Program-made: the position numbers and the translations under genes | Assembly (NCBI GenBank): GCA_018694115.1 | Contig: JABHNB010000005.1 | Location: 64,374 to 128,373 of the forward strand | Direction: 5' to 3' | Source of the DNA: an archaeon | Lineage (GTDB): Archaea > Nanobdellota > Nanobdellia > Pacearchaeales > GW2011-AR1 | Length of the DNA: 64,000 nt | Shown here: in pieces, positions 1-64,000 of the stretch | Position numbering within the stretch: the first letter of the stretch is position 1 | Layout of the letters: each line of letters opens with the position of its first letter | The notes under the pieces: model-generated | The model's input: the letters and a program-made list of their open reading frames with translations, nothing else | The model's database searches: none | What the model was told of the DNA's origin: nothing

Positions 1-33
1 CAGAAGAGCGAGGCAGATTTAATGATAGAATAG
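1..33 (+). CDS. possible 3' end of a plus-strand gene (partial)
   Basis: The first 33 bases read in frame 1 as an open tail ending in LMIE and TAG. A gene convergent with aroB may therefore run into the window from the left. A second frame also ends here in TAA at 25. The fragment is too short to choose between frames or to assign a function. Confidence 0.2.
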   Translation, partial: QKSEADLMIE

Positions 34-49
34 TTCTTGATGAGACAAT

Positions 50-1171
50 TCAACGTGATGACTGAAGTGCGGCCATTACAACTTCATCATCCACATAAGT
101 TGCATATTTTCCATCGAAGTCATGCATCTTCCCAATAGAAACTGGAAGGGAATACATTGCCTTTCCCCCCACAGCCTTTTTATCTGTGGCAGTAACCTTA
201 ATGATATCTTCATTAGAAATCGCGTTTGGAATCTTTGTTGGCAATCCTGCCGCAATCAATAACCCTTCTTGAGCATCTAAATCTTCTTTAGAAAAATGTC
301 CTAACTTATTGGCGATCCTTCCGGCCACCATCATTCCAATAGAGATTGCTTCACCGTGTGATAACTCATAATTACTCAGAAGCTCTACCGCGTGACCTGC
401 AGTGTGCCCATAGTTGAGTATCTTCCTTAGTCCTACTTCATGCGGATCTGATTCGACAACCGCGCCCTTAATCTTACAATTATTCTTCGCAATTCGTATT
501 AAAGATTCAGGAATTTTCCCCAAAACTGATTCAATATTCTCCTGTAAATATCTAAAAAAGTTTCCATCAAAAATAATGCCATGCTTTATTGTTTCAGCTA
601 ACCCTGCCCTATACTCTCGATCTGGCAGATTCTTCAAGACTGCAACATCTAAGTAAACTCTCCAGGGTTGCTTAAATGCCCCAACCAAGTTTTTACCAAA
701 TTCTGTGTCTACTCCAGTTTTTCCACCAATAGATGAATCTGCCTGAGCAAGAACTGTTGTCGGAATCTGAATGTATGGAATTCCCCGGTTGAATATTACT
801 GCCATAAATCCTGCCATGTCTCCAACAACTCCGCCACCAAGTGCAAGAATCGCCGAATCTCGACCATAACCAGAACCAGACATCTCTCCAATAACTTTCA
901 TACAAGAATCAACTGTCTTGCTCTTCTCACCAGCTTCAAAAGAGAATGTTTGAACCTGCAATCCTTCGCTCATCAGAGCATCTTCAAGTTCCTTAGCGAA
1001 TAACTCTCCAACATTTGAATCAGTAACTATTGCATACCGAGAACCAATGGGAGTTTCCTTCAGGTCACTAGCTATCTTGGGAAACAATCCTTCGCCAAAA
1101 ACAAGATCGTAAGATTCATCCACATCTCTCGCTAGAGATATTCTCATAACGTCATCTTTCTGTTCAACCAT
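50..1171 (-). CDS. aroB: 3-dehydroquinate synthase family protein
   Basis: AroB converts DAHP to 3-dehydroquinate, the second shikimate-pathway step, in the cytosol with NAD and a divalent metal. The 373-residue length is usual for the family. Seen here are the nucleotide-binding core GGGVVGDMAGF, followed by QIPTTVLAQADSSIGGKTGVD-type residues (about 110-155), and the metal region with AETIKHG, NYGHTAGHAVE and HGEAISIGM. It stands alone at the window edge with no other shikimate gene visible. A sugar-phosphate cyclase of related specificity (2-epi-5-epi-valiolone synthase type) cannot be excluded from motifs alone. A second in-frame ATG lies at codon 9, just before the conserved sequence. 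Confidence 0.9.
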   Translation of the reverse strand: MVEQKDDVMRISLARDVDESYDLVFGEGLFPKIASDLKETPIGSRYAIVTDSNVGELFAKELEDALMSEGLQVQTFSFEAGEKSKTVDSCMKVIGEMSGSGYGRDSAILALGGGVVGDMAGFMAVIFNRGIPYIQIPTTVLAQADSSIGGKTGVDTEFGKNLVGAFKQPWRVYLDVAVLKNLPDREYRAGLAETIKHGIIFDGNFFRYLQENIESVLGKIPESLIRIAKNNCKIKGAVVESDPHEVGLRKILNYGHTAGHAVELLSNYELSHGEAISIGMMVAGRIANKLGHFSKEDLDAQEGLLIAAGLPTKIPNAISNEDIIKVTATDKKAVGGKAMYSLPVSIGKMHDFDGKYATYVDDEVVMAALQSSR

Positions 1172-1219
1172 ATTATTTTAGTCAACGAGATTCTTATAAA
1201 TCTTTAGATTAGACAAAAA

Positions 1220-1849
1220 TTAATCATGCCAATGACCGCAGTCCTTACATGGCTTCTTAATAAAAATAATCGGAAAAACAATATCGCTGATACAGCACGG
1301 GATATAAACGACTAAAAATACAATGAGTGAAATTGCTAAGATAACCCAAACATTCATTGAAGTACTAAATACTATCAGATAAAGCAGGCTAGCAAAGACT
1401 GAGAAGAAAACATGCAGAGAATGATTCAATTTAAACAATCCCACATAAATCCCAAAAAGCGCTCCAACGACCCCCACTCCTAAAATCAGAAGCGGACTCT
1501 CAATAATTGGCAAATGAAAATGAGTATGCAAGGAAAAAATATTACCTGCAATCCAAGGTAGCAGGATATCACTAATTGATCCAATTACAATCGCTCCAAC
1601 AACTCCGATCAGCGTAGCCATTAGTACCGATTTCTTATATTTAGTAAATATTGCAGCAGTCGCCGCCGCCGAAACCAAAACATGTAATGGATGAATTATC
1701 TCAAATCCGCCCATGAAAAGCTGACTTGAAGTCAATTCAAAAACGAATGCAAGTGCAACAAAAATGCCTGCAAGCAAACTTACTACCAGGGTTAACGGCA
1801 TATGGTGCCCCAACTCGTGCATAATCGTGTGCCTCTTTTTGAAATCCAT
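1220..1849 (-). CDS. His-rich polytopic membrane protein, function unknown
   Basis: About 209 residues with roughly six hydrophobic segments. Histidines cluster at membrane edges (HELGHH near the N-terminus, HPLH, LHTHFHLP, HSLH), and the tail has two CC/CxxC-like pairs and ends HWHD. The pattern would suit metal binding or transport, but I do not recognise the family. The start is set at the ATG at 1849 because GGGGAG lies 7 bases upstream. An earlier in-frame ATG at 1864 would place that ribosome site inside the gene. It is transcribed towards aroB, 48 bases away. Confidence 0.65.
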   Translation of the reverse strand: MDFKKRHTIMHELGHHMPLTLVVSLLAGIFVALAFVFELTSSQLFMGGFEIIHPLHVLVSAAATAAIFTKYKKSVLMATLIGVVGAIVIGSISDILLPWIAGNIFSLHTHFHLPIIESPLLILGVGVVGALFGIYVGLFKLNHSLHVFFSVFASLLYLIVFSTSMNVWVILAISLIVFLVVYIPCCISDIVFPIIFIKKPCKDCGHWHD

Positions 1850-1903
1850 AATATATCTCCCCAATTAAAGTTTTTATAATTAGGTATTCACCAAAAAATT
1901 ACA

Positions 1904-3793
1904 TCATCTCAATCTAACAGTCTCAAGATTCTTCGGAACAAGGGTCTCAATCCTCTGGGACTTGTAAATACTCGACGCTAAATCTAATGACTTAGACTGT
2001 TCACCATGATTAATAATTACTCTTCGCGGCTTAGGATTAACACTTCCTATAAACGACATCAATTCATTTCTTGAAGAGTGTGCCGAAAATCCTTCAATAG
2101 TTTTAACTTCCAACTTAATCGTAGCTCGCTCTTCCTTCCCATTAACATTAAACGAAGCTTCCTTCAATCCATCCTGGATTTGTCTTCCAAGGGATCCAAC
2201 ACCCTGATAACAAACAAAACAAATTCCATTCTTCTCACCATCTGCAAATTCTTTGAAATATTCTACCGATGCACCCCCCACAAGCATACCCGAAGTAGCC
2301 AGAACGATACACGGCCCTCCCTGAATAACTTCCTTCCTCTCGTGGGTAGATCCAACTTGGTGGAAAATCTCAGATAAGAAAGGATTTTTGTCAGCAAAGA
2401 TCGAGGACCTAACAGCATTTGATAAAAAATCTGGATATGCTGTGTGAATTGCGTTAATATCCCAAATCATACCATCAATATGGATTGGAACCACAGGAAT
2501 TTTCCCGCTTTTCATTGCATCTTCAAGAACCAACATAGTCTCCTGAGCTCGACCAAGACCCAATTCTGGAATTAACAACTTTCCACCTCGTGAAATAATC
2601 TTGTTAACATAGTCGATCAGTTCTTGCTCTGTCTGTTTTCTCGGAGGAGAGGTATTATCCTTCCCACCATATGTGGATTCAATTTGTAGAGTCTCCAATC
2701 TAGGAAAATATGCAGTTGCAGGTTCCAATAATCGAGACTTTCCATACTTTGTATCTCCAGTATAAAGATAGTTATGTAAACCATTTCCGACATTGAAGTG
2801 AATCATTGCAGAACCAAGAGTATGCCCTGCATTATAAAGCGTAATTCTAACATCCGGAGTTATGTCCGTAACTTCATTATAATTCAAACAAATAGAATGT
2901 TTAACCATAGTTCTAACATCTGCAGATTTAAAAAGCGGAGCCGAAGCCTGCTTGTAAGCAACTCCGATAAAATCTAATCCCAAAAGAGCAGCAATATCTC
3001 GAGTTGGAGGAGTCATATAGACTGGCCCCTTATATCCCATCTTATACAAATACGGGATTAAACCAGAATGATCTAAATGTGCGTGAGAAACAACAATTGC
3101 ATCGATAGTATTCAAGTCTAGTTCTGGAGCATCCAAATAAGGGAATTTATCCTTTCCTGAAGATGAAACATCAATCCCACAATCAATCAAAATTTTAGAA
3201 GTTGGAGTCTGTAGAAGGAAACAACTTCGACCAACTTGTCGTCCACCACCAAGAGCGGTAATTCTAACCCATTCCTCTATCTTATCCGGATTCCATTCCT
3301 TGTATATTTTCTCCCCAATAGAATTCAAAAATTTCTTACGATAACTATTATCCAAATATAGAACTTCCCTAACCTTATCAGTTATCTTAGATCTAATCGC
3401 TGGACTTCTCTGAACCTGGGGAGTCCATAATGTCTCTGCCTTAACTTCTCTCAAAAGAGAACCTGATTTTCCAATTGCTAATCCTGGCTTTTTAGTCTCA
3501 ATTAGAACAATACTTCTCTGAACATCAAAAATAATCTGAGAAACTTCTGCTTCATCCGGAATAATCTGCCTAATCTTCGCTTCAGCTTCTTCTGTAGGCA
3601 TCAATAATTTCTTGTCTGCTCTCAATTCAACCCTTTTCTTAATTGTACTCACAACTTCCTTTATTGCTGAGTCCCCGTTCTTAAAAAAAGCCGTATCAGA
3701 TGTATAAACAACAATATTTGCTCCTTCAAAGATAGTAGAACTAACTACGCCTCTCGGTAATTTCTCTTCAATAGTCTTTAAAATATCTGCCAT
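1904..3793 (-). CDS. fttA: KH-domain beta-CASP ribonuclease FttA (aCPSF1), transcription termination factor
   Basis: FttA/aCPSF1 is the archaeal CPSF73-like nuclease that cleaves nascent RNA at U-rich 3' ends and terminates transcription. The 629 residues show the N-terminal KH pair with a GxxG-type loop (IGKSG, 108-112). A metallo-beta-lactamase domain follows, with the zinc motif HAHLDH (237-242), and then a beta-CASP domain. The C-terminal FSAHSSRNEL and INHG motifs complete the metal site. It lies 16 bases downstream of psmB on the same strand with GAGGA before its start, so the two probably form an operon. Length and architecture are normal. Confidence 0.95.
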   Translation of the reverse strand: MADILKTIEEKLPRGVVSSTIFEGANIVVYTSDTAFFKNGDSAIKEVVSTIKKRVELRADKKLLMPTEEAEAKIRQIIPDEAEVSQIIFDVQRSIVLIETKKPGLAIGKSGSLLREVKAETLWTPQVQRSPAIRSKITDKVREVLYLDNSYRKKFLNSIGEKIYKEWNPDKIEEWVRITALGGGRQVGRSCFLLQTPTSKILIDCGIDVSSSGKDKFPYLDAPELDLNTIDAIVVSHAHLDHSGLIPYLYKMGYKGPVYMTPPTRDIAALLGLDFIGVAYKQASAPLFKSADVRTMVKHSICLNYNEVTDITPDVRITLYNAGHTLGSAMIHFNVGNGLHNYLYTGDTKYGKSRLLEPATAYFPRLETLQIESTYGGKDNTSPPRKQTEQELIDYVNKIISRGGKLLIPELGLGRAQETMLVLEDAMKSGKIPVVPIHIDGMIWDINAIHTAYPDFLSNAVRSSIFADKNPFLSEIFHQVGSTHERKEVIQGGPCIVLATSGMLVGGASVEYFKEFADGEKNGICFVCYQGVGSLGRQIQDGLKEASFNVNGKEERATIKLEVKTIEGFSAHSSRNELMSFIGSVNPKPRRVIINHGEQSKSLDLASSIYKSQRIETLVPKNLETVRLR

Positions 3794-3809
3794 TTCGTTA
3801 AATTCCTCT

Positions 3810-4508
3810 TTATTTGTGTTCGGTATAAACCTTCTCTACTACCTGCTTTGATATATGTCGGATTCCATCCCGTGTAATTGTAAAAACATCCACCCCGTGT
3901 CCAGATGCAGTATCTCTCTCTGAAGATGCCTTAATAGATTCAACAGCAAGTTCAACACCCTCTTCCATTGTCATATCTTTCTTATACATTCTCTCAAGTA
4001 ATCCGAGTATATAAGGCATTCCCGAAGAAAAATTCGCATCAAAATCATTAACTTTCTTAGCGCTTCCTGCAGGTTCTACCGAATAAAGCTCAACATCTCC
4101 ATCTGCATCAAATCCTCCAACCATCATTCCCGCAGTAAATGGGATCATTGCAGGCTGTCGAATATTCTTATAATTCGTAGCAGCAATCAGATTCGCCGAT
4201 TCCCTAACTGTAGGCCTCTGATGATCTTTAAGTTCCTTCAATTTCAACTGGGCACGAATTAATTTCTTTAACATCTCAATATCCGAAGCAATACCTGTTC
4301 CAGAGAGGACCAAATAATCATTTATTGCAACAACTTTCTGACGATCCTTATCCATAACAATTTGCCCGCCCGCAGTGGTCTTTCTATCTCCCGCCATAAC
4401 AATACAATCTTTGCATACAATCCCGACTAGGCTTGTACCCGTTGTTAGAATATTTTTCTTCAAATCTGCATCCATTTTTAGATCCATTAACTCTTCATCA
4501 ACACTCAT
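3810..4508 (-). CDS. psmB: 20S proteasome beta subunit
   Basis: Catalytic beta subunit of the archaeal 20S proteasome. An N-terminal propeptide of 24 residues ends TTG, followed by Thr25, the mature N-terminal nucleophile. Asp41 (in AGDRK, mature position 17) and Lys58 (position 33 of the family after a one-residue insertion) complete the active site. SGM, GSG-like and SASERD segments match the fold. It is first gene of a psmB-fttA pair and divergent from the aIF2-beta gene. A TTTATAAAT box lies about 45 bases before the ATG, implying a short leader, unlike most neighbours. The alpha subunit is not in the window. Confidence 0.95.
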   Translation of the reverse strand: MSVDEELMDLKMDADLKKNILTTGTSLVGIVCKDCIVMAGDRKTTAGGQIVMDKDRQKVVAINDYLVLSGTGIASDIEMLKKLIRAQLKLKELKDHQRPTVRESANLIAATNYKNIRQPAMIPFTAGMMVGGFDADGDVELYSVEPAGSAKKVNDFDANFSSGMPYILGLLERMYKKDMTMEEGVELAVESIKASSERDTASGHGVDVFTITRDGIRHISKQVVEKVYTEHK

Positions 4509-4625
4509 TGAATGTCTAAGAATTTACTCTATTCCCTATTTTACAGTATTTATAAAGATTTTGGTAGTGATTTATGTGTAATTCCCTCACAAAACCCTTA
4601 AAAACAACAATTCCTACGCTATTTT

Positions 4626-5027
4626 ATGGATTATGAATCATTACTTGAGTCTGCGTATGTGGAAGTTAAGCCTGTTGAAGAATGTGGTCGTTTTGAAATA
4701 ATGAAAGTAAAGGGGCACCACGAGGGGACGAAGACAATCGTAACAAATTTTTTACAGGTAGCTACGTGCATAAGAAGGGCTTCAACACACTTAATGAAAT
4801 TTCTTAACAAAGAGTTAGCAAGCTCGAGTGAAATATCGGGAGATAGATTAATCTTATCTAGAAAACTTTCCTCAAAGGAAATAAACGAGAAAATCGAAAA
4901 ATATGTTAATTTATTCGTATTGTGTCCGAAGTGTAAAAAACCAGATACGGAACTTGTTGAAGAAAAAGGAAAGACAATGCTTAGATGTATGGCTTGTGGA
5001 GATAAATATGAAATTCATAAAATTTAA
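4626..5027 (+). CDS. translation initiation factor aIF2 subunit beta
   Basis: aIF2-beta is part of the GTP-dependent heterotrimer that carries Met-tRNAi to the small ribosomal subunit. The 133-residue protein has the family core (RFEIMKVKGHHEGTKT, about 22-37) and a C-terminal C4 zinc ribbon with CPKC near residue 99 and CMAC near 121. Length is normal for archaea. A TTAAAAAC box about 30 bases upstream suggests a leaderless transcript divergent from psmB. It is followed 53 bases later by a DUF5679 gene. Confidence 0.93.
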   Translation: MDYESLLESAYVEVKPVEECGRFEIMKVKGHHEGTKTIVTNFLQVATCIRRASTHLMKFLNKELASSSEISGDRLILSRKLSSKEINEKIEKYVNLFVLCPKCKKPDTELVEEKGKTMLRCMACGDKYEIHKI

Positions 5028-5080
5028 CTCACTAAAACGAGGAGCCGAAAGGCAACTAAACAATCAAAAGGAGGTAAAAA

Positions 5081-5266
5081 ATGGAAGGATATTGTGTAAA
5101 GTGTAAAGCTAAGAGAAAGCTTAAAGACCCAGCGATTAACCAAACAAAGCGTGGCGGTTACATGGCAAAGGGTAAATGCGAGACTTGCGGAACTACAGTT
5201 TGTAGTATTATGTCTAAGGACAACGCAGAGAAAGCAATCGCAAGCGGTGAAGCTAAGAAAGCTTAA
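5081..5266 (+). CDS. DUF5679 small zinc-ribbon protein
   Basis: A 61-residue protein with CVKCKAK at the N-terminus and CETCGTTVC in the middle, matching the archaeal DUF5679 zinc-ribbon family of unknown function. The start is fixed by a perfect AAAAGGAGGT ribosome site 6-7 bases upstream, which is exceptional in this mostly leaderless window and suggests high translation. A stem-loop follows 30 bases after the stop. It probably belongs to the same transcript as aIF2-beta. Confidence 0.85.
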   Translation: MEGYCVKCKAKRKLKDPAINQTKRGGYMAKGKCETCGTTVCSIMSKDNAEKAIASGEAKKA

Positions 5267-5296
5267 ATTTATTTAATTTTTTTTATAATAATTCAG

Positions 5297-5320
5297 AACG
5301 GTCCGTGAAAACGGGCCGTT
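5297..5320 (+). terminator. stem-loop after DUF5679 gene, probable terminator
   Basis: A 9-base-pair stem AACGGTCCG / CGGGCCGTT (one G-U pair) with a 6-base loop TGAAAA is followed by TCAAAATTTTTC. It sits in the gap between two plus-strand genes. Archaeal termination depends mainly on the T-rich run, so the hairpin may instead stabilise the 3' end. Confidence 0.5.
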
Positions 5321-5399
5321 TCAAAATTTTTCAAAACAAACAAACAATTTAATTGGGATTTATCTATAATTTTATAAACCTTCTAAATTTCCCTCTAAG

Positions 5400-5714
5400 A
5401 TGGAAGAGGAAAAAAGCATTCTAATTAACATTCATAAGTCTTATAGGCCCGTAGTAGCAATTTGTGACAAAGAACTTTATGGGAAGAAACTTATCGACGA
5501 TCCAAAACAGCTAGATCTAACGGGGCCATTCTTCAAGGGAGAAGAAAAAACACAAAAAGAGGTCCAACAAGCAATAATCGATTATAATCAGGAAGATGCA
5601 ACCTTCAATATAGTGGGAGAAAGGTCAATCGAAGTTGCAAAGAATCTTGGTTTAGTCAAAGATGAAGGGATTACTGACATTGACGGGATTCCATTAGCAC
5701 TTGTTCTCCTCTAA
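5400..5714 (+). CDS. DUF424 family protein
   Basis: A 104-residue protein of the archaeal DUF424 family, which is conserved but of unknown biochemical role. Family-type segments are VAICDKELYGKKL and the C-terminal IPLALVLL. A TTTATAAACC box lies 25-28 bases before the ATG, so the message is probably leaderless. Neighbours are translation initiation factors, and DUF424 genes commonly occur in such contexts, which suggests but does not prove a link to translation. Confidence 0.8.
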   Translation: MEEEKSILINIHKSYRPVVAICDKELYGKKLIDDPKQLDLTGPFFKGEEKTQKEVQQAIIDYNQEDATFNIVGERSIEVAKNLGLVKDEGITDIDGIPLALVLL

Positions 5715-5763
5715 CCTCTAATCATTTGGGTACTTTTATAAACTCATTTCCTTATCTTCAACT

Positions 5764-6120
5764 ATGGCATTTAGCAAATTCAAAGACAAATCAAAGAAGA
5801 ATAAAGGAAAAACCTTTGTTCCAGGATTTGAAGGTCCAGTAAGAGTAAAGCTTCCAAGAAGCGACGAAGTAATCGGGATTATTACACAAAGACTTGGTGG
5901 TTCGAGAATGTTTGTCTCTTGTATGGATGGAAAGACAAGGAATTGTAGGGTCCCAGGGAGTAAGAGGCGAGGTTTATGGCTCCGAGAAGGAGACGCAATA
6001 ATCGTCAAGCCATGGGAATTCGATGATGAAAAGGGAGATGTTCTATTCAAATACACACCAAATGAGGCGCTTAAGCTAAAGAAGATGGGTAAGCTAACAA
6101 CTGGTGCAGAAGAATTCTAA
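5764..6120 (+). CDS. translation initiation factor aIF1A
   Basis: aIF1A occupies the ribosomal A site during initiation. The 118 residues contain an OB fold with a family-typical path: GIITQRLGGSRMFVSCMDGKTR, then RVPGSKRRGLWLREGD and VKPWEF. The basic N-terminal tail (KFKDKSKKNKGK) is typical. TTTTATAAAC sits 26 bases before the ATG, consistent with a leaderless transcript. It lies between DUF424 and the KH-domain gene, all on the plus strand with separate promoter-like boxes. Confidence 0.93.
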   Translation: MAFSKFKDKSKKNKGKTFVPGFEGPVRVKLPRSDEVIGIITQRLGGSRMFVSCMDGKTRNCRVPGSKRRGLWLREGDAIIVKPWEFDDEKGDVLFKYTPNEALKLKKMGKLTTGAEEF

Positions 6121-6167
6121 TTCTTCCCAAGAAATAATCTTATAAACATTCAAACATTATACATAAC

Positions 6168-6704
6168 ATGAGACAAATACCTGTAGAAAACATGAGAAAG
6201 ATAAAGAAGGCTGTGCCTGCAATAGAAAACAAAACCAAAATAAAAGTTTCTTTCGGAAAAGGCCAGGTAACAATAAGGGGTAATGAATTAGACGAATATC
6301 TCACCGAAAAAGTAATTCATGCAGTTGACTTCGGATTTCATGTTGAAGATGCTCTACTTCTAAAAAACGAAGACTTTGTTCTGGAGTTTATTGGGGTTAA
6401 GGAACATACAAGAAGAAAGAACCTTAAGGAAGTTAGGGCAAGGCTTATTGGAACTGGCGGAAAAGCAAGAAAGACTATTGAAAGCCTCACTGGAGCAGTA
6501 CTTGTAATTCATGACAATGAAGTTGGAGTAATCACCGATTCAAATCATCTTGACGCAGTAACTCAGGCAATCGAATCTCTTATCCAGGGAGCGAAGCACG
6601 GAAACGTTTTCGCATACCTTGAAAAACAGAACATCGCACGAAGAAGATTCGATGAAGAAGATTTAGGGCTTAAGGAAGACGTGATGGAAGAAGATGAAGA
6701 GTAG
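6168..6704 (+). CDS. KH-domain RNA-binding protein, Pno1/Dim2-like
   Basis: A 178-residue protein with two KH-like domains. The second has the GTGGKARKTIE loop (about residues 104-114) and a VIHDNEVGVI strand, as in archaeal Dim2/Pno1, which aids late 16S rRNA maturation. The C-terminal RRRFDEEDLGLKEDVMEEDEE tail is acidic. CTTATAAAC about 30 bases upstream implies leaderless transcription. It completes a run of translation-related genes and is followed 39 bases later by tRNA-Asn. Confidence 0.85.
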   Translation: MRQIPVENMRKIKKAVPAIENKTKIKVSFGKGQVTIRGNELDEYLTEKVIHAVDFGFHVEDALLLKNEDFVLEFIGVKEHTRRKNLKEVRARLIGTGGKARKTIESLTGAVLVIHDNEVGVITDSNHLDAVTQAIESLIQGAKHGNVFAYLEKQNIARRRFDEEDLGLKEDVMEEDEE

Positions 6705-6743
6705 TGATAAGCTTTAAATATCCAATTTCTGATAACTAATCAT

Positions 6744-6816
6744 GCTTCGGTAGCTCAGCAGGTAGAGCGCACGGCTGTTAACCGTGTTGTCGGAGGTTCG
6801 AGTCCTCCCCGAAGCG
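6744..6816 (+). tRNA. tRNA-Asn (GTT)
   Basis: A full cloverleaf: acceptor stem GCTTCGG/CCGAAGC, anticodon loop CTGTTAA with GTT, a T arm GGAGG-TTCGAGT-CCTCC and discriminator G. CCA is not encoded. A TTTAAATA box 25-30 bases upstream is the likely promoter. This is the tRNA that the GatCAB enzyme encoded in the window would serve. Confidence 0.95.
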
Positions 6817-6856
6817 TTCTAACTCGAACCGCAGACAAGTCACCTCCCCGAAGCGT
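6804..6856 (+). repeat. 14-base direct repeat copying the tRNA-Asn 3' end
   Basis: CCTCCCCGAAGCGT occurs at 6804-6817 (tRNA T-arm/acceptor end plus one base) and again at 6843-6856, 39 bases on. Both copies are preceded by AGTC. It may be an attachment-site scar or the relic of a duplicated tRNA. No integrase lies next to it. Confidence 0.6.
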
Positions 6857-6914
6857 ATCTCCCAGCCACTTCTCTCGACTAAACATTTTTATACCTTTAT
6901 CACCTAACTAAATT

Positions 6915-7481
6915 ATGCAACTGATGAATGCTATAAAAAAGAGGAAAAGCGTAAAGAGGTTTTCGAATAAAAAGCCAAACTGGAGAAAGGTTATTCGGGC
7001 GATTGATGCAGCAAGGTTTTCACCTGCCGCAGGAAATCAATTTGCAATGAAGTTTATCATGATTTCTGATAAAGAAACAATTCAGAAATTAGCAGAAGCT
7101 TCCCAACAAGAATTCGTAAGGGATGCACACTTTGTTGTGGTGGCCGTTTCAGATGATTCTAAACTTGAGAGAAGCTATGCCGAAAGAGCATCAAGATACT
7201 CTAGGCAACAAGCAGGAGCAGCAATTCAAAATTTTCTACTTGCAGCTGAAGAACAAGGACTTGCAACCATCTGGGTTGGGCATTTTGTTGAAGATCAAAT
7301 AAAAACTATTCTAGGGATCCCAGAAAAAATGGTTGTTGAGGCATTCTTCCCAATCGGGCATGAAACAGCAATAAAAGGATCCGAAGCCAGAAAACCAGAG
7401 TTAGAGAATATTCTCTACTTCGGGAAGTGGGGCAATAAAAAGATGGAACCCGAGACCCGGATCACATCAAGGAACGCTTAA
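6915..7481 (+). CDS. nitroreductase-family FMN oxidoreductase
   Basis: A 188-residue protein with the family N-terminus RKSVKRFSNKK (FMN phosphate contacts), the ARFSPAAGNQ segment near residue 34 and QAGAAIQNFLLAAEEQGLATIWVG near 95-118. Members reduce nitro compounds, quinones or flavins with NAD(P)H, but the substrate cannot be told from sequence. The gene is monocistronic, with TTTTTATACC 28 bases before the ATG. It converges on ftsZ. Confidence 0.85.
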   Translation: MQLMNAIKKRKSVKRFSNKKPNWRKVIRAIDAARFSPAAGNQFAMKFIMISDKETIQKLAEASQQEFVRDAHFVVVAVSDDSKLERSYAERASRYSRQQAGAAIQNFLLAAEEQGLATIWVGHFVEDQIKTILGIPEKMVVEAFFPIGHETAIKGSEARKPELENILYFGKWGNKKMEPETRITSRNA

Positions 7482-7530
7482 TAATTCTAAGAAAAAAAAA
7501 TAAATAAAAAAATAAAAATAATTTGTTGGT

Positions 7531-8607
7531 TTAGCTTAAATCGTCTAAGCCGAGTTCGTTAACACTAATTGTCTCTTCTTCTTCGAAGGAACTATTTTTT
7601 CCTAGGATGTATGGAGACTTAACTCCAGTCATAATAGTAATGACTCTTACACGACCTTGGAATTCTTTGTTAACCCTTGCTCCGATAATAACTTGCGCCT
7701 CTGGAGAAATATTCTCCGTAACGAGTCGCCCGATAGTATCGAATTCTTCAAGTTTCAAGTCAGGACCGCATGTGATGTGCACAAGTGCACCTGTCGCTCC
7801 ACGGTAATCTACATCCAATAATGGATGTGTAAGGGCTTGCTGAACTGCAGCATCAACTCTCGCGTTGGAGTTGTCCTCACCAATACCGATAACTGCGACA
7901 TCACCGTTCTTCATAATAGAAGAAACGTCTGCATAATCTAAGTTAATCAGCGAAGGCAATGTAATTGTCTCGACGATACCCTTAATCATTGTAGAAACAA
8001 GTTCATTCGCAACAGCAAATGCTTGTTCCATTGGCAGCTGTCCTGCAATATCAACTAGTCGATTGTTATCTAAAACGATAACCGTATCAACAGTCTCTCT
8101 AAGTTCTTGAAGACCGAACTCTGCTTTATCGATTCTTGCTTTTTCGGCTTCGAAAGGCATTGTAACAACCGCGATAACTACCGCGCCCGCTTCCTTAGCT
8201 AACTGAGCAACTACTGGTGCAGATCCGGTTCCGGATCCTCCACCCATACCAGCCAGAACGAAAACCATATCTGAATTAGAAACAGCTTTCTTCAGGTCAG
8301 TAAGAGATTCTTTAGCAGCTTCTCGCCCTCTCTTAGGATATCCTCCACAACCTAGACCTCGAGTCAGTTCCTTTCCGATAAGGACTTTCTCATCAGCCTT
8401 TGTAATAGATAAATGAAGTGCATCAGTGTTTAATCCGTAGATTGTAGCACCGTTGATACCCTTGTTGAAGAGCCAAGTAGCCATGTTACATCCGCATCCA
8501 CCACATCCAAATACCTTAATGTTAGCCTTACCGGCTTTAAGTTCACTAAAGTTGATGCTGTTTGCTTCAACATTTTCGATCGCCTCTTTTGCAAAATCTA
8601 ATGGCAT
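7531..8607 (-). CDS. ftsZ: cell-division GTPase FtsZ
   Basis: FtsZ polymerises into the division ring. The GTP-binding signature GGGSGTGSAP, the T7 synergy loop NLDYADVSSIM and the C-terminal domain with GATGALVHI are all present. The first glycine loop reads CGGCGCN, with three cysteines replacing the usual glycines or alanines. The start is placed at the ATG at 8607, because a strong AGGAGGT ribosome site (8616-8622) precedes it. An in-frame ATG at 8682 would add 25 residues not typical of the family. The C-terminus is short and acidic without an obvious conserved anchor peptide. Confidence 0.93.
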   Translation of the reverse strand: MPLDFAKEAIENVEANSINFSELKAGKANIKVFGCGGCGCNMATWLFNKGINGATIYGLNTDALHLSITKADEKVLIGKELTRGLGCGGYPKRGREAAKESLTDLKKAVSNSDMVFVLAGMGGGSGTGSAPVVAQLAKEAGAVVIAVVTMPFEAEKARIDKAEFGLQELRETVDTVIVLDNNRLVDIAGQLPMEQAFAVANELVSTMIKGIVETITLPSLINLDYADVSSIMKNGDVAVIGIGEDNSNARVDAAVQQALTHPLLDVDYRGATGALVHITCGPDLKLEEFDTIGRLVTENISPEAQVIIGARVNKEFQGRVRVITIMTGVKSPYILGKNSSFEEEETISVNELGLDDLS

Positions 8608-8709
8608 ATTTTTTAACCTCCTTTCAATATAAAGTAGTATTCGTTTAGGGCAACTGTCGTTTAAAAGGATATATGTGCTCAAAAGTATATTCTATAGGTT
8701 ATGATTGAT

Positions 8710-9906
8710 TCAACATTCTGCCATCTGATTAGATGCATGTCTAAGGTCTCTTAAGAGCCAAGGTACTCCTATGGTTCTCCACTCAATTCTCTTGTCTCCA
8801 ATCCCATAATAAAGAAAAAGCGTGTTCGGATCTCCGCCAAGATCATATTCTCCAAAAGAATCATTCTTATTTCCATTGTGTTCCCCGCCACGGGCCATAG
8901 CAGTTAAGAATTCAACCCTCTTCACAGTCCGCAATCTTTCCCCCTTCAATCCAGTAATGTATTCCTTAAGGTGTACTGCTTCATTCTTACCATCCCCCAC
9001 CCTAACCGGGCTACCCGTTTTTGCAATAACTTCTCCAGTATTGGGGTTAAGCTCAATAATTCCTCCGTCATAATTATAATAATTAAGTGTGGGGCCCTCA
9101 GAACCTTTAACCTGATGATATGTGGAAGCCCAATGCCCATCTATCCAGATTGGGGCATCACCAAGACCGTATTTCATAATTCCTTCTGGAGCTCGCATAA
9201 TTGCTTGACTTTCCAAGTTTCTAAAATTATCCACCCAAAATTCCTTAGATGCAAAATCTTCTAAACTATTAGCAACTGTAAGATGAATGTCTGGCTCAAT
9301 TCTATGGATCAATCCGGGTTTCCCCCCAATTTCTACTAATGCTGCATCTTTATCTGCAATCCACGGATTCGCATCGGGGAACGTTTTCCTTATATCTCCC
9401 AAAATTTTCCTATAATGGTCACCATATCTTCCTTCTCCAAAGATTTCCACTGCTTCTTCAAGCCTAATTTGTGGTCCAATAATGCCACATTTCTCAATAT
9501 TCTCAAAATCGCGGGTCTTTGCAAGCGCGATTCGAGCCCCACCATTTGGCCCTTCAACAAATCCCACATATACAATATGATATTCATCTCCAATCTTAGT
9601 TATTCGAGCATCCTCGCACCCGTCAACTTCAAAATCTAATTCTGGAACAAGAATTGTTCTAGGGTTCCCATCAAGTTCTGTAGCACTCAACATCTGCTGA
9701 TACTTAATAACTGATTTCTCCCCATATTTGTTATCTGCCTTAACTCTCGCCCGATAAATCATATGGTTTCCACATCTACTCGGGTTACATACGGCAATTT
9801 CTCCAAGCGCTAAGTCAGGTTCTAATAGAATTCCAGTTTGGTCGATGTGCTTGCCCCGCCTATTTGGAGCCGATTCATCCACTCTTTCAGAAACATAAGT
9901 TTCCAT
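8710..9906 (-). CDS. GH130-like glycoside phosphorylase/hydrolase
   Basis: A 398-residue five-bladed-propeller protein. Family-type motifs are NPSRC with MIYRAR near the N-terminus, GCEDARITKIGDEYHIVYVGF in the middle, DKDAALVEI, and YYGIGDKRIEW near the end. GH130 enzymes phosphorolyse or hydrolyse beta-mannosidic bonds in oligosaccharides or N-glycans. Specificity cannot be assigned. It is a lone minus-strand gene with an AGCTTTATATA promoter box, an 18-base copy of which occurs at about 41.19 kb. It may serve glycan salvage, in keeping with the lyase-like protein at 31 kb. Confidence 0.75.
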   Translation of the reverse strand: METYVSERVDESAPNRRGKHIDQTGILLEPDLALGEIAVCNPSRCGNHMIYRARVKADNKYGEKSVIKYQQMLSATELDGNPRTILVPELDFEVDGCEDARITKIGDEYHIVYVGFVEGPNGGARIALAKTRDFENIEKCGIIGPQIRLEEAVEIFGEGRYGDHYRKILGDIRKTFPDANPWIADKDAALVEIGGKPGLIHRIEPDIHLTVANSLEDFASKEFWVDNFRNLESQAIMRAPEGIMKYGLGDAPIWIDGHWASTYHQVKGSEGPTLNYYNYDGGIIELNPNTGEVIAKTGSPVRVGDGKNEAVHLKEYITGLKGERLRTVKRVEFLTAMARGGEHNGNKNDSFGEYDLGGDPNTLFLYYGIGDKRIEWRTIGVPWLLRDLRHASNQMAEC

Positions 9907-10012
9907 ATAATGGTTATATACAGTCTACTATATAAAGCTTTCTATTGTCATTCCTTAAAAGTAGTTACTCTTCCAGGGCACCACTCTAGAACTCTCAAAA
10001 AACTCCAATCAC

Positions 10013-11347
10013 TCAAAAACTCTCAGCTATCTTAAACATAAATTCCTCACTAAAATGAGGTGCTAAAACTTGCAGCCCAACAGGCCGCCCAGCTTCAACT
10101 TCGCCTGCTGGAACAGAAATCGCAGGAATCCCAACGATATTCGCTAAAACTGTCAAAACATCATAACCATACATATCCTTAATCGAGATTTTCTCACCCA
10201 CCTTATGCGCAGTCCGAGGCACTGTAGGTAAAATGATTGCATCAACTCCCGCGAATAGCTTTTCAAACTTCTCTCGAATAAAGTTTCGTGCCTTCAATGC
10301 TTCTCTATAGTATTTTCCTTCATGCTCTGCCTTAGTAATTTCACTCCCCCCAACAATTCGACGAATAACTTCTGGCCCGCCAGCCTCATCAATCTTAAGT
10401 CCAAATCGACGACCATCAAACTTTCGTGTAGCCGAAAAGAATTCAGTATAAACCAGGATATAATATGTCTCAAGCGCAATATCTAACGGTAAATCAATCT
10501 TCTTAATCTTCCAACCTTTCTTATCTGCAATCTCCTTAGTCCGAGTCTCAATCAAATCAGCAATTTCCTTACCACAATAATCACTAACATCAACAAGTCC
10601 GATCACACCAGTCTTACCGCCCTTTTCTTTCCCCCCCTCCCGAGTTGTCTGATCAAAATTATCCTGCCCCCTAATCACATTAAAAACTATCCGAGCATCC
10701 TCTGCAGTTCTAGCAAGCGGACCAATTACATCAAAACTCATTGTCATATCAATCAAACCATAACGAGAAACCGCACCATATGTTGGCTTCATCCCAACAA
10801 TCCCACAATGCGACGCAGGATTTCGAATGCTCCCCCCAGTATCAGATCCTAAGGAAAAGTCACAAAGATCTGCAGCAACAGAAGCTGCTGAGCCAGAAGA
10901 CGAACCCCCAGGAATCAATGAAGGGTCAACCGGATTCTTAGTAGGTCCAAAAGCAGAAGTTTCTCCAGAAGCCCCACAAGCAAACTCATCCATATTAACT
11001 GCTCCTAAAAAGATTGCATCTTCCGCGATTAACTTATTTATCACACTAGCATTATATGGCGAGACAAAGTTCTCGAGAACTTTAGATCCACAATTTGCAA
11101 CAATCCCCTTAACACAAATATTAGATTTAGCAGCAAAGCATAATCCCGCAAGTTTTCCAACACTCCCTCCAGAAGCAATTCGTTTATCGATCTCCTTAGC
11201 CTGTGCAATAGCCTCTTCATTCAAATGAAGAAAGATGTTTAGGTCCTTAACCTTCGGAGTAGAGATCTTCTTAGAAAAGTTCATCACATTTTCAACTGCC
11301 TTTAATTTCCCTAACTTCACTAGTTTAACCTTCTGCTTCAAGCTCAT
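10013..11347 (-). CDS. gatA: Asp-tRNA(Asn)/Glu-tRNA(Gln) amidotransferase subunit A
   Basis: GatA is the amidase of GatCAB. It releases ammonia from glutamine or asparagine for the GatB-catalysed conversion of Asp-tRNA(Asn). Catalytic residues are visible: Lys74 (AAKSN), the Gly/Ser loop GGSSSGSAA with cis-Ser150, and nucleophile Ser173 in DTGGSIRNPAS. The 444 residues are slightly short at the C-terminus but complete. Its ATG overlaps the stop of the upstream gene by four bases, so it is translated as part of aspS-gatC-X-gatA. Confidence 0.95.
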   Translation of the reverse strand: MSLKQKVKLVKLGKLKAVENVMNFSKKISTPKVKDLNIFLHLNEEAIAQAKEIDKRIASGGSVGKLAGLCFAAKSNICVKGIVANCGSKVLENFVSPYNASVINKLIAEDAIFLGAVNMDEFACGASGETSAFGPTKNPVDPSLIPGGSSSGSAASVAADLCDFSLGSDTGGSIRNPASHCGIVGMKPTYGAVSRYGLIDMTMSFDVIGPLARTAEDARIVFNVIRGQDNFDQTTREGGKEKGGKTGVIGLVDVSDYCGKEIADLIETRTKEIADKKGWKIKKIDLPLDIALETYYILVYTEFFSATRKFDGRRFGLKIDEAGGPEVIRRIVGGSEITKAEHEGKYYREALKARNFIREKFEKLFAGVDAIILPTVPRTAHKVGEKISIKDMYGYDVLTVLANIVGIPAISVPAGEVEAGRPVGLQVLAPHFSEEFMFKIAESF

Positions 11348-11727
11348 TTTTTCTTGACCCGTTTTTTAATTTTCTTTAGTTTCTTCTCTTTTGGCATTTT
11401 CGTTATCTTTCCTAACTCTTCATTAATCTTCTCTCGAACCTTATCTGTGCTATGAATCATCACAAATATCTTGTCCTTTCCATAAAAAACATCTAATCTA
11501 CTCTTTCCAGGATAAGCATTATGCACATCGATAAGTTTTTTGACAAATATTTTTTTACTATTATAATTGTCATCACAATCATCATAAAATAATTCCCAAC
11601 CAGCTTCCAACGCTTTACCAAATAATCCTGCAAGAGTCTCAAAAGCTTCCTGCGTCTTTTCAAATGTATAATAACTAAACTTATCTCGATTCCCAATACT
11701 ATGCATCATAATCTTTTTCTTCTTCAT
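11344..11727 (-). CDS. unknown basic protein X, coupled between gatC and gatA
   Basis: I do not recognise this 127-residue protein. It has an alpha/beta-looking core (YYTFEKTQEAFETLAGLFGK near the start, RLDVFYGKDKIFVMIHS near 80-100) and a very basic tail rich in Lys (KKLKKIKKRVKKK), suited to RNA binding. The start at 11727 gives an exact ATGA overlap with the gatC stop. A GTG at 11736 is the alternative. Its own stop overlaps the gatA start by ATGA. This double coupling suggests a role with GatCAB, for instance tRNA delivery or assembly, but that is inference. Confidence 0.7.
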   Translation of the reverse strand: MKKKKIMMHSIGNRDKFSYYTFEKTQEAFETLAGLFGKALEAGWELFYDDCDDNYNSKKIFVKKLIDVHNAYPGKSRLDVFYGKDKIFVMIHSTDKVREKINEELGKITKMPKEKKLKKIKKRVKKK

Positions 11728-11990
11728 GCTTTCCACGCTCCTTTCTCTGCCACAATTGAATCGCCCTCGACAAATGGTGCATTTGCAAACATAATATTCA
11801 TAAAATCTTCATCGCTGTTCCATCCGTCTCCTTCTTCCCGAAGCCCGCTTCCATTCTCGAAGTGCCCTTCAGGAGCCTTAATTTTATCAAGTTTCCCAGC
11901 AAACTCATTTAACAATTTCTTAGAATCCTTACGGATTTGCTCTCGTTCATTCTCCGAAACTTCATGCCATGTAAATGTATTATCAGTCAT
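11724..11990 (-). CDS. gatC: amidotransferase subunit GatC
   Basis: GatC wraps around and stabilises GatA-GatB. The 88 residues show the helical N-terminus (WHEVSENEREQIRKDSKKLL) and the archaeal-type tail FANAPFVEGDSIVAEKGAWK. A TTTATAAAA box and TAGGAGTT ribosome site lie just upstream, within the 34-base gap after aspS, so it may be driven by both its own promoter and aspS read-through. Its stop overlaps the next gene by ATGA. Confidence 0.88.
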   Translation of the reverse strand: MTDNTFTWHEVSENEREQIRKDSKKLLNEFAGKLDKIKAPEGHFENGSGLREEGDGWNSDEDFMNIMFANAPFVEGDSIVAEKGAWKA

Positions 11991-12024
11991 AACAACTCCT
12001 AGAAGAAGGATTTTATAAAGTTAA

Positions 12025-13296
12025 TTAAGGAGTCAATCTTTCTCGGTCCCTTGGAAACAAAACAGCTTCCCGAATATTGTCTAGTCCGAGCATTAGCATT
12101 GTAATTCTTTCTAGTCCAACTCCCCATCCGGCATGTGGCGGAGCTCCGAACCTAAATGAATCAATATAACTTTTGAAATCTTTTGGGTTTAGCTTATGTG
12201 CTTTTAATCTTTCTTCCAATAATTCTGGAATATGGATTCGCTGGCCGCCGGAAGAGATCTCCATCCCTTTCCATATTGCGTCAAAGCCCTTCGAATTTTC
12301 TCCATCAGGCATAATATAGAATGTTTTTCCAGCCAATGGCCATTCAGTTACAAATGTGATTGTGTTGGGGTATAATTCTTCAAGTTTCTTCTCAGCGTCT
12401 CCAGATAAGTCATGTGCTGGCATCTTAACCTTCTCCTTTTTCATTATTTCCTTTACTTCCGCGAACGTTATGTATTTCACTTTTGGTACTTCTAGTTTCG
12501 CCTTTAATGATTCTAATTCTTCAGGTCTTTCATCAATTACTTTTTTTACAATGAACTGCATGCACCTGCCCATTACCTCCATTACCTTCTTATCGTCAGC
12601 GAATGCCTCTTCATAGTCTAATTGTCTCGCCTCGTTCAAGTGCCTTGTAGTGTTATGTTTTTCTGCTCGCCATACAGTAAATATTGCAAAAACCTTCTCC
12701 ATAGAACACGCTAACATTTGTTTGTATAGTTGACAGCTCTGAGAAAGATATGCTTCCTTTTCAAAATATTTTGTCTTGAATAAATCTGTTCCACCTTCGG
12801 AGCTTGATCCAATTAATGCTGGGAACATTGCTTCGATTGCGTTTTCCTTAATCATAAAATCTCTATATCCTTGAAGGATAGTAGATTGGATTTTGAAAAT
12901 TGCTTGTGTTCTTGTAGAATGTAAATCCAAGAACCTATTATCTAGTCTTAGGGGCAATTCAGTTTTGGAATAATCTGAAGCATCAATTGGCAATGGATTT
13001 TTTGCCTCCGCAATCATTGTAATTGAGTCGGGTAATAGTTCTTTTCCGCCAGGGGCTTGAGAACTTTCCTGCAATTTCCCAATTACTTCTACAGCAGACT
13101 CTCTGTTTAAGTTATCCAATAATTCAAATATTTTGGGATCTGTTTTTCCATTAACGCCCGTTACCTGTATTCTCCCAGAAATATCTTTTAAAACTAGAAA
13201 TCTCACTTTCTTCAAATCTCTTGTATCATGGACCCATCCCTTTAGAAGAACTTTTCCTTCTTTTGCGAATGCCTCTTTGATCATTGTTCTTTCCAT
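12025..13296 (-). CDS. aspS: aspartyl-tRNA synthetase, probably non-discriminating
   Basis: A class II synthetase of archaeal size (423 residues) with an N-terminal OB fold and motif 2 containing WRAEKHNTTRHLNEA. Motif 3 is GVGLERITMLML. In Thermococcus AspRS, Trp26 and Lys85 restrict the enzyme to tRNA-Asp. Here the aligned residues are His23 (GWVHD) and Pro82 (SSQAPGG), the combination found in enzymes that also charge tRNA-Asn. Co-location with gatC and gatA fits that reading. TTTATAAATG lies 28 bases before the ATG. Alignment was done by eye from memory of the family. Confidence 0.95.
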   Translation of the reverse strand: MERTMIKEAFAKEGKVLLKGWVHDTRDLKKVRFLVLKDISGRIQVTGVNGKTDPKIFELLDNLNRESAVEVIGKLQESSQAPGGKELLPDSITMIAEAKNPLPIDASDYSKTELPLRLDNRFLDLHSTRTQAIFKIQSTILQGYRDFMIKENAIEAMFPALIGSSSEGGTDLFKTKYFEKEAYLSQSCQLYKQMLACSMEKVFAIFTVWRAEKHNTTRHLNEARQLDYEEAFADDKKVMEVMGRCMQFIVKKVIDERPEELESLKAKLEVPKVKYITFAEVKEIMKKEKVKMPAHDLSGDAEKKLEELYPNTITFVTEWPLAGKTFYIMPDGENSKGFDAIWKGMEISSGGQRIHIPELLEERLKAHKLNPKDFKSYIDSFRFGAPPHAGWGVGLERITMLMLGLDNIREAVLFPRDRERLTP

Positions 13297-13383
13297 GAAA
13301 ATCTATGGTTTGAGGCATTTATAAAATTAGGGGTTGATTATCCCTTCCAAATAATTTAAAAACCCTTCAAAACAAGAAACAAC

Positions 13384-13647
13384 ATGGCAACAAAGATCGG
13401 AGTTGACGATATTCCTAGAGTACAGGTATGGGGAGAGACTGGACAGTACATTAATCTAAGAACCGGGCATCCAATGGATGTATCTCCAATAAATCGGAGA
13501 GGAGTTATAGAAGCAAACATAGATCTTGAAAGAATGACCGGATATCAAGTTGATCGATTAGCAAGAAAAAAGGCACCTTCAAATGCCAGAGCTTACCAAG
13601 TAATCGGAACCGGAACGGGAAGATTCGCATTCCAATTCTTAAAATAA
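13384..13647 (+). CDS. hypothetical 87-residue protein
   Basis: I do not recognise this protein. It is soluble and mixed alpha/beta in character, with VQVWGETGQYINLRTGHPMD early and an IGTGTGRFAFQFLK end. An ATTTAAAAACC box 27-30 bases before the ATG supports expression as a leaderless message. It is divergent from aspS and followed 45 bases later by another small gene with its own promoter-like box. Confidence 0.6.
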   Translation: MATKIGVDDIPRVQVWGETGQYINLRTGHPMDVSPINRRGVIEANIDLERMTGYQVDRLARKKAPSNARAYQVIGTGTGRFAFQFLK

Positions 13648-13692
13648 TTCTTTGACACAAACCTTTATTAATCGAAATTGTCCAATCAACCT

Positions 13693-13959
13693 ATGGAAAG
13701 TCTAGATACAAAAGCACTAGAAGACAGCCTTAATACTGTTACTGGAAAAGGTCCAGCAGTTGAAGAGCAAGCTGCTCCACAGATGTCAACAGAAGAAGAA
13801 ATTGGATTCCACAAAGGCGCAATTAACACTCTTGTTGCAGAAAGAAACGAGCTTGTTAAGATGGTTGCGAATGTTGAGGCAATTTTACAAGCACATCTGA
13901 AGAGATTAAAGGAATTAGGTGTCGATATTGGTGCCGGTGCTACAGAACAGAAAGAATAA
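13693..13959 (+). CDS. hypothetical 88-residue helical protein
   Basis: An unrecognised small acidic protein. The N-terminal third is disordered-looking. Residues from about 40 onward (EEEIGFHKGAINTLVAERNELVKMVANVEAILQAHLK) form a predicted helix or short coiled coil. The ATG at 13693 is preferred over a TTG five codons earlier because CCTTTATTAA lies 27 bases upstream of the ATG, the usual spacing for leaderless genes here. Confidence 0.6.
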   Translation: MESLDTKALEDSLNTVTGKGPAVEEQAAPQMSTEEEIGFHKGAINTLVAERNELVKMVANVEAILQAHLKRLKELGVDIGAGATEQKE

Positions 13960-13970
13960 TCTCTAAAATA

Positions 13971-14054
13971 TTAGTAAATTCTATAATTTGATAGCTTTGC
14001 GTTCAAATATCCAAAAAATCCCCACAATCCTGCCCAAATCCCAAAATTTGTCAT
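13971..14054 (-). CDS. 27-residue membrane micropeptide
   Basis: A short open frame lying in what otherwise looks like an empty gap. It begins MTNFGIWAGLWGFFGYLNAK and ends NYRIY, giving one hydrophobic, Trp/Gly/Phe-rich helix followed by a polar end. A strong GGGGGAG ribosome site is placed 4-5 bases before the ATG, and a TTTATAAT box lies upstream. Those two signals make it more than a chance frame. Its role is unknown. Confidence 0.45.
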   Translation of the reverse strand: MTNFGIWAGLWGFFGYLNAKLSNYRIY

Positions 14055-14116
14055 AAATCTCCCCCTTCTTAAAAAAAATTATAAATAAAAAAAATAAAAT
14101 CTATTCGAGATTAAAA

Positions 14117-14428
14117 TTAATCTCTCTTGCTAGCGAAACATTCTCGGCAAAAAACCGGTTTTTCTCCGCTTGGCTTGAAAGGAACTTCACATTCCTTCTT
14201 ACATTCTGCGCAAGTTGCTTTGTGCATTTCTCTAGGTCTATCGTTTCCGAATCGTCCTCTAGATCCGCCGCCCCTGTTGCCTCGGTCATTAAAACTCCGT
14301 TGGGGTTTGTTCTTCCTAAAGCAATCCTTACATCTAACTGGTTTACCTTCTGTAGGTTTGAACGGAACTTCACATTCCGCGCCACAATCAGAACAAGTTG
14401 CCTTGTGCATTTCTCTATCGTCTTCCAT
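14117..14428 (-). CDS. tandem CxxC-x17-CxxC zinc-ribbon protein
   Basis: A 103-residue protein with two nearly identical small zinc domains: MHKATCSDCG...VRCKDCF and MHKATCAECK...VFCRECF. They are separated by an Arg/Gly/Asn-rich linker (RGNRGGGSRGRFGND). This matches the CxxC-x17-CxxC domain family seen in archaea and some bacteria. The RG-rich linker suggests nucleic-acid binding. GGAGG lies 8 bases before the ATG. The domain duplication is internal to the gene. Confidence 0.8.
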   Translation of the reverse strand: MEDDREMHKATCSDCGAECEVPFKPTEGKPVRCKDCFRKNKPQRSFNDRGNRGGGSRGRFGNDRPREMHKATCAECKKECEVPFKPSGEKPVFCRECFASKRD

Positions 14429-14516
14429 ATATTATATCCTCCGTCTAACTGACATAAAGCGAACTTTATGCTTTATTTTAAGACTAAATTTGCGGTTATA
14501 AGGTTATGGGTATACT

Positions 14517-15983
14517 CTATTTCATAACCTTTCTCAATTCCTCAGAAACCTCTTTTCCACTGACTTTTCCCTTGAATTTACCCATAATTAGCCCCATATA
14601 TGCCCCTTGTGAGAGCCCAGGCTTATCCTTAATCAACTTTTCAACTTCTCCAGCAAGATCTACATCAGATTTAGCCATGGCCTCACTAATTGATTCGCCT
14701 GCCACAATTTTGCCCATAACGGTCTTCACATCATTCTCCGAGATCTTTCCTTTGGAAACATTCTCAAGTATCGCACCCAAAACATCGGCATCTAGGACCT
14801 TATCAATAGATTCCATACTTTCTCCAGACTTCTTTGAAAGTTCCTTGGGAAATAGTGCCAAGGCCTTAGCAACGAGATTTGGATTATCAATAATTTTAGC
14901 TAAATCTGAAAATTCTTCAATCTTTCTCTGTTTTAACAATAATGCCATCATTTCATCATTCAAACCGAAATCTTTCAGGTAAGATTTATGTTCTGAAGCA
15001 AGTTTAGGCAAGTTCTTTCGAACATGATCTATTAATTTCTTAGGAATCTTAAGCAGTGGAACATCAGTTTCTGGATACATTCGCGCAGCTCCAGGCATAG
15101 GTCTTTGGAATTTCGACGAACCATCTGGAAGTGCACCTCGAACTTCATTCCTGCAAGTTTTGTTCTTGACACATTCTTGCTGTCTTTCAATCTCCTTATC
15201 AATTGTAGTCATCATCATCTTTGGATCTTGGAATCCCTTAATCTCCACTCGCTCACTACCCTTAATCGAGATATTAACATCCTGACGAATTGTTCCAATC
15301 CCTCGCTTAACCTTGCATGCCCGCAGGATCTCACCAATCTTTAACGCAGCCTCCTTAATCGCTTCAGGAGTGTGCATATGGGGGCCAGTTGCAATTTCAA
15401 CCAACGGAATACCCAATCTATCTAACTTATAGGTTTTGGAATTTTCATCTTCTTCTCCTCGCCGATCGGCGTACCCCTCTGCATTTGGGGCAGGCCTGGC
15501 AGAATCTTCTTCAAGCATAACTGCATCAATCGCAATCTTCCCGGCAGAAATTTCGATGTAACCATCATGAGCAATAAGTGCCGTCCTCTGAAATCCAGTT
15601 GTATTAGAACCATCAATCACCGTCTTCCGCATAACTTGAGTAACTGGAAAAATCTTACAATTCAAAAGCAAAGAAATCTGAAGGGCAATCTCAAGAGCCT
15701 CCTGATTAATGTCATGTGGCGGTTCCTCATCCAACTCCACAAGGCAATTAGTATCATAAACCTGATAAAGAAATTTCTTATCCTTCTCCTTTTCATGCGC
15801 TACAGCAACATCAATCTCACCAGTCTCACCAACAACAGGGTTCAATTTCCTCTCAATCACTCGTTCCGGCTCATCCGACCTAAGCAACGAAGGACAATCA
15901 CAGAATAATTTATTGGTATCTAACTGCTGATGGATCTCAAGACCCGACTTAAGTCCTATGTCCGCATAATCTTTCTTCGCCAT
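14517..15983 (-). CDS. gatE: Glu-tRNA(Gln) amidotransferase subunit E, lacking the GAD domain
   Basis: GatE is the kinase/tRNA-binding partner of GatD in the archaeal GatDE enzyme that makes Gln-tRNA(Gln). The cradle domain begins GLKSGLEIHQQLDTNKLFC, and the C-terminal helical and tail (YqeY-like) domains are present. At 488 residues it is about 120-130 shorter than usual. Between RGALPDGSSKFQRPMPG and the preceding helix (about residues 280-295) the AspRS-like GAD insertion normally found in GatE is missing. TTTTTATAACG lies 28 bases before the ATG. gatD is 13 kb away. Confidence 0.92.
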   Translation of the reverse strand: MAKKDYADIGLKSGLEIHQQLDTNKLFCDCPSLLRSDEPERVIERKLNPVVGETGEIDVAVAHEKEKDKKFLYQVYDTNCLVELDEEPPHDINQEALEIALQISLLLNCKIFPVTQVMRKTVIDGSNTTGFQRTALIAHDGYIEISAGKIAIDAVMLEEDSARPAPNAEGYADRRGEEDENSKTYKLDRLGIPLVEIATGPHMHTPEAIKEAALKIGEILRACKVKRGIGTIRQDVNISIKGSERVEIKGFQDPKMMMTTIDKEIERQQECVKNKTCRNEVRGALPDGSSKFQRPMPGAARMYPETDVPLLKIPKKLIDHVRKNLPKLASEHKSYLKDFGLNDEMMALLLKQRKIEEFSDLAKIIDNPNLVAKALALFPKELSKKSGESMESIDKVLDADVLGAILENVSKGKISENDVKTVMGKIVAGESISEAMAKSDVDLAGEVEKLIKDKPGLSQGAYMGLIMGKFKGKVSGKEVSEELRKVMK

Positions 15984-16022
15984 GTTTGAGAAAAGGATAC
16001 TCGTTATAAAAATGTGATGGTT

Positions 16023-16418
16023 TTATTTTAAAGGCAAATGTCCCTTAATTGCCTTTCTCAATTGAGGGCGAGTCCACTTAAGCTGGAAATTATGATGGTC
16101 CAGATCCCTTAACTCTTTAAACTCCTCCGGAATCAATCTTTTAGAATCAGTCACATTAAGGACAACGATGTTCTTTCCTTTCATCTTAAACTTCTTTTTT
16201 AAATCACCAACCAATCTCTCCCGAACAACGATTATCACATCAGCCCAATCAATCTTTTTCTGCGACAGAGGATTCCATTTCCATTCCGGATTCTCTTTGT
16301 ACGGCTCAATCCCCCCATGGGTCGTAGAATAGCCTTTCCCCCGAAGATATTTCGCAAGGTATTTGCTTCGGTTCATTCCTTTAGCACAGACACATAGAAC
16401 TTTTGTTTTCTTTTTCAT
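16023..16418 (-). CDS. low-molecular-weight phosphatase-like protein
   Basis: A 131-residue protein starting with a beta strand and a P-loop-like CAKGMNRS (Cys-x5-Arg-Ser), as in low-molecular-weight protein tyrosine phosphatases and the related archaeal predicted phosphatase group. It then has IDWADVIIVV and a LRDLDHHN segment. The general-acid Asp is not certain, so activity is unproven. The start at 16418 is set by GAGGTG 7 bases upstream. The open frame runs 63 codons further back, but that part overlaps the divergent gene's coding region. Confidence 0.65.
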   Translation of the reverse strand: MKKKTKVLCVCAKGMNRSKYLAKYLRGKGYSTTHGGIEPYKENPEWKWNPLSQKKIDWADVIIVVRERLVGDLKKKFKMKGKNIVVLNVTDSKRLIPEEFKELRDLDHHNFQLKWTRPQLRKAIKGHLPLK

Positions 16419-16500
16419 TTCAACACCTCTTCCATCTAAAGCATCATTTGTATATAAATTTAACCAGAACCTATTTATACTTTCAAACACTAAAAAATGA

Positions 16501-17424
16501 ATGAACAAAAAGAGACTAATCGGAATTTTCTTAATTATTTTTTCTAGCATAGTGGCCGTATCAAATTTAAAGTTCACTGGAGCAGTCATTGGATCTCCAA
16601 GTTTCAATTATTTTGGGTTAGCCTCAATTGGAATCTTTGCGGTAGGGTTATTTCTATTGTATAGTGGGAGGGGGAGATTTATTAGTGAGGCTGAGGGTCT
16701 CGAGGACATAATGGAGGAGATCGATACCAGGGGGTTTGGAAGTATTGTTATAGATTCTTCTGCAGTTATGACAGCAAAAAATGATGGGCAAAATGTGGCA
16801 AACGCATTGAGTAAATTTAAGGGAAAAATATACGTGCCTAAGAGTATTTATGGGGAGTTAAAACAAGATAGGGTATTGGGGAAAATATTTACTCATCCAG
16901 ATTACAAGGGGAGAGTTATTATTAGTGATCTAGAGAAATCTAATCCCGAAGTTTATAGAAACTGCAAAAAGGAGGCAGTTAAATATCTTAAAGATACGAA
17001 AAAACGGGAGGCTTTCGTAGATCTCACTAGTTATTACAGACAGCCAGATGATATGACTGACGAAGAATGGGCACAAAATAGGGTGGAGTTGGAAAGAGAT
17101 TATGCAAAGGATATTGAGAGAGTAAGCGAACAGGCGGAAAAAAAGATAAGAAAAAAGACTGGAACCTTCAGGAACCCCACAAATGAAGAACAATATGCTG
17201 CATTGAGGAATTCCTATGGGGTATCAAAAGAGGATATTGACGTTCTAAGCACCGCATTTTTCCTAGGTACTTATCCTGCAGGAAAATTCGCACCAAATAA
17301 ATATTCTGTCATACTTTCCAATGATGGACACATAACAGAAGCAGTAAAAGATTTTCAAAGAAAAGTGCCCAAACGTAAGGAGAATGTAGAGTGTTATTCA
17401 GTTTGGGAGAGAAAGGCATCCTGA
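16501..17424 (+). CDS. membrane-anchored PIN-domain protein
   Basis: A 307-residue protein with two N-terminal membrane helices (residues about 7-22 and 38-55) and a cytosolic PIN-like domain. Acidic candidates are Asp in IVIDSSAVM, Glu in SIYGELKQD, Asp in KEDIDVLSTAF and Asp in ILSNDGHI. A charged helical insertion occupies about 165-235. PIN domains are metal-dependent RNases, and membrane tethering is unusual. TTTATACTT lies 28 bases before the ATG. Its 3' end overlaps the convergent gene by 31 bases. Confidence 0.65.
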   Translation: MNKKRLIGIFLIIFSSIVAVSNLKFTGAVIGSPSFNYFGLASIGIFAVGLFLLYSGRGRFISEAEGLEDIMEEIDTRGFGSIVIDSSAVMTAKNDGQNVANALSKFKGKIYVPKSIYGELKQDRVLGKIFTHPDYKGRVIISDLEKSNPEVYRNCKKEAVKYLKDTKKREAFVDLTSYYRQPDDMTDEEWAQNRVELERDYAKDIERVSEQAEKKIRKKTGTFRNPTNEEQYAALRNSYGVSKEDIDVLSTAFFLGTYPAGKFAPNKYSVILSNDGHITEAVKDFQRKVPKRKENVECYSVWERKAS

Positions 17425-17864
17425 CATCTCCCATCAATGTCTCTTCTAGTTTTCTCAATTTCTCTTTTCATTTTGGGTAAACCAACTTCAAGATGGAATG
17501 GGGTTTCCATAACTCGAGTATATCCCTCCGCACAATCTGGGCCCCTTCCAAATGCACCTTTTTTGATGTCATAGAAAAGAATCCGATCTCCTGCAGGAAC
17601 AGCAAATCTTGTGTAATCTGGATTAGCATCGTTTAATCTTAATAATTCCACATCGTGCCAATCTCCTTTTATGACTGGAATTACCAATGAACAGGGTTTT
17701 TTTAGGGCATACGGATTCTGAACATTCTTCCAGGCATGAAAAACAACATCATACGTTCTTTCTTTATCGCTAAAGAATTTCTTCTCTCCAAATAAAACTA
17801 CCCCCTTATTAGAAGGATTTAAAGCAAAATCCTCTAATCGATTAAAAATTAATACCCTACTCAT
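17394..17864 (-). CDS. partner protein of the RHH gene, unknown (possible toxin)
   Basis: An unrecognised 156-residue soluble protein with mixed alpha/beta character (VLIFNRLEDFAL, CSLVIPVIKGDWHDVELLRL) and a Cys-containing helical tail. Its ATG overlaps the stop region of the upstream ribbon-helix-helix gene by eight bases, so the two are translated together. That layout (small DNA-binding protein then larger partner) is typical of type II toxin-antitoxin pairs, but no toxin motif is visible. The 3' end overlaps the PIN gene by 31 bases. Confidence 0.5.
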   Translation of the reverse strand: MSRVLIFNRLEDFALNPSNKGVVLFGEKKFFSDKERTYDVVFHAWKNVQNPYALKKPCSLVIPVIKGDWHDVELLRLNDANPDYTRFAVPAGDRILFYDIKKGAFGRGPDCAEGYTRVMETPFHLEVGLPKMKREIEKTRRDIDGRCQDAFLSQTE

Positions 17865-17997
17865 CCTTACCCTCCATCAATTTATTTAATGCGAACTCAA
17901 CAACGTGAGACTTATTTCTAAACGTGCCACCACTAATGCAATCATCTAGCTTATCGATCATACTACCTTCTATACTAACACTAAGTTTCTTCTTCAT
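17857..17997 (-). CDS. ribbon-helix-helix (CopG-like) regulator, 46 residues
   Basis: A small frame starting MKKKLSVSIEGSMIDKLDD, then GTFRNKSHVVEFALNKLM. This is a beta strand followed by helix-turn-helix spacing with the NKSHVVEFAL helix, the RHH pattern of CopG/antitoxin repressors. The start ATG at 17997 is one base from a repeated CGTATAAT sequence. It overlaps the next gene by eight bases. It probably represses its own operon through the upstream palindrome. Confidence 0.7.
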   Translation of the reverse strand: MKKKLSVSIEGSMIDKLDDCISGGTFRNKSHVVEFALNKLMEGKDE

Positions 17998-18030
17998 CGT
18001 ATAATGTCGTATAATATACGCCTTTTAAAT
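17998..18030 (-). promoter_or_regulatory. promoter and RHH operator
   Basis: CGTATAATATACG (18008-18020) is a 6-base inverted repeat around one base. CGTATAAT is repeated at 17998-18005, directly at the start codon. On the minus strand an ATTTAAAA box (18023-18030) is 27-33 bases from the ATG. A repressor bound here would cover the space between TATA box and transcription start. Confidence 0.55.
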
Positions 18031-18085
18031 CTTTCTAGTTGTAACTACTTTAAAATAATAATAATAAATAACTAACCTATAAAAA

Positions 18086-19873
18086 TTACTTAATATATCC
18101 GCCTTTCTGAAGGTTCCACAGCTTCTTGTATTGTCCTCGCTGATTGATCAACTGTCTGTGAGTTCCCATCTGGACAATCTTACCCTTATCCATAACAACG
18201 ATCTTATCTGCTTTCATAATTGTAGATAAACGGTGAGCAATAATAATCGAAGTTCTACCTTGCATTAATCTTTCTAGGTCTTTCTGAATTTCCGCCTCAG
18301 TCTCAGAATCCAAAGCACTTGTCGCTTCATCCAGAACTAAGATCTTCTTATCCGCTAAGATCGCTCTAGCAATGCTAACTCTCTGCTTCTCTCCGCCAGA
18401 TAATTTAACTCCCCTCTCCCCAACAACAGTATTTTCTTTATCAGGGAAATTAGCCACAAGCTTGTCCAACTGGGCAAACTTCATAGCCTTCATAACATCC
18501 TCCTTGCTCGCAGAAGGATTAGAGAACCGAATGTTATTGAATATGGTATCATCAAATAGAATCGCCTCCTGAGGAACAATAGACATTTCACTCCTCAAAG
18601 ACTCTTGTTTAAAGTCCCGGATATCCTTCCCATCAATCTTAATAGCCCCACGATTAACATCATAGAATCTGTAAAGTAACTTAACCAATGAAGTCTTCCC
18701 ACATCCCGAATGTCCGACAAATGCCACTTTCCTATTCTTTCCAATTTTCAAGTTGAACTTATCGAATAATTTTCTCTTTCCATACTTGAATTCCATATCC
18801 TCGAACTCAATATCTCCTTTCCGAATTTTAAGGTTCTTAGCTCCAGGCTTATCCTTGATTCCATTTTCAATTTTATTGTACTGGAATAGAACTTCAAAGT
18901 CTGCCATAGCTCGATAATAATTTCTTATCCCATGAACAAACCCAAATAGGTGTCCAATTAGGGTCCCATAAACCATATAGATAAACGAAACAGTACCTAT
19001 CGTTATCTCTCCTGCAAGGAATTGCTTTATTGAAAAGTAAACTATAAGGAATGTTCCTGTTGAAAGAATCAAAGACTGTACAGCATCCATCCACCTGTAA
19101 TATCCCCAATTTTTGAGTAGTGCCTTTCTAGAATTTTCACTTAGCTTTTTGAAACGAGCCTTTATCGAGTTTTCCTTACCGAAGTATTTTATCGAATCAA
19201 TATTCGTAAAAATATCCGCAACATTTGCCTTTTCAATATCTTCTTCATTTATAGAATCAATACTTGCTCCTTCTTGAAGCCTCTGCATAAGGAAGCTATA
19301 GCCGATAAAAAGGACCATTGTTACAACTATTACGATTGCAGGGATAAGACTAAAATAAAGAAGTGATGCGAAAACGACAACTACTTGTAGGATCAATGGG
19401 GCAAAGTTGAACAAGATAACATCTGTTAACCTTTCTACCGCGCCCCCACTTCTAACAAGCCGAGAAATTAAACTTCCAGTCTTGTTTGTTGTATGAAAAT
19501 TATGATCTAGGTGGATAAGATGATTGAAGAATTTTCTCTTAATATCTGCCATAAGCCAAACATCAAGAGTATTAATTCCATGGAGCTTAAACCAAATCAA
19601 AATTGATTGAAAAATCGCCTTTATTGCGAAAACGGTAGCAACAATGATTAGGATAGCAATGAAGGATCCTGCAGCTAAAGTTCCAGCAGAAAATTCGGTT
19701 CCATTATCAATAATAACCTTAAACAGGAAAGGACTTACAAGTCGGATAGACTCTGTCATTAAAATTACTAGGATTATCCCAAAAGTCAAAAGCTTATACT
19801 TCTTCAAAAAACTCCAGTACAAATTAAGATTATACTTGAAGTCAATTTCTCTGGATCTCTTACGTTTTTCCAT
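18086..19873 (-). CDS. ABC exporter, fused permease-ATPase half-transporter
   Basis: A 595-residue protein with six membrane helices (about 30-330) and a nucleotide-binding domain. Walker A is GHSGCGKTS, the signature LSGGEKQR, Walker B ILVLDEATSALD, and the switch His is in IIAHRLSTI. It is of the lipid A/multidrug exporter type and works as a homodimer or with a partner. Substrate is unknown. TATATAAATA about 20-25 bases before the ATG is shared with a divergent promoter. It sits at the edge of a stretch rich in transport and resistance-like genes. Confidence 0.92.
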   Translation of the reverse strand: MEKRKRSREIDFKYNLNLYWSFLKKYKLLTFGIILVILMTESIRLVSPFLFKVIIDNGTEFSAGTLAAGSFIAILIIVATVFAIKAIFQSILIWFKLHGINTLDVWLMADIKRKFFNHLIHLDHNFHTTNKTGSLISRLVRSGGAVERLTDVILFNFAPLILQVVVVFASLLYFSLIPAIVIVVTMVLFIGYSFLMQRLQEGASIDSINEEDIEKANVADIFTNIDSIKYFGKENSIKARFKKLSENSRKALLKNWGYYRWMDAVQSLILSTGTFLIVYFSIKQFLAGEITIGTVSFIYMVYGTLIGHLFGFVHGIRNYYRAMADFEVLFQYNKIENGIKDKPGAKNLKIRKGDIEFEDMEFKYGKRKLFDKFNLKIGKNRKVAFVGHSGCGKTSLVKLLYRFYDVNRGAIKIDGKDIRDFKQESLRSEMSIVPQEAILFDDTIFNNIRFSNPSASKEDVMKAMKFAQLDKLVANFPDKENTVVGERGVKLSGGEKQRVSIARAILADKKILVLDEATSALDSETEAEIQKDLERLMQGRTSIIIAHRLSTIMKADKIVVMDKGKIVQMGTHRQLINQRGQYKKLWNLQKGGYIK

Positions 19874-19924
19874 GTTCAGTCTGTTTACTAATATTTATAT
19901 AGTTTAAGCACCCCATATTTCCAG

Positions 19925-20020
19925 ATGGTTAATGTGGACATAATCGAAGGCAAGCATCAACGCACATGTAAGGAATATGCAACTTACGACGATGAATATG
20001 CTGACGAATCGGGTGACTAA
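19925..20020 (+). CDS. possible 31-residue acidic peptide
   Basis: A short frame beginning MVNVDIIEGKHQRTCKEYAT and ending in acidic residues (DDEYADESGD). An ATTTATATAG box is 28 bases before the ATG, at the position used by leaderless genes here. The same palindromic box probably also serves the divergent ABC exporter, which weakens the case. No homologue is recognised. Confidence 0.3.
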   Translation: MVNVDIIEGKHQRTCKEYATYDDEYADESGD

Positions 20021-20054
20021 CTCTTTTATTAATTAGTGATTTTGCATATTTAAA

Positions 20055-21257
20055 TCATTCTGTGTGATTCTTTAGCCCGATTAAGAAGGCGATAGCAGTA
20101 AGAAATGCCAATCCCCCATTAACAAAGAGTGTATTTATCACCCCAATTGTCGAAATTCCAATACCTGTTAAAAACACACCGACTGAATGTGCAATCGCCC
20201 AATTGATGCTATTCAATGAACCCAGGGATGCCCGAATCTTAGAATCGAATTCATGATGCAAAGCAGAATCTTCGACAACATCTGTAGCCGCTAACACAAC
20301 AAGTAAAACTGCAAGAAAGACAATCGCCAAGATCAAGGAATTAAAGTAGGCCATTGAGATAATTGAAATCCCCATAATTCCAAAAAATATAACCAGGCCA
20401 GATTTGAATCCTCTATGATGGACTACTTTTCTACCAATTAAAGGGCCAACAATAGCAAGAATCCCCAGAACAGCATATAGTCCCGGAACATATTCTGGCC
20501 CTAAACCATAAACGATAGTAAGCAATAGTGGGGCACAAACGAAAAAAGCACTTATTGTGATCGTGCTTATAATGCCTCCCAACATCAAGGCCCTAAGTTC
20601 ACGATTATCTTTGTGGATCAAATAAACAAATGATTCTTTAGCTTTAATCAGGGACTTCACAAGATAATTATGTGGGACCTTGCTTGGCTTAAAGTTTCTC
20701 TCTTCCATATATCTCCAAGAGATAAAGAACAGAAACAAATAACTAAGTGCAATCAGCAACCAGATAAATCTAAAGTTGATAGCTACAATAATAAATCCAA
20801 TAAACCCTCCGATAACATGACCCGATTTCTCAAAAATAAAAGATTCCGAGATTAACTTAACAAGCTTAGACTTCTTCCTTGCATAACCTAATGCATCAAT
20901 CGCCCAAGCAAATTGTGCCCCAGAACTAAATGTCCAACCAATGTCCCCCAATATCCAAAAGAAAGCTAGAAACCAGAATTTAGTAAACAAAAAGATTCCA
21001 AGGAAGCTAACAAAAATCAAGAAGTAGGAAATCATCAAGGACTTTTTCCGTGAATCATAATCTGCAACTGCCCCGGTAGGAAACTCAAAGAATGTCATAA
21101 TCAATGTTGAAACTGCAAACAAGGTGGTAACTGCAACAACATTAAAACCTAGGGAAAGGAAGTAAATCAAGATCAGAGCAGAGACTAATGCTCGCCTCAT
21201 CCCATGAGTAAAGTCTATACCATAAACTAAGGATTTTACTTTCTTAGAAAATTTCAT
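20055..21257 (-). CDS. MFS transporter
   Basis: A 400-residue protein with about 12 membrane helices. It has the MFS loop 2-3 pattern as FEFPTGAVADYDSRKKSLMIS (Gly-x3-Asp-x3-Arg-Lys), typical of small-molecule effluxers. Substrate is unknown. The start has the ribosome site AGGTGATAAG directly before the ATG, the same 14-base leader found at the amino acid permease at 53.49 kb. It is divergent from the ABC-F gene. Confidence 0.85.
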   Translation of the reverse strand: MKFSKKVKSLVYGIDFTHGMRRALVSALILIYFLSLGFNVVAVTTLFAVSTLIMTFFEFPTGAVADYDSRKKSLMISYFLIFVSFLGIFLFTKFWFLAFFWILGDIGWTFSSGAQFAWAIDALGYARKKSKLVKLISESFIFEKSGHVIGGFIGFIIVAINFRFIWLLIALSYLFLFFISWRYMEERNFKPSKVPHNYLVKSLIKAKESFVYLIHKDNRELRALMLGGIISTITISAFFVCAPLLLTIVYGLGPEYVPGLYAVLGILAIVGPLIGRKVVHHRGFKSGLVIFFGIMGISIISMAYFNSLILAIVFLAVLLVVLAATDVVEDSALHHEFDSKIRASLGSLNSINWAIAHSVGVFLTGIGISTIGVINTLFVNGGLAFLTAIAFLIGLKNHTE

Positions 21258-21358
21258 CTTATCACCTATCCTTTCTTGGAGTTGTCCATTTAAATTACTT
21301 TCTTAGAGAAACTTAATATAATAGATAGTTTTTTAAATTGTAATACAACTAAATTAAT

Positions 21359-21433
21359 ATGGCAAGTAGAGAAAATAATACGCTAACAGGTACGTTCATG
21401 TTTAGCCGTGCTTGCCCTATTTTCTGTGCATAA
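21359..21433 (+). CDS. 24-residue leader peptide upstream of the ABC-F gene
   Basis: A complete small frame starting MASRENN and ending RACPIFCA, placed 24 bases before the ABC-F start. TTTTTTAAATTG about 25-30 bases upstream gives leaderless translation of this peptide first. Its bases 3-8 (GGCAAG) and its later codons (CTTGCCCTA) form alternative pairs with one another and with the ABC-F ribosome site. In bacteria such leaders let drug-stalled ribosomes switch on ABC-F resistance genes. Confidence 0.6.
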   Translation: MASRENNTLTGTFMFSRACPIFCA

Positions 21434-21457
21434 AGTCTTGTGCTTTAGGGGAGATCT
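21361..21457 (+). promoter_or_regulatory. translational attenuator of the ABC-F gene
   Basis: Three mutually competing pairings are visible: GGCAAG (21361-21366) with CTTGCC (21411-21416); CCCTA (21415-21419) with TAGGG (21446-21450), which covers the ribosome site GGGGAG (21448-21453); and TAAAG (21431-21435) with CTTTA (21443-21447), overlapping the leader stop codon. This is the layout of a ribosome-stalling switch. Confidence 0.5.
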
Positions 21458-23089
21458 ATGAAAAATTTACTAAATATTTCTGACGATACCATGATTTCTA
21501 TACAAAATTTATCAAAACGTTTTGAAAGAGACAATTTATTTGAGGGCATTAATTTAGTCCTTCATTCAAAGGAAAAAATCGCCTTTATTGGAAAGAATGG
21601 TTCTGGAAAAACAACCTTCTTCAATTGTTTAGCCGGTAAGGAAAGCTTTGATGGAAGAATCTTTGTTTCAGAGATAAAAATAAGTCTAATGGAGCAGGAG
21701 CAGAACTTTTCTAACCTAGACAAGACATTCGAGGAATATCTGGATGATAAGAACGAAAAGTTAGAAGGGCTAAAAAAACAATTGGAAGAGAAAATCGGAG
21801 ATCCTGAAGTTTATGAGAATGAGGATAAGTACAATTCCCTGATGGATGAATATAATCTTCTCTTAACAGATCCTTCCACAAATTCAGAACAAAGAAGCAC
21901 AAAAGAGATCCTCAAGGAACTGAAGATGGATAAGAAGCTTCTAAATCAAAAGATTAAGAATCTTAGCGGAGGACAAAAAACTAAGTTAAGGCTCGCAGAA
22001 TGTTTATCTAAAAAAGCAGACCTATATTTGTTAGACGAACCAACAAACAATCTAGATCTGACTACAAGAGAATGGCTTGAAGCATATATCAACAACAATA
22101 TAGAGAACTTAATTGTTATCTCACATGATCGATATTTCTTAAGCAAGGTAGTTGGAAAAGTATGGGATTTAGAAAATCAACAGATAATTTCATGGAACTA
22201 TCCCTTCGATGAATATCTTGATAGAAAGAAGAAACACTTGGCAGTCCTAGAAAGAAAATTCAAAGATGCAACAAAGAAGAAAAAGCAATTACTTGAGTCT
22301 GCAGCGGAAAAAAGACACTGGGCTGCAAAATGTGGGAATCGAACGAAGAAGGTAATTGCAGATAGGCTAGAAAGGCAAGCAAAAGAATTGGAAAATGTAG
22401 AAAATCCTTTTGACTTTATCAAAGATATCGATATCGGGTTTAATAGCAAGAACCTCCATAACTGTAACATCTTCAGGTTGGAAAATGTCGAAAAGAAATT
22501 TGATAAAGTCCTATTTGAAAATGTCGATCAAGAGATAGATTTTGGAGAGCGGATTTGTATTATTGGGGAAAATGGAACTGGAAAGTCCACCTTCTTGAAA
22601 ATGCTAATTGGAAAAATTCCCCAATCAAAGGGAGACTTGTATCGAAGAAAGGATGTTAAGATAGGCTATTTCGATCAGGAACTAGAAGAACTTGATAAGG
22701 AACAAACAATAATGAAATTCTTCATAAATGAGACAGACCTAGACGAAGAACATTTAATTCCCTTCCTTGAAAAGTATGGTTTTGAAAAAGAAAGTTTTCA
22801 GAAAAAGATAAAGCATCTTTCTGGAGGAGAAAAGGGAAGATTGAATATCTTGAGAATAGCCATTGAAAAGAACAATATCTTAGTGCTAGACGAACCAACA
22901 AATAACCTAGACATCTATTTAGTCGAATCTCTAGAAAACGCATTAAAGGAATTCAAGGGAACAATCATCTTCGTATCTCACGACAGATACTTCGTAGATA
23001 AAGTCGCAACAAGAATCCTAGAAATCAAAGATAAGAAAATATCAAGTTTCAAGGGAAATTATTCAAAGTATTTGGAATCTCGAAAGTGA
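21458..23089 (+). CDS. ABC-F family ATPase, ribosome-associated resistance-like
   Basis: A 543-residue protein with two ABC domains and no membrane helices. Walker A motifs are GKNGSGKTT and GENGTGKST. The signatures LSGGQKTK and LSGGEKGR and Walker B LLDEPTNNLD/VLDEPTNNLD are all intact. A charged linker lies between the domains (about 235-310). ABC-F proteins act on the ribosomal E site, and some protect against antibiotics. The GGGGAG ribosome site and leader peptide set it apart from leaderless neighbours. Adjacent MFS, ABC and APH-type genes fit a resistance island acquired from bacteria. Confidence 0.9.
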   Translation: MKNLLNISDDTMISIQNLSKRFERDNLFEGINLVLHSKEKIAFIGKNGSGKTTFFNCLAGKESFDGRIFVSEIKISLMEQEQNFSNLDKTFEEYLDDKNEKLEGLKKQLEEKIGDPEVYENEDKYNSLMDEYNLLLTDPSTNSEQRSTKEILKELKMDKKLLNQKIKNLSGGQKTKLRLAECLSKKADLYLLDEPTNNLDLTTREWLEAYINNNIENLIVISHDRYFLSKVVGKVWDLENQQIISWNYPFDEYLDRKKKHLAVLERKFKDATKKKKQLLESAAEKRHWAAKCGNRTKKVIADRLERQAKELENVENPFDFIKDIDIGFNSKNLHNCNIFRLENVEKKFDKVLFENVDQEIDFGERICIIGENGTGKSTFLKMLIGKIPQSKGDLYRRKDVKIGYFDQELEELDKEQTIMKFFINETDLDEEHLIPFLEKYGFEKESFQKKIKHLSGGEKGRLNILRIAIEKNNILVLDEPTNNLDIYLVESLENALKEFKGTIIFVSHDRYFVDKVATRILEIKDKKISSFKGNYSKYLESRK

Positions 23090-23095
23090 TTTTAT

Positions 23096-24301
23096 TTACT
23101 CACTTATTTCTTCTTCCTTAATCCGAGAATAGATAAAAATTACCAAAAACATCAAGGGGGCATAAATGAAAATTGTATACCTTGCCCCAATAACATCTAC
23201 TAAGTATCCTACGAGAGGCATCGCGACGATTCCGGCCAGGGATGCTATCATCGAATCAACACTTTTCATCGTAGCTCTCAATTTAGAAGGAACAAACCTA
23301 TGGAAATACATCTTTGACGCAGGCATTCCTAACATCATGAAAAATTGAACCGCAAGAAGAATAATTAATGCAGGAATCCACCTTTTCGGAAGTAAAATAA
23401 AAAACATAGTCAACGCAGAAAGAAAGAATCCAATCATAATAAATTTCTTCTCTTTCTTTTCCTTCAAAAATTTACTTGAAATAATCGGAGATGTCATCAT
23501 GATAACTGCTATCGCAGACCACATATATCCAAAGTAATGTGCCGGAAAATCAAGATCAAGTAAGAACGGCGTCCATGTCATGCTTATCCCAAAACTAAGG
23601 GCTACAACGAAAACAAATGTCGCCATAAGATAATAATAAAGAACGGGGTGCTTATATCCATAAGAAACAGTCTCCTTGGATTGCCTAAATAATCCCCTAA
23701 AGGATCTTCCGATCTTCACCTTTCTTTTAGCAAAATTCTCTTTCGCAAAAAGAAGTATTGAAACGGAAATCATAAACGAAAAAAATGCAAAAAGCCAGAT
23801 ACTTGACATGCCAAACCATTTAACTAAAAAAGCTCCCAATATCCCCGAGATAACTAGGGCAAACGCATCAATGCCTTGCGACTTATGGAAATAACTTCGA
23901 GATAGATTTTTCCCTTTTCCCTTAACAAGATCAATAACCCACGCCTCCTTACTCCCCGAGGAAAGCGTGCTCGCAAAACCTAAGGCTGCAAAAGCAGCTA
24001 ACAACAGATAATAATCTCTCACAAAAAACAAACTCAAGACAACCAATCCCTCAAGAGAAATCCCAAGCAAAACCGAGAATTTCCGGCCATACAAATCTGC
24101 AACGGCTCCTGTCGGAATTTCAAATATTAGCATAAACAAGGGCGTGACCGCAATCAATAAACCAATTTGAAAAAAACTTAACTCAAGTCCCGTAAGAAAA
24201 ACCACAATGAACGCCGGCAGGAAATACAGCAAGGGAGAAAGTAGCGCATCCAAGTAAAACGGCCATAATAATTTCAATTCGTTTTTCTGAAAGAATTTCA
24301 T
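23096..24301 (-). CDS. MFS transporter, last gene of the kinase operon
   Basis: A 401-residue, 12-helix protein with FEIPTGAVADLYGRKFSVLLG at the 2-3 loop (Gly-x3-Asp-x2-Gly-Arg-Lys). It is similar in type to the MFS at 20-21 kb, though not a near copy. Its ATG overlaps the upstream kinase-like gene by four bases (ATGA). It is therefore co-translated with three APH-fold genes and a MNT/HEPN pair, and probably exports a compound that the kinases modify. Substrate is unknown. Confidence 0.85.
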   Translation of the reverse strand: MKFFQKNELKLLWPFYLDALLSPLLYFLPAFIVVFLTGLELSFFQIGLLIAVTPLFMLIFEIPTGAVADLYGRKFSVLLGISLEGLVVLSLFFVRDYYLLLAAFAALGFASTLSSGSKEAWVIDLVKGKGKNLSRSYFHKSQGIDAFALVISGILGAFLVKWFGMSSIWLFAFFSFMISVSILLFAKENFAKRKVKIGRSFRGLFRQSKETVSYGYKHPVLYYYLMATFVFVVALSFGISMTWTPFLLDLDFPAHYFGYMWSAIAVIMMTSPIISSKFLKEKKEKKFIMIGFFLSALTMFFILLPKRWIPALIILLAVQFFMMLGMPASKMYFHRFVPSKLRATMKSVDSMIASLAGIVAMPLVGYLVDVIGARYTIFIYAPLMFLVIFIYSRIKEEEISE

Positions 24302-25278
24302 TTTATCTCCCGCAAAATTTTGCTTTTATTATTCCAATACCACTGGGCAGCTTCTGAGTAACGTTTGAATTTGGGGTTCTTCATACGTTTCTTATCGTTT
24401 ACAAATAACCAATACTGATACTCAAAATCTTCGATAAACCCTGCAGCAATTATGTCTGGGATCAATTGTAGTTCTATCTTCCTCAATTTCCGGTATTTCA
24501 TGTATTCCCTTAAAAAAAATCGGGCATTTTCAAAACTCAATCGGAGTTCATTATCTGAACAAGAATACTGTAAGATTATGCAGATATCCTTAACAAAAGC
24601 ATCATTTCCAAAAGCAACATTTTCAAAATCTAAAACTCCTGAGATTTTCCCGCGATGCCACAAAATATTATCCTGATGTAAATCCCTATGGATCGCATAT
24701 TTCTTCAACCGAGAATATTTCTTAACGTTCACCCCATTAAAAATCGGAATAAGTTTTTCAGTCTCATTCAAATAACTCCTCTCTTCCTTAGATAATTTTT
24801 TCAATTTACTAAGCTTTCGGATAAACTTCCCCATCTCATTAAGAACCTCCTTCTGTCCCAAATCATTAATATCCTTCCCGCTACTTCGCAATTTCAATTT
24901 TTCTAAAATGTTATGGTGCTCTGAAACCATCTTAGCAACTTCTCTTAATTCCCGCTTTTTGAATTCCTTTTTTATCTTTCCCTCAATAAAATTATCTAAC
25001 CAAAAATATTTCTTATTGACCTTCACTAAAAATTTATTCTTTATCGTTGATATGGGATTTGGTGTGGGATATTTAAAACCGCTTGCCTGCAATTTTTTTA
25101 GATAATCAATCTCAAACTTAAGATCAGAAGTTTTTCTATTCATTAAAAATTTTCTCAAGAAATATTTACCCTTATCTGTCTCAACAAACCAGTTATAGTT
25201 GACTACCCCTTCTTCTGAGAGTTTTATCTTCTTAATCTTGCCAATACCCCAATTCTTTAGAACTTTTTCAGGTTTCAT
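24298..25278 (-). CDS. APH-fold small-molecule kinase 1
   Basis: A 326-residue protein of the aminoglycoside phosphotransferase/homoserine kinase II superfamily. The catalytic loop reads HRDLHQDNILW (Asp base, Asn metal ligand), followed by GVLDFENVAFG with the Mg-binding Asp. The N-lobe has YFLRKFL with the ATP Lys candidate. Substrate may be an antibiotic, amino acid or sugar. It is third of three adjacent kinases, each joined by ATGA overlaps. Basic residues are abundant. Confidence 0.8.
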   Translation of the reverse strand: MKPEKVLKNWGIGKIKKIKLSEEGVVNYNWFVETDKGKYFLRKFLMNRKTSDLKFEIDYLKKLQASGFKYPTPNPISTIKNKFLVKVNKKYFWLDNFIEGKIKKEFKKRELREVAKMVSEHHNILEKLKLRSSGKDINDLGQKEVLNEMGKFIRKLSKLKKLSKEERSYLNETEKLIPIFNGVNVKKYSRLKKYAIHRDLHQDNILWHRGKISGVLDFENVAFGNDAFVKDICIILQYSCSDNELRLSFENARFFLREYMKYRKLRKIELQLIPDIIAAGFIEDFEYQYWLFVNDKKRMKNPKFKRYSEAAQWYWNNKSKILREIK

Positions 25279-26213
25279 TTTATCTCCCTCAACAAACCCT
25301 TAACCCTCTCGGAGCTTGATTTCAAATAAAGGTATTGTTTATGCTTTGATTTTTTCAGTTCTGAATAAAACCACCAAAAAACAACACAACTATCTCGGAT
25401 AATAAATGGAAGAATCATGGCTATTTCTTTTTTAGACAGGGGATTAATCTTTTGATATTCTCTAAGTAGGTTTTTCATTTTTGATTTGCTTAACTTGGAT
25501 TTATTAAAACAATATTGTTTTACTGCGTAGGCAATATCTCTAACTCTCGGAGAAACAATTACACTTTCAAAATCCAAAATCCCAACCACTTCATTTCCAT
25601 CAAAAAGTAAATTACCTTGATGGAAATCTGTGTGATTAGCTAGGAGTCCCGTCTCCAGATTAATTGATACATCCTTTAAACAATCCTTGAAGAGATCAAT
25701 ATTTTCTAACATTATTCTATCAACTTTATTTTTTGGTTTAACCTTCTCCATAACTGAATATTTCTTCATTAACCAAATATAGTCTTCCTTCAACCTTCGG
25801 GCATTCATGCTCGAAACATATTTATGGTATACTGCTAGGGCTTTCACCAAACTCTTGAGTTGAGCCCCGTTAATTTTGGACACCTTCTTGCCCTTAATCC
25901 TTTCATAAATCCATAAATTCCTACCCTTAACGGTCGTTAAAACCTGTCCTTTCTTATTCTTAATTGGATCCGGAATTCGATAAGGAAATTTTTTCTTCTT
26001 AAGGTAATTGAGGACCCGGAACTCTAATTTTAACTTTCGTTTCTTGTAATCGTCTAGTTTTCTGCCGAGGAATCTAAATACATAGTCCCCTCCGTCAGTT
26101 TTAACATTAAAGTTATAATTTACCAGTCCCCCTCCAATCGAACTTATCTTCTTAACCTTCCCCAAATCATATAATTTCGTAGCTCTTTCGACTTCTTGCT
26201 TTGTTATCTTCAT
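25275..26213 (-). CDS. APH-fold small-molecule kinase 2
   Basis: A 312-residue kinase of the same superfamily. The catalytic loop is HTDFHQGNLLF and the metal loop GILDFESVIVSP. The first strand GGLVNYNFNVKTDGGDYVFRFLG resembles the nucleotide loop of homoserine kinase II/SrkA-like enzymes. It overlaps both neighbours by four bases. Similarity to kinase 1 in layout suggests ancient tandem duplication, with diverged substrate sites. Confidence 0.8.
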   Translation of the reverse strand: MKITKQEVERATKLYDLGKVKKISSIGGGLVNYNFNVKTDGGDYVFRFLGRKLDDYKKRKLKLEFRVLNYLKKKKFPYRIPDPIKNKKGQVLTTVKGRNLWIYERIKGKKVSKINGAQLKSLVKALAVYHKYVSSMNARRLKEDYIWLMKKYSVMEKVKPKNKVDRIMLENIDLFKDCLKDVSINLETGLLANHTDFHQGNLLFDGNEVVGILDFESVIVSPRVRDIAYAVKQYCFNKSKLSKSKMKNLLREYQKINPLSKKEIAMILPFIIRDSCVVFWWFYSELKKSKHKQYLYLKSSSERVKGLLREIK

Positions 26214-27163
26214 CCCAACCCCTCCGAAAACTCCTCCGCCAAAGTCTCACAAAACATTTCATACTTTCGTATCCACTTCTTGACAGCCTTTCTAAGTCTT
26301 TTCTCCATATCTGAATGTTTCTTCAACTGAGAAACATGCCAACCAATAATCCCCTGAAATCGATGCTTGATAAAAAAGTAGATCGCTTCCCTTTCACTAG
26401 GATTGAGCTTGAAGTATTTCTCAAAACCTTTCAAATAAAGTTTAATCTTCCCATAATCTACTCTCCCTTTCCAATCAATAAAACTCATCGTGATAAAATT
26501 GGATATTTCTTGAACAACAAAATCTTCATGGGCATCATCTAAATCTATGATCGCATTCAACTTCTGGTTTTTAACTAGGAGGTTGCCTCGATTAAAATCT
26601 CCGTGAACAACACTTCTCCGAAGTTTTTTCTTATTTATCTGCTTCAACTCTTCTCTCAATTTTTTATTCTCTTTAAGTATCTCAAATCCTTCATGACGAA
26701 TAACATCAAACATCAATGGTTTAAACTGATAGTCTTTCTTCCAGGTATGTTTTCCTTCCAATCCCATTTTCATCAATGCCCTATTCAACCTTCCGTGCTT
26801 CTCCGCAATATCCTCAATTAACTTTCTCGTAAATCTCTTTGCCGGTTTCCCTTCTACAAATTTTTGAATAACAATCTTCTTTTTATTGAAAATCAAAAGT
26901 GGCCCATCATTACACATCATCACCCGCGGACTAGGGAGTTTTTCTTTCTCCATTAATTGCATAATCTTCAATTGAAATTCAATGAAATCCTTTTTCGCGT
27001 TCTCAAATATCTTTAGAATGAATTTCCCCCTAGTCGTCTTCAAAAGATAGACAGTATTCCCCAATGCCCACGGAAGATGCTTATGAGATTTATGTTCACC
27101 AATTTTGTAATTCTCGAGAATCTCTTCAAAATCCTTATTCTGGAGTTTAGTTAATATTGCCAT
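26210..27163 (-). CDS. APH-fold small-molecule kinase 3
   Basis: A 317-residue member of the superfamily. The catalytic loop is VVHGDFNRGNLL and the metal loop AIIDLDDAHEDF, with DLDD instead of DFE. The N-lobe has FILKIFENAKKDF with the ATP Lys. It starts three bases after the HEPN-type gene and overlaps kinase 2 by ATGA. It is the most diverged of the three and may have a different role. Confidence 0.78.
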   Translation of the reverse strand: MAILTKLQNKDFEEILENYKIGEHKSHKHLPWALGNTVYLLKTTRGKFILKIFENAKKDFIEFQLKIMQLMEKEKLPSPRVMMCNDGPLLIFNKKKIVIQKFVEGKPAKRFTRKLIEDIAEKHGRLNRALMKMGLEGKHTWKKDYQFKPLMFDVIRHEGFEILKENKKLREELKQINKKKLRRSVVHGDFNRGNLLVKNQKLNAIIDLDDAHEDFVVQEISNFITMSFIDWKGRVDYGKIKLYLKGFEKYFKLNPSEREAIYFFIKHRFQGIIGWHVSQLKKHSDMEKRLRKAVKKWIRKYEMFCETLAEEFSEGLG

Positions 27164-27166
27164 TCA

Positions 27167-27583
27167 TCACAACCCTCCAATAACCTCATTTATTTTCTCC
27201 TCATTTTCCTTAAAAAATTCTTTTATCGCTTTTGCATCTCCAACAGAAACATTATGCCCATAATATTTTGAACTGTTTCTTTTATATCTAAACTGATCAA
27301 ACTCCCCAACAAATACAACATCAAATCCAAATTTATCTAAATATGCAATGGACGCCGAGTGAGAATATGATTTAAATCCCTTAGCTGCAAGAACTGCATC
27401 ACAAAAAGCCCTCAAGGCATCATAGACATTCTCATATATAATCTTTGGAAAAATATTTATGTCCAACAAATCAACTTTAGAAATTCTATCTTTCATATCT
27501 TTAATCAATGATTCCGACAAGGCACTATCAACTGAAGCTTTTTTTACCTCCCCATTTTTCAAATAGTAATCAAATGGCTTCAT
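27167..27583 (-). CDS. HEPN-domain protein
   Basis: A 138-residue all-helical protein. The C-terminal RNSSKYYGHNVSVGDAKAIKEFFK matches the HEPN pattern (Arg-polar-x3-Tyr/His) of the MNT-linked family. HEPN proteins are often RNases or toxins neutralised by an adjacent nucleotidyltransferase. The start overlaps the HTH-nucleotidyltransferase gene by 14 bases and the stop is three bases from kinase 3, so it is in one operon. The exact catalytic His of classical HEPN toxins is uncertain here. Confidence 0.65.
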   Translation of the reverse strand: MKPFDYYLKNGEVKKASVDSALSESLIKDMKDRISKVDLLDINIFPKIIYENVYDALRAFCDAVLAAKGFKSYSHSASIAYLDKFGFDVVFVGEFDQFRYKRNSSKYYGHNVSVGDAKAIKEFFKENEEKINEVIGGL

Positions 27584-28091
27584 TTTTTATCCCCCCGTAA
27601 AGTGTAACGCCATTTATTAAATTATTAAAAAATTCACGAGTAATGTCTTTTTTTGAAGGAATCAATATATGGATCTTTCTCTTAAGTTTCTTTTCAAACC
27701 TATCCAAATCAAATTGCTTTTTAGTCTCACTTGAAATAACGATATCAATATCAGATTTCTCAATATCTTCTCCACGGGAATAACTTCCAATTAGGGTTAT
27801 AGAAGACGGAGAATATTTTTCTTTTAAATAAGTTAATAGTCCTGAATCAAATACTCCCTTAAGATTTTCAATTTTCTTCACAAAAATGGTTTTCTCATTT
27901 TCCAAATTCAATTTTATTTCAATTAAATGCTTTTTCTTGTTCTTAGTAACAATTCCCTCACTCTTAAGTTCATCAGTTATCTTAATCAAACTATTTGGAT
28001 GAACCTTACCTTTCCTCGCAAGCTCTCTAAGGTGGAAAGAATATGTCGGATTCTCAAATAATATCCTCAATACTTTCTTTTTATTATCCAT
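27570..28091 (-). CDS. winged-helix plus minimal nucleotidyltransferase (MNT) protein
   Basis: About 173 residues. The N-terminal winged helix (RILFENPTYSFHLRELARKGKVHP, about 8-80) is followed by a polymerase-beta-fold domain with GSYSRGEDIEKSDIDIVI, the Gly-Ser-x10-Asp-x-Asp metal motif. MNT proteins inactivate HEPN toxins by AMPylation in known pairs. The attached DNA-binding domain would make it also the operon repressor. The ATG at 28091 is chosen over a TTG three codons earlier. GTAC-containing palindromes lie immediately upstream. Confidence 0.78.
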   Translation of the reverse strand: MDNKKKVLRILFENPTYSFHLRELARKGKVHPNSLIKITDELKSEGIVTKNKKKHLIEIKLNLENEKTIFVKKIENLKGVFDSGLLTYLKEKYSPSSITLIGSYSRGEDIEKSDIDIVISSETKKQFDLDRFEKKLKRKIHILIPSKKDITREFFNNLINGVTLYGGIKNEAI

Positions 28092-28100
28092 CTTAAACAA

Positions 28101-28138
28101 TTGTACAATTTAATGTACAATTGTACAGAATTATGTAC
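28101..28138 (-). promoter_or_regulatory. repeated palindromic operator of the MNT/HEPN operon
   Basis: TTGTACAA (28101-28108), the perfect palindrome TGTACAATTGTACA (28114-28127) and ATGTAC (28133-28138) are stacked just upstream of the HTH-nucleotidyltransferase start. ACATTAAATT within this block could be the TATA box on the minus strand, so a bound repressor would block initiation. Confidence 0.55.
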
Positions 28139-28165
28139 TTTTAAACATTTCGACCCGGGAATTCT

Positions 28166-28939
28166 CTACTTTATCTCCCGTAACAACAACTCTGACCTCG
28201 CCAAACCAGCTTCCAAATGTTCTGCCTTATGCTCATCAGTTCCAATAAGAATCTCAATTCCCAATCCCTTGGCCTCCCTCAAAATCCACAAACTAGGATA
28301 TTGCTCATCACAGGGCCTTCTCCATCCCGACGCATTGAGGTCAAGCTTCATCTTTTTCTTTGAGATCAATTTCAGAGTCTTTCGAACTTCCTTCATATAC
28401 CAATCTTCATCTCCAGAAAAATATTTATTATTTTTATTCCAAACTTTGATTATATCAAAATGTGCAACAACATCAAACCAACCACTCTTAATTGCGCTTC
28501 TTAGATCAGAATAATAATTCTTAACCAGTTTCTTAATTCCCCCCGAGCTCTTAACCATCTTCTCAAACGATTCCTTAGAATGGTCTATTGGAAAATACTC
28601 TTTTCCGATTTTGACAAAGTGCACTGAAACAAGTCGATAATCAAATCTTTTCTTAGCCTCCTTCTTAGTCCAAGACTTATAGTCCTTCAACCAATCAAAT
28701 TCAACTCCAACAAGAATTTTTATTTTACCCTTATACTTTTTCTTTAATCTCTTTAGTTCACGGAAATGTTCGGTAGAATAATAGTCATTGCCCCAATCTC
28801 TAAATCCTGGTGGAAAATGATAATGATCTGTAATCCCCAAAATATCAAACTTCTTTCTAATGGCAAGCTTAACTAATTCCTCGGGTTTCAACTTTCCATC
28901 AGATCCAGTAGTATGTGTATGATAATTTGCTTTCACCAT
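28166..28939 (-). CDS. PHP-domain phosphoesterase, histidinol-phosphatase-like
   Basis: A 257-residue protein with PHP metal motifs: NYHTHTTGSDG at the N-terminus, GITDHYHF, VGVEFDW, HFD in the middle and a GTDEHKAEHL end. PHP enzymes hydrolyse phosphomonoesters, e.g. histidinol phosphate. No other his genes are in the window, so the substrate may differ. The ATG at 28939 is preferred: GAAGAGGTTAAAG precedes it, and the TTG six codons before is a weaker start. It may lie upstream of the MNT operon but has its own ATATTTAAAG box. Confidence 0.75.
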   Translation of the reverse strand: MVKANYHTHTTGSDGKLKPEELVKLAIRKKFDILGITDHYHFPPGFRDWGNDYYSTEHFRELKRLKKKYKGKIKILVGVEFDWLKDYKSWTKKEAKKRFDYRLVSVHFVKIGKEYFPIDHSKESFEKMVKSSGGIKKLVKNYYSDLRSAIKSGWFDVVAHFDIIKVWNKNNKYFSGDEDWYMKEVRKTLKLISKKKMKLDLNASGWRRPCDEQYPSLWILREAKGLGIEILIGTDEHKAEHLEAGLARSELLLREIK

Positions 28940-29018
28940 CTTTAACCTCTTCAACAAAAACGCCCAATAGCTTTAAATATTCTTTCTTCTATTATTGATT
29001 AGTCAAAAGGAGGTAAAA

Positions 29019-29297
29019 ATGGAACTTAAAAACGTAAAATTCAAATCTGCGGTTTTTCTGGGAGTATTCACATTAGTATATTTATTAATCGTGGGAGCTC
29101 TTCAGCTAATACTAAAATCTGCATCAGTTGGGGTTGCAGGATATGACCAATTACTTGGAAATGTCACTCCACTTATGGTGTTAGTACAAGTACCAGTAAC
29201 TGGTGCAGTAACTGCTTACATCTTCGGACTTATAGCAATCTTAGTCTATAATTTCGTAGCAAAGAAATACCCAATAAGCTGGAACCTTAAGAAATAA
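29019..29297 (+). CDS. small membrane protein with strong Shine-Dalgarno
   Basis: A 92-residue protein with two hydrophobic helices (about 12-34 and 50-80). It is unrecognised, though similar short DUF-type membrane proteins are common in DPANN genomes. The start at 29019 follows TCAAAAGGAGGTAAAA, nearly identical to the leader of the DUF5679 gene at 5.08 kb. That leader implies strong translation. It converges on gatD. Confidence 0.65.
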   Translation: MELKNVKFKSAVFLGVFTLVYLLIVGALQLILKSASVGVAGYDQLLGNVTPLMVLVQVPVTGAVTAYIFGLIAILVYNFVAKKYPISWNLKK

Positions 29298-29333
29298 TTC
29301 CACCTAATTTTATTATTATTTTTCTCTTTTTCT

Positions 29334-30614
29334 TTATTCTTTTATACATTCATTCAGCTCGCCAGAGAAATTCTCGAGCATCTTTTCTTCAACCTTGTCT
29401 CTATCCGCTGCCCAGGTCTTATGTCCTAAAACCCAACCCAACTTAACTAATGCAGTCTCGCTCAACATATCCTTCAAGAAGACAATTCCTGTCTTTTGTA
29501 AATCTCGACCAGCAGTATAAACATTCGGATTCAATCGGCCAAAGATCGTCTGAGCCGTTGCACAGATAATCATCCCACCATCAATCGCTTTCTTAATTTT
29601 AGGCAGCCAGTTAAACTTCGCATCCTGTGCGGGAACTTGTCCGATCCCCGTGATCTCAAGAATAAGTCCTCCATAACCAAGATCTTTGTAAAATTCTATA
29701 ATTGAGGGATCCTGTCCGGGAGTAATTTTAATTGAAGCTATCTTATCAGAATACTTTGCATCCGGCTTTACCTTTCGAGAATCGTCTCGAGCATTAAACT
29801 CTTTTAGAATCTTCATTCCTTCCTTAGAAATCTCTGCAATTGGCTCTCCATTCACAATCTTAAATGCATCTCTCCTGGAAGTGTGCAACTTCCTAACTTT
29901 TGTTCCAGGCATTGCAAGACAAACTCCATCATTTTCATCCTTATGGCCAATAAGTGCAACCTCTGCAATATCTGAAACAGCATACTTGGCAGCACAAATA
30001 AGATTTAATGCAGCATCTGTAGAAGCTCGGTCAATTGATCTCTGAGAATAGGTCAAAGCAACTGGCTTATTCAAGTTCTTAAGGAAAAACGAGAGTGCGG
30101 CAGAAGTATAATGTAAGAAATCTGTCCCATGAGTAATAATTACTCCATCAATTTCAGAATCATTAAGTAACTCTTCACAAACCCCTGCCAACCCCTTCCA
30201 ATCAATGAATCCCATATTTTCCGACCATTTCATAAACGGTTTCTCAATCTTAACAACATTACAAATCTTACTAATTTCTGGGGCAATATTCAATATCTCT
30301 TTAGCATCTGTAGAAATAACTCCCCCACTCTTTGGATCTAGCCTAGAAGAGATGGTGCCTCCGGTGATAATCATCGCAACATTTCGTAGCTTTTTATTTT
30401 CCTTAGCTTCAATTTCCGGGACCTTACGTTCTTGTGCCTTTTCAACAACTTTCATATCCAAAATTTCTCGCTCGCGAATTCCGATATTATATCCAGAACC
30501 AAGTTTCAGCAAAACAATTTCTGGATCATAACTCTCAAGAACATTACCTTTCCAGCTTTTATCCTTCGTTCTTAGAGAAACAAGATCTCCCGGGTTAATT
30601 TCTTTAACTTTCAT
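29334..30614 (-). CDS. gatD: Glu-tRNA(Gln) amidotransferase subunit D
   Basis: GatD is the asparaginase-like glutaminase of GatDE. The 426 residues include an N-terminal beta domain (VSLRTKDKSWKGNVLE) and then the asparaginase core. Nucleophile motif is MIITGGTISS (first Thr), with IITHGTDFLHYTSAAL carrying the second catalytic Thr-Asp pair and an EITGIGQVP segment. Length is normal. It is monocistronic here and separated from gatE by 13 kb. Together they supply Gln-tRNA(Gln), so a GlnRS is not expected. Confidence 0.95.
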   Translation of the reverse strand: MKVKEINPGDLVSLRTKDKSWKGNVLESYDPEIVLLKLGSGYNIGIREREILDMKVVEKAQERKVPEIEAKENKKLRNVAMIITGGTISSRLDPKSGGVISTDAKEILNIAPEISKICNVVKIEKPFMKWSENMGFIDWKGLAGVCEELLNDSEIDGVIITHGTDFLHYTSAALSFFLKNLNKPVALTYSQRSIDRASTDAALNLICAAKYAVSDIAEVALIGHKDENDGVCLAMPGTKVRKLHTSRRDAFKIVNGEPIAEISKEGMKILKEFNARDDSRKVKPDAKYSDKIASIKITPGQDPSIIEFYKDLGYGGLILEITGIGQVPAQDAKFNWLPKIKKAIDGGMIICATAQTIFGRLNPNVYTAGRDLQKTGIVFLKDMLSETALVKLGWVLGHKTWAADRDKVEEKMLENFSGELNECIKE

Positions 30615-30658
30615 AAAATTAAATAGAAGCTACGTATAAAAAGTTAGTGATTCCCACA

Positions 30659-30952
30659 CTATTCCTGTCCATAGTTAGTTCGGGATGTCAAACGATATCC
30701 TTCCCTGGGCTGATTCCAAGGGTTCAATTCGTGATCAGAATAAGGTTGTGTTGTTGGTTGTGTAGTTGGCATAGTTGTCGGCCGCGTAGTTGGTTGTGTT
30801 GTCGAGGTTCTAAATTTCCTTTCAGCATTAAAATCATCATACATCTTTTTTCCTACTCCGAAAGCACCCGCTAATACCGCTGCTACACCGAGCACACAAC
30901 CTGCCTTCCATGCAAATCCCTTGATGGGGCAATAATTATTTTTAATTTTCAT
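30659..30952 (-). CDS. single-pass membrane protein with Pro-Thr repeats
   Basis: A 97-residue protein. It has one membrane helix (about 16-34, CVLGVAAVLAGAFGVG), a short charged stretch, then TTQPTTRPTTMPTTQPTTQP, a low-complexity Thr/Pro repeat that could be O-glycosylated. The tail is polar. It is unrecognised. CTTAAAAGGG lies 28 bases before the ATG. It is divergent from the lyase-like surface protein, and both probably face outwards. Confidence 0.6.
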   Translation of the reverse strand: MKIKNNYCPIKGFAWKAGCVLGVAAVLAGAFGVGKKMYDDFNAERKFRTSTTQPTTRPTTMPTTQPTTQPYSDHELNPWNQPREGYRLTSRTNYGQE

Positions 30953-31030
30953 AGTTTTTCAAGAAAATCTTCCCTTTTAAGGTTTATCAATGCCAAAAAG
31001 AGTTAAAAACATCTTATTCTTCGACAGGTC

Positions 31031-34000
31031 ATGAACAAAAGGGGGATTTCTACACTAGTCGCTACAGTCTTAATAGTTCTTCTAACTGTTGCAGCAGTAG
31101 CAATCATCTGGATCACAATAATCCCACTAATCGCAGAGGATTCATATTTTCAGGAGGAAGTTGATCTTAAAATCGTAACTGCCGGAGGATATACCTTGTG
31201 GGATGAAAGTGAAAAAGCAGCATGTGTCCAAGTCGAAAGAGGACAAGATAATGTAGAACTCTCGAGGATTGAAGTAGTATTCTCTGTCAATGGAAAATCA
31301 GAAAGAGGAAGTTTCCAGAAAAATGAAGTCCCGGGAAATAACGAACGAGCCACAAAATGTTTCCCACTTGATGCAAAACCGGTCTCCATAAAATTAATCC
31401 CCTACCGTCAGCTACCTGGGGGCGGAGAAGAATCCCTTGGAGTTACTTCGGAAATTGGGGAAGGAACCGAAGGAGGAATAAAAATCCCTGATGGAAAAAG
31501 AGAAGACCTTCCAATAAGTAAACTCGATGATACTCCTGAATTCTTTCCAGCACTAATGGACCGAAGAACTGATTGGGACACCGGATTCAGCGAGGCAAAA
31601 CTCTATCTCACCTCTGACGATTATGATGTTCTTGTAAATGGGGGGGAGACAGAAATCCATACCGAAGAGCAAAATCCTTACATCCTACTTCCATTAGAAG
31701 ATCAAACCAAACTAACTTTCAAGATTGAATTTATCTCAAGAGAAGATGGCTCAGTAATCAATACCGAAACAAAGATGATCCAGTACAAAAACTTGTGTAA
31801 GGATTTTCCCAAGGATGCTTGTCCGTGGGAAGTTAAACTTGCTACTTCTGAGAAGTTGAATTCTGAAGGAGATACCGTTTTATTTAATGAGGAAGATTTG
31901 GAGAGAGTCAAATCATTTGAAGGTAGTGCCGATGATTGTGAAAGGTATATTTATTCTAGATTTAGGAGCAATCTTCATGCTTATGTCAAGGGAGTTTATG
32001 AAAAGTATAAAGATAGAAATACGGGAGAAATTAAGGACTATCCCCCAATAAATACCTTAGAAGATGATTATCTTATCGAACTGACAGTAGACAAAGATCC
32101 TAGGGAAGATTATTCATATTTTACCATGCCTTCTGGAAAATCGGTTGCTGCATTCGATTATATCGAAATTTTAAGCGGGCCTGGGATCGGGGAATTTAGG
32201 GTTGTGAAAACTGCAGAAAATATAAGTTTGACGGAATGGAATGTTTTGTTTTATAGTAAAAATAATAATTTTCTTTACACTCCAGATAGTCCTTCCCCAC
32301 TGGGGAAGGGGACAGAATTTAGGGTCTATAAAACTCGGGGATTTTCGGTCCCAATGCATATTTCTCATGCGGCTATGGCGTACCGTTTAGGCTTCGAAGG
32401 ACAAATTGCTAGCCCAGAAGATTATTATCAATTTGCAAAGGAGATGCTTATTTATGATCCGATGATTGGCGGAGGAGTTTATTCAAATTATCCTCACTAT
32501 TGGGCTAGTTACGCTCTTGCATATGATTTGCTTAAGGACCGTTTAAGGGAAGATGATTTAGCTGACGGAACAAATTATACAGAACAGATTGAGTATAAAC
32601 TTGCAAGGATGATAGATTATTCAACTGTGAATAAGCAGGTGAACATGTGGAAGGTATTTACAGTTCTTAGTTGGACAGGATATACTTTTAGCTCCGCTGG
32701 AACTAATGCAATTGTTCTTTCGGACTGGGTTCCCCCTAAGGGAAGTCAGATGACAGGTCCGAGAGATTGGATGGATAATGCAATGCAACTAATGCATCGC
32801 CCAACATATAGCGATCTTTATACTCGGGATGGGCACCTTAATACTGGTGCGATGTATGCGAATGCCGCTATGAGCGATATTGCAACATTTTCATTTATCT
32901 ATCAGCGTTTGACAGAGGTTCGGCTTCTTGAAGAGCCGAGATTTGATGAGGCGATAAGAACTATGACAAGATCTTATTTTCCAGATTTAGTTGCTCCTTA
33001 TGGTCTTGCGATGGGAACCCATATAAAACGTATTCCTAATACGCTGTATCAGAACCCTGATTTTGTAAATTCTGAGACTGCAGGACTAATGCAGGGAATG
33101 ATCGAAAGAGAGAAAGAGCTTGCGACTAGGCAGGGGAGGGGTATGGCTTGTTGGGGAACTGCAGGGAATGCAAGGATGGTCCAGTCTCTTTTTATGTACG
33201 ATAAATCAACACCACCAATTCGTCCGGAAAATCTTATGGTAACTGATCCTAAGTGGAGACCTACACAATTTCTACCTTATGCAAATCAAGGAATATTTAG
33301 GGATAATTGGGGGCAGGACACAAGGCAGTTAATTGGGATGGGTAAGGCGGAAGTGAATGGAAACTATTGGATAGAAAATTATAATATCGGAACCCTAATG
33401 TATTATGAAGACGGAGAACATCTTTTTGGTCCAGACTGGAGTTATAGTTTACCTCCTTCAAGATATGGAGAGTTCACTATGCTGGCAGATGGACAAGTTA
33501 GTGCTTCAAGAAAGGTGGCAGGCAATGGGGAATTAACCCATTATTTCTCATATCCTGATGAATCAGATACAGGTTATTTCGTTCAGACTGGACAGATAGA
33601 TGCCGCATTTTTAATGCCTGGAGAAGACCTAACCAGCTTGTTGAAAGATCTTAATTATGATCTTACAAACAATAAAAGGTATCCAAAAGATTATCCTAGC
33701 GATGCAGTGAGTAACTATCCCGAAGATGTTACAATGTCTAGACAGATCCTATATTTGAAAGATTACATTATTATATTTGACGAGATGTCTGGAGATGAAG
33801 CGCATGATTATGAGATTGTCTTTACAACACCGAGGCTGATCGGAGACGTTAATATCAATCCGACAGAACAAACCGCTTCTTGGACTGGTGTAGTGGCGAA
33901 TTATTCTCGAAGCTTTTTGGAAAGAGATTCTACCCAAGAGCATTATATCCCTTCTGAAGATGCAAATCGTACTGTAAGAATTCAGCAGATGAGCGAGTTG

Positions 34001-34633
34001 AATGATTTTACAAAGGGAGAGTTTGTTCCAGAAACTTGGAAATATGTAAACAATAATCTGGGATATGTTAATCAAGTTCAGAACGATGTCCAAAACGCAC
34101 AATTTCTAACAATCATCTCTTCAGATGATAATCAGAATGTTGGAGATGAGCTGATTGTCTCTCAAGTACCTGAAGGCACAATTATCTCCCATCCAAGCGA
34201 TATGTCCTATAACGATACTTTAATCCTCAATGAGTTAGCAACCACCACCTCTAGTGCAAACGGAGTAGATTTCACAGGTAAACTCGCAATAGTAAGAATA
34301 GATAACACAAACGATCTAACAGACTTTTACATTAAGGAATCCACTAACTTAACTTACGATAACCGGAATTATTTCAAGCAAAACAGTGGAGATCTTCATC
34401 ACTTGGCCCTATCCTATGAAATAGATAAAATCCAAGGAAGCGTAGAAGCAAACGAACCAACAGAGATAGAGATTTTCTCCGTGCTCACACCCTCTTCTAT
34501 AGAACTTGAGATCCATCCAGAAGACTACCCATTCGAAGATGAAACAACCTCGCCAATAAGTTACACATACAATAACAATATAATAACAATTACAATTCCT
34601 AAAGGCGCTGCAAGTATTAGAATCCGGGGATAG
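31031..34633 (+). CDS. pilin-anchored heparinase/alginate lyase-like surface protein
   Basis: A 1200-residue protein. The N-terminus MNKRGISTLVATVLIVLL is a type IV pilin/archaellin-type (class III) signal, cut before ISTL by prepilin peptidase, with a hydrophobic helix to about residue 36. A beta-rich region (about 40-400) follows. Then comes an alpha/alpha-toroid region (about 440-720, e.g. HISHAAMAYRLGF, NYPHYWASYALAYDLL), and a beta-sandwich with heparinase II/III-like features (about 800-1080). Catalytic residues cannot be fixed by eye. It probably degrades extracellular polysaccharide. Codon use in the middle (about 31.8-34.05 kb) seems richer in G and T than at both ends. Confidence 0.65.
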   Translation: MNKRGISTLVATVLIVLLTVAAVAIIWITIIPLIAEDSYFQEEVDLKIVTAGGYTLWDESEKAACVQVERGQDNVELSRIEVVFSVNGKSERGSFQKNEVPGNNERATKCFPLDAKPVSIKLIPYRQLPGGGEESLGVTSEIGEGTEGGIKIPDGKREDLPISKLDDTPEFFPALMDRRTDWDTGFSEAKLYLTSDDYDVLVNGGETEIHTEEQNPYILLPLEDQTKLTFKIEFISREDGSVINTETKMIQYKNLCKDFPKDACPWEVKLATSEKLNSEGDTVLFNEEDLERVKSFEGSADDCERYIYSRFRSNLHAYVKGVYEKYKDRNTGEIKDYPPINTLEDDYLIELTVDKDPREDYSYFTMPSGKSVAAFDYIEILSGPGIGEFRVVKTAENISLTEWNVLFYSKNNNFLYTPDSPSPLGKGTEFRVYKTRGFSVPMHISHAAMAYRLGFEGQIASPEDYYQFAKEMLIYDPMIGGGVYSNYPHYWASYALAYDLLKDRLREDDLADGTNYTEQIEYKLARMIDYSTVNKQVNMWKVFTVLSWTGYTFSSAGTNAIVLSDWVPPKGSQMTGPRDWMDNAMQLMHRPTYSDLYTRDGHLNTGAMYANAAMSDIATFSFIYQRLTEVRLLEEPRFDEAIRTMTRSYFPDLVAPYGLAMGTHIKRIPNTLYQNPDFVNSETAGLMQGMIEREKELATRQGRGMACWGTAGNARMVQSLFMYDKSTPPIRPENLMVTDPKWRPTQFLPYANQGIFRDNWGQDTRQLIGMGKAEVNGNYWIENYNIGTLMYYEDGEHLFGPDWSYSLPPSRYGEFTMLADGQVSASRKVAGNGELTHYFSYPDESDTGYFVQTGQIDAAFLMPGEDLTSLLKDLNYDLTNNKRYPKDYPSDAVSNYPEDVTMSRQILYLKDYIIIFDEMSGDEAHDYEIVFTTPRLIGDVNINPTEQTASWTGVVANYSRSFLERDSTQEHYIPSEDANRTVRIQQMSELNDFTKGEFVPETWKYVNNNLGYVNQVQNDVQNAQFLTIISSDDNQNVGDELIVSQVPEGTIISHPSDMSYNDTLILNELATTTSSANGVDFTGKLAIVRIDNTNDLTDFYIKESTNLTYDNRNYFKQNSGDLHHLALSYEIDKIQGSVEANEPTEIEIFSVLTPSSIELEIHPEDYPFEDETTSPISYTYNNNIITITIPKGAASIRIRG

Positions 34634-34640
34634 AATAAAA

Positions 34641-35039
34641 TTATTCAATAAATACTCCGGGATAACCCTTAATTTCATCCACTGCAGTCTCTAATGCTAA
34701 ATCAATTTGATCAGTGAGATGCAAATCATAAAAATATATCTTTCCATCTTTCCCGCCAGCCCAATTTTCATTGACCTTAAAATCTCTCCCAATAGTCTGG
34801 CCAAATCTCCCGAGAATTCTTCCAGAAAGAGCACTTTTTGAGACACGTTCTCTTTCTCCAATTATTCTTTTTTCATCAAGTTCTGGCACTAGGCTTACGA
34901 TTCCGGTCCCACCATACTGAGAATTTTCTCGTAGAGCAAATAGTGTATCTTGAGGAAATACTCCTGCCTCTGCACATTCCTTAAACATCTTAAGATAGTC
35001 ATTCGCAACAGAATTATCAAAACAAAATCCATACCCCAT
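34641..35039 (-). CDS. hypothetical protein, probably a 3' gene fragment at the element junction
   Basis: Unrecognised. 132 residues from the first ATG, with a soluble, compact look (LALRENSQYGGTGIVSLVPELDEKRII, SGRILGRFGQTIGRDFKV, KIYFYDLHL). The same frame stays open upstream to 35150 without any start codon, reading VDGGGVDTIKRGRLKWYTK before the first ATG. That suggests the true 5' part is lost. The frame runs through the left junction of the integrated element at 35111-35136. A 49-codon remnant on the same strand lies beyond the right junction but is not in the same frame. Confidence 0.5.
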   Translation of the reverse strand: MGYGFCFDNSVANDYLKMFKECAEAGVFPQDTLFALRENSQYGGTGIVSLVPELDEKRIIGERERVSKSALSGRILGRFGQTIGRDFKVNENWAGGKDGKIYFYDLHLTDQIDLALETAVDEIKGYPGVFIE

Positions 35040-35110
35040 GGCATCTGTAGCCTTAGTATACCATTTCAGCCTACCCCGTTTGATAGTATCAACACCCCCA
35101 CCGTCGACCT

Positions 35111-35136
35111 GACCTTTTTGGCATCGGGAGGGGACA
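35111..35136. repeat. left junction (attL-like) of the 5.8-kb element
   Basis: GACCTTTTTGGCA (35111-35123, outer arm), TCGGGA (6-base spacer, 35124-35129), GGGGACA (inner arm, 35130-35136). At the right junction the order is mirrored, with inverted copies of both arms and also a 6-base spacer. The two 6-base spacers differ. Confidence 0.6.
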
Positions 35137-35172
35137 ACTAAATTTTTTGTTTATGAACTTTGTTTAGTTTAA

Positions 35173-35296
35173 TTGTCGTTGGTGGTTAGAGTTTTTAAGG
35201 ATTGTCGACCACCGTTGGGTGACGGATTATTAGAGAGGTCACCCAAAAAGACTAAATAGAAAATTTACTAAATAATAACTCCTTTGTCGTGGTGAC
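35173..35296 (+). repeat. three TTGTCG...GGTG repeats at the left end of the element
   Basis: TTGTCGTTGGTGGT (35173-35186), TTGTCGACCACCGTTGGGTGAC (35202-35223) and TTGTCGTGGTGAC (35284-35296). The second is matched at the right end (40882-40903) by TTGTCGACCACCtactGGTGAC in the same orientation, with CACC/GGTG forming an inverted repeat around 4 variable bases in each. Positions next to TATA boxes suggest operators or recombinase arm sites. Confidence 0.55.
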
Positions 35297-35335
35297 AACA
35301 GAAACCTTTATATAATGTGGACTCTATTGTTTATT

Positions 35336-35728
35336 ATGACAATAAGAGAATTTCTAGACTCGGCTGTGCATGATGTAGTTGGGCATGGGTTTGCTGCTAT
35401 GGCTGGAATTTCGGCATTGGCTTATAATTGCATGAGCGATCCTAGTCGGCCGACTGAATCTTTGATGACTGGGTTGATTGGAGGTGGGTTGTATATGGCT
35501 GGGGCTCATTATAAGAAAGTTCATGATTTGAATAAAAAATATGCGGGAGCTTTGGAAAATGTCAAGGATAATCCTGATCAGCTGGAAAAGTTGGATTCTT
35601 TTTTTGAGGATGTTGGAAATAATAAACTGCATTGTGGTAATGTTGCGCCTGCGCGTCATAAGCTATCTCATAGATTTACGAAATCTCTTTATGATAGGCA
35701 GAGGGCGAAAGTTGTTGCGGCGGCTTGA
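35336..35728 (+). CDS. element protein, unknown, 130 residues
   Basis: Unrecognised. It begins MTIREFLDSAVHDVVGHGFAA, with a Gly/Ala-rich hydrophobic stretch (about 18-32 and 46-58) that could be two weak membrane helices. A charged Lys/Asp-rich half follows. The start at 35336 is 27 bases after the TTTATATAA box (35307-35315), so the message is leaderless. The promoter is preceded directly by one of the element's TTGTCG...GGTGAC repeats. Confidence 0.55.
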   Translation: MTIREFLDSAVHDVVGHGFAAMAGISALAYNCMSDPSRPTESLMTGLIGGGLYMAGAHYKKVHDLNKKYAGALENVKDNPDQLEKLDSFFEDVGNNKLHCGNVAPARHKLSHRFTKSLYDRQRAKVVAAA

Positions 35729-35767
35729 AAGGATAACTTTTATAAAGTTCTTGTGTATGTATTAGAT

Positions 35768-36592
35768 ATGAAAAAGAGTGGAGTTGTTGTTTTGATTATC
35801 TTAATGGGTTTTGTTAGTTTTGTTTCTGCTGAGAAAGAAATGGAAATTGATGGAAGGTTGACGAAATGGATTTATAATAATAATTCTAATCGGATTGAGG
35901 ATGTTGATCGTTGGAAATGGATATGTGATAATCTTGAGAAAGATGAGCATAGTAGCTGGATAAAACCCAACGAAGAGGAATTGGAATTGTTTTTTGAAGA
36001 ATATCCTAGTTCGAAAAATAGTTTGGGTATGTTTTGTTATCGCTTTGATGATGATGGTGAGTGGGAAGTGCATGAAATAGAGACCAAAGAAGATGAAGAA
36101 TCTTTTTTGAGAGAGCTTGAAGAATTAACCAACGGTGGGGATGGAGAGGAGGATAAGGCTGAGAGGGGATTTTTTGGGAATATTTGGAATTGGTTTATTG
36201 GCTTGTTTGGATATGGCGATTCTGGTGATGGTGGTATTGATGTACCCGAACAAGAGGATAATCCTGACTGTCCTCAGCAGAAAGAATTTGTTGAGGGTCT
36301 TTATGTAGAGTTGGGAGAAAGTAGTGGGAATAAATATGAATGTATTAGAACTTGTATTACTGTTGCTAAGGGTGGTTTGAATGAAGAGATGTTGAGAACG
36401 CTTGAGTTTGGTCAGAATTTGATGGCGATTGAGGGTGAGAAAACTTGTGATGAACATGGTTATACTACTGACCATTGTAATGTGTGTGATTATGATTTGG
36501 GTGGTGGGGATTCGGAATATGGGGATGCGCTTGGCGGTGCGGAAGGATTTGCTGCTGCTATGAAAGAGTTTAATAAAGAGATGGGTGGTTAA
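35768..36592 (+). CDS. element protein, secreted, acidic, Cys-containing
   Basis: A 274-residue protein with a clear signal peptide (MKKSGVVVLIILMGFVSFVSA). The mature protein is very acidic. A short aromatic, hydrophobic segment GFFGNIWNWFIGLFGYG (about 145-161) sits mid-protein and resembles a membrane-inserting peptide. Eight or more cysteines follow or precede it (e.g. CIRTC, CDEHGYTTDHCNVCDY), possibly disulphides or metal sites. TTTTATAAAG lies 27 bases before the chosen ATG. Function is unknown. It might be a surface or effector protein of the element. Confidence 0.6.
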   Translation: MKKSGVVVLIILMGFVSFVSAEKEMEIDGRLTKWIYNNNSNRIEDVDRWKWICDNLEKDEHSSWIKPNEEELELFFEEYPSSKNSLGMFCYRFDDDGEWEVHEIETKEDEESFLRELEELTNGGDGEEDKAERGFFGNIWNWFIGLFGYGDSGDGGIDVPEQEDNPDCPQQKEFVEGLYVELGESSGNKYECIRTCITVAKGGLNEEMLRTLEFGQNLMAIEGEKTCDEHGYTTDHCNVCDYDLGGGDSEYGDALGGAEGFAAAMKEFNKEMGG

Positions 36593-36640
36593 ATTGAACC
36601 TAACATTTATAAAGATGTGTGCTATGAGATTAATAAGAAG

Positions 36641-38413
36641 ATGGTGAAAAAGATTGGAATATTGGGAGCGTTTCTGCTTGGTTTATTTTTGATTAGTGTT
36701 GCTGCTGCTGGAACTAGTTTTGATGATGCGGAAGTTATAGATGTTGATTCGGCTTTGTCGGGGGTTGGGCTTCAGGGTCAGGATGCTCATTATTATAAGA
36801 TTAGTTTAGACATAGGGGATTATTTTATAGCAAAAGATATTGTGGCTTACGAAGAGGATGGTGCTTTTTATGATGGGAGTAAGGGGGTTTATTTTGAGAT
36901 TTACAATCCTTTGAAACAAAAGATTGCTTCGACAGTGATTAAGGGGAGTGCCATAAAAGACTATATGGTCGGATATTCTGTTAGTTCTGAGGATGATGTT
37001 GGAGAGTATTATTTTGTTATAAGATATAAGGGGGGAGGGGATTATACACTGGAATATGGTATGGATTTTTCTGTTACTGATGTTCGAGATATTAATTCCG
37101 TGGAGGCTTCAAGTCGGGGAGATGAGACTGCTACTGAAATTGAATCTGGAACCTATACTGATTGCTGTAGTTTGATTAGAGGTGATGTGCGAGATACATA
37201 TAGGATTGAGGTTAAGGAGAATTCTAAGATTACTGCTAAGGTGATTCCAGAATCTGGGGTTTCGGATAATTTGCCTGAACTTGCTTTATATTTTTACGAG
37301 GAGGATCAGCAGAAAGTATCGGGTGACGATGGGTCTAGAGGTGAGACTATTGAAGTAGATTATGTTTCTCCAAGTGATCAAACAATTTGGGTTTATGTTA
37401 CAACAACGGGTGGAAATGATGACAATGAGGGGAGATATAGTTTGGAAGTTTCTGTAGATGGTGGTGGTTTGTTTGGAAAAGATTATTCTGATGAGCCAGA
37501 TAGTCAATCGTCTTCTGGTTCTTCATCTACTCCTAGCTTATCGTCGAGAAATGGTGGAAGCTCTTCTGGGCTTTTTGTTTTCTTGATTATAATTTTGGCT
37601 GTGTTAATACCTTATGTTTATTTTTCTTTATGTTTTATTGGGATGGCGAAGAAAACTGATGTTGGTCCGAGGTGGTTTGCTTGGGTTCCTATTTTGAATT
37701 TGGTTTTGCTTGTTAGAATTTCTGGTATGTCTTCTTGGCTAACTCTCTTGATATTTGTTCCTATCGTGAATATTGTTTTCTTTGGTGTGGTGTGGTGGAA
37801 GGCTGCTAAAAGAACTGGATTCTCTGGGGGGTTGGGTCTTTTAATGTTTGTTCCAATTGCTCAATTAATTATGCCTGGGATTTTTGCTTGGAAGAAGAGC
37901 GTCCCTAATTCTGGAAATGATTCTTCTGGTTCTAAAATAGTAAGCAAATCTGCTACCCCGAGTTCCTCTGGTCCCAATAGAGGTTTTGATATTAAAAGTA
38001 TGAAAAAATCTTATATGTTACTTGGTGCTTTGGGAGTTTTGGCTATTTCTATTTTGTTGCCTTGGGTTTCTATAAGTGTGGCAATTATCACTTTGTCGAT
38101 TAGCGGATGGATGATTTCTTGGATTGTGAAGATTTTGTTGTTTGTAACCTTAGGAGTTGCTGCTTTAGTATATTTTAAGAAAGACTTGGGGGCAAAGGCT
38201 TCTGTTGGATTATCTGCAATTATATTGCTATATTTAGTCTTTAGGTTAATTGTTCCTGTGAGTGTTGGTAGTGGCTTTGCTTCTGCGACATTGAATCTCT
38301 CGAGTATCTTTAGTTATCTTGGCTTTGGATTCTATTTGTTTGTAATTGCAACTGTTGCCGTAGGGGTTTTTGGATGGAAGATGATGAAGGCTAGAAATGG
38401 TGCTGTAGATTAA
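36641..38413 (+). CDS. element protein, PPC-like ectodomains plus multi-pass membrane region
   Basis: A 590-residue protein with a signal peptide (ILGAFLLGLFLISVAAAG). Two beta-sandwich segments resembling pre-peptidase C-terminal domains (about 25-140 and 155-285; HYYKISLDIGDYF, DTYRIEVKENSKITAKV) are followed by a Ser/Gly-rich linker. Then comes a membrane region with about eight helices. The first four (YFSLCFIGMAKKTDVGPRWFAWVPILN) resemble the DUF5684-type membrane unit. The start at 36641 is the ATG before the signal peptide. A GTG eight codons earlier is possible. Its role in the element is unknown, perhaps surface exclusion or adhesion. Confidence 0.6.
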   Translation: MVKKIGILGAFLLGLFLISVAAAGTSFDDAEVIDVDSALSGVGLQGQDAHYYKISLDIGDYFIAKDIVAYEEDGAFYDGSKGVYFEIYNPLKQKIASTVIKGSAIKDYMVGYSVSSEDDVGEYYFVIRYKGGGDYTLEYGMDFSVTDVRDINSVEASSRGDETATEIESGTYTDCCSLIRGDVRDTYRIEVKENSKITAKVIPESGVSDNLPELALYFYEEDQQKVSGDDGSRGETIEVDYVSPSDQTIWVYVTTTGGNDDNEGRYSLEVSVDGGGLFGKDYSDEPDSQSSSGSSSTPSLSSRNGGSSSGLFVFLIIILAVLIPYVYFSLCFIGMAKKTDVGPRWFAWVPILNLVLLVRISGMSSWLTLLIFVPIVNIVFFGVVWWKAAKRTGFSGGLGLLMFVPIAQLIMPGIFAWKKSVPNSGNDSSGSKIVSKSATPSSSGPNRGFDIKSMKKSYMLLGALGVLAISILLPWVSISVAIITLSISGWMISWIVKILLFVTLGVAALVYFKKDLGAKASVGLSAIILLYLVFRLIVPVSVGSGFASATLNLSSIFSYLGFGFYLFVIATVAVGVFGWKMMKARNGAVD

Positions 38414-38499
38414 AGATTTAAATTGGGTATAATTTTAAGGAAAAAATTCCAGAAAGAAAAAACTTAGGTTAGTTTATTTGAAGGAATAACCCCCTAATC

Positions 38500-38635
38500 C
38501 TTATACAAAAACAACAACATCGGCATAACTTTTTGCCTCCTATATCCCCCTACATACACACAGTATATATACATATATACGGAGACTGACTTCTCGCCTA
38601 TTCACAGAAAAAATACCGTCGACAAAACCATTATC
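38500..38635. other. intergenic region between convergent element genes
   Basis: About 240 bases separate the convergent genes ending at 38413 and 38656. Besides the stem-loop at its right end it contains a TA-rich near-palindrome GTATATATACATATATAC (about 38562-38580) and no coding frame with a start signal. Confidence 0.4.
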
Positions 38636-38656
38636 ACACCCATCAAAATAGGGTGT
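38636..38656. terminator. stem-loop between convergent element genes
   Basis: ACACCC (38636-38641), 9-base loop ATCAAAATA, GGGTGT (38651-38656), followed on the plus strand by CAGTTTTTAA. The stem touches the stop codon of the minus-strand gene. It may end transcription from either side. Confidence 0.5.
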
Positions 38657-39684
38657 CAGTTTTTAACTAGTTTTTCGATGATTTTGCGCACCCCCATTCG
38701 CGAAGTGACCTTGCCATATTTACGATATTTTTTAGTTAAATTTCTATTAGTCACAATAAAATACCAATTCTGACCATACTTATTGTTTAGCAAACTAACC
38801 TTGTTCCTTAAACTCTTTTTCTTTGTAAGTAGGGATCCTTTTTCAATTTCAAGGGCATAAATTTTATAATTTATTTCAAAGGTTAAGTCCGCGTCTTTTG
38901 TGTCATGGGTTCTAATACTGTTATGACTAATGTGTTTCTCAAGAAGTTGTTTAATTCTGGCTACCAAAAAAGTGTGTGATGGCGAATGATTCAAAATTTG
39001 TTTCACGAGAAATGTTTTATTTTTACTTTCAATTGGATCATATTCATTAGTCTTTTTGTACTCTTCTTTTTCTAATACTTCAATTTCTTTTTTATTCAAC
39101 TTCTCGATATCATAGATTATAGTGTCTTCAGCTTTTAATTTTTCTAATACTGCATCATGATAATCTTGTAACCTTAACTGTTCTTGATAATGTTGCTTCT
39201 TTAATTCTTTAATTTCCTCTTGTAATTGTATTTTTTTGTATTCTTCTGTCTTCTGATATTCTTCAATCTTAACTCTTTTTAATTCTTTCTTGGTGTCTAT
39301 TATTTTGCACTGTATTCTCGAGTCCTGATTATATTCCTCCAGAGATTGAGTTAATATTTCTAATTCGTTTGAATTCATGCCATTTATATTTTTACATGAA
39401 AGCTTCACAATATTTCTTTCTTCTATCTTATTATCTTTAATTCTTTCAGCTTCCGACCTCTCCCTTTCGAGGCTCAAGTTGCGATGACGGATTATTAGAA
39501 AAACTAATCCTATTAAACTAAGGGTGATTATTGAAATAATAAAAATTTGGCTTGTGATAAGGGATAATAATTTATCTGGAATTTCGGAAACACTTTTTTG
39601 AAATGCCTTAATCTTTTCTATAAGAACAGCATTAATAATTAATCCCGCGAATAAAACCAACCCGAACATCTCTTCAGTTTCCAC
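38656..39684 (-). CDS. membrane-anchored coiled-coil protein with PD-(D/E)XK-like domain
   Basis: A 342-residue protein. It has two membrane helices (about 8-22 and 42-65) and a long Glu/Lys-rich coiled coil (about 70-225). The C-terminal domain contains DADLTF (Asp266) and ALEIEKG (Glu279, Glu281, Lys282), the Asp...Glu-x-Glu/Lys arrangement of restriction-endonuclease-fold nucleases. It overlaps the upstream integrase gene by 11 bases, so the two are co-translated. It might act in DNA uptake, exclusion or end processing for the element. All roles are inference. Confidence 0.55.
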   Translation of the reverse strand: METEEMFGLVLFAGLIINAVLIEKIKAFQKSVSEIPDKLLSLITSQIFIISIITLSLIGLVFLIIRHRNLSLERERSEAERIKDNKIEERNIVKLSCKNINGMNSNELEILTQSLEEYNQDSRIQCKIIDTKKELKRVKIEEYQKTEEYKKIQLQEEIKELKKQHYQEQLRLQDYHDAVLEKLKAEDTIIYDIEKLNKKEIEVLEKEEYKKTNEYDPIESKNKTFLVKQILNHSPSHTFLVARIKQLLEKHISHNSIRTHDTKDADLTFEINYKIYALEIEKGSLLTKKKSLRNKVSLLNNKYGQNWYFIVTNRNLTKKYRKYGKVTSRMGVRKIIEKLVKN

Positions 39685-40846
39685 AGGGTATTAGTTCTGC
39701 CTGACTATGCAATTTATTTACATGAACATATATCTCTGCCAGTTGTCTTTTCATGGCTTCAACCTGAGCTTCTAATAATTCACTTCTATTTTCAGATTTT
39801 ACCAATCTTTGTTCTAACTCGGTCTTTGTAACATCAATCAATAAATCCTCTTCACTAATTGTATCTCTCATTCCAAGCATCTCAGAATAATAATGAATCT
39901 TATCAGACTTCTTCCATCCGAATCTAAACTTCAAGGCTGATTCAGATTTATATCTCACAAGCCAATAACAGCAACTACAATGCCTAAAATCATACATAGT
40001 CAAATCGGAATAATTCTGACCAGCTAAACTCTTCTCATCGCCAAACAACTTCCTAGCCAATCTTTTCAAATAACGATTAGCAACGTAAGGACTAAATTTA
40101 AACAGATAATCTTCAGCTCCCAACTCATTCTCTTTTATATATCTCCTAACTAATTCAGAGCAAAGCATCAACTTAATTCTTCTTCCAAATGTTTTAGAAA
40201 CTTCATCTCGAATATTCAACTCCTTACAATTCAAAGACAAATCCGAAACCTTAACATTCAACAATTCGGTCGGAGATCTAATTCCTGTATCAAATAAAAA
40301 CATAACAAGCACCCTATATTTCAGATTACAATTATCACAAAAAATTCTAACTTGCTCTTCATTTAGGTATACCCATTCAGGCTTCTCGCCTGAAGAATCC
40401 AGATAAGTCGTAATATCCTCGACCGTTTGTCCCGCCTTACGTGCGACCTTTTGCCACCAGTGCCAGAAAGCCTTAAAGATTTTGACAAAGTCCCGTGTCG
40501 CCTTATATCTACGTCCGTCCTGCCGTTTTATTTTGCCTCCTCGCATATCAACAAAGAATGAGCAAACTTGTTGCTCGGTTAGGAGAATCATATCATCAAC
40601 ATCAAGAATTTCCTTGAATTTCTTGGCTAAAAAGGTGAGTCTTTGTCTTATCGTGTTGATTCGAACAAAACTTCTGGCTCCCTTTTTGCTTGATAAGGAT
40701 GTATTAATTCCGAGTTCCATATCGGTCATATATTTTAAAATTATCTCCGAGTTCTGTCTCGAGATGTCAGGAATGCCTCCTAATTCCCGCACCTTATCTT
40801 TCCAACGGGTCAGCGACCCTTCGTGGTTGTAAGGATCAATTTTCAT
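39674..40846 (-). CDS. tyrosine recombinase (integrase) of the element
   Basis: A 390-residue phage-integrase-family protein. Active-site candidates: Arg190 in DTGIRSPTE, Lys218 in EVSKTFGR, Arg288 in YDFRHC (the usual first His of HxxR is Tyr), Trp311 in FGWKKSD and the nucleophile Tyr at 319/320 in IHYYSEM. The N-terminal SAM-like core-binding domain spans about 60-140. ATG at 40846 is chosen because CTTAAATAAC lies 27 bases upstream. A TTG five codons earlier is possible. One of the element's repeated motifs abuts this promoter. Confidence 0.85.
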   Translation of the reverse strand: MKIDPYNHEGSLTRWKDKVRELGGIPDISRQNSEIILKYMTDMELGINTSLSSKKGARSFVRINTIRQRLTFLAKKFKEILDVDDMILLTEQQVCSFFVDMRGGKIKRQDGRRYKATRDFVKIFKAFWHWWQKVARKAGQTVEDITTYLDSSGEKPEWVYLNEEQVRIFCDNCNLKYRVLVMFLFDTGIRSPTELLNVKVSDLSLNCKELNIRDEVSKTFGRRIKLMLCSELVRRYIKENELGAEDYLFKFSPYVANRYLKRLARKLFGDEKSLAGQNYSDLTMYDFRHCSCCYWLVRYKSESALKFRFGWKKSDKIHYYSEMLGMRDTISEEDLLIDVTKTELEQRLVKSENRSELLEAQVEAMKRQLAEIYVHVNKLHSQAELIPCGN

Positions 40847-40881
40847 GGTGTCAGTGTCCAAAAAAATATGTTATTTAAGTC

Positions 40882-40903
40882 TTGTCGACCACCTACTGGT
40901 GAC
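40882..40903 (+). promoter_or_regulatory. right-end copy of the element's repeated motif at the integrase promoter
   Basis: TTGTCGACCACC-TACT-GGTGAC. It lies directly upstream of the integrase TATA box (40872-40881, minus strand), at the BRE side. The left-end copies sit near the promoter of the 35336 gene. A shared regulator or integrase arm binding would explain the match. Confidence 0.5.
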
Positions 40904-40961
40904 ATGTTCTTCAAAAATTCTTGTTTTTTAGTTTTCATTTAGTTATTTCTAAACAAAAATC

Positions 40962-40987
40962 TGTCCCCGCGATTGGTCAAAAGGGTC
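40962..40987. repeat. right junction (attR-like) of the 5.8-kb element
   Basis: TGTCCCC (inner arm, 40962-40968), GCGATT (6-base spacer, 40969-40974), GGTCAAAAGGGTC (outer arm, 40975-40987). The outer arm is an imperfect inverted copy (10 of 13) of the left outer arm. The inner arms are perfect inverted copies. Confidence 0.6.
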
Positions 40988-41126
40988 TAACGCTCCAAGA
41001 GGGAGTTCGTCCCATCTTTGCCTCTGCAGGAACTCCAAATAGGTTCGCCAGATCTTCTCGTGTAACTATTTTTCTATCTAAGGTGGGTATAACTCCGTCA
41101 TATTGTTTTATTGTTTCATCTGCCAT
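40977..41126 (-). pseudogene. 49-codon gene remnant beside the element
   Basis: A frame beginning MADETIKQYDGVIPTLDRK, with KIVTREDLANLFGVPAEAK further on. It stops with TGA inside the right outer arm of the element. Upstream in the same frame is another ATG (41165) positioned as a leaderless start after AAGCTTTATATAC, but two TAA codons separate it from this frame. It looks like the 5' part of a decayed gene whose 3' part may be 34641-35150. The two are not in frame with each other. Confidence 0.4.
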
Positions 41127-41295
41127 GTAATATTATTAATTCCCTTGGTAACCTCTTCTTTCCATACTCTACAAAGGCACTTTTAGTATATAAAGCTTTC
41201 TATTTGTTACCACCCCTAAATGACACTATAAATGCTCCCCAAGGGCCATTTCCTCCCATCACAAACATTAAAAATCCCTTATCCTTCACCAACCT

Positions 41296-42693
41296 ATGGC
41301 AGAGAAAGCTTACCCAATAAAAATCGGATTAGAGGTGCACGGATATCTTAATACCAATGAGAAATTATTCTGTATGTGTAAAACTCGCCCAAATCTAGAA
41401 GAAAAGGAAGACAAACCTAATTCAAGAGTCTGCCCAATCTGCACTGGATATCCCGGATCTAAGCCAATGGCCCCAAACATGGAAGCTATGAGAAAACTAA
41501 TCCAAATTTCACTAGTTCTAGGATGTAAAATCAATCACAAAGATTTAATCTGGCAAAGGAAGCACTATAACTGGGCAGATAATCCAAAAGGATACCAAAC
41601 AACAATCTCGGGAGCTCATGCGGCACTCCCCACAACAAAAGGAAAGTTCCGGGGAATCGGGATCACAGAATGTCATCTTGAAGAAGATCCAGCACAATGG
41701 AATCCAGAAACTGGAAAGATAAATTACAACCGATCAGGACTCCCCCTTATCGAAATAGTAACCGATCCTGATTTCAAATCCTCCGAAGAAGTTATAGGAT
41801 GGCTAAAGGCCCTTGTCCTCTCTCTTTCCTACATAAAAGCAATACGAAAGAATGCAGGAATTAAGGTAGATGTCAATGTTTCTACATACGGGGACAGAGT
41901 AGAGATGAAGAATCTAAACTCTCTAGAAAAAATTAGAAAAGCAATAGAATATGAAATTGTGAGACAAATAGAAAATCACAAAGAGGGAATAGTGCAGAAA
42001 CAAGAGACCCTGGCATTTGACGAGAAGCTTGGAAAAACAATCAAGATGAGAGATAAAGAAACGGCATCAGACTATCGTTTCATCCCAGATCCCGATCTTC
42101 CATTAATCCGAATTGACAAAAAGCTTGTAGGCAAAATCCAAAAGAATCTCCCAGAGATGCCAGAAAAAAAACTTCAGAAACTCCTTAAGAAATATAGCGT
42201 AGACAAAAAGGATGCAGGCATCCTTACAAAGAATCTCGAGCTAGTCGAGTTCTTCGAAGAGCTAGCCGATGGCGGGATAGACATGAAAAAGAATCTATCT
42301 TGGATAACCATAGAACTTCTGCGAGTCTTAAATTATAATAGCAAAACCTTGGAAGATGAAGATGTCGACATCAAGCCAGCACATCTCGCAGAACTAATCA
42401 ATCTAGTAAACAGCGGAAAGATCACAGTTCTTAAGGGAAAACAAATCATGAATGATTTTGTACCAAAATCCTTCGCCATAAGCAATCACAAACTCGAAAT
42501 CCAAAGCATCGACAAGGCAGCAATCGAAAATCTCTGCAAGCAAGTAATCAGCGAAAATCAAAAAGTCGTAGATGATTTCAAAGGCGGCAAAGATGCAAGT
42601 CTCAATTATCTAATCGGCCAAGTAATGCGGTTGAGTGAAAGACGAGCGGACTTTAAGGTTGCTGGGGAATGTTTGAGGAAGTTAATAAAATAA
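41296..42693 (+). CDS. gatB: Asp-tRNA(Asn)/Glu-tRNA(Gln) amidotransferase subunit B
   Basis: GatB phosphorylates Asp-tRNA(Asn) and adds ammonia delivered by GatA. The 465 residues show the cradle start KIGLEVHGYLNTNEKLFC, the zinc-like CMC and VCPICTGYPG cysteines, GIGITECHLEEDPAQ and RSGLPLIEIVTDPDF. The C-terminal YqeY-like tail domain is also present. Length is normal. It sits 29 kb from gatCA. Its stop overlaps the ATG of the GNAT gene by one base (TAATG). Confidence 0.95.
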   Translation: MAEKAYPIKIGLEVHGYLNTNEKLFCMCKTRPNLEEKEDKPNSRVCPICTGYPGSKPMAPNMEAMRKLIQISLVLGCKINHKDLIWQRKHYNWADNPKGYQTTISGAHAALPTTKGKFRGIGITECHLEEDPAQWNPETGKINYNRSGLPLIEIVTDPDFKSSEEVIGWLKALVLSLSYIKAIRKNAGIKVDVNVSTYGDRVEMKNLNSLEKIRKAIEYEIVRQIENHKEGIVQKQETLAFDEKLGKTIKMRDKETASDYRFIPDPDLPLIRIDKKLVGKIQKNLPEMPEKKLQKLLKKYSVDKKDAGILTKNLELVEFFEELADGGIDMKKNLSWITIELLRVLNYNSKTLEDEDVDIKPAHLAELINLVNSGKITVLKGKQIMNDFVPKSFAISNHKLEIQSIDKAAIENLCKQVISENQKVVDDFKGGKDASLNYLIGQVMRLSERRADFKVAGECLRKLIK

Positions 42694-43163
42694 TGGAAAT
42701 TAGAAAAGCAACAATAGCAGACCTAAAAGATATCCAAGGATTATGCAGCCTACTTTGCGAAAAGGAGCATAATGAGTATGATGGACTTATGGATCTGGAC
42801 TGGGCCTTTAGCGAAAAGGGAGAGAAATATCTCATGGAAGCGATAACTAAGACAACTGATTATGTCTTTGTTGCAGTAGATGATGGCAAGATTGTAGGAT
42901 ATTTATCTGGAGGTATCGTAACGGGAGAAGGTTATAGAAATTTACCAAAGATGGCAGATCTAGCTAATTTTTTCATTCTAGAAGATTATAGATCTAAAGG
43001 CCTTGGAAGAATGTTCTATGAAAGTGCTGTGAGTTGGGCTAAAGAAAATGATGCCAAGAGACTCCGGGTCGAAGTTAGTCCGGGAAATGATAAGGGAGTC
43101 AATTTCTACAAAAAAATGGGTTTTGAAGAGTTTACTCTCACCTTAGAAAGAGAGTTAGAATAA
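42693..43163 (+). CDS. GNAT-family N-acetyltransferase
   Basis: A 156-residue acetyltransferase. It has the N-terminal strand MEIRKATIADLKDIQ, the acetyl-CoA loop LEDYRSKGLGRMFYE (Arg/Gln-x2-Gly-x-Gly/Ala type) and the C-terminal VSPGNDKGVNFYKKMGFEE. Substrate is unknown. The ATG at 42693 overlaps the gatB stop codon, so it is translated with gatB. An upstream in-frame ATG inside gatB is less likely. Confidence 0.85.
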   Translation: MEIRKATIADLKDIQGLCSLLCEKEHNEYDGLMDLDWAFSEKGEKYLMEAITKTTDYVFVAVDDGKIVGYLSGGIVTGEGYRNLPKMADLANFFILEDYRSKGLGRMFYESAVSWAKENDAKRLRVEVSPGNDKGVNFYKKMGFEEFTLTLERELE

Positions 43164-43221
43164 AGATAAGTTTCTAGTTGAGCAGGGAAATTTTTATAAA
43201 CGAATGATTGGTCGAGATTAG

Positions 43222-43545
43222 ATGACAGACGATTTTAATAGTCCGCCGCCTTTTTATCGGGGACACGAAGGATTCGCAGAAGTACTTGCCGATAAAAGAC
43301 TTTCTCGTCCAGGCAGAGCAATTAGAGTTTATAATTATGGGGGATTTTCTGGGGATGAGAAGTTATATGCAATTGGAACCGAAGGGCAATTATTTGATGG
43401 TCAAACTGGGGAACTAGTTAGGCCGGAAGATGTTTTTTCTAGAGAAGCTGCACCGGATGGTTGGAGCGTTGAAGGATGTGAACTTGCTCTTCTCCCAGAA
43501 GAGGAAATGATGAAAGTTGTGATGGATCCGAAATATTCAAGGTGA
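43222..43545 (+). CDS. hypothetical 107-residue protein
   Basis: Unrecognised soluble protein with Gly/Pro-rich start (FNSPPPFYRGHEGFAEVL) and a beta-rich middle (AIRVYNYGGFSGDEKLYAIG). It is acidic at the end. TTTTTATAAAC lies about 28 bases before the ATG, supporting expression. It is followed by convergent and unrelated genes. Confidence 0.55.
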   Translation: MTDDFNSPPPFYRGHEGFAEVLADKRLSRPGRAIRVYNYGGFSGDEKLYAIGTEGQLFDGQTGELVRPEDVFSREAAPDGWSVEGCELALLPEEEMMKVVMDPKYSR

Positions 43546-43570
43546 TAATCAATAGAATTCTAATCTATAC

Positions 43571-44017
43571 TTATCTCCTATTTGTCCTATCAGCACTACT
43601 AGGTTTTGCCTTATCAAAATATCCTTGAGGTACTCCGGCAATTGAAATGACTTGACTTATTCGACGCTCTTGTTCCGCATCTAACGGAATCCCCATTAAC
43701 TCTTGTAGTGCTTTTGCAACAATATATGCTGCTGCAACATTTCTTCTACTACTCTCAACTAATCCTTTCATATGTTTCTCCGGATCTAAGTCCAGGTGAA
43801 ATGTCCTTGAGTAAGCCCCGCTTTTTGCAGAACTAAGAAATTGCTGTTGTTCAACGGGAGATAAACTCGCAGGACCTGCATGACGGGTCATGGAATCATA
43901 AGCATAAACTAATCCTTCAAGAAATTGCTGTTGTTCCGCTGTAGAAAGACCTTCTAATCTCTCATCTATTTCATCATAAGATGTTCTCAAACTCCTTTCA
44001 AGTTCTTCTCGTGTCAT
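43571..44017 (-). CDS. hypothetical helical protein with internal repeat
   Basis: An unrecognised 148-residue, all-helical, soluble protein. Two similar segments, LSTAEQQQFLEGLVYAYD and LSPVEQQQFLSSAKSGAYS (about 24-42 and 52-70), indicate an internal duplication. The C-terminus is basic. TTTAAAAAT lies about 30 bases before the ATG. No function can be assigned. Confidence 0.55.
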   Translation of the reverse strand: MTREELERSLRTSYDEIDERLEGLSTAEQQQFLEGLVYAYDSMTRHAGPASLSPVEQQQFLSSAKSGAYSRTFHLDLDPEKHMKGLVESSRRNVAAAYIVAKALQELMGIPLDAEQERRISQVISIAGVPQGYFDKAKPSSADRTNRR

Positions 44018-44106
44018 GATAAAACAATCAATAAACTATTTTTAAAACTTTCTGGAAGAAAGTACCCCTTGGGTTCAGTGAATTATTTAACAAACAACCT
44101 CCACTT

Positions 44107-44754
44107 TCAATGAACCAACTTAAACTCATGTTCCAAATAATAATCAAGCTTAGATTGTGAAGGCCAATATCCACATTTTATTTTAGAACGATCTACTTTT
44201 GATTTCCAAAATTGACCGTCATCTTTGTTTTCAACGGGCGCCTTATAATCCCAAATTTTCATGAAGTGATCTATCACTAAATCTTTCGGTTCTTCCCTAA
44301 ACGCCTGAAAAGCATCCCATGGACACGGGTCCTGCTTAACTACGTCAACAATACCTCCTAGTGTCTTTCTCAAATCCCCATAACGGGCCACCATAAAGGG
44401 AGATAACCCTGAGTTTCCAAGAGAGTGGGGGAGAAATTGCTGATAAGAACTATCTGTGACAACTTCTTCATCGCCCAAATGCACAACTAAAAACTGATGA
44501 TCATGATAATCGGTGGTACAAAAAGGTGTTTCTAAATTAAGGTAGGGGGTTCCAACATTTTCAACATCATATCCTCCTTTCTGCAAGACAAAATCTAGGG
44601 CAGCTGCATTAACTCCGCAACAACCGCCTGAGCAAAAAATATCCCCTTCTCTAGAGATATAATTCCATCTTTGAATACTTGCAATCGCACCAACTGCTCT
44701 CAGATTTTTCTGAATAAACTCCTTGAGTTTTCCAAATTCATCATTTGTTGCCAT
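44107..44754 (-). CDS. putative papain-fold (Cys-His-Asp) enzyme
   Basis: A 215-residue protein. Three spaced motifs look like a Cys-His-Asp triad: CSGGCCGVNAAALDFVL (about 42-58), DYHDHQFLVVHLG (about 81-93) and EVVTDSSYQQFL (about 96-107). The order and the D-x-S-x-x-QF end resemble transglutaminase- or peptidase-like proteins. The remainder is unrecognised. No signal peptide is seen. The proposal rests on motif geometry alone and the catalytic Cys could be either of the pair. Confidence 0.45.
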   Translation of the reverse strand: MATNDEFGKLKEFIQKNLRAVGAIASIQRWNYISREGDIFCSGGCCGVNAAALDFVLQKGGYDVENVGTPYLNLETPFCTTDYHDHQFLVVHLGDEEVVTDSSYQQFLPHSLGNSGLSPFMVARYGDLRKTLGGIVDVVKQDPCPWDAFQAFREEPKDLVIDHFMKIWDYKAPVENKDDGQFWKSKVDRSKIKCGYWPSQSKLDYYLEHEFKLVH

Positions 44755-44883
44755 ATTAATATTATCAAGAACTCTAATTCCCTAGGGGACAAATTCATCA
44801 GGATTTGGAAACTTTTAAGGCTTTCTACGCCCCCCATTCCATAAACCCCCAACATTTATAACATCTCATCCCCCCACCATTAC

Positions 44884-45960
44884 ATGAAAGGTGATAGTCC
44901 AATAAATACAATTAGAATTCTATCCAAAACTCTCCAACCAGTTATCAAAACCAAAACAAATTGGAAGAACCTCTCTCCACATCTCAAAACCACTCCAAAT
45001 CTCGCCCCAGCCCTCAACGCCATCCACCTCTTCAAAAAGAACAATCTCATAAAAGAGTTAGTAGACACAAAAGCCCCAAAGTTCCTAAAAGGCGGTCTAA
45101 CCCCTTCTGGAAAATCATTTGGTGCACGAATCACAATTCTCCCAAGCAAACATCTACTTGACAAGGCATTCTCCCTTTTTGCTGATGATCTGACCATCCA
45201 TGATGAAACATCGAACACTCACTGGGATGTCATCTTCAAAAACCCAACCGGGAAATATTCTTATCTATATACCTTAGAGAAGAAAAAGAAAGCGAAGAAA
45301 AAGAAATTCTCCGCAGTAGACGATTTTGACAAAAACCTTTCAAAAATAAATCGGGCAGTGAACAAAAAAATCAAAGAATCGCCAGATAAAACTGCCCTAG
45401 CAACTCGAACTCTCCTAGATACCAAAATGAGGGTTGGTAATGAAGTATATTACAAGGCTCACGGACACAAAGGCCTGACGACCCTAAAGAAAGGAGATAT
45501 TAGGATAGAAGACGCACGGGTAACTTTCTCCTTTATTTCAAAGGATGGCGTGCCACAAACAATCACTGCTAAGTTCTCCCAAGAATATATCTCAAACCTA
45601 CAAAAGATTCTAAACAAATCTAAGAAGTCTGATTTCATTTTCACAAACGATTCTAAAAAACCCCTAAAAGATAGAGACTTCTCAAAAGCATTCAAGGAAT
45701 ATTGCGGAGAGGAGTTTTATCCCCACATTGTTAGGTCCCACTACGCAACAAAAAAAGCAGAGGCATTTTTGAAAAAGCATAAGAAATCAAAAAAAGCTTC
45801 CAAAAGCGAGATCGATAAGCTCTTCACCCACATCGCTGAGAAGCTCGGCCACAAAAAATATTCCAAGGGTGAGAAAAAGTGGAAGACAGATTATGGCGCA
45901 ACAATTCATTATTACATCCGACCAGATTTTGTAGAGAAAATCTTGAAACTTAGGAACTAA
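44884..45960 (+). CDS. DNA topoisomerase type IB
   Basis: A 358-residue enzyme of the viral/bacterial-size topoisomerase IB family, which relaxes supercoils through a 3'-phosphotyrosine. All five catalytic positions are visible: Arg183 (TKMRVGNE), Lys220 (ISKDGV), Arg284 (HIVRSHYAT), His323 (KLGHKKY) and the nucleophile Tyr at 343/344 (IHYYIRP). HGHKGLTTLKKGDI after the first Arg is diagnostic. A Lys-rich linker lies at 133-141. TTTATAACA is 28-30 bases before the ATG. It is rare among archaea outside Thaumarchaeota, which suggests transfer. Confidence 0.85.
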   Translation: MKGDSPINTIRILSKTLQPVIKTKTNWKNLSPHLKTTPNLAPALNAIHLFKKNNLIKELVDTKAPKFLKGGLTPSGKSFGARITILPSKHLLDKAFSLFADDLTIHDETSNTHWDVIFKNPTGKYSYLYTLEKKKKAKKKKFSAVDDFDKNLSKINRAVNKKIKESPDKTALATRTLLDTKMRVGNEVYYKAHGHKGLTTLKKGDIRIEDARVTFSFISKDGVPQTITAKFSQEYISNLQKILNKSKKSDFIFTNDSKKPLKDRDFSKAFKEYCGEEFYPHIVRSHYATKKAEAFLKKHKKSKKASKSEIDKLFTHIAEKLGHKKYSKGEKKWKTDYGATIHYYIRPDFVEKILKLRN

Positions 45961-46030
45961 TGAAAAATCGCACCTTCCAGTAGTAAATTTTCATCGAAAG
46001 CTTTATAATCCAAATATTACCAGAAATATA

Positions 46031-48103
46031 ATGAAATTCAGTAACACATCAAAGATTTCATTGATATTTTTAGTTGGATTTATGATCCTTGGATTTTCGG
46101 CCATTGCATCCGCAGGATGGATCGATGACGAAGCAGCATGTTTATGTCAAAGGGCAGATATGAATGATGATGGAATTGTGGATTTCGCTGACTTTTCTTT
46201 ATTGGCGTTTAAGTATACCTCTACGGATTGTAATGAAACAAATACTTGGTGTGAGGGGGCAGATGTTAACCGGGATGGGATGGTAGAGGACCCGGATTTT
46301 GATTTATTTAAGACGTTTTACGGAGATACCTGTGCTGCAGGTAGTGAAGAGACCTGTGATATAGATATCTGTGCTCAGGCAGATATTAATGAAGATGGAA
46401 CTGTGGGCTTTGCTGATTTTTCAATATTGGCATTTAAGTATAATTCTAATGATTGTAATGAAACTAATTTTTGGTGTGATCGTGCAGATATAACTCAAAA
46501 TGGTAGTGTAGATGACGACGATTTTCAATTCTTAGTCGCATATTATGGAGAGACTTGTGTAAGTCCAAATTCTTGTTTATGCGCTATGGCAGACATAAAT
46601 AGCGACGGAGTTGTTACTGGAGCAGACTATACTGTCTGGGCAGTTCAATTCGGATCTACTGGCTGTAGCGAAATTAATGATTGGTGTGGCGGTGCGGATG
46701 CGAATCAGGATGGAGAAGTTAATGATCCAGATTATGATGTCTGGGCGGCATTCTTTGGAGAGACTTGTAATTTATTTGATGATTCTGTTTGCGAATTAGA
46801 TTTATGTGATCAAGCAGACATAAATAGCGACGGAGTTGTTACTGGAGCAGACTATACTGTCTGGGCAGTTCAATTCGGATTAACTGATTGTAATGAGACT
46901 AATAACTGGTGTGGTGGTGCAGATACTACTCGGGACGGAGAAGTTTCTAACTCTGATTATGGAATCTGGGCAGCATTCTTTGGATATGATTGTAGCACTG
47001 GAGAAGAGATCAATGAAGAACTTTCTTGTATGTGTTCAAGAGCAGATATTAGTGGTGATGGATCTGTAGATATTGGAGATTATACTCTCTGGGCAGATAA
47101 TTTTGGATCGACAGAGTGTAATGAGACTAATGCTTGGTGTAACGGAGCAGACACTACTCGTGACGGAATTGTGAATGATGATGATTATTACCTTTGGGCG
47201 GTTTATTATACTGAGCCCTGTGGGGCCGTAGAGGAAGTTACATGCGAATTAGATTTATGTTCAAGAGCAGATATTAGTGGTGATGGATCTGTAGATATTG
47301 GAGATTATACTCTCTGGGCAGATAATTTTGGATCGACAGATTGTAATGAAACCAATGCTTGGTGTAACGGTGCGGACCTATCGAGAAATGGAGAAGTTAC
47401 AGATAACGATTACTATTTCTGGGCGATCTACTATGGAGATAATTGTAGTGCAAGTGGAACTGAAGATCCGGCACTTACTGTGACTGCTGAATGTAATGAT
47501 ACTGATTTTGATCTTGATGGAAAGGTAGACATGGCGGATTTCATAGCCTTTAGAGAAATTTTTAATTCTGACAATACTAATGACACAACAAACTGTTCAG
47601 CAGATAACAATTGGTGTAATCGGGCAGATATAGATAAGGATGGAAATGTTACTGACACAGACCTTGCCCTTTTTACGTCTAATTTCGGAATGACTTGTCC
47701 TGTTCAAGAGCCAGTAATACCTGTAGTAATTATAACCTCTGGCGGTGGCGGTGGTGGATCTAGCAGTGGAGGATGTATTATTAATTGGTCTTGTGGAGAA
47801 TGGGATTCCTGTTCAAATGGAACTCAATTGAGAAGTTGTATTGATGAAAACCGTTGTGGTACTCTTGCTGAAAGACCAGATTTAAGCCAATCTTGTAATG
47901 AAAGTTCAAGTCTTGATCTTCAACAAGCCTTTTCATCAGAAGAACCTGAAGGACTGATAGGAAGAGCTTTGGCAGCAATAACTGGTGCAGTTGTAGGATC
48001 CGGAGAAACATCAGGACTAAGAATTGCAGGATACTTTATCATCTTGATTCTTATTGGAACCGGGGCAGTTATTATCTTTAGAAAAGTTAAGAAGAAAAAA
48101 TAA
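46031..48103 (+). CDS. surface protein with dockerin/EF-hand-like repeats
   Basis: A 690-residue secreted, membrane-anchored protein. Signal peptide ends about residue 28 (FSAIASAG). About eleven dockerin-like calcium-loop units follow, in pairs (ADxNxDGxVxxxDF ... CNETNxWCxGADxNxDG), with regularly spaced cysteines. Next are a Gly/Ser linker, a thrombospondin-1-like segment (NWSCGEWDSCSNGTQLRSC) and a C-terminal helix followed by KVKKKK, which anchors it. It probably binds calcium and other surface proteins. Two repeat pairs are identical at DNA level over 67 and 80 bases. Confidence 0.8.
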   Translation: MKFSNTSKISLIFLVGFMILGFSAIASAGWIDDEAACLCQRADMNDDGIVDFADFSLLAFKYTSTDCNETNTWCEGADVNRDGMVEDPDFDLFKTFYGDTCAAGSEETCDIDICAQADINEDGTVGFADFSILAFKYNSNDCNETNFWCDRADITQNGSVDDDDFQFLVAYYGETCVSPNSCLCAMADINSDGVVTGADYTVWAVQFGSTGCSEINDWCGGADANQDGEVNDPDYDVWAAFFGETCNLFDDSVCELDLCDQADINSDGVVTGADYTVWAVQFGLTDCNETNNWCGGADTTRDGEVSNSDYGIWAAFFGYDCSTGEEINEELSCMCSRADISGDGSVDIGDYTLWADNFGSTECNETNAWCNGADTTRDGIVNDDDYYLWAVYYTEPCGAVEEVTCELDLCSRADISGDGSVDIGDYTLWADNFGSTDCNETNAWCNGADLSRNGEVTDNDYYFWAIYYGDNCSASGTEDPALTVTAECNDTDFDLDGKVDMADFIAFREIFNSDNTNDTTNCSADNNWCNRADIDKDGNVTDTDLALFTSNFGMTCPVQEPVIPVVIITSGGGGGGSSSGGCIINWSCGEWDSCSNGTQLRSCIDENRCGTLAERPDLSQSCNESSSLDLQQAFSSEEPEGLIGRALAAITGAVVGSGETSGLRIAGYFIILILIGTGAVIIFRKVKKKK
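46589..46880 (+). repeat. 67-base identical repeat, period 225
   Basis: The same 67 bases occur at 46589-46655 and 46814-46880 within the dockerin-like gene, 225 bases (75 codons) apart, without a mismatch seen. Recent unequal exchange or gene conversion is the likely cause. Confidence 0.8.
47036..47340 (+). repeat. 80-base identical repeat, period 225
   Basis: The same 80 bases occur at 47036-47115 and 47261-47340, again 225 bases apart. The shared period with the previous repeat shows that the duplicated unit is 75 codons, i.e. a pair of calcium loops. Confidence 0.8.
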
Positions 48104-48151
48104 TTGAATATTCTTTTAATTCGACGATGATTATTTAAATCTTTAATCCCT

Positions 48152-48538
48152 ATGATCTCCATGATAAATTGGTTGATTTGGTTAATCTTGGCATTATTAA
48201 TTCTATTTGGAGTAATTGCAATCCTCATGGCTAAAAAAGGCAAAAAAAGGCCTACAGATTATTACAACCTCTTCGTTATGGGCGTTATCTGGCTTCCTTT
48301 TGGGATTATTATGATAATCTCAAATCTTACCATTGGAATCGTTTTTATCGCTCTGGGGGCCTCCTACATGACTGTGGGGCTAGCTCACAAGGATAAATGG
48401 GATAAAAACCATAAAACATGGAACCAGTTAGGTAAGAAAGAGAGAAAACTTAAGCAAATCATTCTAATCGTTCTAGGAGTACTCCTCTTCATCGGTCTAC
48501 TTGCCGTTTACATGGCAAGAAGAGGAATGTTTAGTTAG
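48152..48538 (+). CDS. small membrane protein, three helices
   Basis: An unrecognised 128-residue protein with helices at about 5-25, 40-72 and 105-123 and a Lys-rich loop (RKLKQ) before the last. TATTTAAAT lies about 22-28 bases before the ATG. It is the first of a run of small membrane proteins on this strand with separate promoter-like boxes. Confidence 0.6.
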   Translation: MISMINWLIWLILALLILFGVIAILMAKKGKKRPTDYYNLFVMGVIWLPFGIIMIISNLTIGIVFIALGASYMTVGLAHKDKWDKNHKTWNQLGKKERKLKQIILIVLGVLLFIGLLAVYMARRGMFS

Positions 48539-48705
48539 GATTTGGAATTAATATAATTAATCACAACAATCTTTATATATTGAAACTTGCAAATCACTCT
48601 TGTTTACCTGAACCAGAACCCACAGCTCGTTGAATTCTTCCTATTAATTTTCTAAAATCTCTCATCAGATAATTATTTATATCAAATATCCCTAATAATA
48701 TAAGA

Positions 48706-48918
48706 ATGGCAAAAAACGAAAAAAGAGTTGATTGGAATCAGGTCATTGGAATGATAGTCTACTGGGCGATCTTTCTAACCGCAACCATGGCGCTTTTCGA
48801 AAGAATGCATATCTTCCCAGCGACGGTACCTTTCGGAGTTATTGGTTGGACCGTGCTCGTAGAGCTTCCAAGAGTAGTCTTAGGATACGCAATAAGTTTA
48901 ATCTTTTTTAGAAAATAA
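48706..48918 (+). CDS. small membrane protein, two helices
   Basis: An unrecognised 70-residue protein with two hydrophobic segments (about 14-30 and 38-66). ATTTATATC is 28 bases before the ATG, as in other leaderless genes. No homologue is known to me. Confidence 0.55.
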   Translation: MAKNEKRVDWNQVIGMIVYWAIFLTATMALFERMHIFPATVPFGVIGWTVLVELPRVVLGYAISLIFFRK

Positions 48919-48970
48919 AACTCTAATTTGATTGATAAAAATTTATAAACAGTTAGCACTTAAGACAATA

Positions 48971-49285
48971 ATGATATCCGCAGAATACCTGATTATAATT
49001 GCAGTTTTTGTGATTTATTATTTAGCTGTACTGATTACAGAAAAGAGGATCATCAGAGAACCTCAAGAGATTATCGGAAAATTCTTGTCTGTTATCTTAC
49101 TCTATGCAGGAGTTTCATTAATCTTTTTTGCACTCACTGGCCAACCCTTCCTAGGCGCATCCCAGGAAAACTACAACCTGTATATCTTCATAATCGGTTT
49201 TGTTGCAATGCTTTGGACAATCCCCGAACTTCTAGAGGAATTCAAATGGTTTCGCAATTTTACAAAGAAGAGCAAGAAAAAATAA
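48971..49285 (+). CDS. small membrane protein, three helices
   Basis: An unrecognised 104-residue protein starting MISAEYLIIIAVFVIYYLAV. Hydrophobic segments lie at about 3-20, 36-56 and 70-88, with a basic end (KKSKKK). The ATG at 48971 is chosen because TTTATAAAC lies 28-33 bases upstream. A TTG 13 codons earlier falls inside the promoter. Confidence 0.55.
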   Translation: MISAEYLIIIAVFVIYYLAVLITEKRIIREPQEIIGKFLSVILLYAGVSLIFFALTGQPFLGASQENYNLYIFIIGFVAMLWTIPELLEEFKWFRNFTKKSKKK

Positions 49286-49331
49286 GAAATAATGCCATAA
49301 GCTTTTTATACCGTCTCGTCTTTCTGTAAAC

Positions 49332-49532
49332 ATGGCAAAGAAAAAAGAGAAAGAGATGACATGCCCAACTTCAGGGGGACCGTTCCCTTGTAGTGGTTTG
49401 ATGGCTATACTGATCATTGTATTAGTATGGGTTTCTCCAGCAACATGGTCAAAGATTGTGATCACAATTGCTGCGGCATTAGTTCTTCTTGGCGCAGGCG
49501 GACGAGCTTGCATGAAAGCAAAAAAGAAGTGA
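49332..49532 (+). CDS. small membrane protein with Cys-containing N-terminus
   Basis: An unrecognised 66-residue protein. A polar start with TCPTSGGPFPCSG is followed by two hydrophobic helices and the end RACMKAKKK. CTTTTTATACC is 27 bases before the ATG. The last three genes together make a series of tiny membrane proteins. Confidence 0.55.
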   Translation: MAKKKEKEMTCPTSGGPFPCSGLMAILIIVLVWVSPATWSKIVITIAAALVLLGAGGRACMKAKKK

Positions 49533-49668
49533 GGTGATCACTATTCTTTAAAAAATTATTAAGTTAGCTGGAAGTTTAACACTTCCAACAATTTTTCTAC
49601 ATACCTGGGAGAACTATGTCCTCCAAAAAATAAAAAAAATAAAAAAAATAAAAAGGAGCTGGCGGGAA

Positions 49669-50046
49669 TTACATTCCTTCGCTAGCGATGTCTTCAGCCA
49701 TTGCATTTGAGTCCGCCATTGGCGCTTCACTCGAATCAGCATCTCCAGAATTTCCTCGATCTTCTCTCGGTTTATCAAATGACCGATCATTATCTCGTGG
49801 AACCATTGGTTTTGCTTCATTAACTGTCAACTTTCGACCGTCAATTTCCTTTTCATGCATATCTGCCATAGCTTTCTTAGCTGCTTCATCGTCTGCGATA
49901 GTTACGAATCCGAAACCCTTTGATCTTCCAGAATACTTATCTGAGATCAAGTTAGCTTCTTCAACGTCAAAACCAGCTTCAACGAAAAGCTTTTTCAAAC
50001 CTTCGCTATCTACACTCCAAGGTAAATTACCTACGTATAATTTCAT
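49669..50046 (-). CDS. RRM-type RNA-binding protein
   Basis: A 125-residue protein with one RNA recognition motif: RNP2 LYVGNL at residues 3-8 and RNP1 KGFGFVTI at about 43-50. An acidic, disordered tail follows. Single-RRM proteins of this form are frequent in bacteria, some acting in cold response, and rarer in archaea. GGGAGGAAACA just before the ATG is a clear ribosome site, unlike most genes here. Confidence 0.88.
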   Translation of the reverse strand: MKLYVGNLPWSVDSEGLKKLFVEAGFDVEEANLISDKYSGRSKGFGFVTIADDEAAKKAMADMHEKEIDGRKLTVNEAKPMVPRDNDRSFDKPREDRGNSGDADSSEAPMADSNAMAEDIASEGM

Positions 50047-50222
50047 TGTTTCCTCCCATGTTATTTAATAATTGTAATAGAAATCTCATTGTTGCTTTGT
50101 GTTCTCTTAGTGTTCTCTTAAAAATATGAAATTTCGAGTATTCTTAAAGCTATCTATTCCGAAAATTTAGCCAAATTAATTGATCACAATAATTCTTATA
50201 TATCCTCCTTCCATCTAATTCT

Positions 50223-50597
50223 ATGACCAAAGAAAAAAGAAAACCAAATGGATTCGTCGACTATCTCTGTGCTAGTGTGGCCGGATTTCTTCTCGCAGGG
50301 ATCTTTGGGGCTTCATCAGTGGGATTTAAGGATTATGGAACCACAACAACAAGGCCCGGACCAAGTAAGGGAATAGAATTTCCCTATTCAACTTCGGTCT
50401 TCAAAAAAGGATATGCTGGATGGACCCAAATAAGTGGAAGAAGAAACGAATCATGGAACGAATCGTTAGATATTGAGTCAAAATGTGATATGGCTGAAGC
50501 AGGATTACTTTTCGGGATGGGAGGACTTACCCTTGCATGTGCTGGGACTGCGATAAAAAGATCCCGAGAAGAAGAAGATTCTCCCGAGGAAAATTAA
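50223..50597 (+). CDS. hypothetical membrane protein
   Basis: An unrecognised 124-residue protein with hydrophobic segments at about 15-34 and 92-110 and a polar loop between them. The C-terminus is charged (RSREEEDSPEEN). TTCTTATATAT lies about 25-28 bases before the ATG. The next gene starts two bases after its stop codon. Confidence 0.55.
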   Translation: MTKEKRKPNGFVDYLCASVAGFLLAGIFGASSVGFKDYGTTTTRPGPSKGIEFPYSTSVFKKGYAGWTQISGRRNESWNESLDIESKCDMAEAGLLFGMGGLTLACAGTAIKRSREEEDSPEEN

Positions 50598-50599
50598 AA

Positions 50600-50935
50600 A
50601 TGAGGTTTGAGGATCATGTACGCCTATCTCTCGAAGCAATCAAAGAGGAAAATCCAGATATTCTTGAGGATTATCCGGATCTGGTTACCAAGATAGTTCG
50701 CGAAACACATATTTGGATGGACCACCACTATCGGCAGGGAATGGGGACTATAGAACACCGAAAGTACCTTCATCATGAAGGGGGAATTGAAAAGACAAGA
50801 GAAAAATTCTCCAAGGAATACGGGGAAAGGTGGGGAGAACTTGCCGAACAAGAAGCTCGACGACATATCATACAAGATTTCGGGAGAGTTCCAGATAAAT
50901 ATTATTTTTTTAGATTCTCCTTCAAGCCAGATTAG
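50600..50935 (+). CDS. hypothetical His-containing soluble protein
   Basis: An unrecognised 111-residue protein. It has HIWMDHHYRQGMGTIEHRKYLHHEGG in the middle, a concentration of His, Asp and Glu that could bind metal. The start is the ATG at 50600, immediately after the upstream gene. An upstream in-frame ATG within that gene is less likely. They are probably co-transcribed. Confidence 0.55.
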   Translation: MRFEDHVRLSLEAIKEENPDILEDYPDLVTKIVRETHIWMDHHYRQGMGTIEHRKYLHHEGGIEKTREKFSKEYGERWGELAEQEARRHIIQDFGRVPDKYYFFRFSFKPD

Positions 50936-51039
50936 CCCTTATTTTCAGGGCCATTTTTCTTCAAAAACGCCTTAAAAACCTTTCTGTAAAAATTTCACCG
51001 ACGCTAAGCCTTTAAAACCCAAATTAACCTCTCGAAGTC

Positions 51040-51768
51040 ATGGAATCATTAGAAAGTCAACTTGGGAAAGAATTAGCTAACCTAGATGTTTCAGAATCAG
51101 ATCAAAAATATATTAGGTATTACCTGGATCTAATAAAACAAAAAGATACTCCTACCTCTGAGCACTCGATGAGACTTGCAATTCTTGGACCCAAAGTTGC
51201 AAGATGCCTCGGTCCAACCATGGATCAAAGGGCAATGCTTTTCACAGGGGGGCTTCATGATATTGGTAAAATCGAAATTGAAGATGACGTTCTCAAAAAA
51301 ACAAAAGGTTTTAGTGCCGAGGACATGGAAAAAATGGTGGCCCATCCAATAATCTCCTACCTCATCCTAGAAAAAGTTGATCTTTGCTCTGCAGAAATGG
51401 CATTAAGACACCACCACAATCAGGAAGATGGATACCCTTCCACAGAGGTGATCAACAGACTTTCTAAATTAACAAACGGAGAAAAAGCTAAGATAGAATA
51501 TCATAGTCTTATTTTCTCTCGTTTGGATGTTTATGATGCTGCAACAAACAGGAAAAATGATAAATATGATGGAAAGGTACTAACTCCTGAAGAAGTTCGG
51601 CCAATATTAATAGAACAGAATCCTGAAGTGGCTAATGAGGTTAACACACTTTATGATGCCGGAGTTCTCGGAAGCAAAAAAATAATTGTGCCGGGTATTG
51701 AGATTATGGTGCCAGGAAAAAAAGATCAGGGCGTTTCGATTGCCACAACGATTAACGAAAAAGCTTAG
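51040..51768 (+). CDS. HD-GYP-like phosphohydrolase
   Basis: A 242-residue protein. HD-domain residues are His in SEHSMRLA, the HD pair in GGLHDIGKIEI, the His in VAHPIISY and HHHNQEDGYP, which resembles the HHE...GYP loop of HD-GYP phosphodiesterases. The family hydrolyses cyclic dinucleotides or other phosphoesters. Cyclic-di-GMP signalling is not established in this organism. CTTTAAAAC is 28 bases before the ATG. Confidence 0.75.
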   Translation: MESLESQLGKELANLDVSESDQKYIRYYLDLIKQKDTPTSEHSMRLAILGPKVARCLGPTMDQRAMLFTGGLHDIGKIEIEDDVLKKTKGFSAEDMEKMVAHPIISYLILEKVDLCSAEMALRHHHNQEDGYPSTEVINRLSKLTNGEKAKIEYHSLIFSRLDVYDAATNRKNDKYDGKVLTPEEVRPILIEQNPEVANEVNTLYDAGVLGSKKIIVPGIEIMVPGKKDQGVSIATTINEKA

Positions 51769-51810
51769 TCCTCCAATAATCCTTAAAAACCCCTTCTCCC
51801 TAAAATACTT

Positions 51811-52377
51811 ATGAAAAAGAAGAGGTCTATTGTTGAAACTGTATTCGTTAATCTTGTAAGCTTTCTTGTTTTCCTAATTATCCTAGGACTCACGAATGTG
51901 GTAGCAATTACGATAAATAATCCCCTTCTGACAAGAATTGTGTTTTTCCTAAATTCCTGTGTCTTTCTTATATTTGTTCTATCAGTAATTATTCTTATAT
52001 CAAAATTATTTGATCTGATTTCTTTTCCATTCAATCTGCCTGTTCCATTATTCAATGCAGCGGCAGGAATAACCTTCGTAATATTCCTATTCAAGATATT
52101 CAATCTTCTGGGAGATATGTTTGGGAGCGGGTTTACATGGGTAGAAAATCTAAACATCGCACTAACTTACTTTTGGGTTTCCATAATCATCATATTTATG
52201 GGGTACGCAAGATTACTCTCTGAAGCTCGTAGGGCACGTTGTCCTCCAATAGAAAGAATAGAAAAGAAAGGAAAAGAAGTCAAGTGGTCTGATGTGGGAA
52301 ATGAGGCTCGTGGAATCCTCTACGATATTTTGACAAATATTCGGTCATTAGTAAGACCAAGAAGAAAGAAGAAGTAA
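51811..52377 (+). CDS. hypothetical membrane protein, four helices
   Basis: An unrecognised 188-residue protein with hydrophobic segments at about 8-28, 38-62, 70-92 and 110-130 and a basic C-terminal third ending RPRRKKK. CTTAAAAAC lies 28 bases before the ATG. It converges on the amino acid permease gene, separated by six bases. Confidence 0.6.
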   Translation: MKKKRSIVETVFVNLVSFLVFLIILGLTNVVAITINNPLLTRIVFFLNSCVFLIFVLSVIILISKLFDLISFPFNLPVPLFNAAAGITFVIFLFKIFNLLGDMFGSGFTWVENLNIALTYFWVSIIIIFMGYARLLSEARRARCPPIERIEKKGKEVKWSDVGNEARGILYDILTNIRSLVRPRRKKK

Positions 52378-52383
52378 TTCTAA

Positions 52384-53490
52384 CTATGCAAAAAATTCAA
52401 CAAAAATACCTGTGATAAATATTATCGTTATAATGGTAACAATAATCCAGTTCATTGGGACGACAAATTCCGGTTCTTTTTTGGAAGACTTGGACGCCTT
52501 ATTCATCAGCACTATCAAAATCCCAGTAATTCCTCCCGAGATAACTCCTCCAATTCCCAGAATCATCGCAAACCCTGCCATATCAAAACTAGAAACAAAC
52601 AAATAAAGGAGAAGTGGGACTATCGCAGAGAAAACAAAATTGACCATTGGAGAAGATTTCAAGTCATACTTAAACAAATCTTTTACTGAGAAGGCCAAAA
52701 CAAAATAACTGGTCAGCATTGTAAAGATACCCAAGATAGTTACGAACGGTCCAAACGAAAGTGTTGCAACCTCACTAACTTCCTTTCCTAAGACTCCTAC
52801 AAAGACTGCGCTAAATAGGATATAAAGAATGATGGGGATCAAAGTTCCGAGGATAATTGCTAATTTCAATTTCTTTTCCTCGCCCTTAATTTCTCTACGT
52901 AGTTCGGGAATAGATGTGAAACCTAAAAGGGCAAACATCACTACTCCAACCGGAAGAGCAAAGTGCATCATGTCTACCGTCATTAAATTCGGAGTGGAGA
53001 TTTTTGGAAGAAACCAGAAAAAGATTCCCACTACAATTCCAATTATTGCCATGACCCCATAAGTCTCAATTTTCTTCAATCCTTTCATTCCCTCATGAAG
53101 AAGAAGTGTCATAACTACCCAGAATGCAAAACCTAGAATTAGTGGATTGATATTACCTGGCAAAAGTCGAGAGAGACTTTCTCCCTCACCGATGAGATAG
53201 GCCAACAGGGCAGAATAAATCCCAAACAACATAGCAAAGAACATAACTCTTTTTGCCCATTTTCCAAGATACTTCTCCGCATATCCTGCAAGTTGATGGA
53301 TCCCCCTGGTTCGAAGAGTAACTTCTCCCAGAGCCAAGTTAGTAAAGATCATAACTGCACCAAGAACAATAATCCAGAATAGTCCCGCAAGGAATCCAGA
53401 CTTAGCAAAGACATAAGGCAATCCCAATATTCCTGCTCCGATAATCGTTCCACTAAGCGTAAACATCGTTGCTAAGAATTTCTTACTCAT
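52384..53490 (-). CDS. amino acid permease, tyrosine/tryptophan transporter type
   Basis: A 368-residue transporter with about 11 helices. The N-terminus FTLSGTIIGAGILGLPYVFAKSG is the substrate-site pattern of the LeuT-fold aromatic amino acid/HAAAP-APC group. Amino acid import would suit an organism with limited biosynthesis. The ATG at 53490 is preceded by AGGTGATAAG, the same leader as in the MFS gene at 21.26 kb. An ATG nine codons upstream is weaker. Confidence 0.82.
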   Translation of the reverse strand: MSKKFLATMFTLSGTIIGAGILGLPYVFAKSGFLAGLFWIIVLGAVMIFTNLALGEVTLRTRGIHQLAGYAEKYLGKWAKRVMFFAMLFGIYSALLAYLIGEGESLSRLLPGNINPLILGFAFWVVMTLLLHEGMKGLKKIETYGVMAIIGIVVGIFFWFLPKISTPNLMTVDMMHFALPVGVVMFALLGFTSIPELRREIKGEEKKLKLAIILGTLIPIILYILFSAVFVGVLGKEVSEVATLSFGPFVTILGIFTMLTSYFVLAFSVKDLFKYDLKSSPMVNFVFSAIVPLLLYLFVSSFDMAGFAMILGIGGVISGGITGILIVLMNKASKSSKKEPEFVVPMNWIIVTIITIIFITGIFVEFFA

Positions 53491-53545
53491 CTTATCACCT
53501 AAAGATAACAAGATCACTCTGTCTTTTATATCTTTTGAAAAGCAA

Positions 53546-53577
53546 GTGCGTTTGATTCAGAACGGGTTTTTCGGAGG
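53546..53577 (-). repeat. partial copy of the tRNA-Arg 3' end and flank
   Basis: GTGCGTTTGATTCAGAACGGGTT followed by TTT and CGGAGGG. The tRNA-adjacent original at 53651-53680 lacks the three extra T bases. About 30 bases, including the last 12 of the tRNA, are duplicated 105 bases away. Confidence 0.75.
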
Positions 53578-53667
53578 GTGAGTAATTCGCTTCGAGCAAA
53601 ACAAAACCTGAGATAACTTTGCGAAATGCAAATTGCGAATTAGAACCCCTGTGCGTTTGATTCAGAA

Positions 53668-53739
53668 CGGGTTCGGAGGGAATCGAACCCCCATCATCAG
53701 GGCCGAAACCTGACATTCTATCCATTAAACTACGAACCC
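53668..53739 (-). tRNA. tRNA-Arg (TCG)
   Basis: Read on the minus strand: acceptor GGGTTCG/CGAACCC, D arm with TAATGGATAGA, anticodon stem TCAGG/CCTGA with loop TTTCGGC giving TCG, T arm GGGGG-TTCGATT-CCCTC, discriminator G. CCA is not encoded. Partial copies of its 3' and 5' ends flank it on both sides. Confidence 0.92.
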
Positions 53740-53780
53740 ACAAAGGTCGGGGTTTATTGAAACAGCGGAACTGTTACTCT

Positions 53781-53795
53781 AAACTACGAACCCAC
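53781..53795 (-). repeat. partial copy of the tRNA-Arg 5' end
   Basis: AAACTACGAACCCAC (53781-53795) repeats the tRNA 5' end plus flank (53727-53741), 54 bases away. With the 3'-end copy on the other side, it suggests repeated duplication and decay at this tRNA. Confidence 0.7.
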
Positions 53796-53907
53796 GATAG
53801 TTAATCATTAGACCCCAAGTCAATTTATAAGATTAACTAATTCCCAAAAGATTCATCATTACTTAGTGCACCTAAATATTTATAAACGAAATTTTCATCG
53901 TCATGTT

Positions 53908-54237
53908 ATGGAAGAAACAGAAGTGACTACTACAGAAGAGACCGCAGCTCCAGAAGCTGAGGAAACTCCAGTAGAAGAGACTGCTGAATCTGCTGAAGCA
54001 CCAGCTGAAGAAGCTGCAGAAGAAACAGAGGCTGAAGAAGCAACTGAAGAAGCTGCAGAAGAAACAGAGGCTGAAGAAGCAGAGGAACCTGCAGAAGAGG
54101 AAGCAACTGAAGAAGCTGAAGAAGCAACTGAAGAAGCAACTGAAGAACCTGCAGAAGAAGCAGAAGCTGAATCTGAAGAAGCAGAGGCTCCGGCTGAAGA
54201 AGCAGAGTCTGAGGCTTCCGAAGAAGCGGCTGAGTAA
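53908..54237 (+). CDS. acidic Ala/Glu/Thr-rich repetitive protein
   Basis: A 109-residue protein composed almost wholly of Glu, Ala, Thr, with repeats such as EEATEEAAEETEAEEA. It has no hydrophobic core and is likely disordered and strongly negative. TTTATAAAC is 28 bases before the ATG at 53908, and a further in-frame ATG upstream overlaps the promoter. Such proteins may bind basic partners or metal. The composition resembles the tail of eS24 in this window. Confidence 0.6.
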   Translation: MEETEVTTTEETAAPEAEETPVEETAESAEAPAEEAAEETEAEEATEEAAEETEAEEAEEPAEEEATEEAEEATEEATEEPAEEAEAESEEAEAPAEEAESEASEEAAE

Positions 54238-54370
54238 ATCTTTTACTAACTTTTTTATTTTTTTTAGGCCGCCGAAGCGAGAAATCGCAAGGCGTTTCCA
54301 TTTTTATGTTCTAGAAAGGACTATGTCCGACCATATAAATGGTTATAAACCATAATTCCTCCGAAAATTC

Positions 54371-54598
54371 ATGGCAGGAAGGGGAATTAAAAAATCAAAT
54401 TGGAATTATACTACTGGGAAGAAGAACCCAAAAAAGGGAAGAAGAAAAAGAAATCTCTTGAAGAGATTAAGACCTAATGCCTCACAAAGGCCAGATTCTC
54501 AACCCACTTATTGTACTAGATATGACGGGTTTTTCAGAAGTTGTGACCGTGCACAAATTGGAGAGAGATACGCTCTAACTCAAAATCTAGAGAGATAA
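54371..54598 (+). CDS. hypothetical basic protein, 75 residues
   Basis: An unrecognised, very basic small protein (KKNPKKGRRKRNLLKRLRP early, then CTRYDGFFRSCDR). Two Cys about ten residues apart may bind metal. The composition suits RNA or ribosome binding. A TTATAAACC box lies 25-28 bases before the ATG. Confidence 0.55.
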   Translation: MAGRGIKKSNWNYTTGKKNPKKGRRKRNLLKRLRPNASQRPDSQPTYCTRYDGFFRSCDRAQIGERYALTQNLER

Positions 54599-54660
54599 GT
54601 CGAAAGCTTTCGAACTTCAATAATAAACTTTTTATACCGAATTCCCAATTAAATACTAAT

Positions 54661-54732
54661 GACGGTTGTAGTTCAATGGTAGAACGTTCGGTTGTGGTCC
54701 GAGAGACGCGAGTTCGATTCTCGCCTTCCGTC
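54661..54732 (+). tRNA. tRNA-His (GTG)
   Basis: G at -1 is encoded and pairs with C73, the tRNA-His identity feature. D arm GTTC/GAAC, anticodon stem TTCGG/CCGAG with loop TTGTGGT giving GTG, T arm GCGAG-TTCGATT-CTCGC. The acceptor stem has two T-T oppositions at 5:68 and 6:67 by my alignment. CCA is not encoded. TTTTTATACC lies 25-30 bases upstream. Confidence 0.9.
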
Positions 54733-54755
54733 CTTTAATTAAAATGGTGAAGTCA

Positions 54756-55013
54756 ATGAAAATCCTTGGAAAACAAGTACTAATCTTGTTTGTATTCTCT
54801 GTCTTAGTTTCAATAGCAATGATCATACACGGCATATTCTTTGATCTAGAATTTGAACAGATAAGAAGATTAACCTTTGAAGGAATAATCTTCACCCTTG
54901 TAATCATCTTCCCTGCAATAATCTTTCTCGAATGGGTTTTTGACATAAACAATAAAAAGAAATTTGACGAAGTAGATAGGAGATTAATCAAACTGGAGAA
55001 AAAAAGAAAATGA
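54756..55013 (+). CDS. small membrane protein between tRNA-His and hisS
   Basis: An unrecognised 85-residue protein with two hydrophobic helices (about 6-24 and 38-62) and a basic C-terminus (RRLIKLEKKRK). ATG at 54756 is preferred, with GGTGA five bases upstream. An ATG at 54744 is possible. It begins about 11-23 bases after the tRNA gene and overlaps hisS by four bases (ATGA), so tRNA-His, this gene and hisS may be one transcript. Confidence 0.6.
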   Translation: MKILGKQVLILFVFSVLVSIAMIIHGIFFDLEFEQIRRLTFEGIIFTLVIIFPAIIFLEWVFDINNKKKFDEVDRRLIKLEKKRK

Positions 55014-56158
55014 AAACGCAAACAGTAAAGGGCTTTCAAGATTTCATTGGAGATGAAGCCTTAAAGAGGGAAAAAATTAGAAAGATTATTTTAGAACAAT
55101 TTGAGCTTTATGGCTTTGAGCCAGCGGAGACTCCTATAATCGAATTTGAAGAATTTATCAAGGGAGATAATCCCCATGATGACGCAGTTCGAGACGTATT
55201 CAAATTGTCAGATCGGGGAAAGAGGAAATTAGCCTTAAGATATGAATTTACATTCCAATTGAAGAGATTGGCAAAAAATCAAAAGTTGCCATATAAAAGA
55301 TATCAGATTGGTTACAATTTTAGGGATGAGCCCATAAGGGAAGGAAGGGCGAGGCAGTTTATTCAGTGTGACGCAGATATTATCGGAAGCTCAATGAAAG
55401 ATGAAGCTGAATGCTTAAATCTTGGAAAGAATATCTTTGAAAAGATGGGAATGCCAGTTAAGATTTATATTAATCATAGAAAATTAATCAACGAAATTTT
55501 AGTTGATGAGGGAATAGAAGAAAAAAATAGGGAACAGGTTATTAGGGAGTTGGATAAGCTAGATAAGTTATCCAAGAAAAAAGTTGCGGATAATTTGAAG
55601 GGTCTCGGGGCGGAAAAAGTTTTAAAGATTTTTACTGGGAAAGAGAAGGATTTTGAAAAGTACAAGTTCTATGGAGAAATTAAGGAACTGAAGAAATTTT
55701 GTAAAATGTATGGAGTGAGTGTGGAGTTTCGACCATTTTTAGCGAGGGGACTTTCTTACTATAATGGATCCGTTTTTGAAATTTGGTCAGAGGAGTTAAA
55801 TGTATCTCTTTGTGGGGGCGGTAGTTATTTGGTTTCTGGGATTCAATCTACTGGAATTTCATTTGGGATAGAACCGATTTTCAGATTATCTAATGTTCAG
55901 GGCGAGGGCGCGAATTATCAGGTGATTTCTGTTGGAAAGGACACTGAAGCGATTAAACTAGCAGAGAACCTTCGTAAGAGGGGTATAAAGGTTAATTTAA
56001 TCCTTGACAAGGCAATAGGCAAGGCACTTGACTATGCAAACTCAAAAGGTGTAGAAAAGGTAATTTTTGTAGGGGACGAGGAAGTCAAATCAGGAAAGTT
56101 TAAGGTTAAAGATATGAAATCTGGAGAAGAAAAACTCCTAAAAGAAAATAAACTTTGA
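55010..56158 (+). CDS. hisS: histidyl-tRNA synthetase
   Basis: A class II synthetase of 382 residues, shorter than the usual 410-430. Motif 2 is FRDEPIREGRARQFIQCDAD. The His-specific loops are LARGLSYYNGSVFEI and GGGSYL (usual GGRYD), and motif 3 is GISFGIEPIF. The C-terminal anticodon-binding domain (INVISVGKD-like start, about 305-382) is compact. The insertion domain appears small. It is coupled to the upstream membrane protein gene by an ATGA overlap, with tRNA-His just before that. Confidence 0.93.
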   Translation: MKTQTVKGFQDFIGDEALKREKIRKIILEQFELYGFEPAETPIIEFEEFIKGDNPHDDAVRDVFKLSDRGKRKLALRYEFTFQLKRLAKNQKLPYKRYQIGYNFRDEPIREGRARQFIQCDADIIGSSMKDEAECLNLGKNIFEKMGMPVKIYINHRKLINEILVDEGIEEKNREQVIRELDKLDKLSKKKVADNLKGLGAEKVLKIFTGKEKDFEKYKFYGEIKELKKFCKMYGVSVEFRPFLARGLSYYNGSVFEIWSEELNVSLCGGGSYLVSGIQSTGISFGIEPIFRLSNVQGEGANYQVISVGKDTEAIKLAENLRKRGIKVNLILDKAIGKALDYANSKGVEKVIFVGDEEVKSGKFKVKDMKSGEEKLLKENKL

Positions 56159-56159
56159 T

Positions 56160-56642
56160 TTACTTTTTCCCGCCCTTACCTTCTTCTGCTTCTCTATTCT
56201 TCTTTCGTTCTCGAGCAGCAGCTCGTCTTGCTTGTTTTTTCTCAAAGTTGTCCTCTGCCGCTGCAAGAGCTGCAAGAGCGTCCTCAGGATCATCATTCCT
56301 CACACTATCTACAAATGGACTATCTCCAGAGAATGGAGGTTCCCTTCGAATAACATTAAGAACCAAATAATATGGATCTCGGCTGTTTATCGAATGGACT
56401 AAAAGGAGAGTACCATCACTTTGATCATAGGGCCTTGCAGAAATAAGATCCTTAAAAGTTAAACGAAATTCTCCCTCATCAGAGCGTTGTTCGATAAGCT
56501 CTCTTCTTTCTTTGGGGGAAACATAATTAGCACCTTCAAGAGAAATCACGCTACCGTCCTCTTTTTGAAGTTCACCAGATCTATTTTTATTAACTATAAC
56601 TTTGCCTTCCTTTACGTAATAAATTGTGGGTTCATTTCCCAT
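56160..56642 (-). CDS. hypothetical protein with basic helical tail
   Basis: An unrecognised 160-residue protein. The N-terminal two thirds are beta-rich (YYVKEGKVIVNKN, LLLVHSINSRDPYYLVLNVI). The C-terminal third is an Ala/Arg/Lys-rich helix (KKQARRAAARERKKNRE) suited to nucleic-acid binding. CTTAAAAGG lies 28 bases before the ATG. It converges with hisS. Confidence 0.55.
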   Translation of the reverse strand: MGNEPTIYYVKEGKVIVNKNRSGELQKEDGSVISLEGANYVSPKERRELIEQRSDEGEFRLTFKDLISARPYDQSDGTLLLVHSINSRDPYYLVLNVIRREPPFSGDSPFVDSVRNDDPEDALAALAAAEDNFEKKQARRAAARERKKNREAEEGKGGKK

Positions 56643-56693
56643 ACTAGAACATCATTAGTCTCCTTTTAAGAATTATTGTGATAAATAATATAC

Positions 56694-57113
56694 CTAATCT
56701 CCTTCATTAATGATCTCAACGATACTCAGTTCTTTTCCGCTCCTTTCTTTTCCCCGTTTCATAAATTTATAGATCAAAACTCCGCCAGCATCTTCATAAC
56801 GTATATTTTCCCTCTTTGATCTGGCCATTTCCTTAGCTAGAAGTTCATCAAATTGCCTTGATTTTTCGTCAGATTTTTCCCCCTCAACTGAAGCCAGATG
56901 GCTCTTCCATGCCCAGGAAGTAATATATGCCATCCCAGTCAATTCCACATCATGACCCTTTCCCACAGGACTCGCATAATAGCTCCCGTCCTCCTTTTCT
57001 AGAAACTCTAATTTCCCCCCAGTCTTATATCTCCTTACAACCGCAGGTTCATAGATTATATTCATGATCTCCGCTTCACTTAAACTTTCTCCATTTTCAT
57101 CGTTTTCATCCAT
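56694..57113 (-). CDS. hypothetical soluble protein
   Basis: An unrecognised 139-residue protein, acidic start (MDENDENGESLSEAEI), mixed alpha/beta core. The ATG at 57113 is chosen since CTTATAAGG lies 27 bases before it. A GTG at 57134 would lie at the promoter itself. It has some similarity in style to its neighbour at 56.16 kb (KEDGSYYASPVGKG versus KEDGSVISLEGANYVSP), so the two may be distant paralogues. Confidence 0.5.
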   Translation of the reverse strand: MDENDENGESLSEAEIMNIIYEPAVVRRYKTGGKLEFLEKEDGSYYASPVGKGHDVELTGMAYITSWAWKSHLASVEGEKSDEKSRQFDELLAKEMARSKRENIRYEDAGGVLIYKFMKRGKERSGKELSIVEIINEGD

Positions 57114-57144
57114 GATCCAGAAACTTGCTTTCACCTTATAAGAT

Positions 57145-57969
57145 TTATTGTTCTACACTATCTACATCATCCGAACCATCATTCAACAAGTCTAATTCTC
57201 CTTCGATTTCCTGAAGCTCTTCAGGGTGTAAATTCAAGGTCATATGAATCTCATCAAAATGAACTGGCTGCCGAAGGAAAAGTTTTCCGTTATTTGACAG
57301 GTGTAAAACTGGAACAAATGATGCTAACTTCTCCTCTCTCGAAGGGGCAAGATGAGAATATTTCATATGGTCATTATCTGGATGATCCACATGTACCTTA
57401 ACTCTCGCAAAAATATTTTTAACCCGGGTTCTCAGTGGAACATGTGTTCCTTTAGGTAAAACAACTAAGATAGATTTCTCCGCTTGTCTGCCCTTGATCT
57501 CTCTCTTGATTCTTCGATTTTCGGTATCAATTGCCTTATTCAAAGCGCCCATCAATTCCTTAAGGGTCACTTTCCGGTGTCTTGCCATTGGAGTTCGAGG
57601 AACAAGGATGGGTAGTTCATTCTCATCAATTTCTAATCTTTCAATTTCATATTTTCTTTCCTCTTTTCGACCATAAAGTGCATCATCGAGACTCTGGATA
57701 TAACTATTAACTAATATGTCCGACTTTAGTCTCAACAATAAGGAACAAGCAAGTAAGACTTTAGATGAGATAAAAAAATCTGCTTCCTCAAGTTGGCTAA
57801 TCGCTTCGACATATTTATCTGCTAAAATTCCAATGTCAATATCCCAGGGATCCAATTGTTCAGTCTTAATTAAATCATAAATTAAAGCTTGCCATGAAAG
57901 CTCTTCACTGGTAATTAAATCAAAAAATTGAGATTGGTTTATTCTATCTACGTCCTCTTTTTCCCTCAT
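57145..57969 (-). CDS. scpA: segregation and condensation protein ScpA
   Basis: ScpA is the kleisin subunit linking SMC and ScpB in condensin. The 274 residues show the N-terminal helices with DLIKTEQLDPWDIDIGILADKY, AADFFISSKVLLACSLLLRLKSDIL-like helices (about 70-100), and a C-terminal winged helix (RVKVHVDHPDN onwards). TTTATTAATAG about 25-28 bases before the ATG at 57969 favours this start over an ATG 11 codons earlier. SMC is not in the window. Confidence 0.85.
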   Translation of the reverse strand: MREKEDVDRINQSQFFDLITSEELSWQALIYDLIKTEQLDPWDIDIGILADKYVEAISQLEEADFFISSKVLLACSLLLRLKSDILVNSYIQSLDDALYGRKEERKYEIERLEIDENELPILVPRTPMARHRKVTLKELMGALNKAIDTENRRIKREIKGRQAEKSILVVLPKGTHVPLRTRVKNIFARVKVHVDHPDNDHMKYSHLAPSREEKLASFVPVLHLSNNGKLFLRQPVHFDEIHMTLNLHPEELQEIEGELDLLNDGSDDVDSVEQ

Positions 57970-58062
57970 GAAACATTTATATATGGCACTATTAATAAAC
58001 ATTTAGATGCCAAGTAGATAAAAAGAGATCCAGTTGGTGTCACTCGGCAATTACAACAGAAC

Positions 58063-58078
58063 CGAAAGGTTTAAATAG
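58063..58078 (+). promoter_or_regulatory. strong archaeal promoter (BRE-TATA) facing the candidate RNA
   Basis: CGAAAGG-TTTAAATAG (58063-58078) is a close match to the archaeal BRE plus TATA box. Transcription would start near 58101, exactly at the edge of the folded region. No plausible start codon follows at leaderless distance. Confidence 0.55.
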
Positions 58079-58099
58079 TATTCCGCATTAATTATAATA

Positions 58100-58300
58100 T
58101 CACCTCTTTTTCCCCAGGAGAGGGCAATAGGGCATCTTTTTGAACGCTTTATTGCCACTCCTAGGGTTTATATTATGTTTAATATTCGAGGCTGTATACC
58201 TCATATAAGACCTAAGCTGGATTACTTGTAATCTAAGGCATTGAAAACAAAACTGTGATATTAAACATGAATCCCCTTTTCTCCCCAGGGTTTCAAATTT
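58100..58300. ncRNA. candidate structured non-coding RNA
   Basis: Hairpin A: CCCCAGGAG (58112-58120) with CTCCTAGGG (58158-58166), then GGCAATA/TATTGCC (58123-58129/58150-58156) and an inner stem. Long-range stem B: ATGTTTAATAT (58175-58185) with ATATTAAACAT (58258-58268), enclosing GAGG/CCTC and GATTAC/GTAATC hairpins. On the minus strand the odd pairs become G-U, on the plus strand they are mismatches, which favours the minus strand. The strongest promoter, however, faces plus. A minus-strand ATTATAAAC box is at about 58317-58326. Confidence 0.4.
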
Positions 58301-58435
58301 CTTCAAAAAGAAAAGAGTTTATAATCCCAACAAAAAATCCATAATTCGTATAAGACCTACGATAACCAAATGAGGTTAAGGCAACGAACGGATTTATATT
58401 TTTTAAAAAATTTAATTTTTTTTTTTGAAAAGAAT
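58301..58435. other. non-coding interval with repeat of TATAAGACCTA
   Basis: TATAAGACCTA at 58349-58359 repeats 58204-58214, and a TTTTC(T)CCCCAGG block also occurs twice (58107-58118 and about 58277-58289). The interval ends in a T-rich stretch (58415-58426). No frame with a credible start is seen, so it is probably a partial duplicate of the RNA region. Confidence 0.35.
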
Positions 58436-58454
58436 CCCCACATTAATGTTGGGG
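58436..58454. terminator. strong stem-loop CCCCA...TGGGG
   Basis: CCCCA (58436-58440), CATTAATG (itself able to pair), T, TGGGG (58450-58454). T-rich sequence lies on its left, so on the minus strand the stem is preceded, not followed, by A/T tract. It may be a processing or regulatory structure rather than a terminator. Confidence 0.35.
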
Positions 58455-58524
58455 GATGATTGCCCTGGGTATGTAAACACTTTAGAATGGTAACGTTTAT
58501 AAATAATAATAATGCCAGTTATTC

Positions 58525-59120
58525 ATGGGCAAGGTATTTTCAACGAGACAGCAGAAGTCATCTACATTAAGTATGTCAGGACTTCGGAAGAATAAGCCTC
58601 AGTATATAATTATACATTCTACAAGGAAACATCCGGAATTTGAAGATGTTCTTAATTGCCATAAGGAAAAGGAATGGGCTGGAATGGGCTATCACCTATT
58701 TTTATCTGATTCTGGAATATTGACTCAGGGAAGGCCATTTGAGTTAGAAGGGGCCCATGCCGTGGGTTTTAATACTAATTCTATCGGATTATGTATTTAT
58801 TCTTCTAATGGTTCACTTAGTCCAAAAAAATAAGGTTAGGAAAAGAGGTAATCAGAGATTTACAAAAACAATTTGGGAATTTAGAATTAATGCCCCACAC
58901 ACTTGCCCAGGTTATGTATAATAACCGATTATTAGAAGAAAGGGGATTAGACCCCCTGCCCGGAGATATTGGGGTTGCTCATGATGAGGAATTTTCAAGA
59001 TTAAAGGAAGCGGCAGATAGTCTTGCTGGAAGATTAAATACTCAAGGTCACGAGGGACTAAAACTTTCGCTTAAAGCTCTTAAGAATTGTCCTGGCGAGA
59101 TATTTTATAGCCTTATTTAG
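58525..59120 (+). CDS. peptidoglycan amidase (T7 lysozyme/PGRP type), split by a -1 frameshift
   Basis: Frame 1 (58525-58833) has IIIHST (His31), GMGYHLFL, QGRPFELEGAHAVGFN (His78) and SIGLCIY, the front half of an N-acetylmuramoyl-L-alanine amidase. It stops after A7 (58824-58830). The -1 frame continues from there to 59120 as IRLGKEVIRDLQKQFGN and ends GHEG...LKNCPGEIF, which supplies the second zinc His, Lys and Cys. A AAA AAA is a classical slippery sequence. Programmed shift, sequence error and a broken gene are all possible. No signal peptide is seen, so the role may be in the cytosol, or export may be non-classical. Confidence 0.65.
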
Positions 59121-59123
59121 AAG

Positions 59124-60320
59124 ATGGAAGAGAGATATATTGGGGTAGAAAATGAACTAATTTCCTTTAAGGATGGCACTGAAGTAGAATTCGGTGATTA
59201 TTTTAAACAGTTAAAAGATTCAGTTGGAAAAACCCACGATATCTCTGGAACTTCAATTAGAACTGATACGGGGCATGGTTTTTATGTGGATGGCGATGAA
59301 ATTGAAATATTAACTCCTCCTATTGCCCTTAACAGGGGATTTTCTAGTAGACTTACCGATTCTTTGATGGCTGGCAGGGATATTGTCCTTGAAGCAACCC
59401 CCGAATTAGAACATACCGGTTATTCTATGCACTGGAATTTATCCGATAATGACAATATTATGGGCAATAGGCTATACGAAGCTATTGCCATACCTTTTCA
59501 AATGTTTGGTCTAACGCCACTTTCCACGGGATTTAATTTGCGTCACAAGGATTATAGATTTGAAATATTGGGAGACTCCCTAACTCGGGAGAATCAGATT
59601 AATGCAACGGCCCTATTGCTTGGCGCGAGTCTTTGTGCTATGGAAGAAAGGAAGTATACTCCTCTGAGATTGGCAGATCGTAGTTTTTCCTCGGATGATG
59701 CGCAGGAGATATTTATTTCTGATGGGAGATATAGTTTTGTTGATGTGGATGTGCCAACTGCAGGCTTCCAAGGTAAAATGCAAGTGCAACAATATTTAGA
59801 ATTATTTCACCGTTGGATAAGTCCCTTCGTTAGACGACTTGGAACAAGAAGGGAGGCCTGGAATCTGGAATCTTTTATATTTGGAAAAGAAAACTTGGAA
59901 TTTGACGATTTAAAATATTTTGAATTAATAGAAGGGGGAGGGGGGGCAGTTGATGGCATTTATAAGCCGATTAGTTTAGCTAATTCTGAGAAGTCTAGAC
60001 AGGTGTTGGTAAAAGGTGAGACTAAACGAGAACTTCCCTTAGAGTGCAGATTGCTTGGAGCAGTTGTTGGAGAATTAACCGACATAGAGGAGTTTGGATG
60101 GGATCATTTGTATTATTCTAGGGATTATGGGAAGACAAATGTGAGTGGAATTGGAGACATTTATCGGCATATGTCTTCCACCATTAAGGGCCTTCCAAGA
60201 TTTAAACCCTCCCAAGATTTTCCTGAGGAAAAGCTAAAAGAAATTAGTGAAGTTGCCTTAAATGATGAAATAAAATATGAACCTGATAAGGATTTATCGG
60301 CAGAATCAGTTCAAGGATGA
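59124..60320 (+). CDS. carboxylate-amine ligase (GCS2/amidoligase)-like protein
   Basis: A 398-residue soluble protein. GVENELIS at the start (Glu-x-Glu type), DGDEIEILTPP (about 57-68), GYSMHWNLSDND and RFEILGDSLTRENQINATALLLGAS (about 148-172) resemble the metal/ATP site order of glutamate-cysteine-ligase-like and amidoligase enzymes, which join amines to carboxylates of peptides. Assignment is by motif shape only. The start lies three bases after the amidase frame, so it is co-transcribed. It is followed by the beta-lactamase-like gene. Confidence 0.4.
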   Translation: MEERYIGVENELISFKDGTEVEFGDYFKQLKDSVGKTHDISGTSIRTDTGHGFYVDGDEIEILTPPIALNRGFSSRLTDSLMAGRDIVLEATPELEHTGYSMHWNLSDNDNIMGNRLYEAIAIPFQMFGLTPLSTGFNLRHKDYRFEILGDSLTRENQINATALLLGASLCAMEERKYTPLRLADRSFSSDDAQEIFISDGRYSFVDVDVPTAGFQGKMQVQQYLELFHRWISPFVRRLGTRREAWNLESFIFGKENLEFDDLKYFELIEGGGGAVDGIYKPISLANSEKSRQVLVKGETKRELPLECRLLGAVVGELTDIEEFGWDHLYYSRDYGKTNVSGIGDIYRHMSSTIKGLPRFKPSQDFPEEKLKEISEVALNDEIKYEPDKDLSAESVQG

Positions 60321-60361
60321 TGCAGTGAAACATCCTAAAGGTACTGGAGAAGGTAATTAAA

Positions 60362-61336
60362 GTGATATCCTTAAGAAATAGAAAACTGAAGAGAAGTTTA
60401 GAGGGCACAATTTCCAAGTTACATGGGGGGAGAGATTTTTCTGGAGAGATAAAGGTATCTGTTTATGATATTGAAAGCGGGGTTAATGCTTCTGTTGGTG
60501 GAAATGATTCTGGTTGGGCAGCTTCTATAATTAAAGTTCCAATTATGATTTCTACCTTGCAAGAGATCGAAAAGGGAAGCCTGACGTCGAGGACAAAACT
60601 TGAAGTAAATCACGAATTTATGTTAGAACCCTGGAATTATGTTTCTAGACTTCCAGATAAATCTAAGATCGGGGTCAAGGAGTTGATATACCGCATGATT
60701 GTTGCTTCAGATAATGAGGCAACAAATATCCTGGCTAACCATATTGGCATTGAGAGAATAAATAGGGATATGTGGGAGTTGGGGATGGAAAATTCTATGT
60801 TGGGACACTTGCTCTGTCCAGGAGCCCAAAGATATACCTCTCCAATGAACCCAGACGGGAGTAATATTACTTGCCCTAATGATATGGTGAAGATTATGAG
60901 GCATATCTACGACGATTCATTTTCAAAATTGAATTCACGTGTTCGTGCTAATGCGGATAAATTTTTGGATATCTCTCCACCACATTTATTGGATACTGGG
61001 GAATTCAGGAATAGTTATATCAAAGCAAAAGCAGGATATATTAGTGATCCAAAAGATGGCGAAGATATACATGAGGTTGGAATTATTGACGATCATCTGG
61101 TTGTCTGTGTTATGCTGAATAAAGTTAAGGATGCGTGGTTTTTCGATAGAGGATTATCGGATCGGGAAGGTGAGTCTCCCTGGGCTTTTCCAGTTTCTAA
61201 AGATGGCTATTTTCAACATGATGGTGATTATTTGATGGACCCTTCTTGTGTTCAGGGAACATTGAGTGGAATGAAACATCTCCCTGGGGGAGTTATCCAT
61301 AGAAAAATTATGAATACTATCGCTAATAATATTTAA
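60362..61336 (+). CDS. class A beta-lactamase-like serine hydrolase
   Basis: A 324-residue protein with the three class A/DD-peptidase motifs: SIIK (Ser55, Lys58), SDN (Ser116-Asn118) and KAG (Lys223-Gly225, for KTG). WAASIIKVPIMIS and MIVASDNEATNIL are typical. A transpeptidase-fold enzyme acting on peptides or beta-lactams is likely. No signal peptide is visible, which is unusual. The start is a GTG with GGAGAAGG upstream. It closes the amidase/ligase/hydrolase group. Confidence 0.75.
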   Translation: MISLRNRKLKRSLEGTISKLHGGRDFSGEIKVSVYDIESGVNASVGGNDSGWAASIIKVPIMISTLQEIEKGSLTSRTKLEVNHEFMLEPWNYVSRLPDKSKIGVKELIYRMIVASDNEATNILANHIGIERINRDMWELGMENSMLGHLLCPGAQRYTSPMNPDGSNITCPNDMVKIMRHIYDDSFSKLNSRVRANADKFLDISPPHLLDTGEFRNSYIKAKAGYISDPKDGEDIHEVGIIDDHLVVCVMLNKVKDAWFFDRGLSDREGESPWAFPVSKDGYFQHDGDYLMDPSCVQGTLSGMKHLPGGVIHRKIMNTIANNI

Positions 61337-61348
61337 AAGTGAACCAGA

Positions 61349-61585
61349 TTATTCCTTATCTTCTAACTTAATCTCAACATTCTTTTTTTCGAACTCTGTA
61401 AAGTGGCATCGCCCACAATAAGCTCTTCCTTGTCCAAGCGATAAGAAAATACCTGGACCACATCTCGGACATGATCTAGCTTTAGAAACTATTTTACCAT
61501 CTTCAATCTTATACTTAGTATATTTCTTAGAAGTAGGCTTGTTAACATGTTTCTTCTTACCCTTAATCTTAGACTTAATTACCAT
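61349..61585 (-). CDS. ribosomal protein S27ae (eS31)
   Basis: A 78-residue zinc protein: basic start ([14 protein letters not shown]), then [13 protein letters not shown] and [11 protein letters not shown] (four Cys). Usual archaeal eS31 is about 50-70 residues, so this has an extended N-terminus. Its start overlaps the eS24 stop by one base, so it is last gene of the rpo7-spt4-eS24-eS31 operon. Confidence 0.9.
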
Positions 61586-62115
61586 TACTTAGCCTCCTCC
61601 GCAGGTGCCGCTTCCTTAACTTCGGGTTCAGCAGGAACTTCAGGTTTAGGCTCACCAGAGTCATCCTTTGAGGATTCAGTTGCAGGAGCTTCTTCCTTTA
61701 TCTCCGCTTCAGCAGGAGCAGCTTCCTCAGTCTTTACTTCTTCAACAGGAGCTTCTTCCTTTGTTTCAGCTTCAGCAGCTTTCGCTTCTTCTGCAGCCTT
61801 CTTAGCGTCTTCCTCAGCTTTCTTTGCAGCATCCTCAGCAGTTTTCTTTTCAGCTTCTAATTTCTTCCTAACTTTCTGAGGAACTGTTTCAACCTTATCC
61901 TTAGCTTCTACAGAATCATAAACAAAAACATCTGCACTAAAACTATGTTTACCAAAATTTGCATTTATCCTATTTACAACAATTAAGTCTTCATCAGCAC
62001 CAGCAGCCTTCTTAACTTCATCATAAGTCGGATTAGTATCTGATTTAAATTCAATTACAATTTCATTTCTAGACAAAAATGGATTCTTATTTTGAGAGAT
62101 AATTTTAGATTCCAT
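61585..62115 (-). CDS. ribosomal protein eS24 with long acidic tail
   Basis: eS24 is a small-subunit protein. Residues about 1-85 carry the fold ([49 protein letters not shown]). After [10 protein letters not shown] comes about 95 residues of Ala/Glu/Lys/Pro-rich sequence ([21 protein letters not shown]) that normal eS24 lacks. ATG at 62115 is chosen, two bases after the spt4 stop. The tail composition resembles the 53.9-kb acidic protein. Confidence 0.85.
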
Positions 62116-62116
62116 A

Positions 62117-62308
62117 TTATTTAGTCTTAATAGCAAACTCGCCTTCCTTGTTTATTTCCATGTTTTCTGCCATCTCAGATTTTTTTGAATCAAAAATATG
62201 GATTCGTCCCTTAAATGTTTCTGTTGATGGTGTCTCGCCACATGCAGGGCACTTATCTCCAAAATAAAGAGTTTTACAGTTCATACATGCCTTTTCCTTA
62301 GATGCCAT
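62117..62308 (-). CDS. spt4: transcription elongation factor Spt4 (RNA polymerase E'')
   Basis: A 63-residue zinc-ribbon protein with ACMNCKTLY and CPACG, then the Spt5-binding half (GRIHIFDSKKSEMAENM). It partners Spt5 in processive elongation. Its start overlaps the rpo7 stop by one base. This arrangement is conserved in archaea. Confidence 0.92.
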   Translation of the reverse strand: MASKEKACMNCKTLYFGDKCPACGETPSTETFKGRIHIFDSKKSEMAENMEINKEGEFAIKTK

Positions 62309-62916
62309 TATTTCTTAGCCCCCTTAGCTCCCTTAGTTGCTTTAGCTTCCTTAGCCACAAGTTCTGCATTCTGTCTCTTTAACTTTTCCTTATCTGCCTG
62401 AACCCAATCAAGCTTACCAAGTCCTGGTTGTCTCATAGTCAAACCAATCTTTGGTTCTTCACCACGATAGGAAATCGCAACAATTCTTGCGATACAATTA
62501 TCTCCTTGAGCAAGCGTTTTCTTACCGTCCTTTCCAGTTAATGTACCTGTATCTGAGAATGAAACAAAGTCATCCATTGTCTGAGAAATATGAATCATAC
62601 CACGAATAACACCCATATTCATGAATGCACCGAAGTTTGTAACTTCTTCAATTGTACCATAAACAGCTTCGTGCAATTCTGGCCTGAAAACAATTAATTC
62701 AAAAGTAGATTCGTAATAAGCAGCACCGTCGCCAGGAATGATGATTCCTTCCTTTACTTCCTTAACATCGAGAACTGAGACAACTGTCCCAATATCTTTG
62801 TCTTGGAATCCAGAATAAGATTCTTCCAGCTGAGTACGCACAGCTTCGTCTGTAGTCATCCCAAACTTATTCGGGTCAACCCTGACATGATCCGTAACTA
62901 GAACTTTCAAGAACAT
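62308..62916 (-). CDS. rpo7: RNA polymerase subunit Rpo7 (RpoE')
   Basis: A 202-residue subunit of the stalk with Rpo4: N-terminal RNP fold (MFLKVLVTDHVRVDP) and a C-terminal S1 domain (AVYGTIEEVTNFGAFMNMG, IARIVAISYRGEEPKIGLTMR). A Lys/Ala-rich tail ends it. It is the first gene of its operon with AAGCTTTATAAACC about 28-30 bases upstream. It lies near a PIN gene with the opposite order to some archaea. Confidence 0.94.
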   Translation of the reverse strand: MFLKVLVTDHVRVDPNKFGMTTDEAVRTQLEESYSGFQDKDIGTVVSVLDVKEVKEGIIIPGDGAAYYESTFELIVFRPELHEAVYGTIEEVTNFGAFMNMGVIRGMIHISQTMDDFVSFSDTGTLTGKDGKKTLAQGDNCIARIVAISYRGEEPKIGLTMRQPGLGKLDWVQADKEKLKRQNAELVAKEAKATKGAKGAKK

Positions 62917-62960
62917 AATCTATTGAGAAAATTTTGGTTTATAAAGCTTGCGTTGGAAGT

Positions 62961-63344
62961 CTAAATAATCTGCAAACTCTTCTTTCCGCGAATGGACAAA
63001 ATCTTGTTATCGACCCTATTTTTTAGCCCTTTATCCAATGTAGCAAGAACAATGGGCTTTCCAAGTATATAATTAACGATTTTAATGTCAACATTGGGAT
63101 GTTTACCTCCAAGTTCGACAATTTTAGGACCCAAACCCTTCAAAATCTCAAAACTCAACCCCGCAGCATCCCGATCGATAACTTTTGTCCCCTTTTGATC
63201 TTTCAAGTTGCCTAATTCATTCAAAACTTCTTGAGGAACGATCCATTCAATGGGCTCATCAAACAACTGCTCAGCTAGTTCTGCAAAGTCAATCTTTTGT
63301 TTTACACATGTCAAAACGAAGTTTGTGTCTAATATGATTTTCAT
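62961..63344 (-). CDS. PIN-domain protein (FCF1/VapC-like)
   Basis: A 127-residue PIN protein. MKIILDTNFVL (first Asp), PQEVLNELGNL (Glu), RDAAGLSFEIL (Asp) and VLATLDKGLKNRV (Asp) form the acidic set. Such genes often lie next to rpo7/spt4 and are thought to act in rRNA maturation or other RNA cleavage. ATG at 63344 has ATATAAATC 27 bases upstream. It is divergent from the following gene. Confidence 0.8.
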   Translation of the reverse strand: MKIILDTNFVLTCVKQKIDFAELAEQLFDEPIEWIVPQEVLNELGNLKDQKGTKVIDRDAAGLSFEILKGLGPKIVELGGKHPNVDIKIVNYILGKPIVLATLDKGLKNRVDNKILSIRGKKSLQII

Positions 63345-63394
63345 AAAATAGAAATGTAGAGAAGATTTATATAACTTCTCTTCCTTAAACATTC

Positions 63395-63955
63395 ATGAAA
63401 GAGGCGGCAGTCATCCTTGAGATTATCCGTAAAGCGCGTAGGGCAATAGATGAAGATAATCCCCGAGAATTAAAATATTTATCAAATCAAGTTATTAGCT
63501 CCGCGGCAATTTCTCAAGATCCGGATAACACCATTCTTGCAGTCCTTATCTATTCCTTGGGAAAGATTTTCGAAAGAGACCATTATAGGAAGATGGAGGG
63601 TTGGGAAGGAATTCGTGCAGCAATAATAAAAAACCTTGATCTATCAGCAAAAAGTCTTGAAAAAGACAATCTAAAAAACTTCAGAATCTACATCGGAAGA
63701 CTAAGAAATTCAATTAATAAAATATCAAGTAATCTAAAACAATATATCACAGACGTTTTCGAAAAAGCAAAGATCAACAAGGCATTCAAACTTTACGAGC
63801 ATGGCCTTTCCTCAGAACAAACTGCAGCAATGTTGGGTGTCAGCCTTTGGGATCTCGCAGGTTATATCGGGCAATCAACAGTTGGTGAAGCAAAGGTGGC
63901 AATGAGCATGCCTGTCGCAGACAGAATCAAAATCGCCGAGGATATTTTGGGATGA
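63395..63955 (+). CDS. hypothetical helical protein
   Basis: An unrecognised 186-residue, all-helical soluble protein. It has KAFKLYEHGLSSEQTAAMLGVSLWDLAGYIGQ near the C-terminus, which reads like a small helix-turn-helix. TATATAACTTC lies about 25-28 bases before the ATG, with the promoter shared with the divergent PIN gene. The following gene overlaps by ATGA, so it leads an operon running out of the window. Confidence 0.6.
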   Translation: MKEAAVILEIIRKARRAIDEDNPRELKYLSNQVISSAAISQDPDNTILAVLIYSLGKIFERDHYRKMEGWEGIRAAIIKNLDLSAKSLEKDNLKNFRIYIGRLRNSINKISSNLKQYITDVFEKAKINKAFKLYEHGLSSEQTAAMLGVSLWDLAGYIGQSTVGEAKVAMSMPVADRIKIAEDILG

Positions 63956-64000
63956 AAAAAGAATTATTAGATTTCATTAAGAAAGCAAAACAAGCTACCT
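63952..64000 (+). CDS. start of a next gene (partial)
   Basis: ATGAAAAAAGAATTATTAG reads MKKELLDFIKKAKQAT to the window end. Its start overlaps the previous stop by four bases (ATGA), as with other coupled pairs here. Too little is seen to name it. Confidence 0.6.
   Translation, partial: MKKELLDFIKKAKQAT

Follow-up and report, generated by a model that had tools for sequence, protein, structure and literature searches.

The question raised by this locus is whether a short open reading frame lying directly 5' of an archaeal ABC-F gene serves as a leader through which ribosomes control the translation of that gene. Leader–ribosome control is used by bacterial ABC-F genes (PMC9226507, PMC10201436), and ABC-F proteins have been reported as absent from almost all archaea, with only four archaeal genomes carrying them, all of the YdiF type (PMC6723617). 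The locus resides in a 64,000-nucleotide stretch of DNA, referred to here as the window, from a DPANN archaeon whose genome is ~0.9 Mb in 16 contigs and carries an archaeal 16S rRNA. On balance, and with a moderate degree of confidence, comparison with related loci favors a translational attenuator of the ABC-F gene in DPANN archaea that would open when a ribosome occupies the leader end.

The ABC-F gene occupies 21,458–23,089 on the plus strand and encodes an ATPase of 543 amino acids with two intact nucleotide-binding domains, assigned by the NCBIfam model NF000355 and by its ABC-F fold. The protein has two ABC domains per chain, Walker A motifs, an LSGGQ-type signature, and DEPTN motifs, and it has no transmembrane domain. 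Its score against NF000355 (ribosomal-protection-like) is 412.6 bits, above the curated cutoff of 380 that defines an ARE-ABCF here; the cutoffs of the named ARE subfamilies (Msr, Vga, Lsa, Sal, OptrA, and CplR) are all missed. The top PDB sequence match is VmlR (6ha8), and the nearest named ABC-F loci belong to Pacearchaeota and Nanoarchaeota MAGs. In a fold search, ARE proteins and the housekeeping ABC-Fs EttA, YbiT, and Uup score about equally, so the search cannot separate a resistance role from a housekeeping one and was rejected for that purpose. By its sequence, the protein is a ribosome-protection-like ABC-F with a putative resistance role. The GGGGAG ribosome site named in an earlier note on this DNA is a Shine–Dalgarno (SD)-like element (21,448–21,453, plus strand) that lies 4 nt 5' of the ABC-F ATG at 21,458; an anti-SD is present in the host because its 16S rRNA ends in GGATCACCTCCT.

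Upstream of the gene, the 24-codon ATG frame with a leaderless start described in the earlier note is confirmed at 21,359–21,433 (plus strand), encoding MASRENNTLTGTFMFSRACPIFCA* (the asterisk denoting the stop), and a TATA box, TTTTAAA (21,331–21,337, plus strand), begins at −28 from its ATG. A TATA box at −28 to −30 from the leader ATG is common to eight of the nine loci that carry the leader, and many of the window's other first genes are preceded by TATA-like boxes at the same distance. Because the box sits 28–30 nt before its ATG, the leader is very probably the first, leaderless cistron, its start being placed by the position of the promoter.

ABC-F relatives were gathered from whole genomes and named contigs, and a leader of 23–25 codons, with a second start 24–27 nt past its stop, is found in nine independent DPANN loci (the window, L031, L032, L065, L002, L003, L004, L069, and L074). 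The frame is thereby present in the close homologues, from which its absence had been named as grounds for giving up the idea. The spacer from leader stop to second start is 24 nt in the window (21,434–21,457, plus strand); the second start is an ATG, with a CTG/TTG context in L069, and in all nine loci it lies 30–33 nt from a ribosome placed on the last leader codon. A blind rule that uses no sequence identity (an ATG frame of 20–28 codons with an ATG 20–30 nt past its stop, near the ABC-F core), the ranges of which were fixed after the nine loci had been seen, recovers the layout in 7 of 17 archaeal homologues versus 0.41 expected from shuffles, and more than six loci were reached in none of 200,000 simulations. 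The short upstream frame, its spacing, and its promoter are thus conserved in homologues, as would be expected of a leader-peptide attenuator, translation of the leader itself being predicted.

Three pairings had been proposed for this region, and all of them can be drawn in the window: GGCAAG (21,361–21,366) with CTTGCC (21,411–21,416), CCCTA (21,415–21,419) with TAGGG (21,446–21,450), and GCATAA (21,428–21,433) with TTGTGC (21,438–21,443). The leader RNA of the window alone folds no better than shuffled sequence (z −0.15; second run z 0.08), and the folding check that had been suggested for the region yields no stable two-state fold (z about 0), which was rejected for the window alone; the case rests on comparison for this reason. 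The alignments do not bear out the masking of GGGGAG by CCCTA, as the CCCTA:TAGGG pairing is absent from relatives. The stem between GGCAAG and CTTGCC persists in close relatives, where it shows a compensatory change, but the competing-mask logic attached to it is not conserved; the relatives share a different mask, in which the last leader codon and stop pair with the second start. The proposal of a bacterial-style ABC-F attenuator thus survives in its outline, a conserved leader frame with an SD-masking structure, but not in the exact CCCTA/GGCAAG hairpin logic.

The retained stem, Hairpin A (21,361–21,416, plus strand), joins the leader start GGCAAGTA (21,361–21,368) to TGCTTGCC (21,409–21,416), and GGCAAG:CTTGCC becomes GACAAG:CTTGTC in L032 and L065. 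The leader bodies, as a set, are more stable than shuffles. Swapping the arms of Hairpin A between species gives p values of 0.004–0.25, depending on the set, with few both-side changes, and no match to the leader element was found in Rfam.

The mask shared by the relatives, Hairpin B (21,428–21,463, plus strand), sets the last leader codon and stop, GCATAA, against the second start and draws the SD purines into an inner stem. RNAalifold, applied to eight leaders, selects two helices, one pairing GCAU[A/G] of the last codon and stop with [U]AUGC at the second start and the other forming, inside it, a UCCC/GGGA-type hairpin that covers the SD; the leader end in the outer helix is GCAUAA or GCAUGA, and its partner is UAUGC. 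For the region spanning the last three leader codons through the first 9 nt of the second frame, which was picked after the folds had been seen, the Stouffer z is −4.9 over the nine leader loci versus +1.2 in seven homologues without the leader, and the signal is stable to most region bounds and weaker once 24 nt of leader are included. The z-scores are −2.89, −1.69, −1.75, −2.91, −2.90, −0.59, and −1.87 in seven of the loci, −0.72 in the window, and +0.49 in L074. Sequestration of the SD and start is therefore a property of the set: the relatives have a strong hairpin, that of the window, with ATGAAA in place of ATGCAA, is weak, and L074 lacks it although the leader frame is there. Swapping its arms between species produces no significant weakening (p 0.04–0.28; few both-side changes). 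A covariance model built without L004 and L069 recovers L004 as its best outside match (E 0.008) and misses L069, and a model from all eight leaders gives no further match to the element across 219 kb. Hairpin B, as modeled, is likely real but weak in the window itself, and the alignments support a conserved mask in which the second start codon is paired to the leader end and stop, together with a CCC/GGG hairpin over the SD.

The second start of the window opens an N-terminal extension, MKNLLNISDDT (21,458–21,490, plus strand), of which residues 1–7 are predicted to be disordered; an 11-residue extension of this kind is fused in frame to the ABC-F in the window, L031, L032, L065, and L002. 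In L003 (MQNHLNFYFTI*), L004 (MQNFLKF*), L069, and L074 (MNTKIVRQ*), the second start opens a separate short frame with its own stop at or before the ABC-F start, through an ATGA-type overlap in L003 and 2 nt before the ABC-F ATG in L074. As the second start is kept even as a separate mini-ORF, the controlled start is conserved even where it is not the start of the ABC-F. Readthrough from leader into ABC-F is excluded because the relative frame varies: the two are in frame in the window (99 nt apart), but distances of 75+26, 72+26, and 78+25 nt elsewhere are out of frame.

The leader peptide shows dN below dS in close relatives, mostly in its C-terminal half, with dN/dS of 0.5–0.8 among the four closest loci (the window clade) and, for the last 12 codons of the window and L032, pN 0.10 and pS 0.84. 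Outside this close group peptide identity drops to 13–24%, and an arrest motif common to the leaders can therefore not be seen. Ala, Ala-Gly, or Ala-Leu closes most of the peptides, usually with GCA as the last codon; since this codon is also a pairing partner of the second start region, the ending need not be a peptide signal. A match of the leader C-termini to known drug-context rules was considered and rejected, as Ala, Gly, and Leu endings agree with no single rule. The C-termini are Cys-rich in several leaders.

Translational attenuators of the erm type, such as the ermC and ermB leaders, comprise two hairpins, one in the leader body and one masking the SD and start of the resistance gene. 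The archaeal element shares this two-hairpin layout, but it has no conserved 2:3 alternative pairing, its relief is predicted at the leader stop and not mid-leader, and its promoter and start are archaeal. In a simulation in which a ribosome was parked at every leader codon and the cost of opening the SD and start was computed, a mid-leader ribosome barely alters this cost, or raises it, in most loci; with that absence of relief, and with CCCTA:TAGGG not conserved, the mutually exclusive pairing of erm leaders is not found here. Wherever the fold exists, a ribosome whose P site is at the last sense codon brings the cost to its lowest value, or to within 0.1–0.3 kcal/mol of it, with drops from 4.7 to 2.4 kcal/mol in the window, from 14.1 to 6.6 in L032, from 9.2 to 3.8 in L065, from 5.6 to 0.5 in L002, and from 8.4 to 1.2 in L003. 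As the cost is lowest or nearly so at the last codon, where the ribosome is 30–33 nt away from the second start, an arrest at the end of the leader is favored over an erm-like mid-leader switch. Neither opening cost nor relief differs significantly from shuffled leaders (Stouffer about 1), and enrichment over shuffles was dropped as support.

In the proposed mechanism, transcription would begin at or beside the leader ATG, and ribosomes would read the 23–25 codon leader from its leaderless start. When the leader is empty or has already been passed, its last codons and stop would fold onto the second start and SD as the predicted Hairpin B, which would hold ABC-F expression low. A ribosome halted so that its P site contains the final sense codon would melt the 5' arm of Hairpin B and, standing about one ribosome length 5' of the second start, would leave just enough room at the SD and start for another ribosome. 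The likely trigger would be an inhibitor at or near the peptidyl-transferase center that slows the last leader steps, so that the ABC-F would be made when ribosomes are in trouble; in the relatives with a second mini-ORF, the passage to the ABC-F start would add a coupling step. It is reasonable to infer that the leader senses ribosomes or drugs, the trigger of the switch being either drug stalling or plain coupling.

Coupling without any sensing is the main rival: ribosomes finishing the leader would open the hairpin and reinitiate or aid a new ribosome, and the leader would only set the level of ABC-F. The mini-ORF relays of L003 and L074, with their overlapping or closely adjoining stops, look coupling-like, and the leader peptide is poorly conserved outside close relatives; the gap of 24–27 nt is nevertheless long for reinitiation, and the constant 30–33 nt spacing, together with C-terminal purifying selection in the close group, better suits a parked ribosome, which leaves coupling alone unlikely but deserving of serious attention. 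Control at the level of transcription, with Hairpin A followed by CTATTTTC acting as a U-rich terminator relieved by leader translation, would agree with the transcription attenuation usual for bacterial ABC-F leaders (PMC9226507, PMC10201436) and with the short T tract 3' of Hairpin A in the window and L031/L032. This reading is improbable, since the tract has only four consecutive T, is interrupted in L065, and the conserved signal is located at the SD and start.

A small functional peptide acting in trans, with the hairpin incidental, would account for dN below dS in the close group and for the Cys-rich C-termini of several members, but the sequence is not conserved family-wide, and the fixed spacing and shared hairpin tied to the next start point to action in cis, so that this explanation is quite improbable. 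The least probable account is a chance frame with chance pairings; the poor folding of the window RNA agrees with it, and comparison largely refutes it through the recurrence of the layout well above shuffled expectation, the placement of the TATA box, and the cross-species z of the hairpin.

The leader appears to travel with its gene. ABC-F identity to the window is 74–77% in other genera (G151, G162, and G163) and 56–57% in its own genus (G001 and G004), the reverse of the proteasome subunit, for which the values are 48–51% and 70–74%; AspRS was rejected as a species marker because it is patchy, and the proteasome subunit was used instead. As leader relationships track the ABC-F in alignment while gene neighborhoods differ between loci, it appears that promoter, leader, and gene were transferred as one unit among archaeal genera. 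On the ABC-F tree the leader has a scattered distribution, and several members that keep the ABC-F lack it (L066, L067, L070, and L076–L078), which suggests repeated loss or replacement. L066, the closest leader-less relative (minus strand), retains a frame of just 9 codons, MQSYFVAIK*, which overlaps the start of the ABC-F and is preceded by a TATA-like TTTAAA, and L073, the sister of L004 (minus strand), carries a different 14-codon leaderless frame, MKSIYLPLRLAHPF*, upstream of the ABC-F with an AGGAGG SD, possibly a replaced leader. A recent import of the ABC-F from bacteria, which the earlier note had entertained, is unlikely because the best bacterial matches in the plasmid collection are about 35% identical, and the family includes a separate DPANN-specific clade with archaeal promoters; no copies were found in viral contigs. 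A fuller and more tentative reading, to which we give somewhat less than an even chance, is a drug- or stress-responsive attenuator of archaeal origin, in which a ribosome stalled about one ribosome length upstream on a leaderless mRNA would unmask the start of a horizontally moving ABC-F gene, with a second mini-ORF relay in some lineages.

Among bacterial systems, the vmlR and cplR leaders combine 3-codon uORFs, terminators, and SD-masking hairpins, and bacterial ABC-F uORFs are of 3–4 codons (MIN in VmlR, MRI in CplR, and MAGN in LsaA) (PMC9226507, PMC10201436). A uORF 5' of the ABC-F gene, an ABC-F SD within a hairpin, and relief by a ribosome on the uORF (here predicted) are shared with vmlR and cplR, which differ in the shortness of their uORFs and in also controlling an intrinsic terminator; the archaeal leader has 23–25 codons, is leaderless, and stops roughly a ribosome's length short of the next start, with no terminator identified. 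In Methanosarcina mazei, Ribo-seq places 10% of unannotated small ORFs in 5'UTRs, likewise 5' of longer archaeal genes, but these are not linked there with stalled ribosomes, a masked SD, or a gene of the resistance type (PMC11456600). No archaeal leader-peptide or stalling attenuator was found in the library searched, which covers a minority of subscription papers, and the control logic, known for bacterial antibiotic-resistance genes, is as far as we found undescribed in archaea. If the reading is correct, DPANN archaea would possess a mobile gene for ribosome protection that brings along a switch of its own for sensing ribosomes, and would by implication encounter ribosome inhibitors in their natural surroundings; the leader element would offer a short, testable system in which to study how ribosomes stall on leaderless archaeal mRNAs and how the SD is unmasked there.

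The surroundings of the gene (18,086–27,163) hold an MsbA-like ABC exporter, two MFS transporters with weak similarity to tetracycline efflux proteins, and three consecutive APH-fold kinases, possibly a drug-export and drug-modification cluster, the APH fold covering metabolic kinases too. The region upstream of the divergent MFS gene (20,055–21,257, minus strand), at ~21,258–21,300, holds a short frame, MDNSKKG*, and an AGGTGAT SD. Elsewhere in the window, an AspRS-type gene (12,025–13,296) shows 61% identity in three genomes from other genera and about 30% in two from the same genus.

Follow-up and report, generated by a model that had tools for sequence, protein, structure and literature searches.

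An operon of DPANN archaea encoding an Amidase_2-type amidase, a PBP-A-like serine enzyme and a ligase-like protein with a predicted Pup-ligase fold

DPANN archaea are thought to be without peptidoglycan. In Bacteria, the peptide-processing steps of peptidoglycan recycling are cytosolic, and in them AmpD is the amidase, LdcA trims the stem peptide and Mpl is an ATP-dependent ligase (PMC13046382, available part). Carboxylate-amine/ammonia ligases carry a signature made up of GhExE (strand 1), acidic residues (strands 2-3), [HQ]x[NH] (strand 4) and a motif in strand 6 (PMC2588565, available part). In Dop, D94 probably activates water, while R227 and H241 hold phosphate; Dop alone has the Dop-loop, which precedes strand 2 and is 40-65 residues long (PMC8599861, available part). 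Extracellular proteins that resemble murein transglycosylases are encoded by some Pacearchaeota and Woesearchaeota (PMC8204110, available part), and some of these archaea are suspected of living on bacteria (PMC8204110 and PMC9723730, available parts). A search of open-licence literature (titles and starts of abstracts) returned no description of the operon reported here or of Pup-ligase-like enzymes in DPANN archaea.

The operon resembles AmpD-LdcA-Mpl in that it is predicted to combine a cytosolic Amidase_2-type amidase (the family to which we take AmpD to belong) with an enzyme that shortens the peptide stem and a ligase that depends on ATP. It differs in its serine enzyme, which is PBP-A/class A-like rather than LdcA-like, and in its ligase, which is predicted to have a glutamine synthetase (GS) fold close to PafA/Dop instead of the Mur-ligase fold of Mpl. 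Furthermore, its hosts are archaeal, with a Mur ligase in one of seven operon genomes and none in the genome of the window.

The window locus and its amidase

The window (the whole 64,000-nucleotide stretch that was analysed) comes from a genome of 0.9 Mb that is 82.7% complete. An earlier note, made from the sequence alone, had placed three enzyme genes in tandem at 58525-61336, and we found the open reading frames at those positions. All three are on the plus strand. Upstream lies ScpA (PF02616 match) on the minus strand; downstream lies a ribosomal/RNA polymerase group, which by eye we take to be rps27ae/rps24e/spt4/rpo7. About 19-28 bp 5' of the amidase ATG is a TATA-box-like sequence recognised by eye, TTTATAAATA (58497..58506, plus strand), a candidate leaderless archaeal promoter that would serve the amidase gene. 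There were no Rfam matches in 56000-62500.

The first gene encodes a T7-lysozyme/AmpD-type amidase (Amidase_2) in two parts, both on the plus strand. Part 1 (58525..58833), in which the first His and the GYH motif align, matches PF01510 (37.2 bits, E 4.5e-9, cut-off 26) and PHROG 822 (amidase, E 4.3e-15); this agrees with the T7-lysozyme/PGRP-type identity proposed in the note. PF01510 scores of relatives against the same cut-off are 31.6 (L017), 27.3 (L016) and 64.6 (L015). Part 2 (58834..59120, -1 frame; open reading frame 58890-59120) contains MPHTLAQV and KNCPGE, which match single-ORF relatives. The split that had been noticed is a single -1 shift in an A7 run (58824..58830, plus strand; CCA AAA AAA TAA), and the continuation supplies the second His as well as the Cys of CPG.

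The zinc ligands His, His and Cys, which we assigned by analogy with T7 lysozyme, are kept in one frame in all eight full-length amidases and are split over two frames in the window. These ligands and the GYH tyrosine are shared with T7 lysozyme and AmpD; unlike those enzymes, the operon amidase has an insertion, tens of residues long, that separates the second His from the Cys. No wall-binding domain was found in the four amidases scanned with Pfam. Two short amidases recovered in an amidase-profile search (G031 and G053) have no ligase nearby and were set aside.

The ligase-like protein and the serine enzyme

The middle gene (59124..60320, plus strand) encodes 398 amino acids. Its product has no Pfam match above chance, no NCBIfam, PHROG or PADLOC model match, and no match in a PDB sequence search; GCS2 and Amidoligase_2, the ligase profiles named in the note, do not match it either. 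An AlphaFold2 model built with 14 relatives (pLDDT 80, pTM 0.85) nevertheless points to a ligase. Foldseek against the PDB places PafA (E 9.8e-12) and Dop (E 1e-10) on top, followed by YbdK and then by glutamine synthetases. By VIA, Dop is closest (Z 23.2, rmsd 3.8 over 325 residues, model 3..356 on Dop 2..488), and the superposition takes in the small C-terminal domain. PafA (Z 21.4), YbdK (18.7), plant GCL (17.2) and GS (about 11) follow. The fold had been set beforehand as the test of the proposed carboxylate-amine-ligase-like identity, and the model is that of a GS-fold ligase closest to Dop/PafA. The GS-superfamily core is also shared with the YbdK/GCS2 gamma-glutamyl ligases (over 253 residues for YbdK), although Z is lower than for Dop, the alignment stops before the C-terminal domain and the Pfam GCS2 match is missing.

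The motifs are consistent with this placement. The window protein has GVENE, Y54/D56/E61, H103-x-N105, R140/R145 and W326. In alignment A4 (14 rows), GhExE on strand 1 is present in all 12 rows that reach the N-terminus, D56 and E61 are each kept in at least 90%, and H103 and N105 are invariant. The strand-6 site, E147-x3-D151, is one residue shorter than Ex[RK]x2D or [QH]x4D. A profile alignment forced onto six PF03136 proteins, taken together with the Dop alignment, puts Y54, D56, E61, H103, N105, R140, R145 and W326 opposite Dop Y92, D94, E99, H155, N157, R227, R239 and W453 (E99, N157 and R239 numbered by counting along the printed chain), with E147 where Dop has H241; the motifs are in register, and the alignment alone carries no statistical weight.

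The likeness to PafA/Dop extends over the predicted fold, the C-terminal domain, GhExE, Y-x-D-x4-E, H-x-N and the Arg and Trp positions. In contrast to PafA/Dop, none of eight family members matches the PF03136 profile, hhalign against the six PF03136 proteins gives a non-significant probability of 1.9%, Glu replaces His241, and alignment A4 shows a short linker in place of the Dop-loop. Nor are there Pup or proteasome neighbours; the neighbours are peptide-cutting enzymes. Among the operon loci that we scanned, none has a convincing small ORF resembling Pup, whereas the same filter found both candidate Pups in the controls L048 and L049. PF03136 matches occur in 10 of 371 genomes of the phylum, none of them an operon genome. 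On the model, the middle protein is predicted to have the Pup-ligase/depupylase fold, yet it lies outside PF03136; the family is undescribed and has no Pfam model. A new archaeal family of this fold in a non-Pup context bears on the origin of the pupylation enzymes.

The third gene (60362..61336, plus strand, GTG start) encodes a class A beta-lactamase-like/PBP-A-like serine hydrolase of 324 amino acids, which matches PF13354 at 102 bits (cut-off 22) and the NCBIfam class A beta-lactamase model at 48.5 (cut-off 200). In a profile search of the PDB, 4ewf is best (E 7.3e-25) and 2j7v (TLL2115), which we take to be the PBP-A of Thermosynechococcus, is second (E 6.8e-24). PBP-A is a DD-peptidase that has no omega-loop Glu (PMC11189452, available part). 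The window enzyme has SxxK (S55-K58), S116-D117-N118 and K223-x-G225, and no Glu166 equivalent. SxxK, SDN and Lys-x-Gly are kept in all nine serine enzymes of alignment A8, as in 2j7v, while a Glu166 equivalent is found in 0/9 at the position set by counting back four from an invariant Asn rather than from a structure. Since the class A deacylation glutamate is missing, the enzyme appears from its sequence to be more like the DD-peptidase PBP-A than a class A beta-lactamase. This refines the earlier description as a class A beta-lactamase-like hydrolase: PF13354, SxxK and SDN are matched, whereas Glu166 is not.

Unlike PBP-A and class A beta-lactamases, the operon enzyme has no export signal and has two further invariant motifs, HLL and NPxGSN, and the Thr of KTG is replaced in 8/9 (Lys and Gly in 9/9, Thr in 1/9). 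Weaker PF13354 proteins occur in 19 further genomes of the phylum (the best at E 6.1e-20, whereas the five operon copies all reach 3.2e-130 or better); the contrast is partly circular, the profile having been built from the same five copies, and we took these weaker proteins as other families.

Distribution and gene order in DPANN archaea

The three genes form one operon across distant DPANN archaea. A scan of 371 genomes of the phylum gave eight ligase matches, one of which (G079) was dropped as a chance match that is weak (E 0.004) and sits among ribosomal genes. A scan of 378 genomes of the class with the ligase family profile gave seven, the new ones being G491 and the divergent G459. The G459 relative (L092:5693-7078, E 9.8e-18) has, by eye, no amidase or beta-lactamase-like neighbour, and is left outside the genome count. 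One scan of the genomes of 84,980 species found nine ligase loci, all in archaeal records; as it used a single peptide pattern, its count of genomes is a lower bound, and the family may also occur in Bacteria. Five of these nine loci belong to genomes also found in the other scans, and the merged set, without G459, comprises 11 genomes. The named relatives are DPANN archaea of the Nanoarchaeota, Pacearchaeota and Woesearchaeota.

Reading the loci of the 11 genomes, we find that the amidase adjoins the ligase in nine (exceptions L024 and L026), as does the beta-lactamase-like gene (exceptions L022 and L024). All three genes occur together in 8/11, with L019 and L020 counted as one operon across a contig gap. 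In most pairs the neighbouring genes share a few bases or are separated by a few, and the largest gap is 81 bp. Synteny had been set in advance as the test of the three-gene grouping, and the grouping is borne out by this clustering; the conserved operon rules out a chance association.

Two gene orders are seen. In Nanoarchaeota and Pacearchaeota the order is amidase, ligase(s), in some cases a fourth gene, and serine enzyme; in Woesearchaeota and their kin it is amidase, serine enzyme, ligase and, in some cases, the fourth gene. The two gene-order groups split in the ligase tree at a fork with 100/100 support, while branching within each side is largely unresolved and the bootstrap of the tree had not converged. 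One MAG has five tandem ligases (two in L019 and three in L020), probably in one operon across the contig gap. Elsewhere the operon is damaged: in L022 the ligase frame is broken and the beta-lactamase-like gene is missing, and the L024 ligase has an in-frame TAG. The window and L022 share the same chromosomal place beside scpA and the rpo7 group. This suggests that the operon is probably old at that place and has been repeatedly lost or damaged.

A viral or plasmid origin is rejected within the reach of the following scans. No relative of the ligase was found in viral contigs with a single protein or with alignment A4, in short-pattern scans that may miss distant kin, or in plasmids or phages by tblastn. 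A scan of viral contigs for the beta-lactamase-like protein, of the same short-pattern kind and equally apt to miss distant kin, was also negative. The ligase model matched no BFVD structure at E <= 1e-3, and the best viral row is an amidoligase (E 1.2e-3).

Possible roles of the operon

The amidase and the serine enzyme are probably cytosolic, given that a hydropathy scan found an export-signal segment above threshold in 0/9 amidases and 0/9 serine enzymes. The scan agrees with the lack of signal peptides remarked on earlier. Likewise, the description of the host as an archaeon without evident peptidoglycan is in line with the absence of a Mur_ligase_M match in the window's own genome, which is only 82.7% complete; this domain is found in 1/7 operon genomes. 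The lytic transglycosylase domain SLT is found in 7/8 operon genomes as against 140/294 genomes of the phylum; it was not detected in the window's own genome. The excess is weak (6/7 versus 134/287 in one sample, one-sided p 0.046).

We tentatively propose, with somewhat less than even confidence, that the three genes form one operon of a cytosolic pathway that cuts and rejoins peptides on muropeptide-like substrates, whose substrate, direction and role we infer. The amidase would release the stem peptide from the sugar of a muropeptide, or of a similar molecule, that the cell has imported. Trimming or transfer of the end of the stem peptide would fall to the serine enzyme. The ligase, with ATP, would phosphorylate a side-chain carboxylate (probably of gamma-glutamyl type) and join an amine to it, and extra ligase copies may serve extra linkages. 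Peptidoglycan is probably not made by the cells themselves, which may obtain it from bacteria that are their partners or prey. The AmpD-LdcA-Mpl logic with another ligase fold, together with the rarity of Mur_ligase_M, suggests by analogy the salvage or remodelling of muropeptides.

This cut-and-rejoin pathway is favoured by the recurrence of the same gene content, in two orders, on two branches that lie well apart in the ligase tree. The operon is kept across Nanoarchaeota, Pacearchaeota and Woesearchaeota, and the known relatives of its enzymes act on wall peptides. Against the pathway stand the SLT-negative window genome and the weak SLT excess, the broken window amidase and L022 ligase, the TAG in the L024 ligase, and the missing neighbouring amidase of L024 and L026. 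If true, the pathway would either link DPANN archaea biochemically to bacteria, as partners or as prey, or represent an envelope chemistry new to Archaea. A more doubtful proposal is that of a Mur-independent archaeal pathway for peptidoglycan-type peptides, in which tandem PafA/Dop-fold ligases would build or rebuild isopeptide-linked stems and AmpD-/PBP-A-type enzymes would cut them, for feeding on bacterial walls or for an envelope polymer of the cell's own. The Pup-ligase fold would then serve peptide chemistry outside protein tagging.

Protein tagging itself, in which the PafA/Dop-fold proteins would attach or remove a small protein as a tag, and the amidase and serine enzyme would process the tag or its target, is very unlikely. 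The nearest fold, small C-terminal domain included, is that of Dop/PafA, and the catalytic Asp motif is kept in the forced alignment; however, the scanned operon loci yielded no Pup-like ORF while both controls did, no proteasome or proteasomal ATPase gene is seen in the operons, no operon genome is among the ten with a PF03136 match, and the Dop-loop is missing. We consider an antibacterial or predatory cassette, in which the amidase and serine enzyme attack the bacterial wall and the ligase arms or protects, similarly improbable: the proteins lack signal peptides and PADLOC matches, the four Pfam-scanned amidases lack a wall-binding domain, and a ligase is unexpected in a weapon. Nonetheless, Nanoarchaeota stand out for their peptidoglycan hydrolases, and certain archaeal enzymes of this kind kill bacteria (PMC12352652, available part), and the extracellular murein transglycosylase-like proteins of Pacearchaeota and Woesearchaeota (PMC8204110, available part) would suit such a cassette.

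For the window copy only, decay of an ancestral operon to a remnant with a dead amidase is unlikely. The break in the amidase is possibly an assembly error, decay or a -1 frameshift site. The break in A7 would fit a remnant, as would the absence of both the ligase and the beta-lactamase-like gene from the 55 close relatives and the state of L022, the sister locus in the same position on the chromosome, with its third gene missing and its ligase frame broken. However, the window's genes for the ligase and the serine enzyme are intact and retain every motif, homopolymer breaks (A7 in the window, T5 in L022) are a typical assembly error, and A AAA AAA TAA might instead act as a -1 frameshift site. 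The "acquired remnant" considered in the earlier note may hold in part for the window copy, in which the amidase frame is broken as assembled. We also regard as unlikely that the operon makes a peptide-bearing envelope polymer, unlike murein or pseudomurein, which tandem and partly membrane-tethered ligases would assemble and the serine enzyme and amidase would cross-link or remodel. No transporter, glycan or lipid-carrier gene is seen in the operons, the amidase and serine enzyme have no export signal, and the fourth gene is absent in the window genome and two others, with a poor model of its product (pLDDT 48, pTM 0.33). Such a polymer would, on the other hand, suit the five tandem ligases of one MAG and the C-terminal hydrophobic segment of the L016 and L026 ligases. 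It would also suit the fourth gene, present in six loci, whose product shows a hydrophobic segment of borderline strength at its N-terminus; one of the four members scanned also has FG-GAP-like repeats, which match barely above the cut-off.

Pup ligase-family loci in DPANN bins

PF03136, the Pup ligase/depupylase family, scored above cut-off in 5 of the 371 genomes of the phylum scanned. We found two PF03136 loci in DPANN MAGs: L048 (G136:C21, 5343-11464) and L049 (G393:C6, 5233-8595), the latter from the same family as the window. In both, a proteasomal ATPase-like gene adjoins the PF03136 genes, beside which lies a short ORF: 83 aa with the C-terminal end KSGQ in L048 (10418-10669) and 62 aa ending in TGGQ in L049 (8407-8595). 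L048 also carries a proteasome subunit gene. These are apparent pupylation loci within archaeal bins, and they may stem from contamination.

Ligase copies and the fourth operon protein

A single Nanoarchaeota MAG (JAUSIT) encodes five tandem ligase copies (L019, 5727-9431, and L020, 55-6972), which probably represent one operon spanning two contigs. The divergent ligase relative in L092 (G459:C125, 5693-7078) has no neighboring amidase or beta-lactamase-like genes. It lies beside several similar-looking genes of unassigned function.

The fourth operon protein (L014, 3209-4996; L016, 10785-12308; L017, 757-2328; L020, 4316-5605; L021, 3918-5147; L026, 6056-7615) is helical in its N-terminal part, where a hydrophobic segment scores as borderline, and its C-terminal part is beta-rich and in places FG-GAP-like. 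Structure prediction gave no confident model.

Sequence upstream of the window operon

Two minus-strand ORFs behind scpA (160 and 146 aa; window 56160-57134) had no Pfam match. The amidase gene is preceded by 522 bp of intergenic sequence (58003-58524) with no Rfam match; this region contains a 19-nt direct repeat (copies at 58196 and 58341) and a CCCCACATTAATGTTGGG palindrome (58436-58453).
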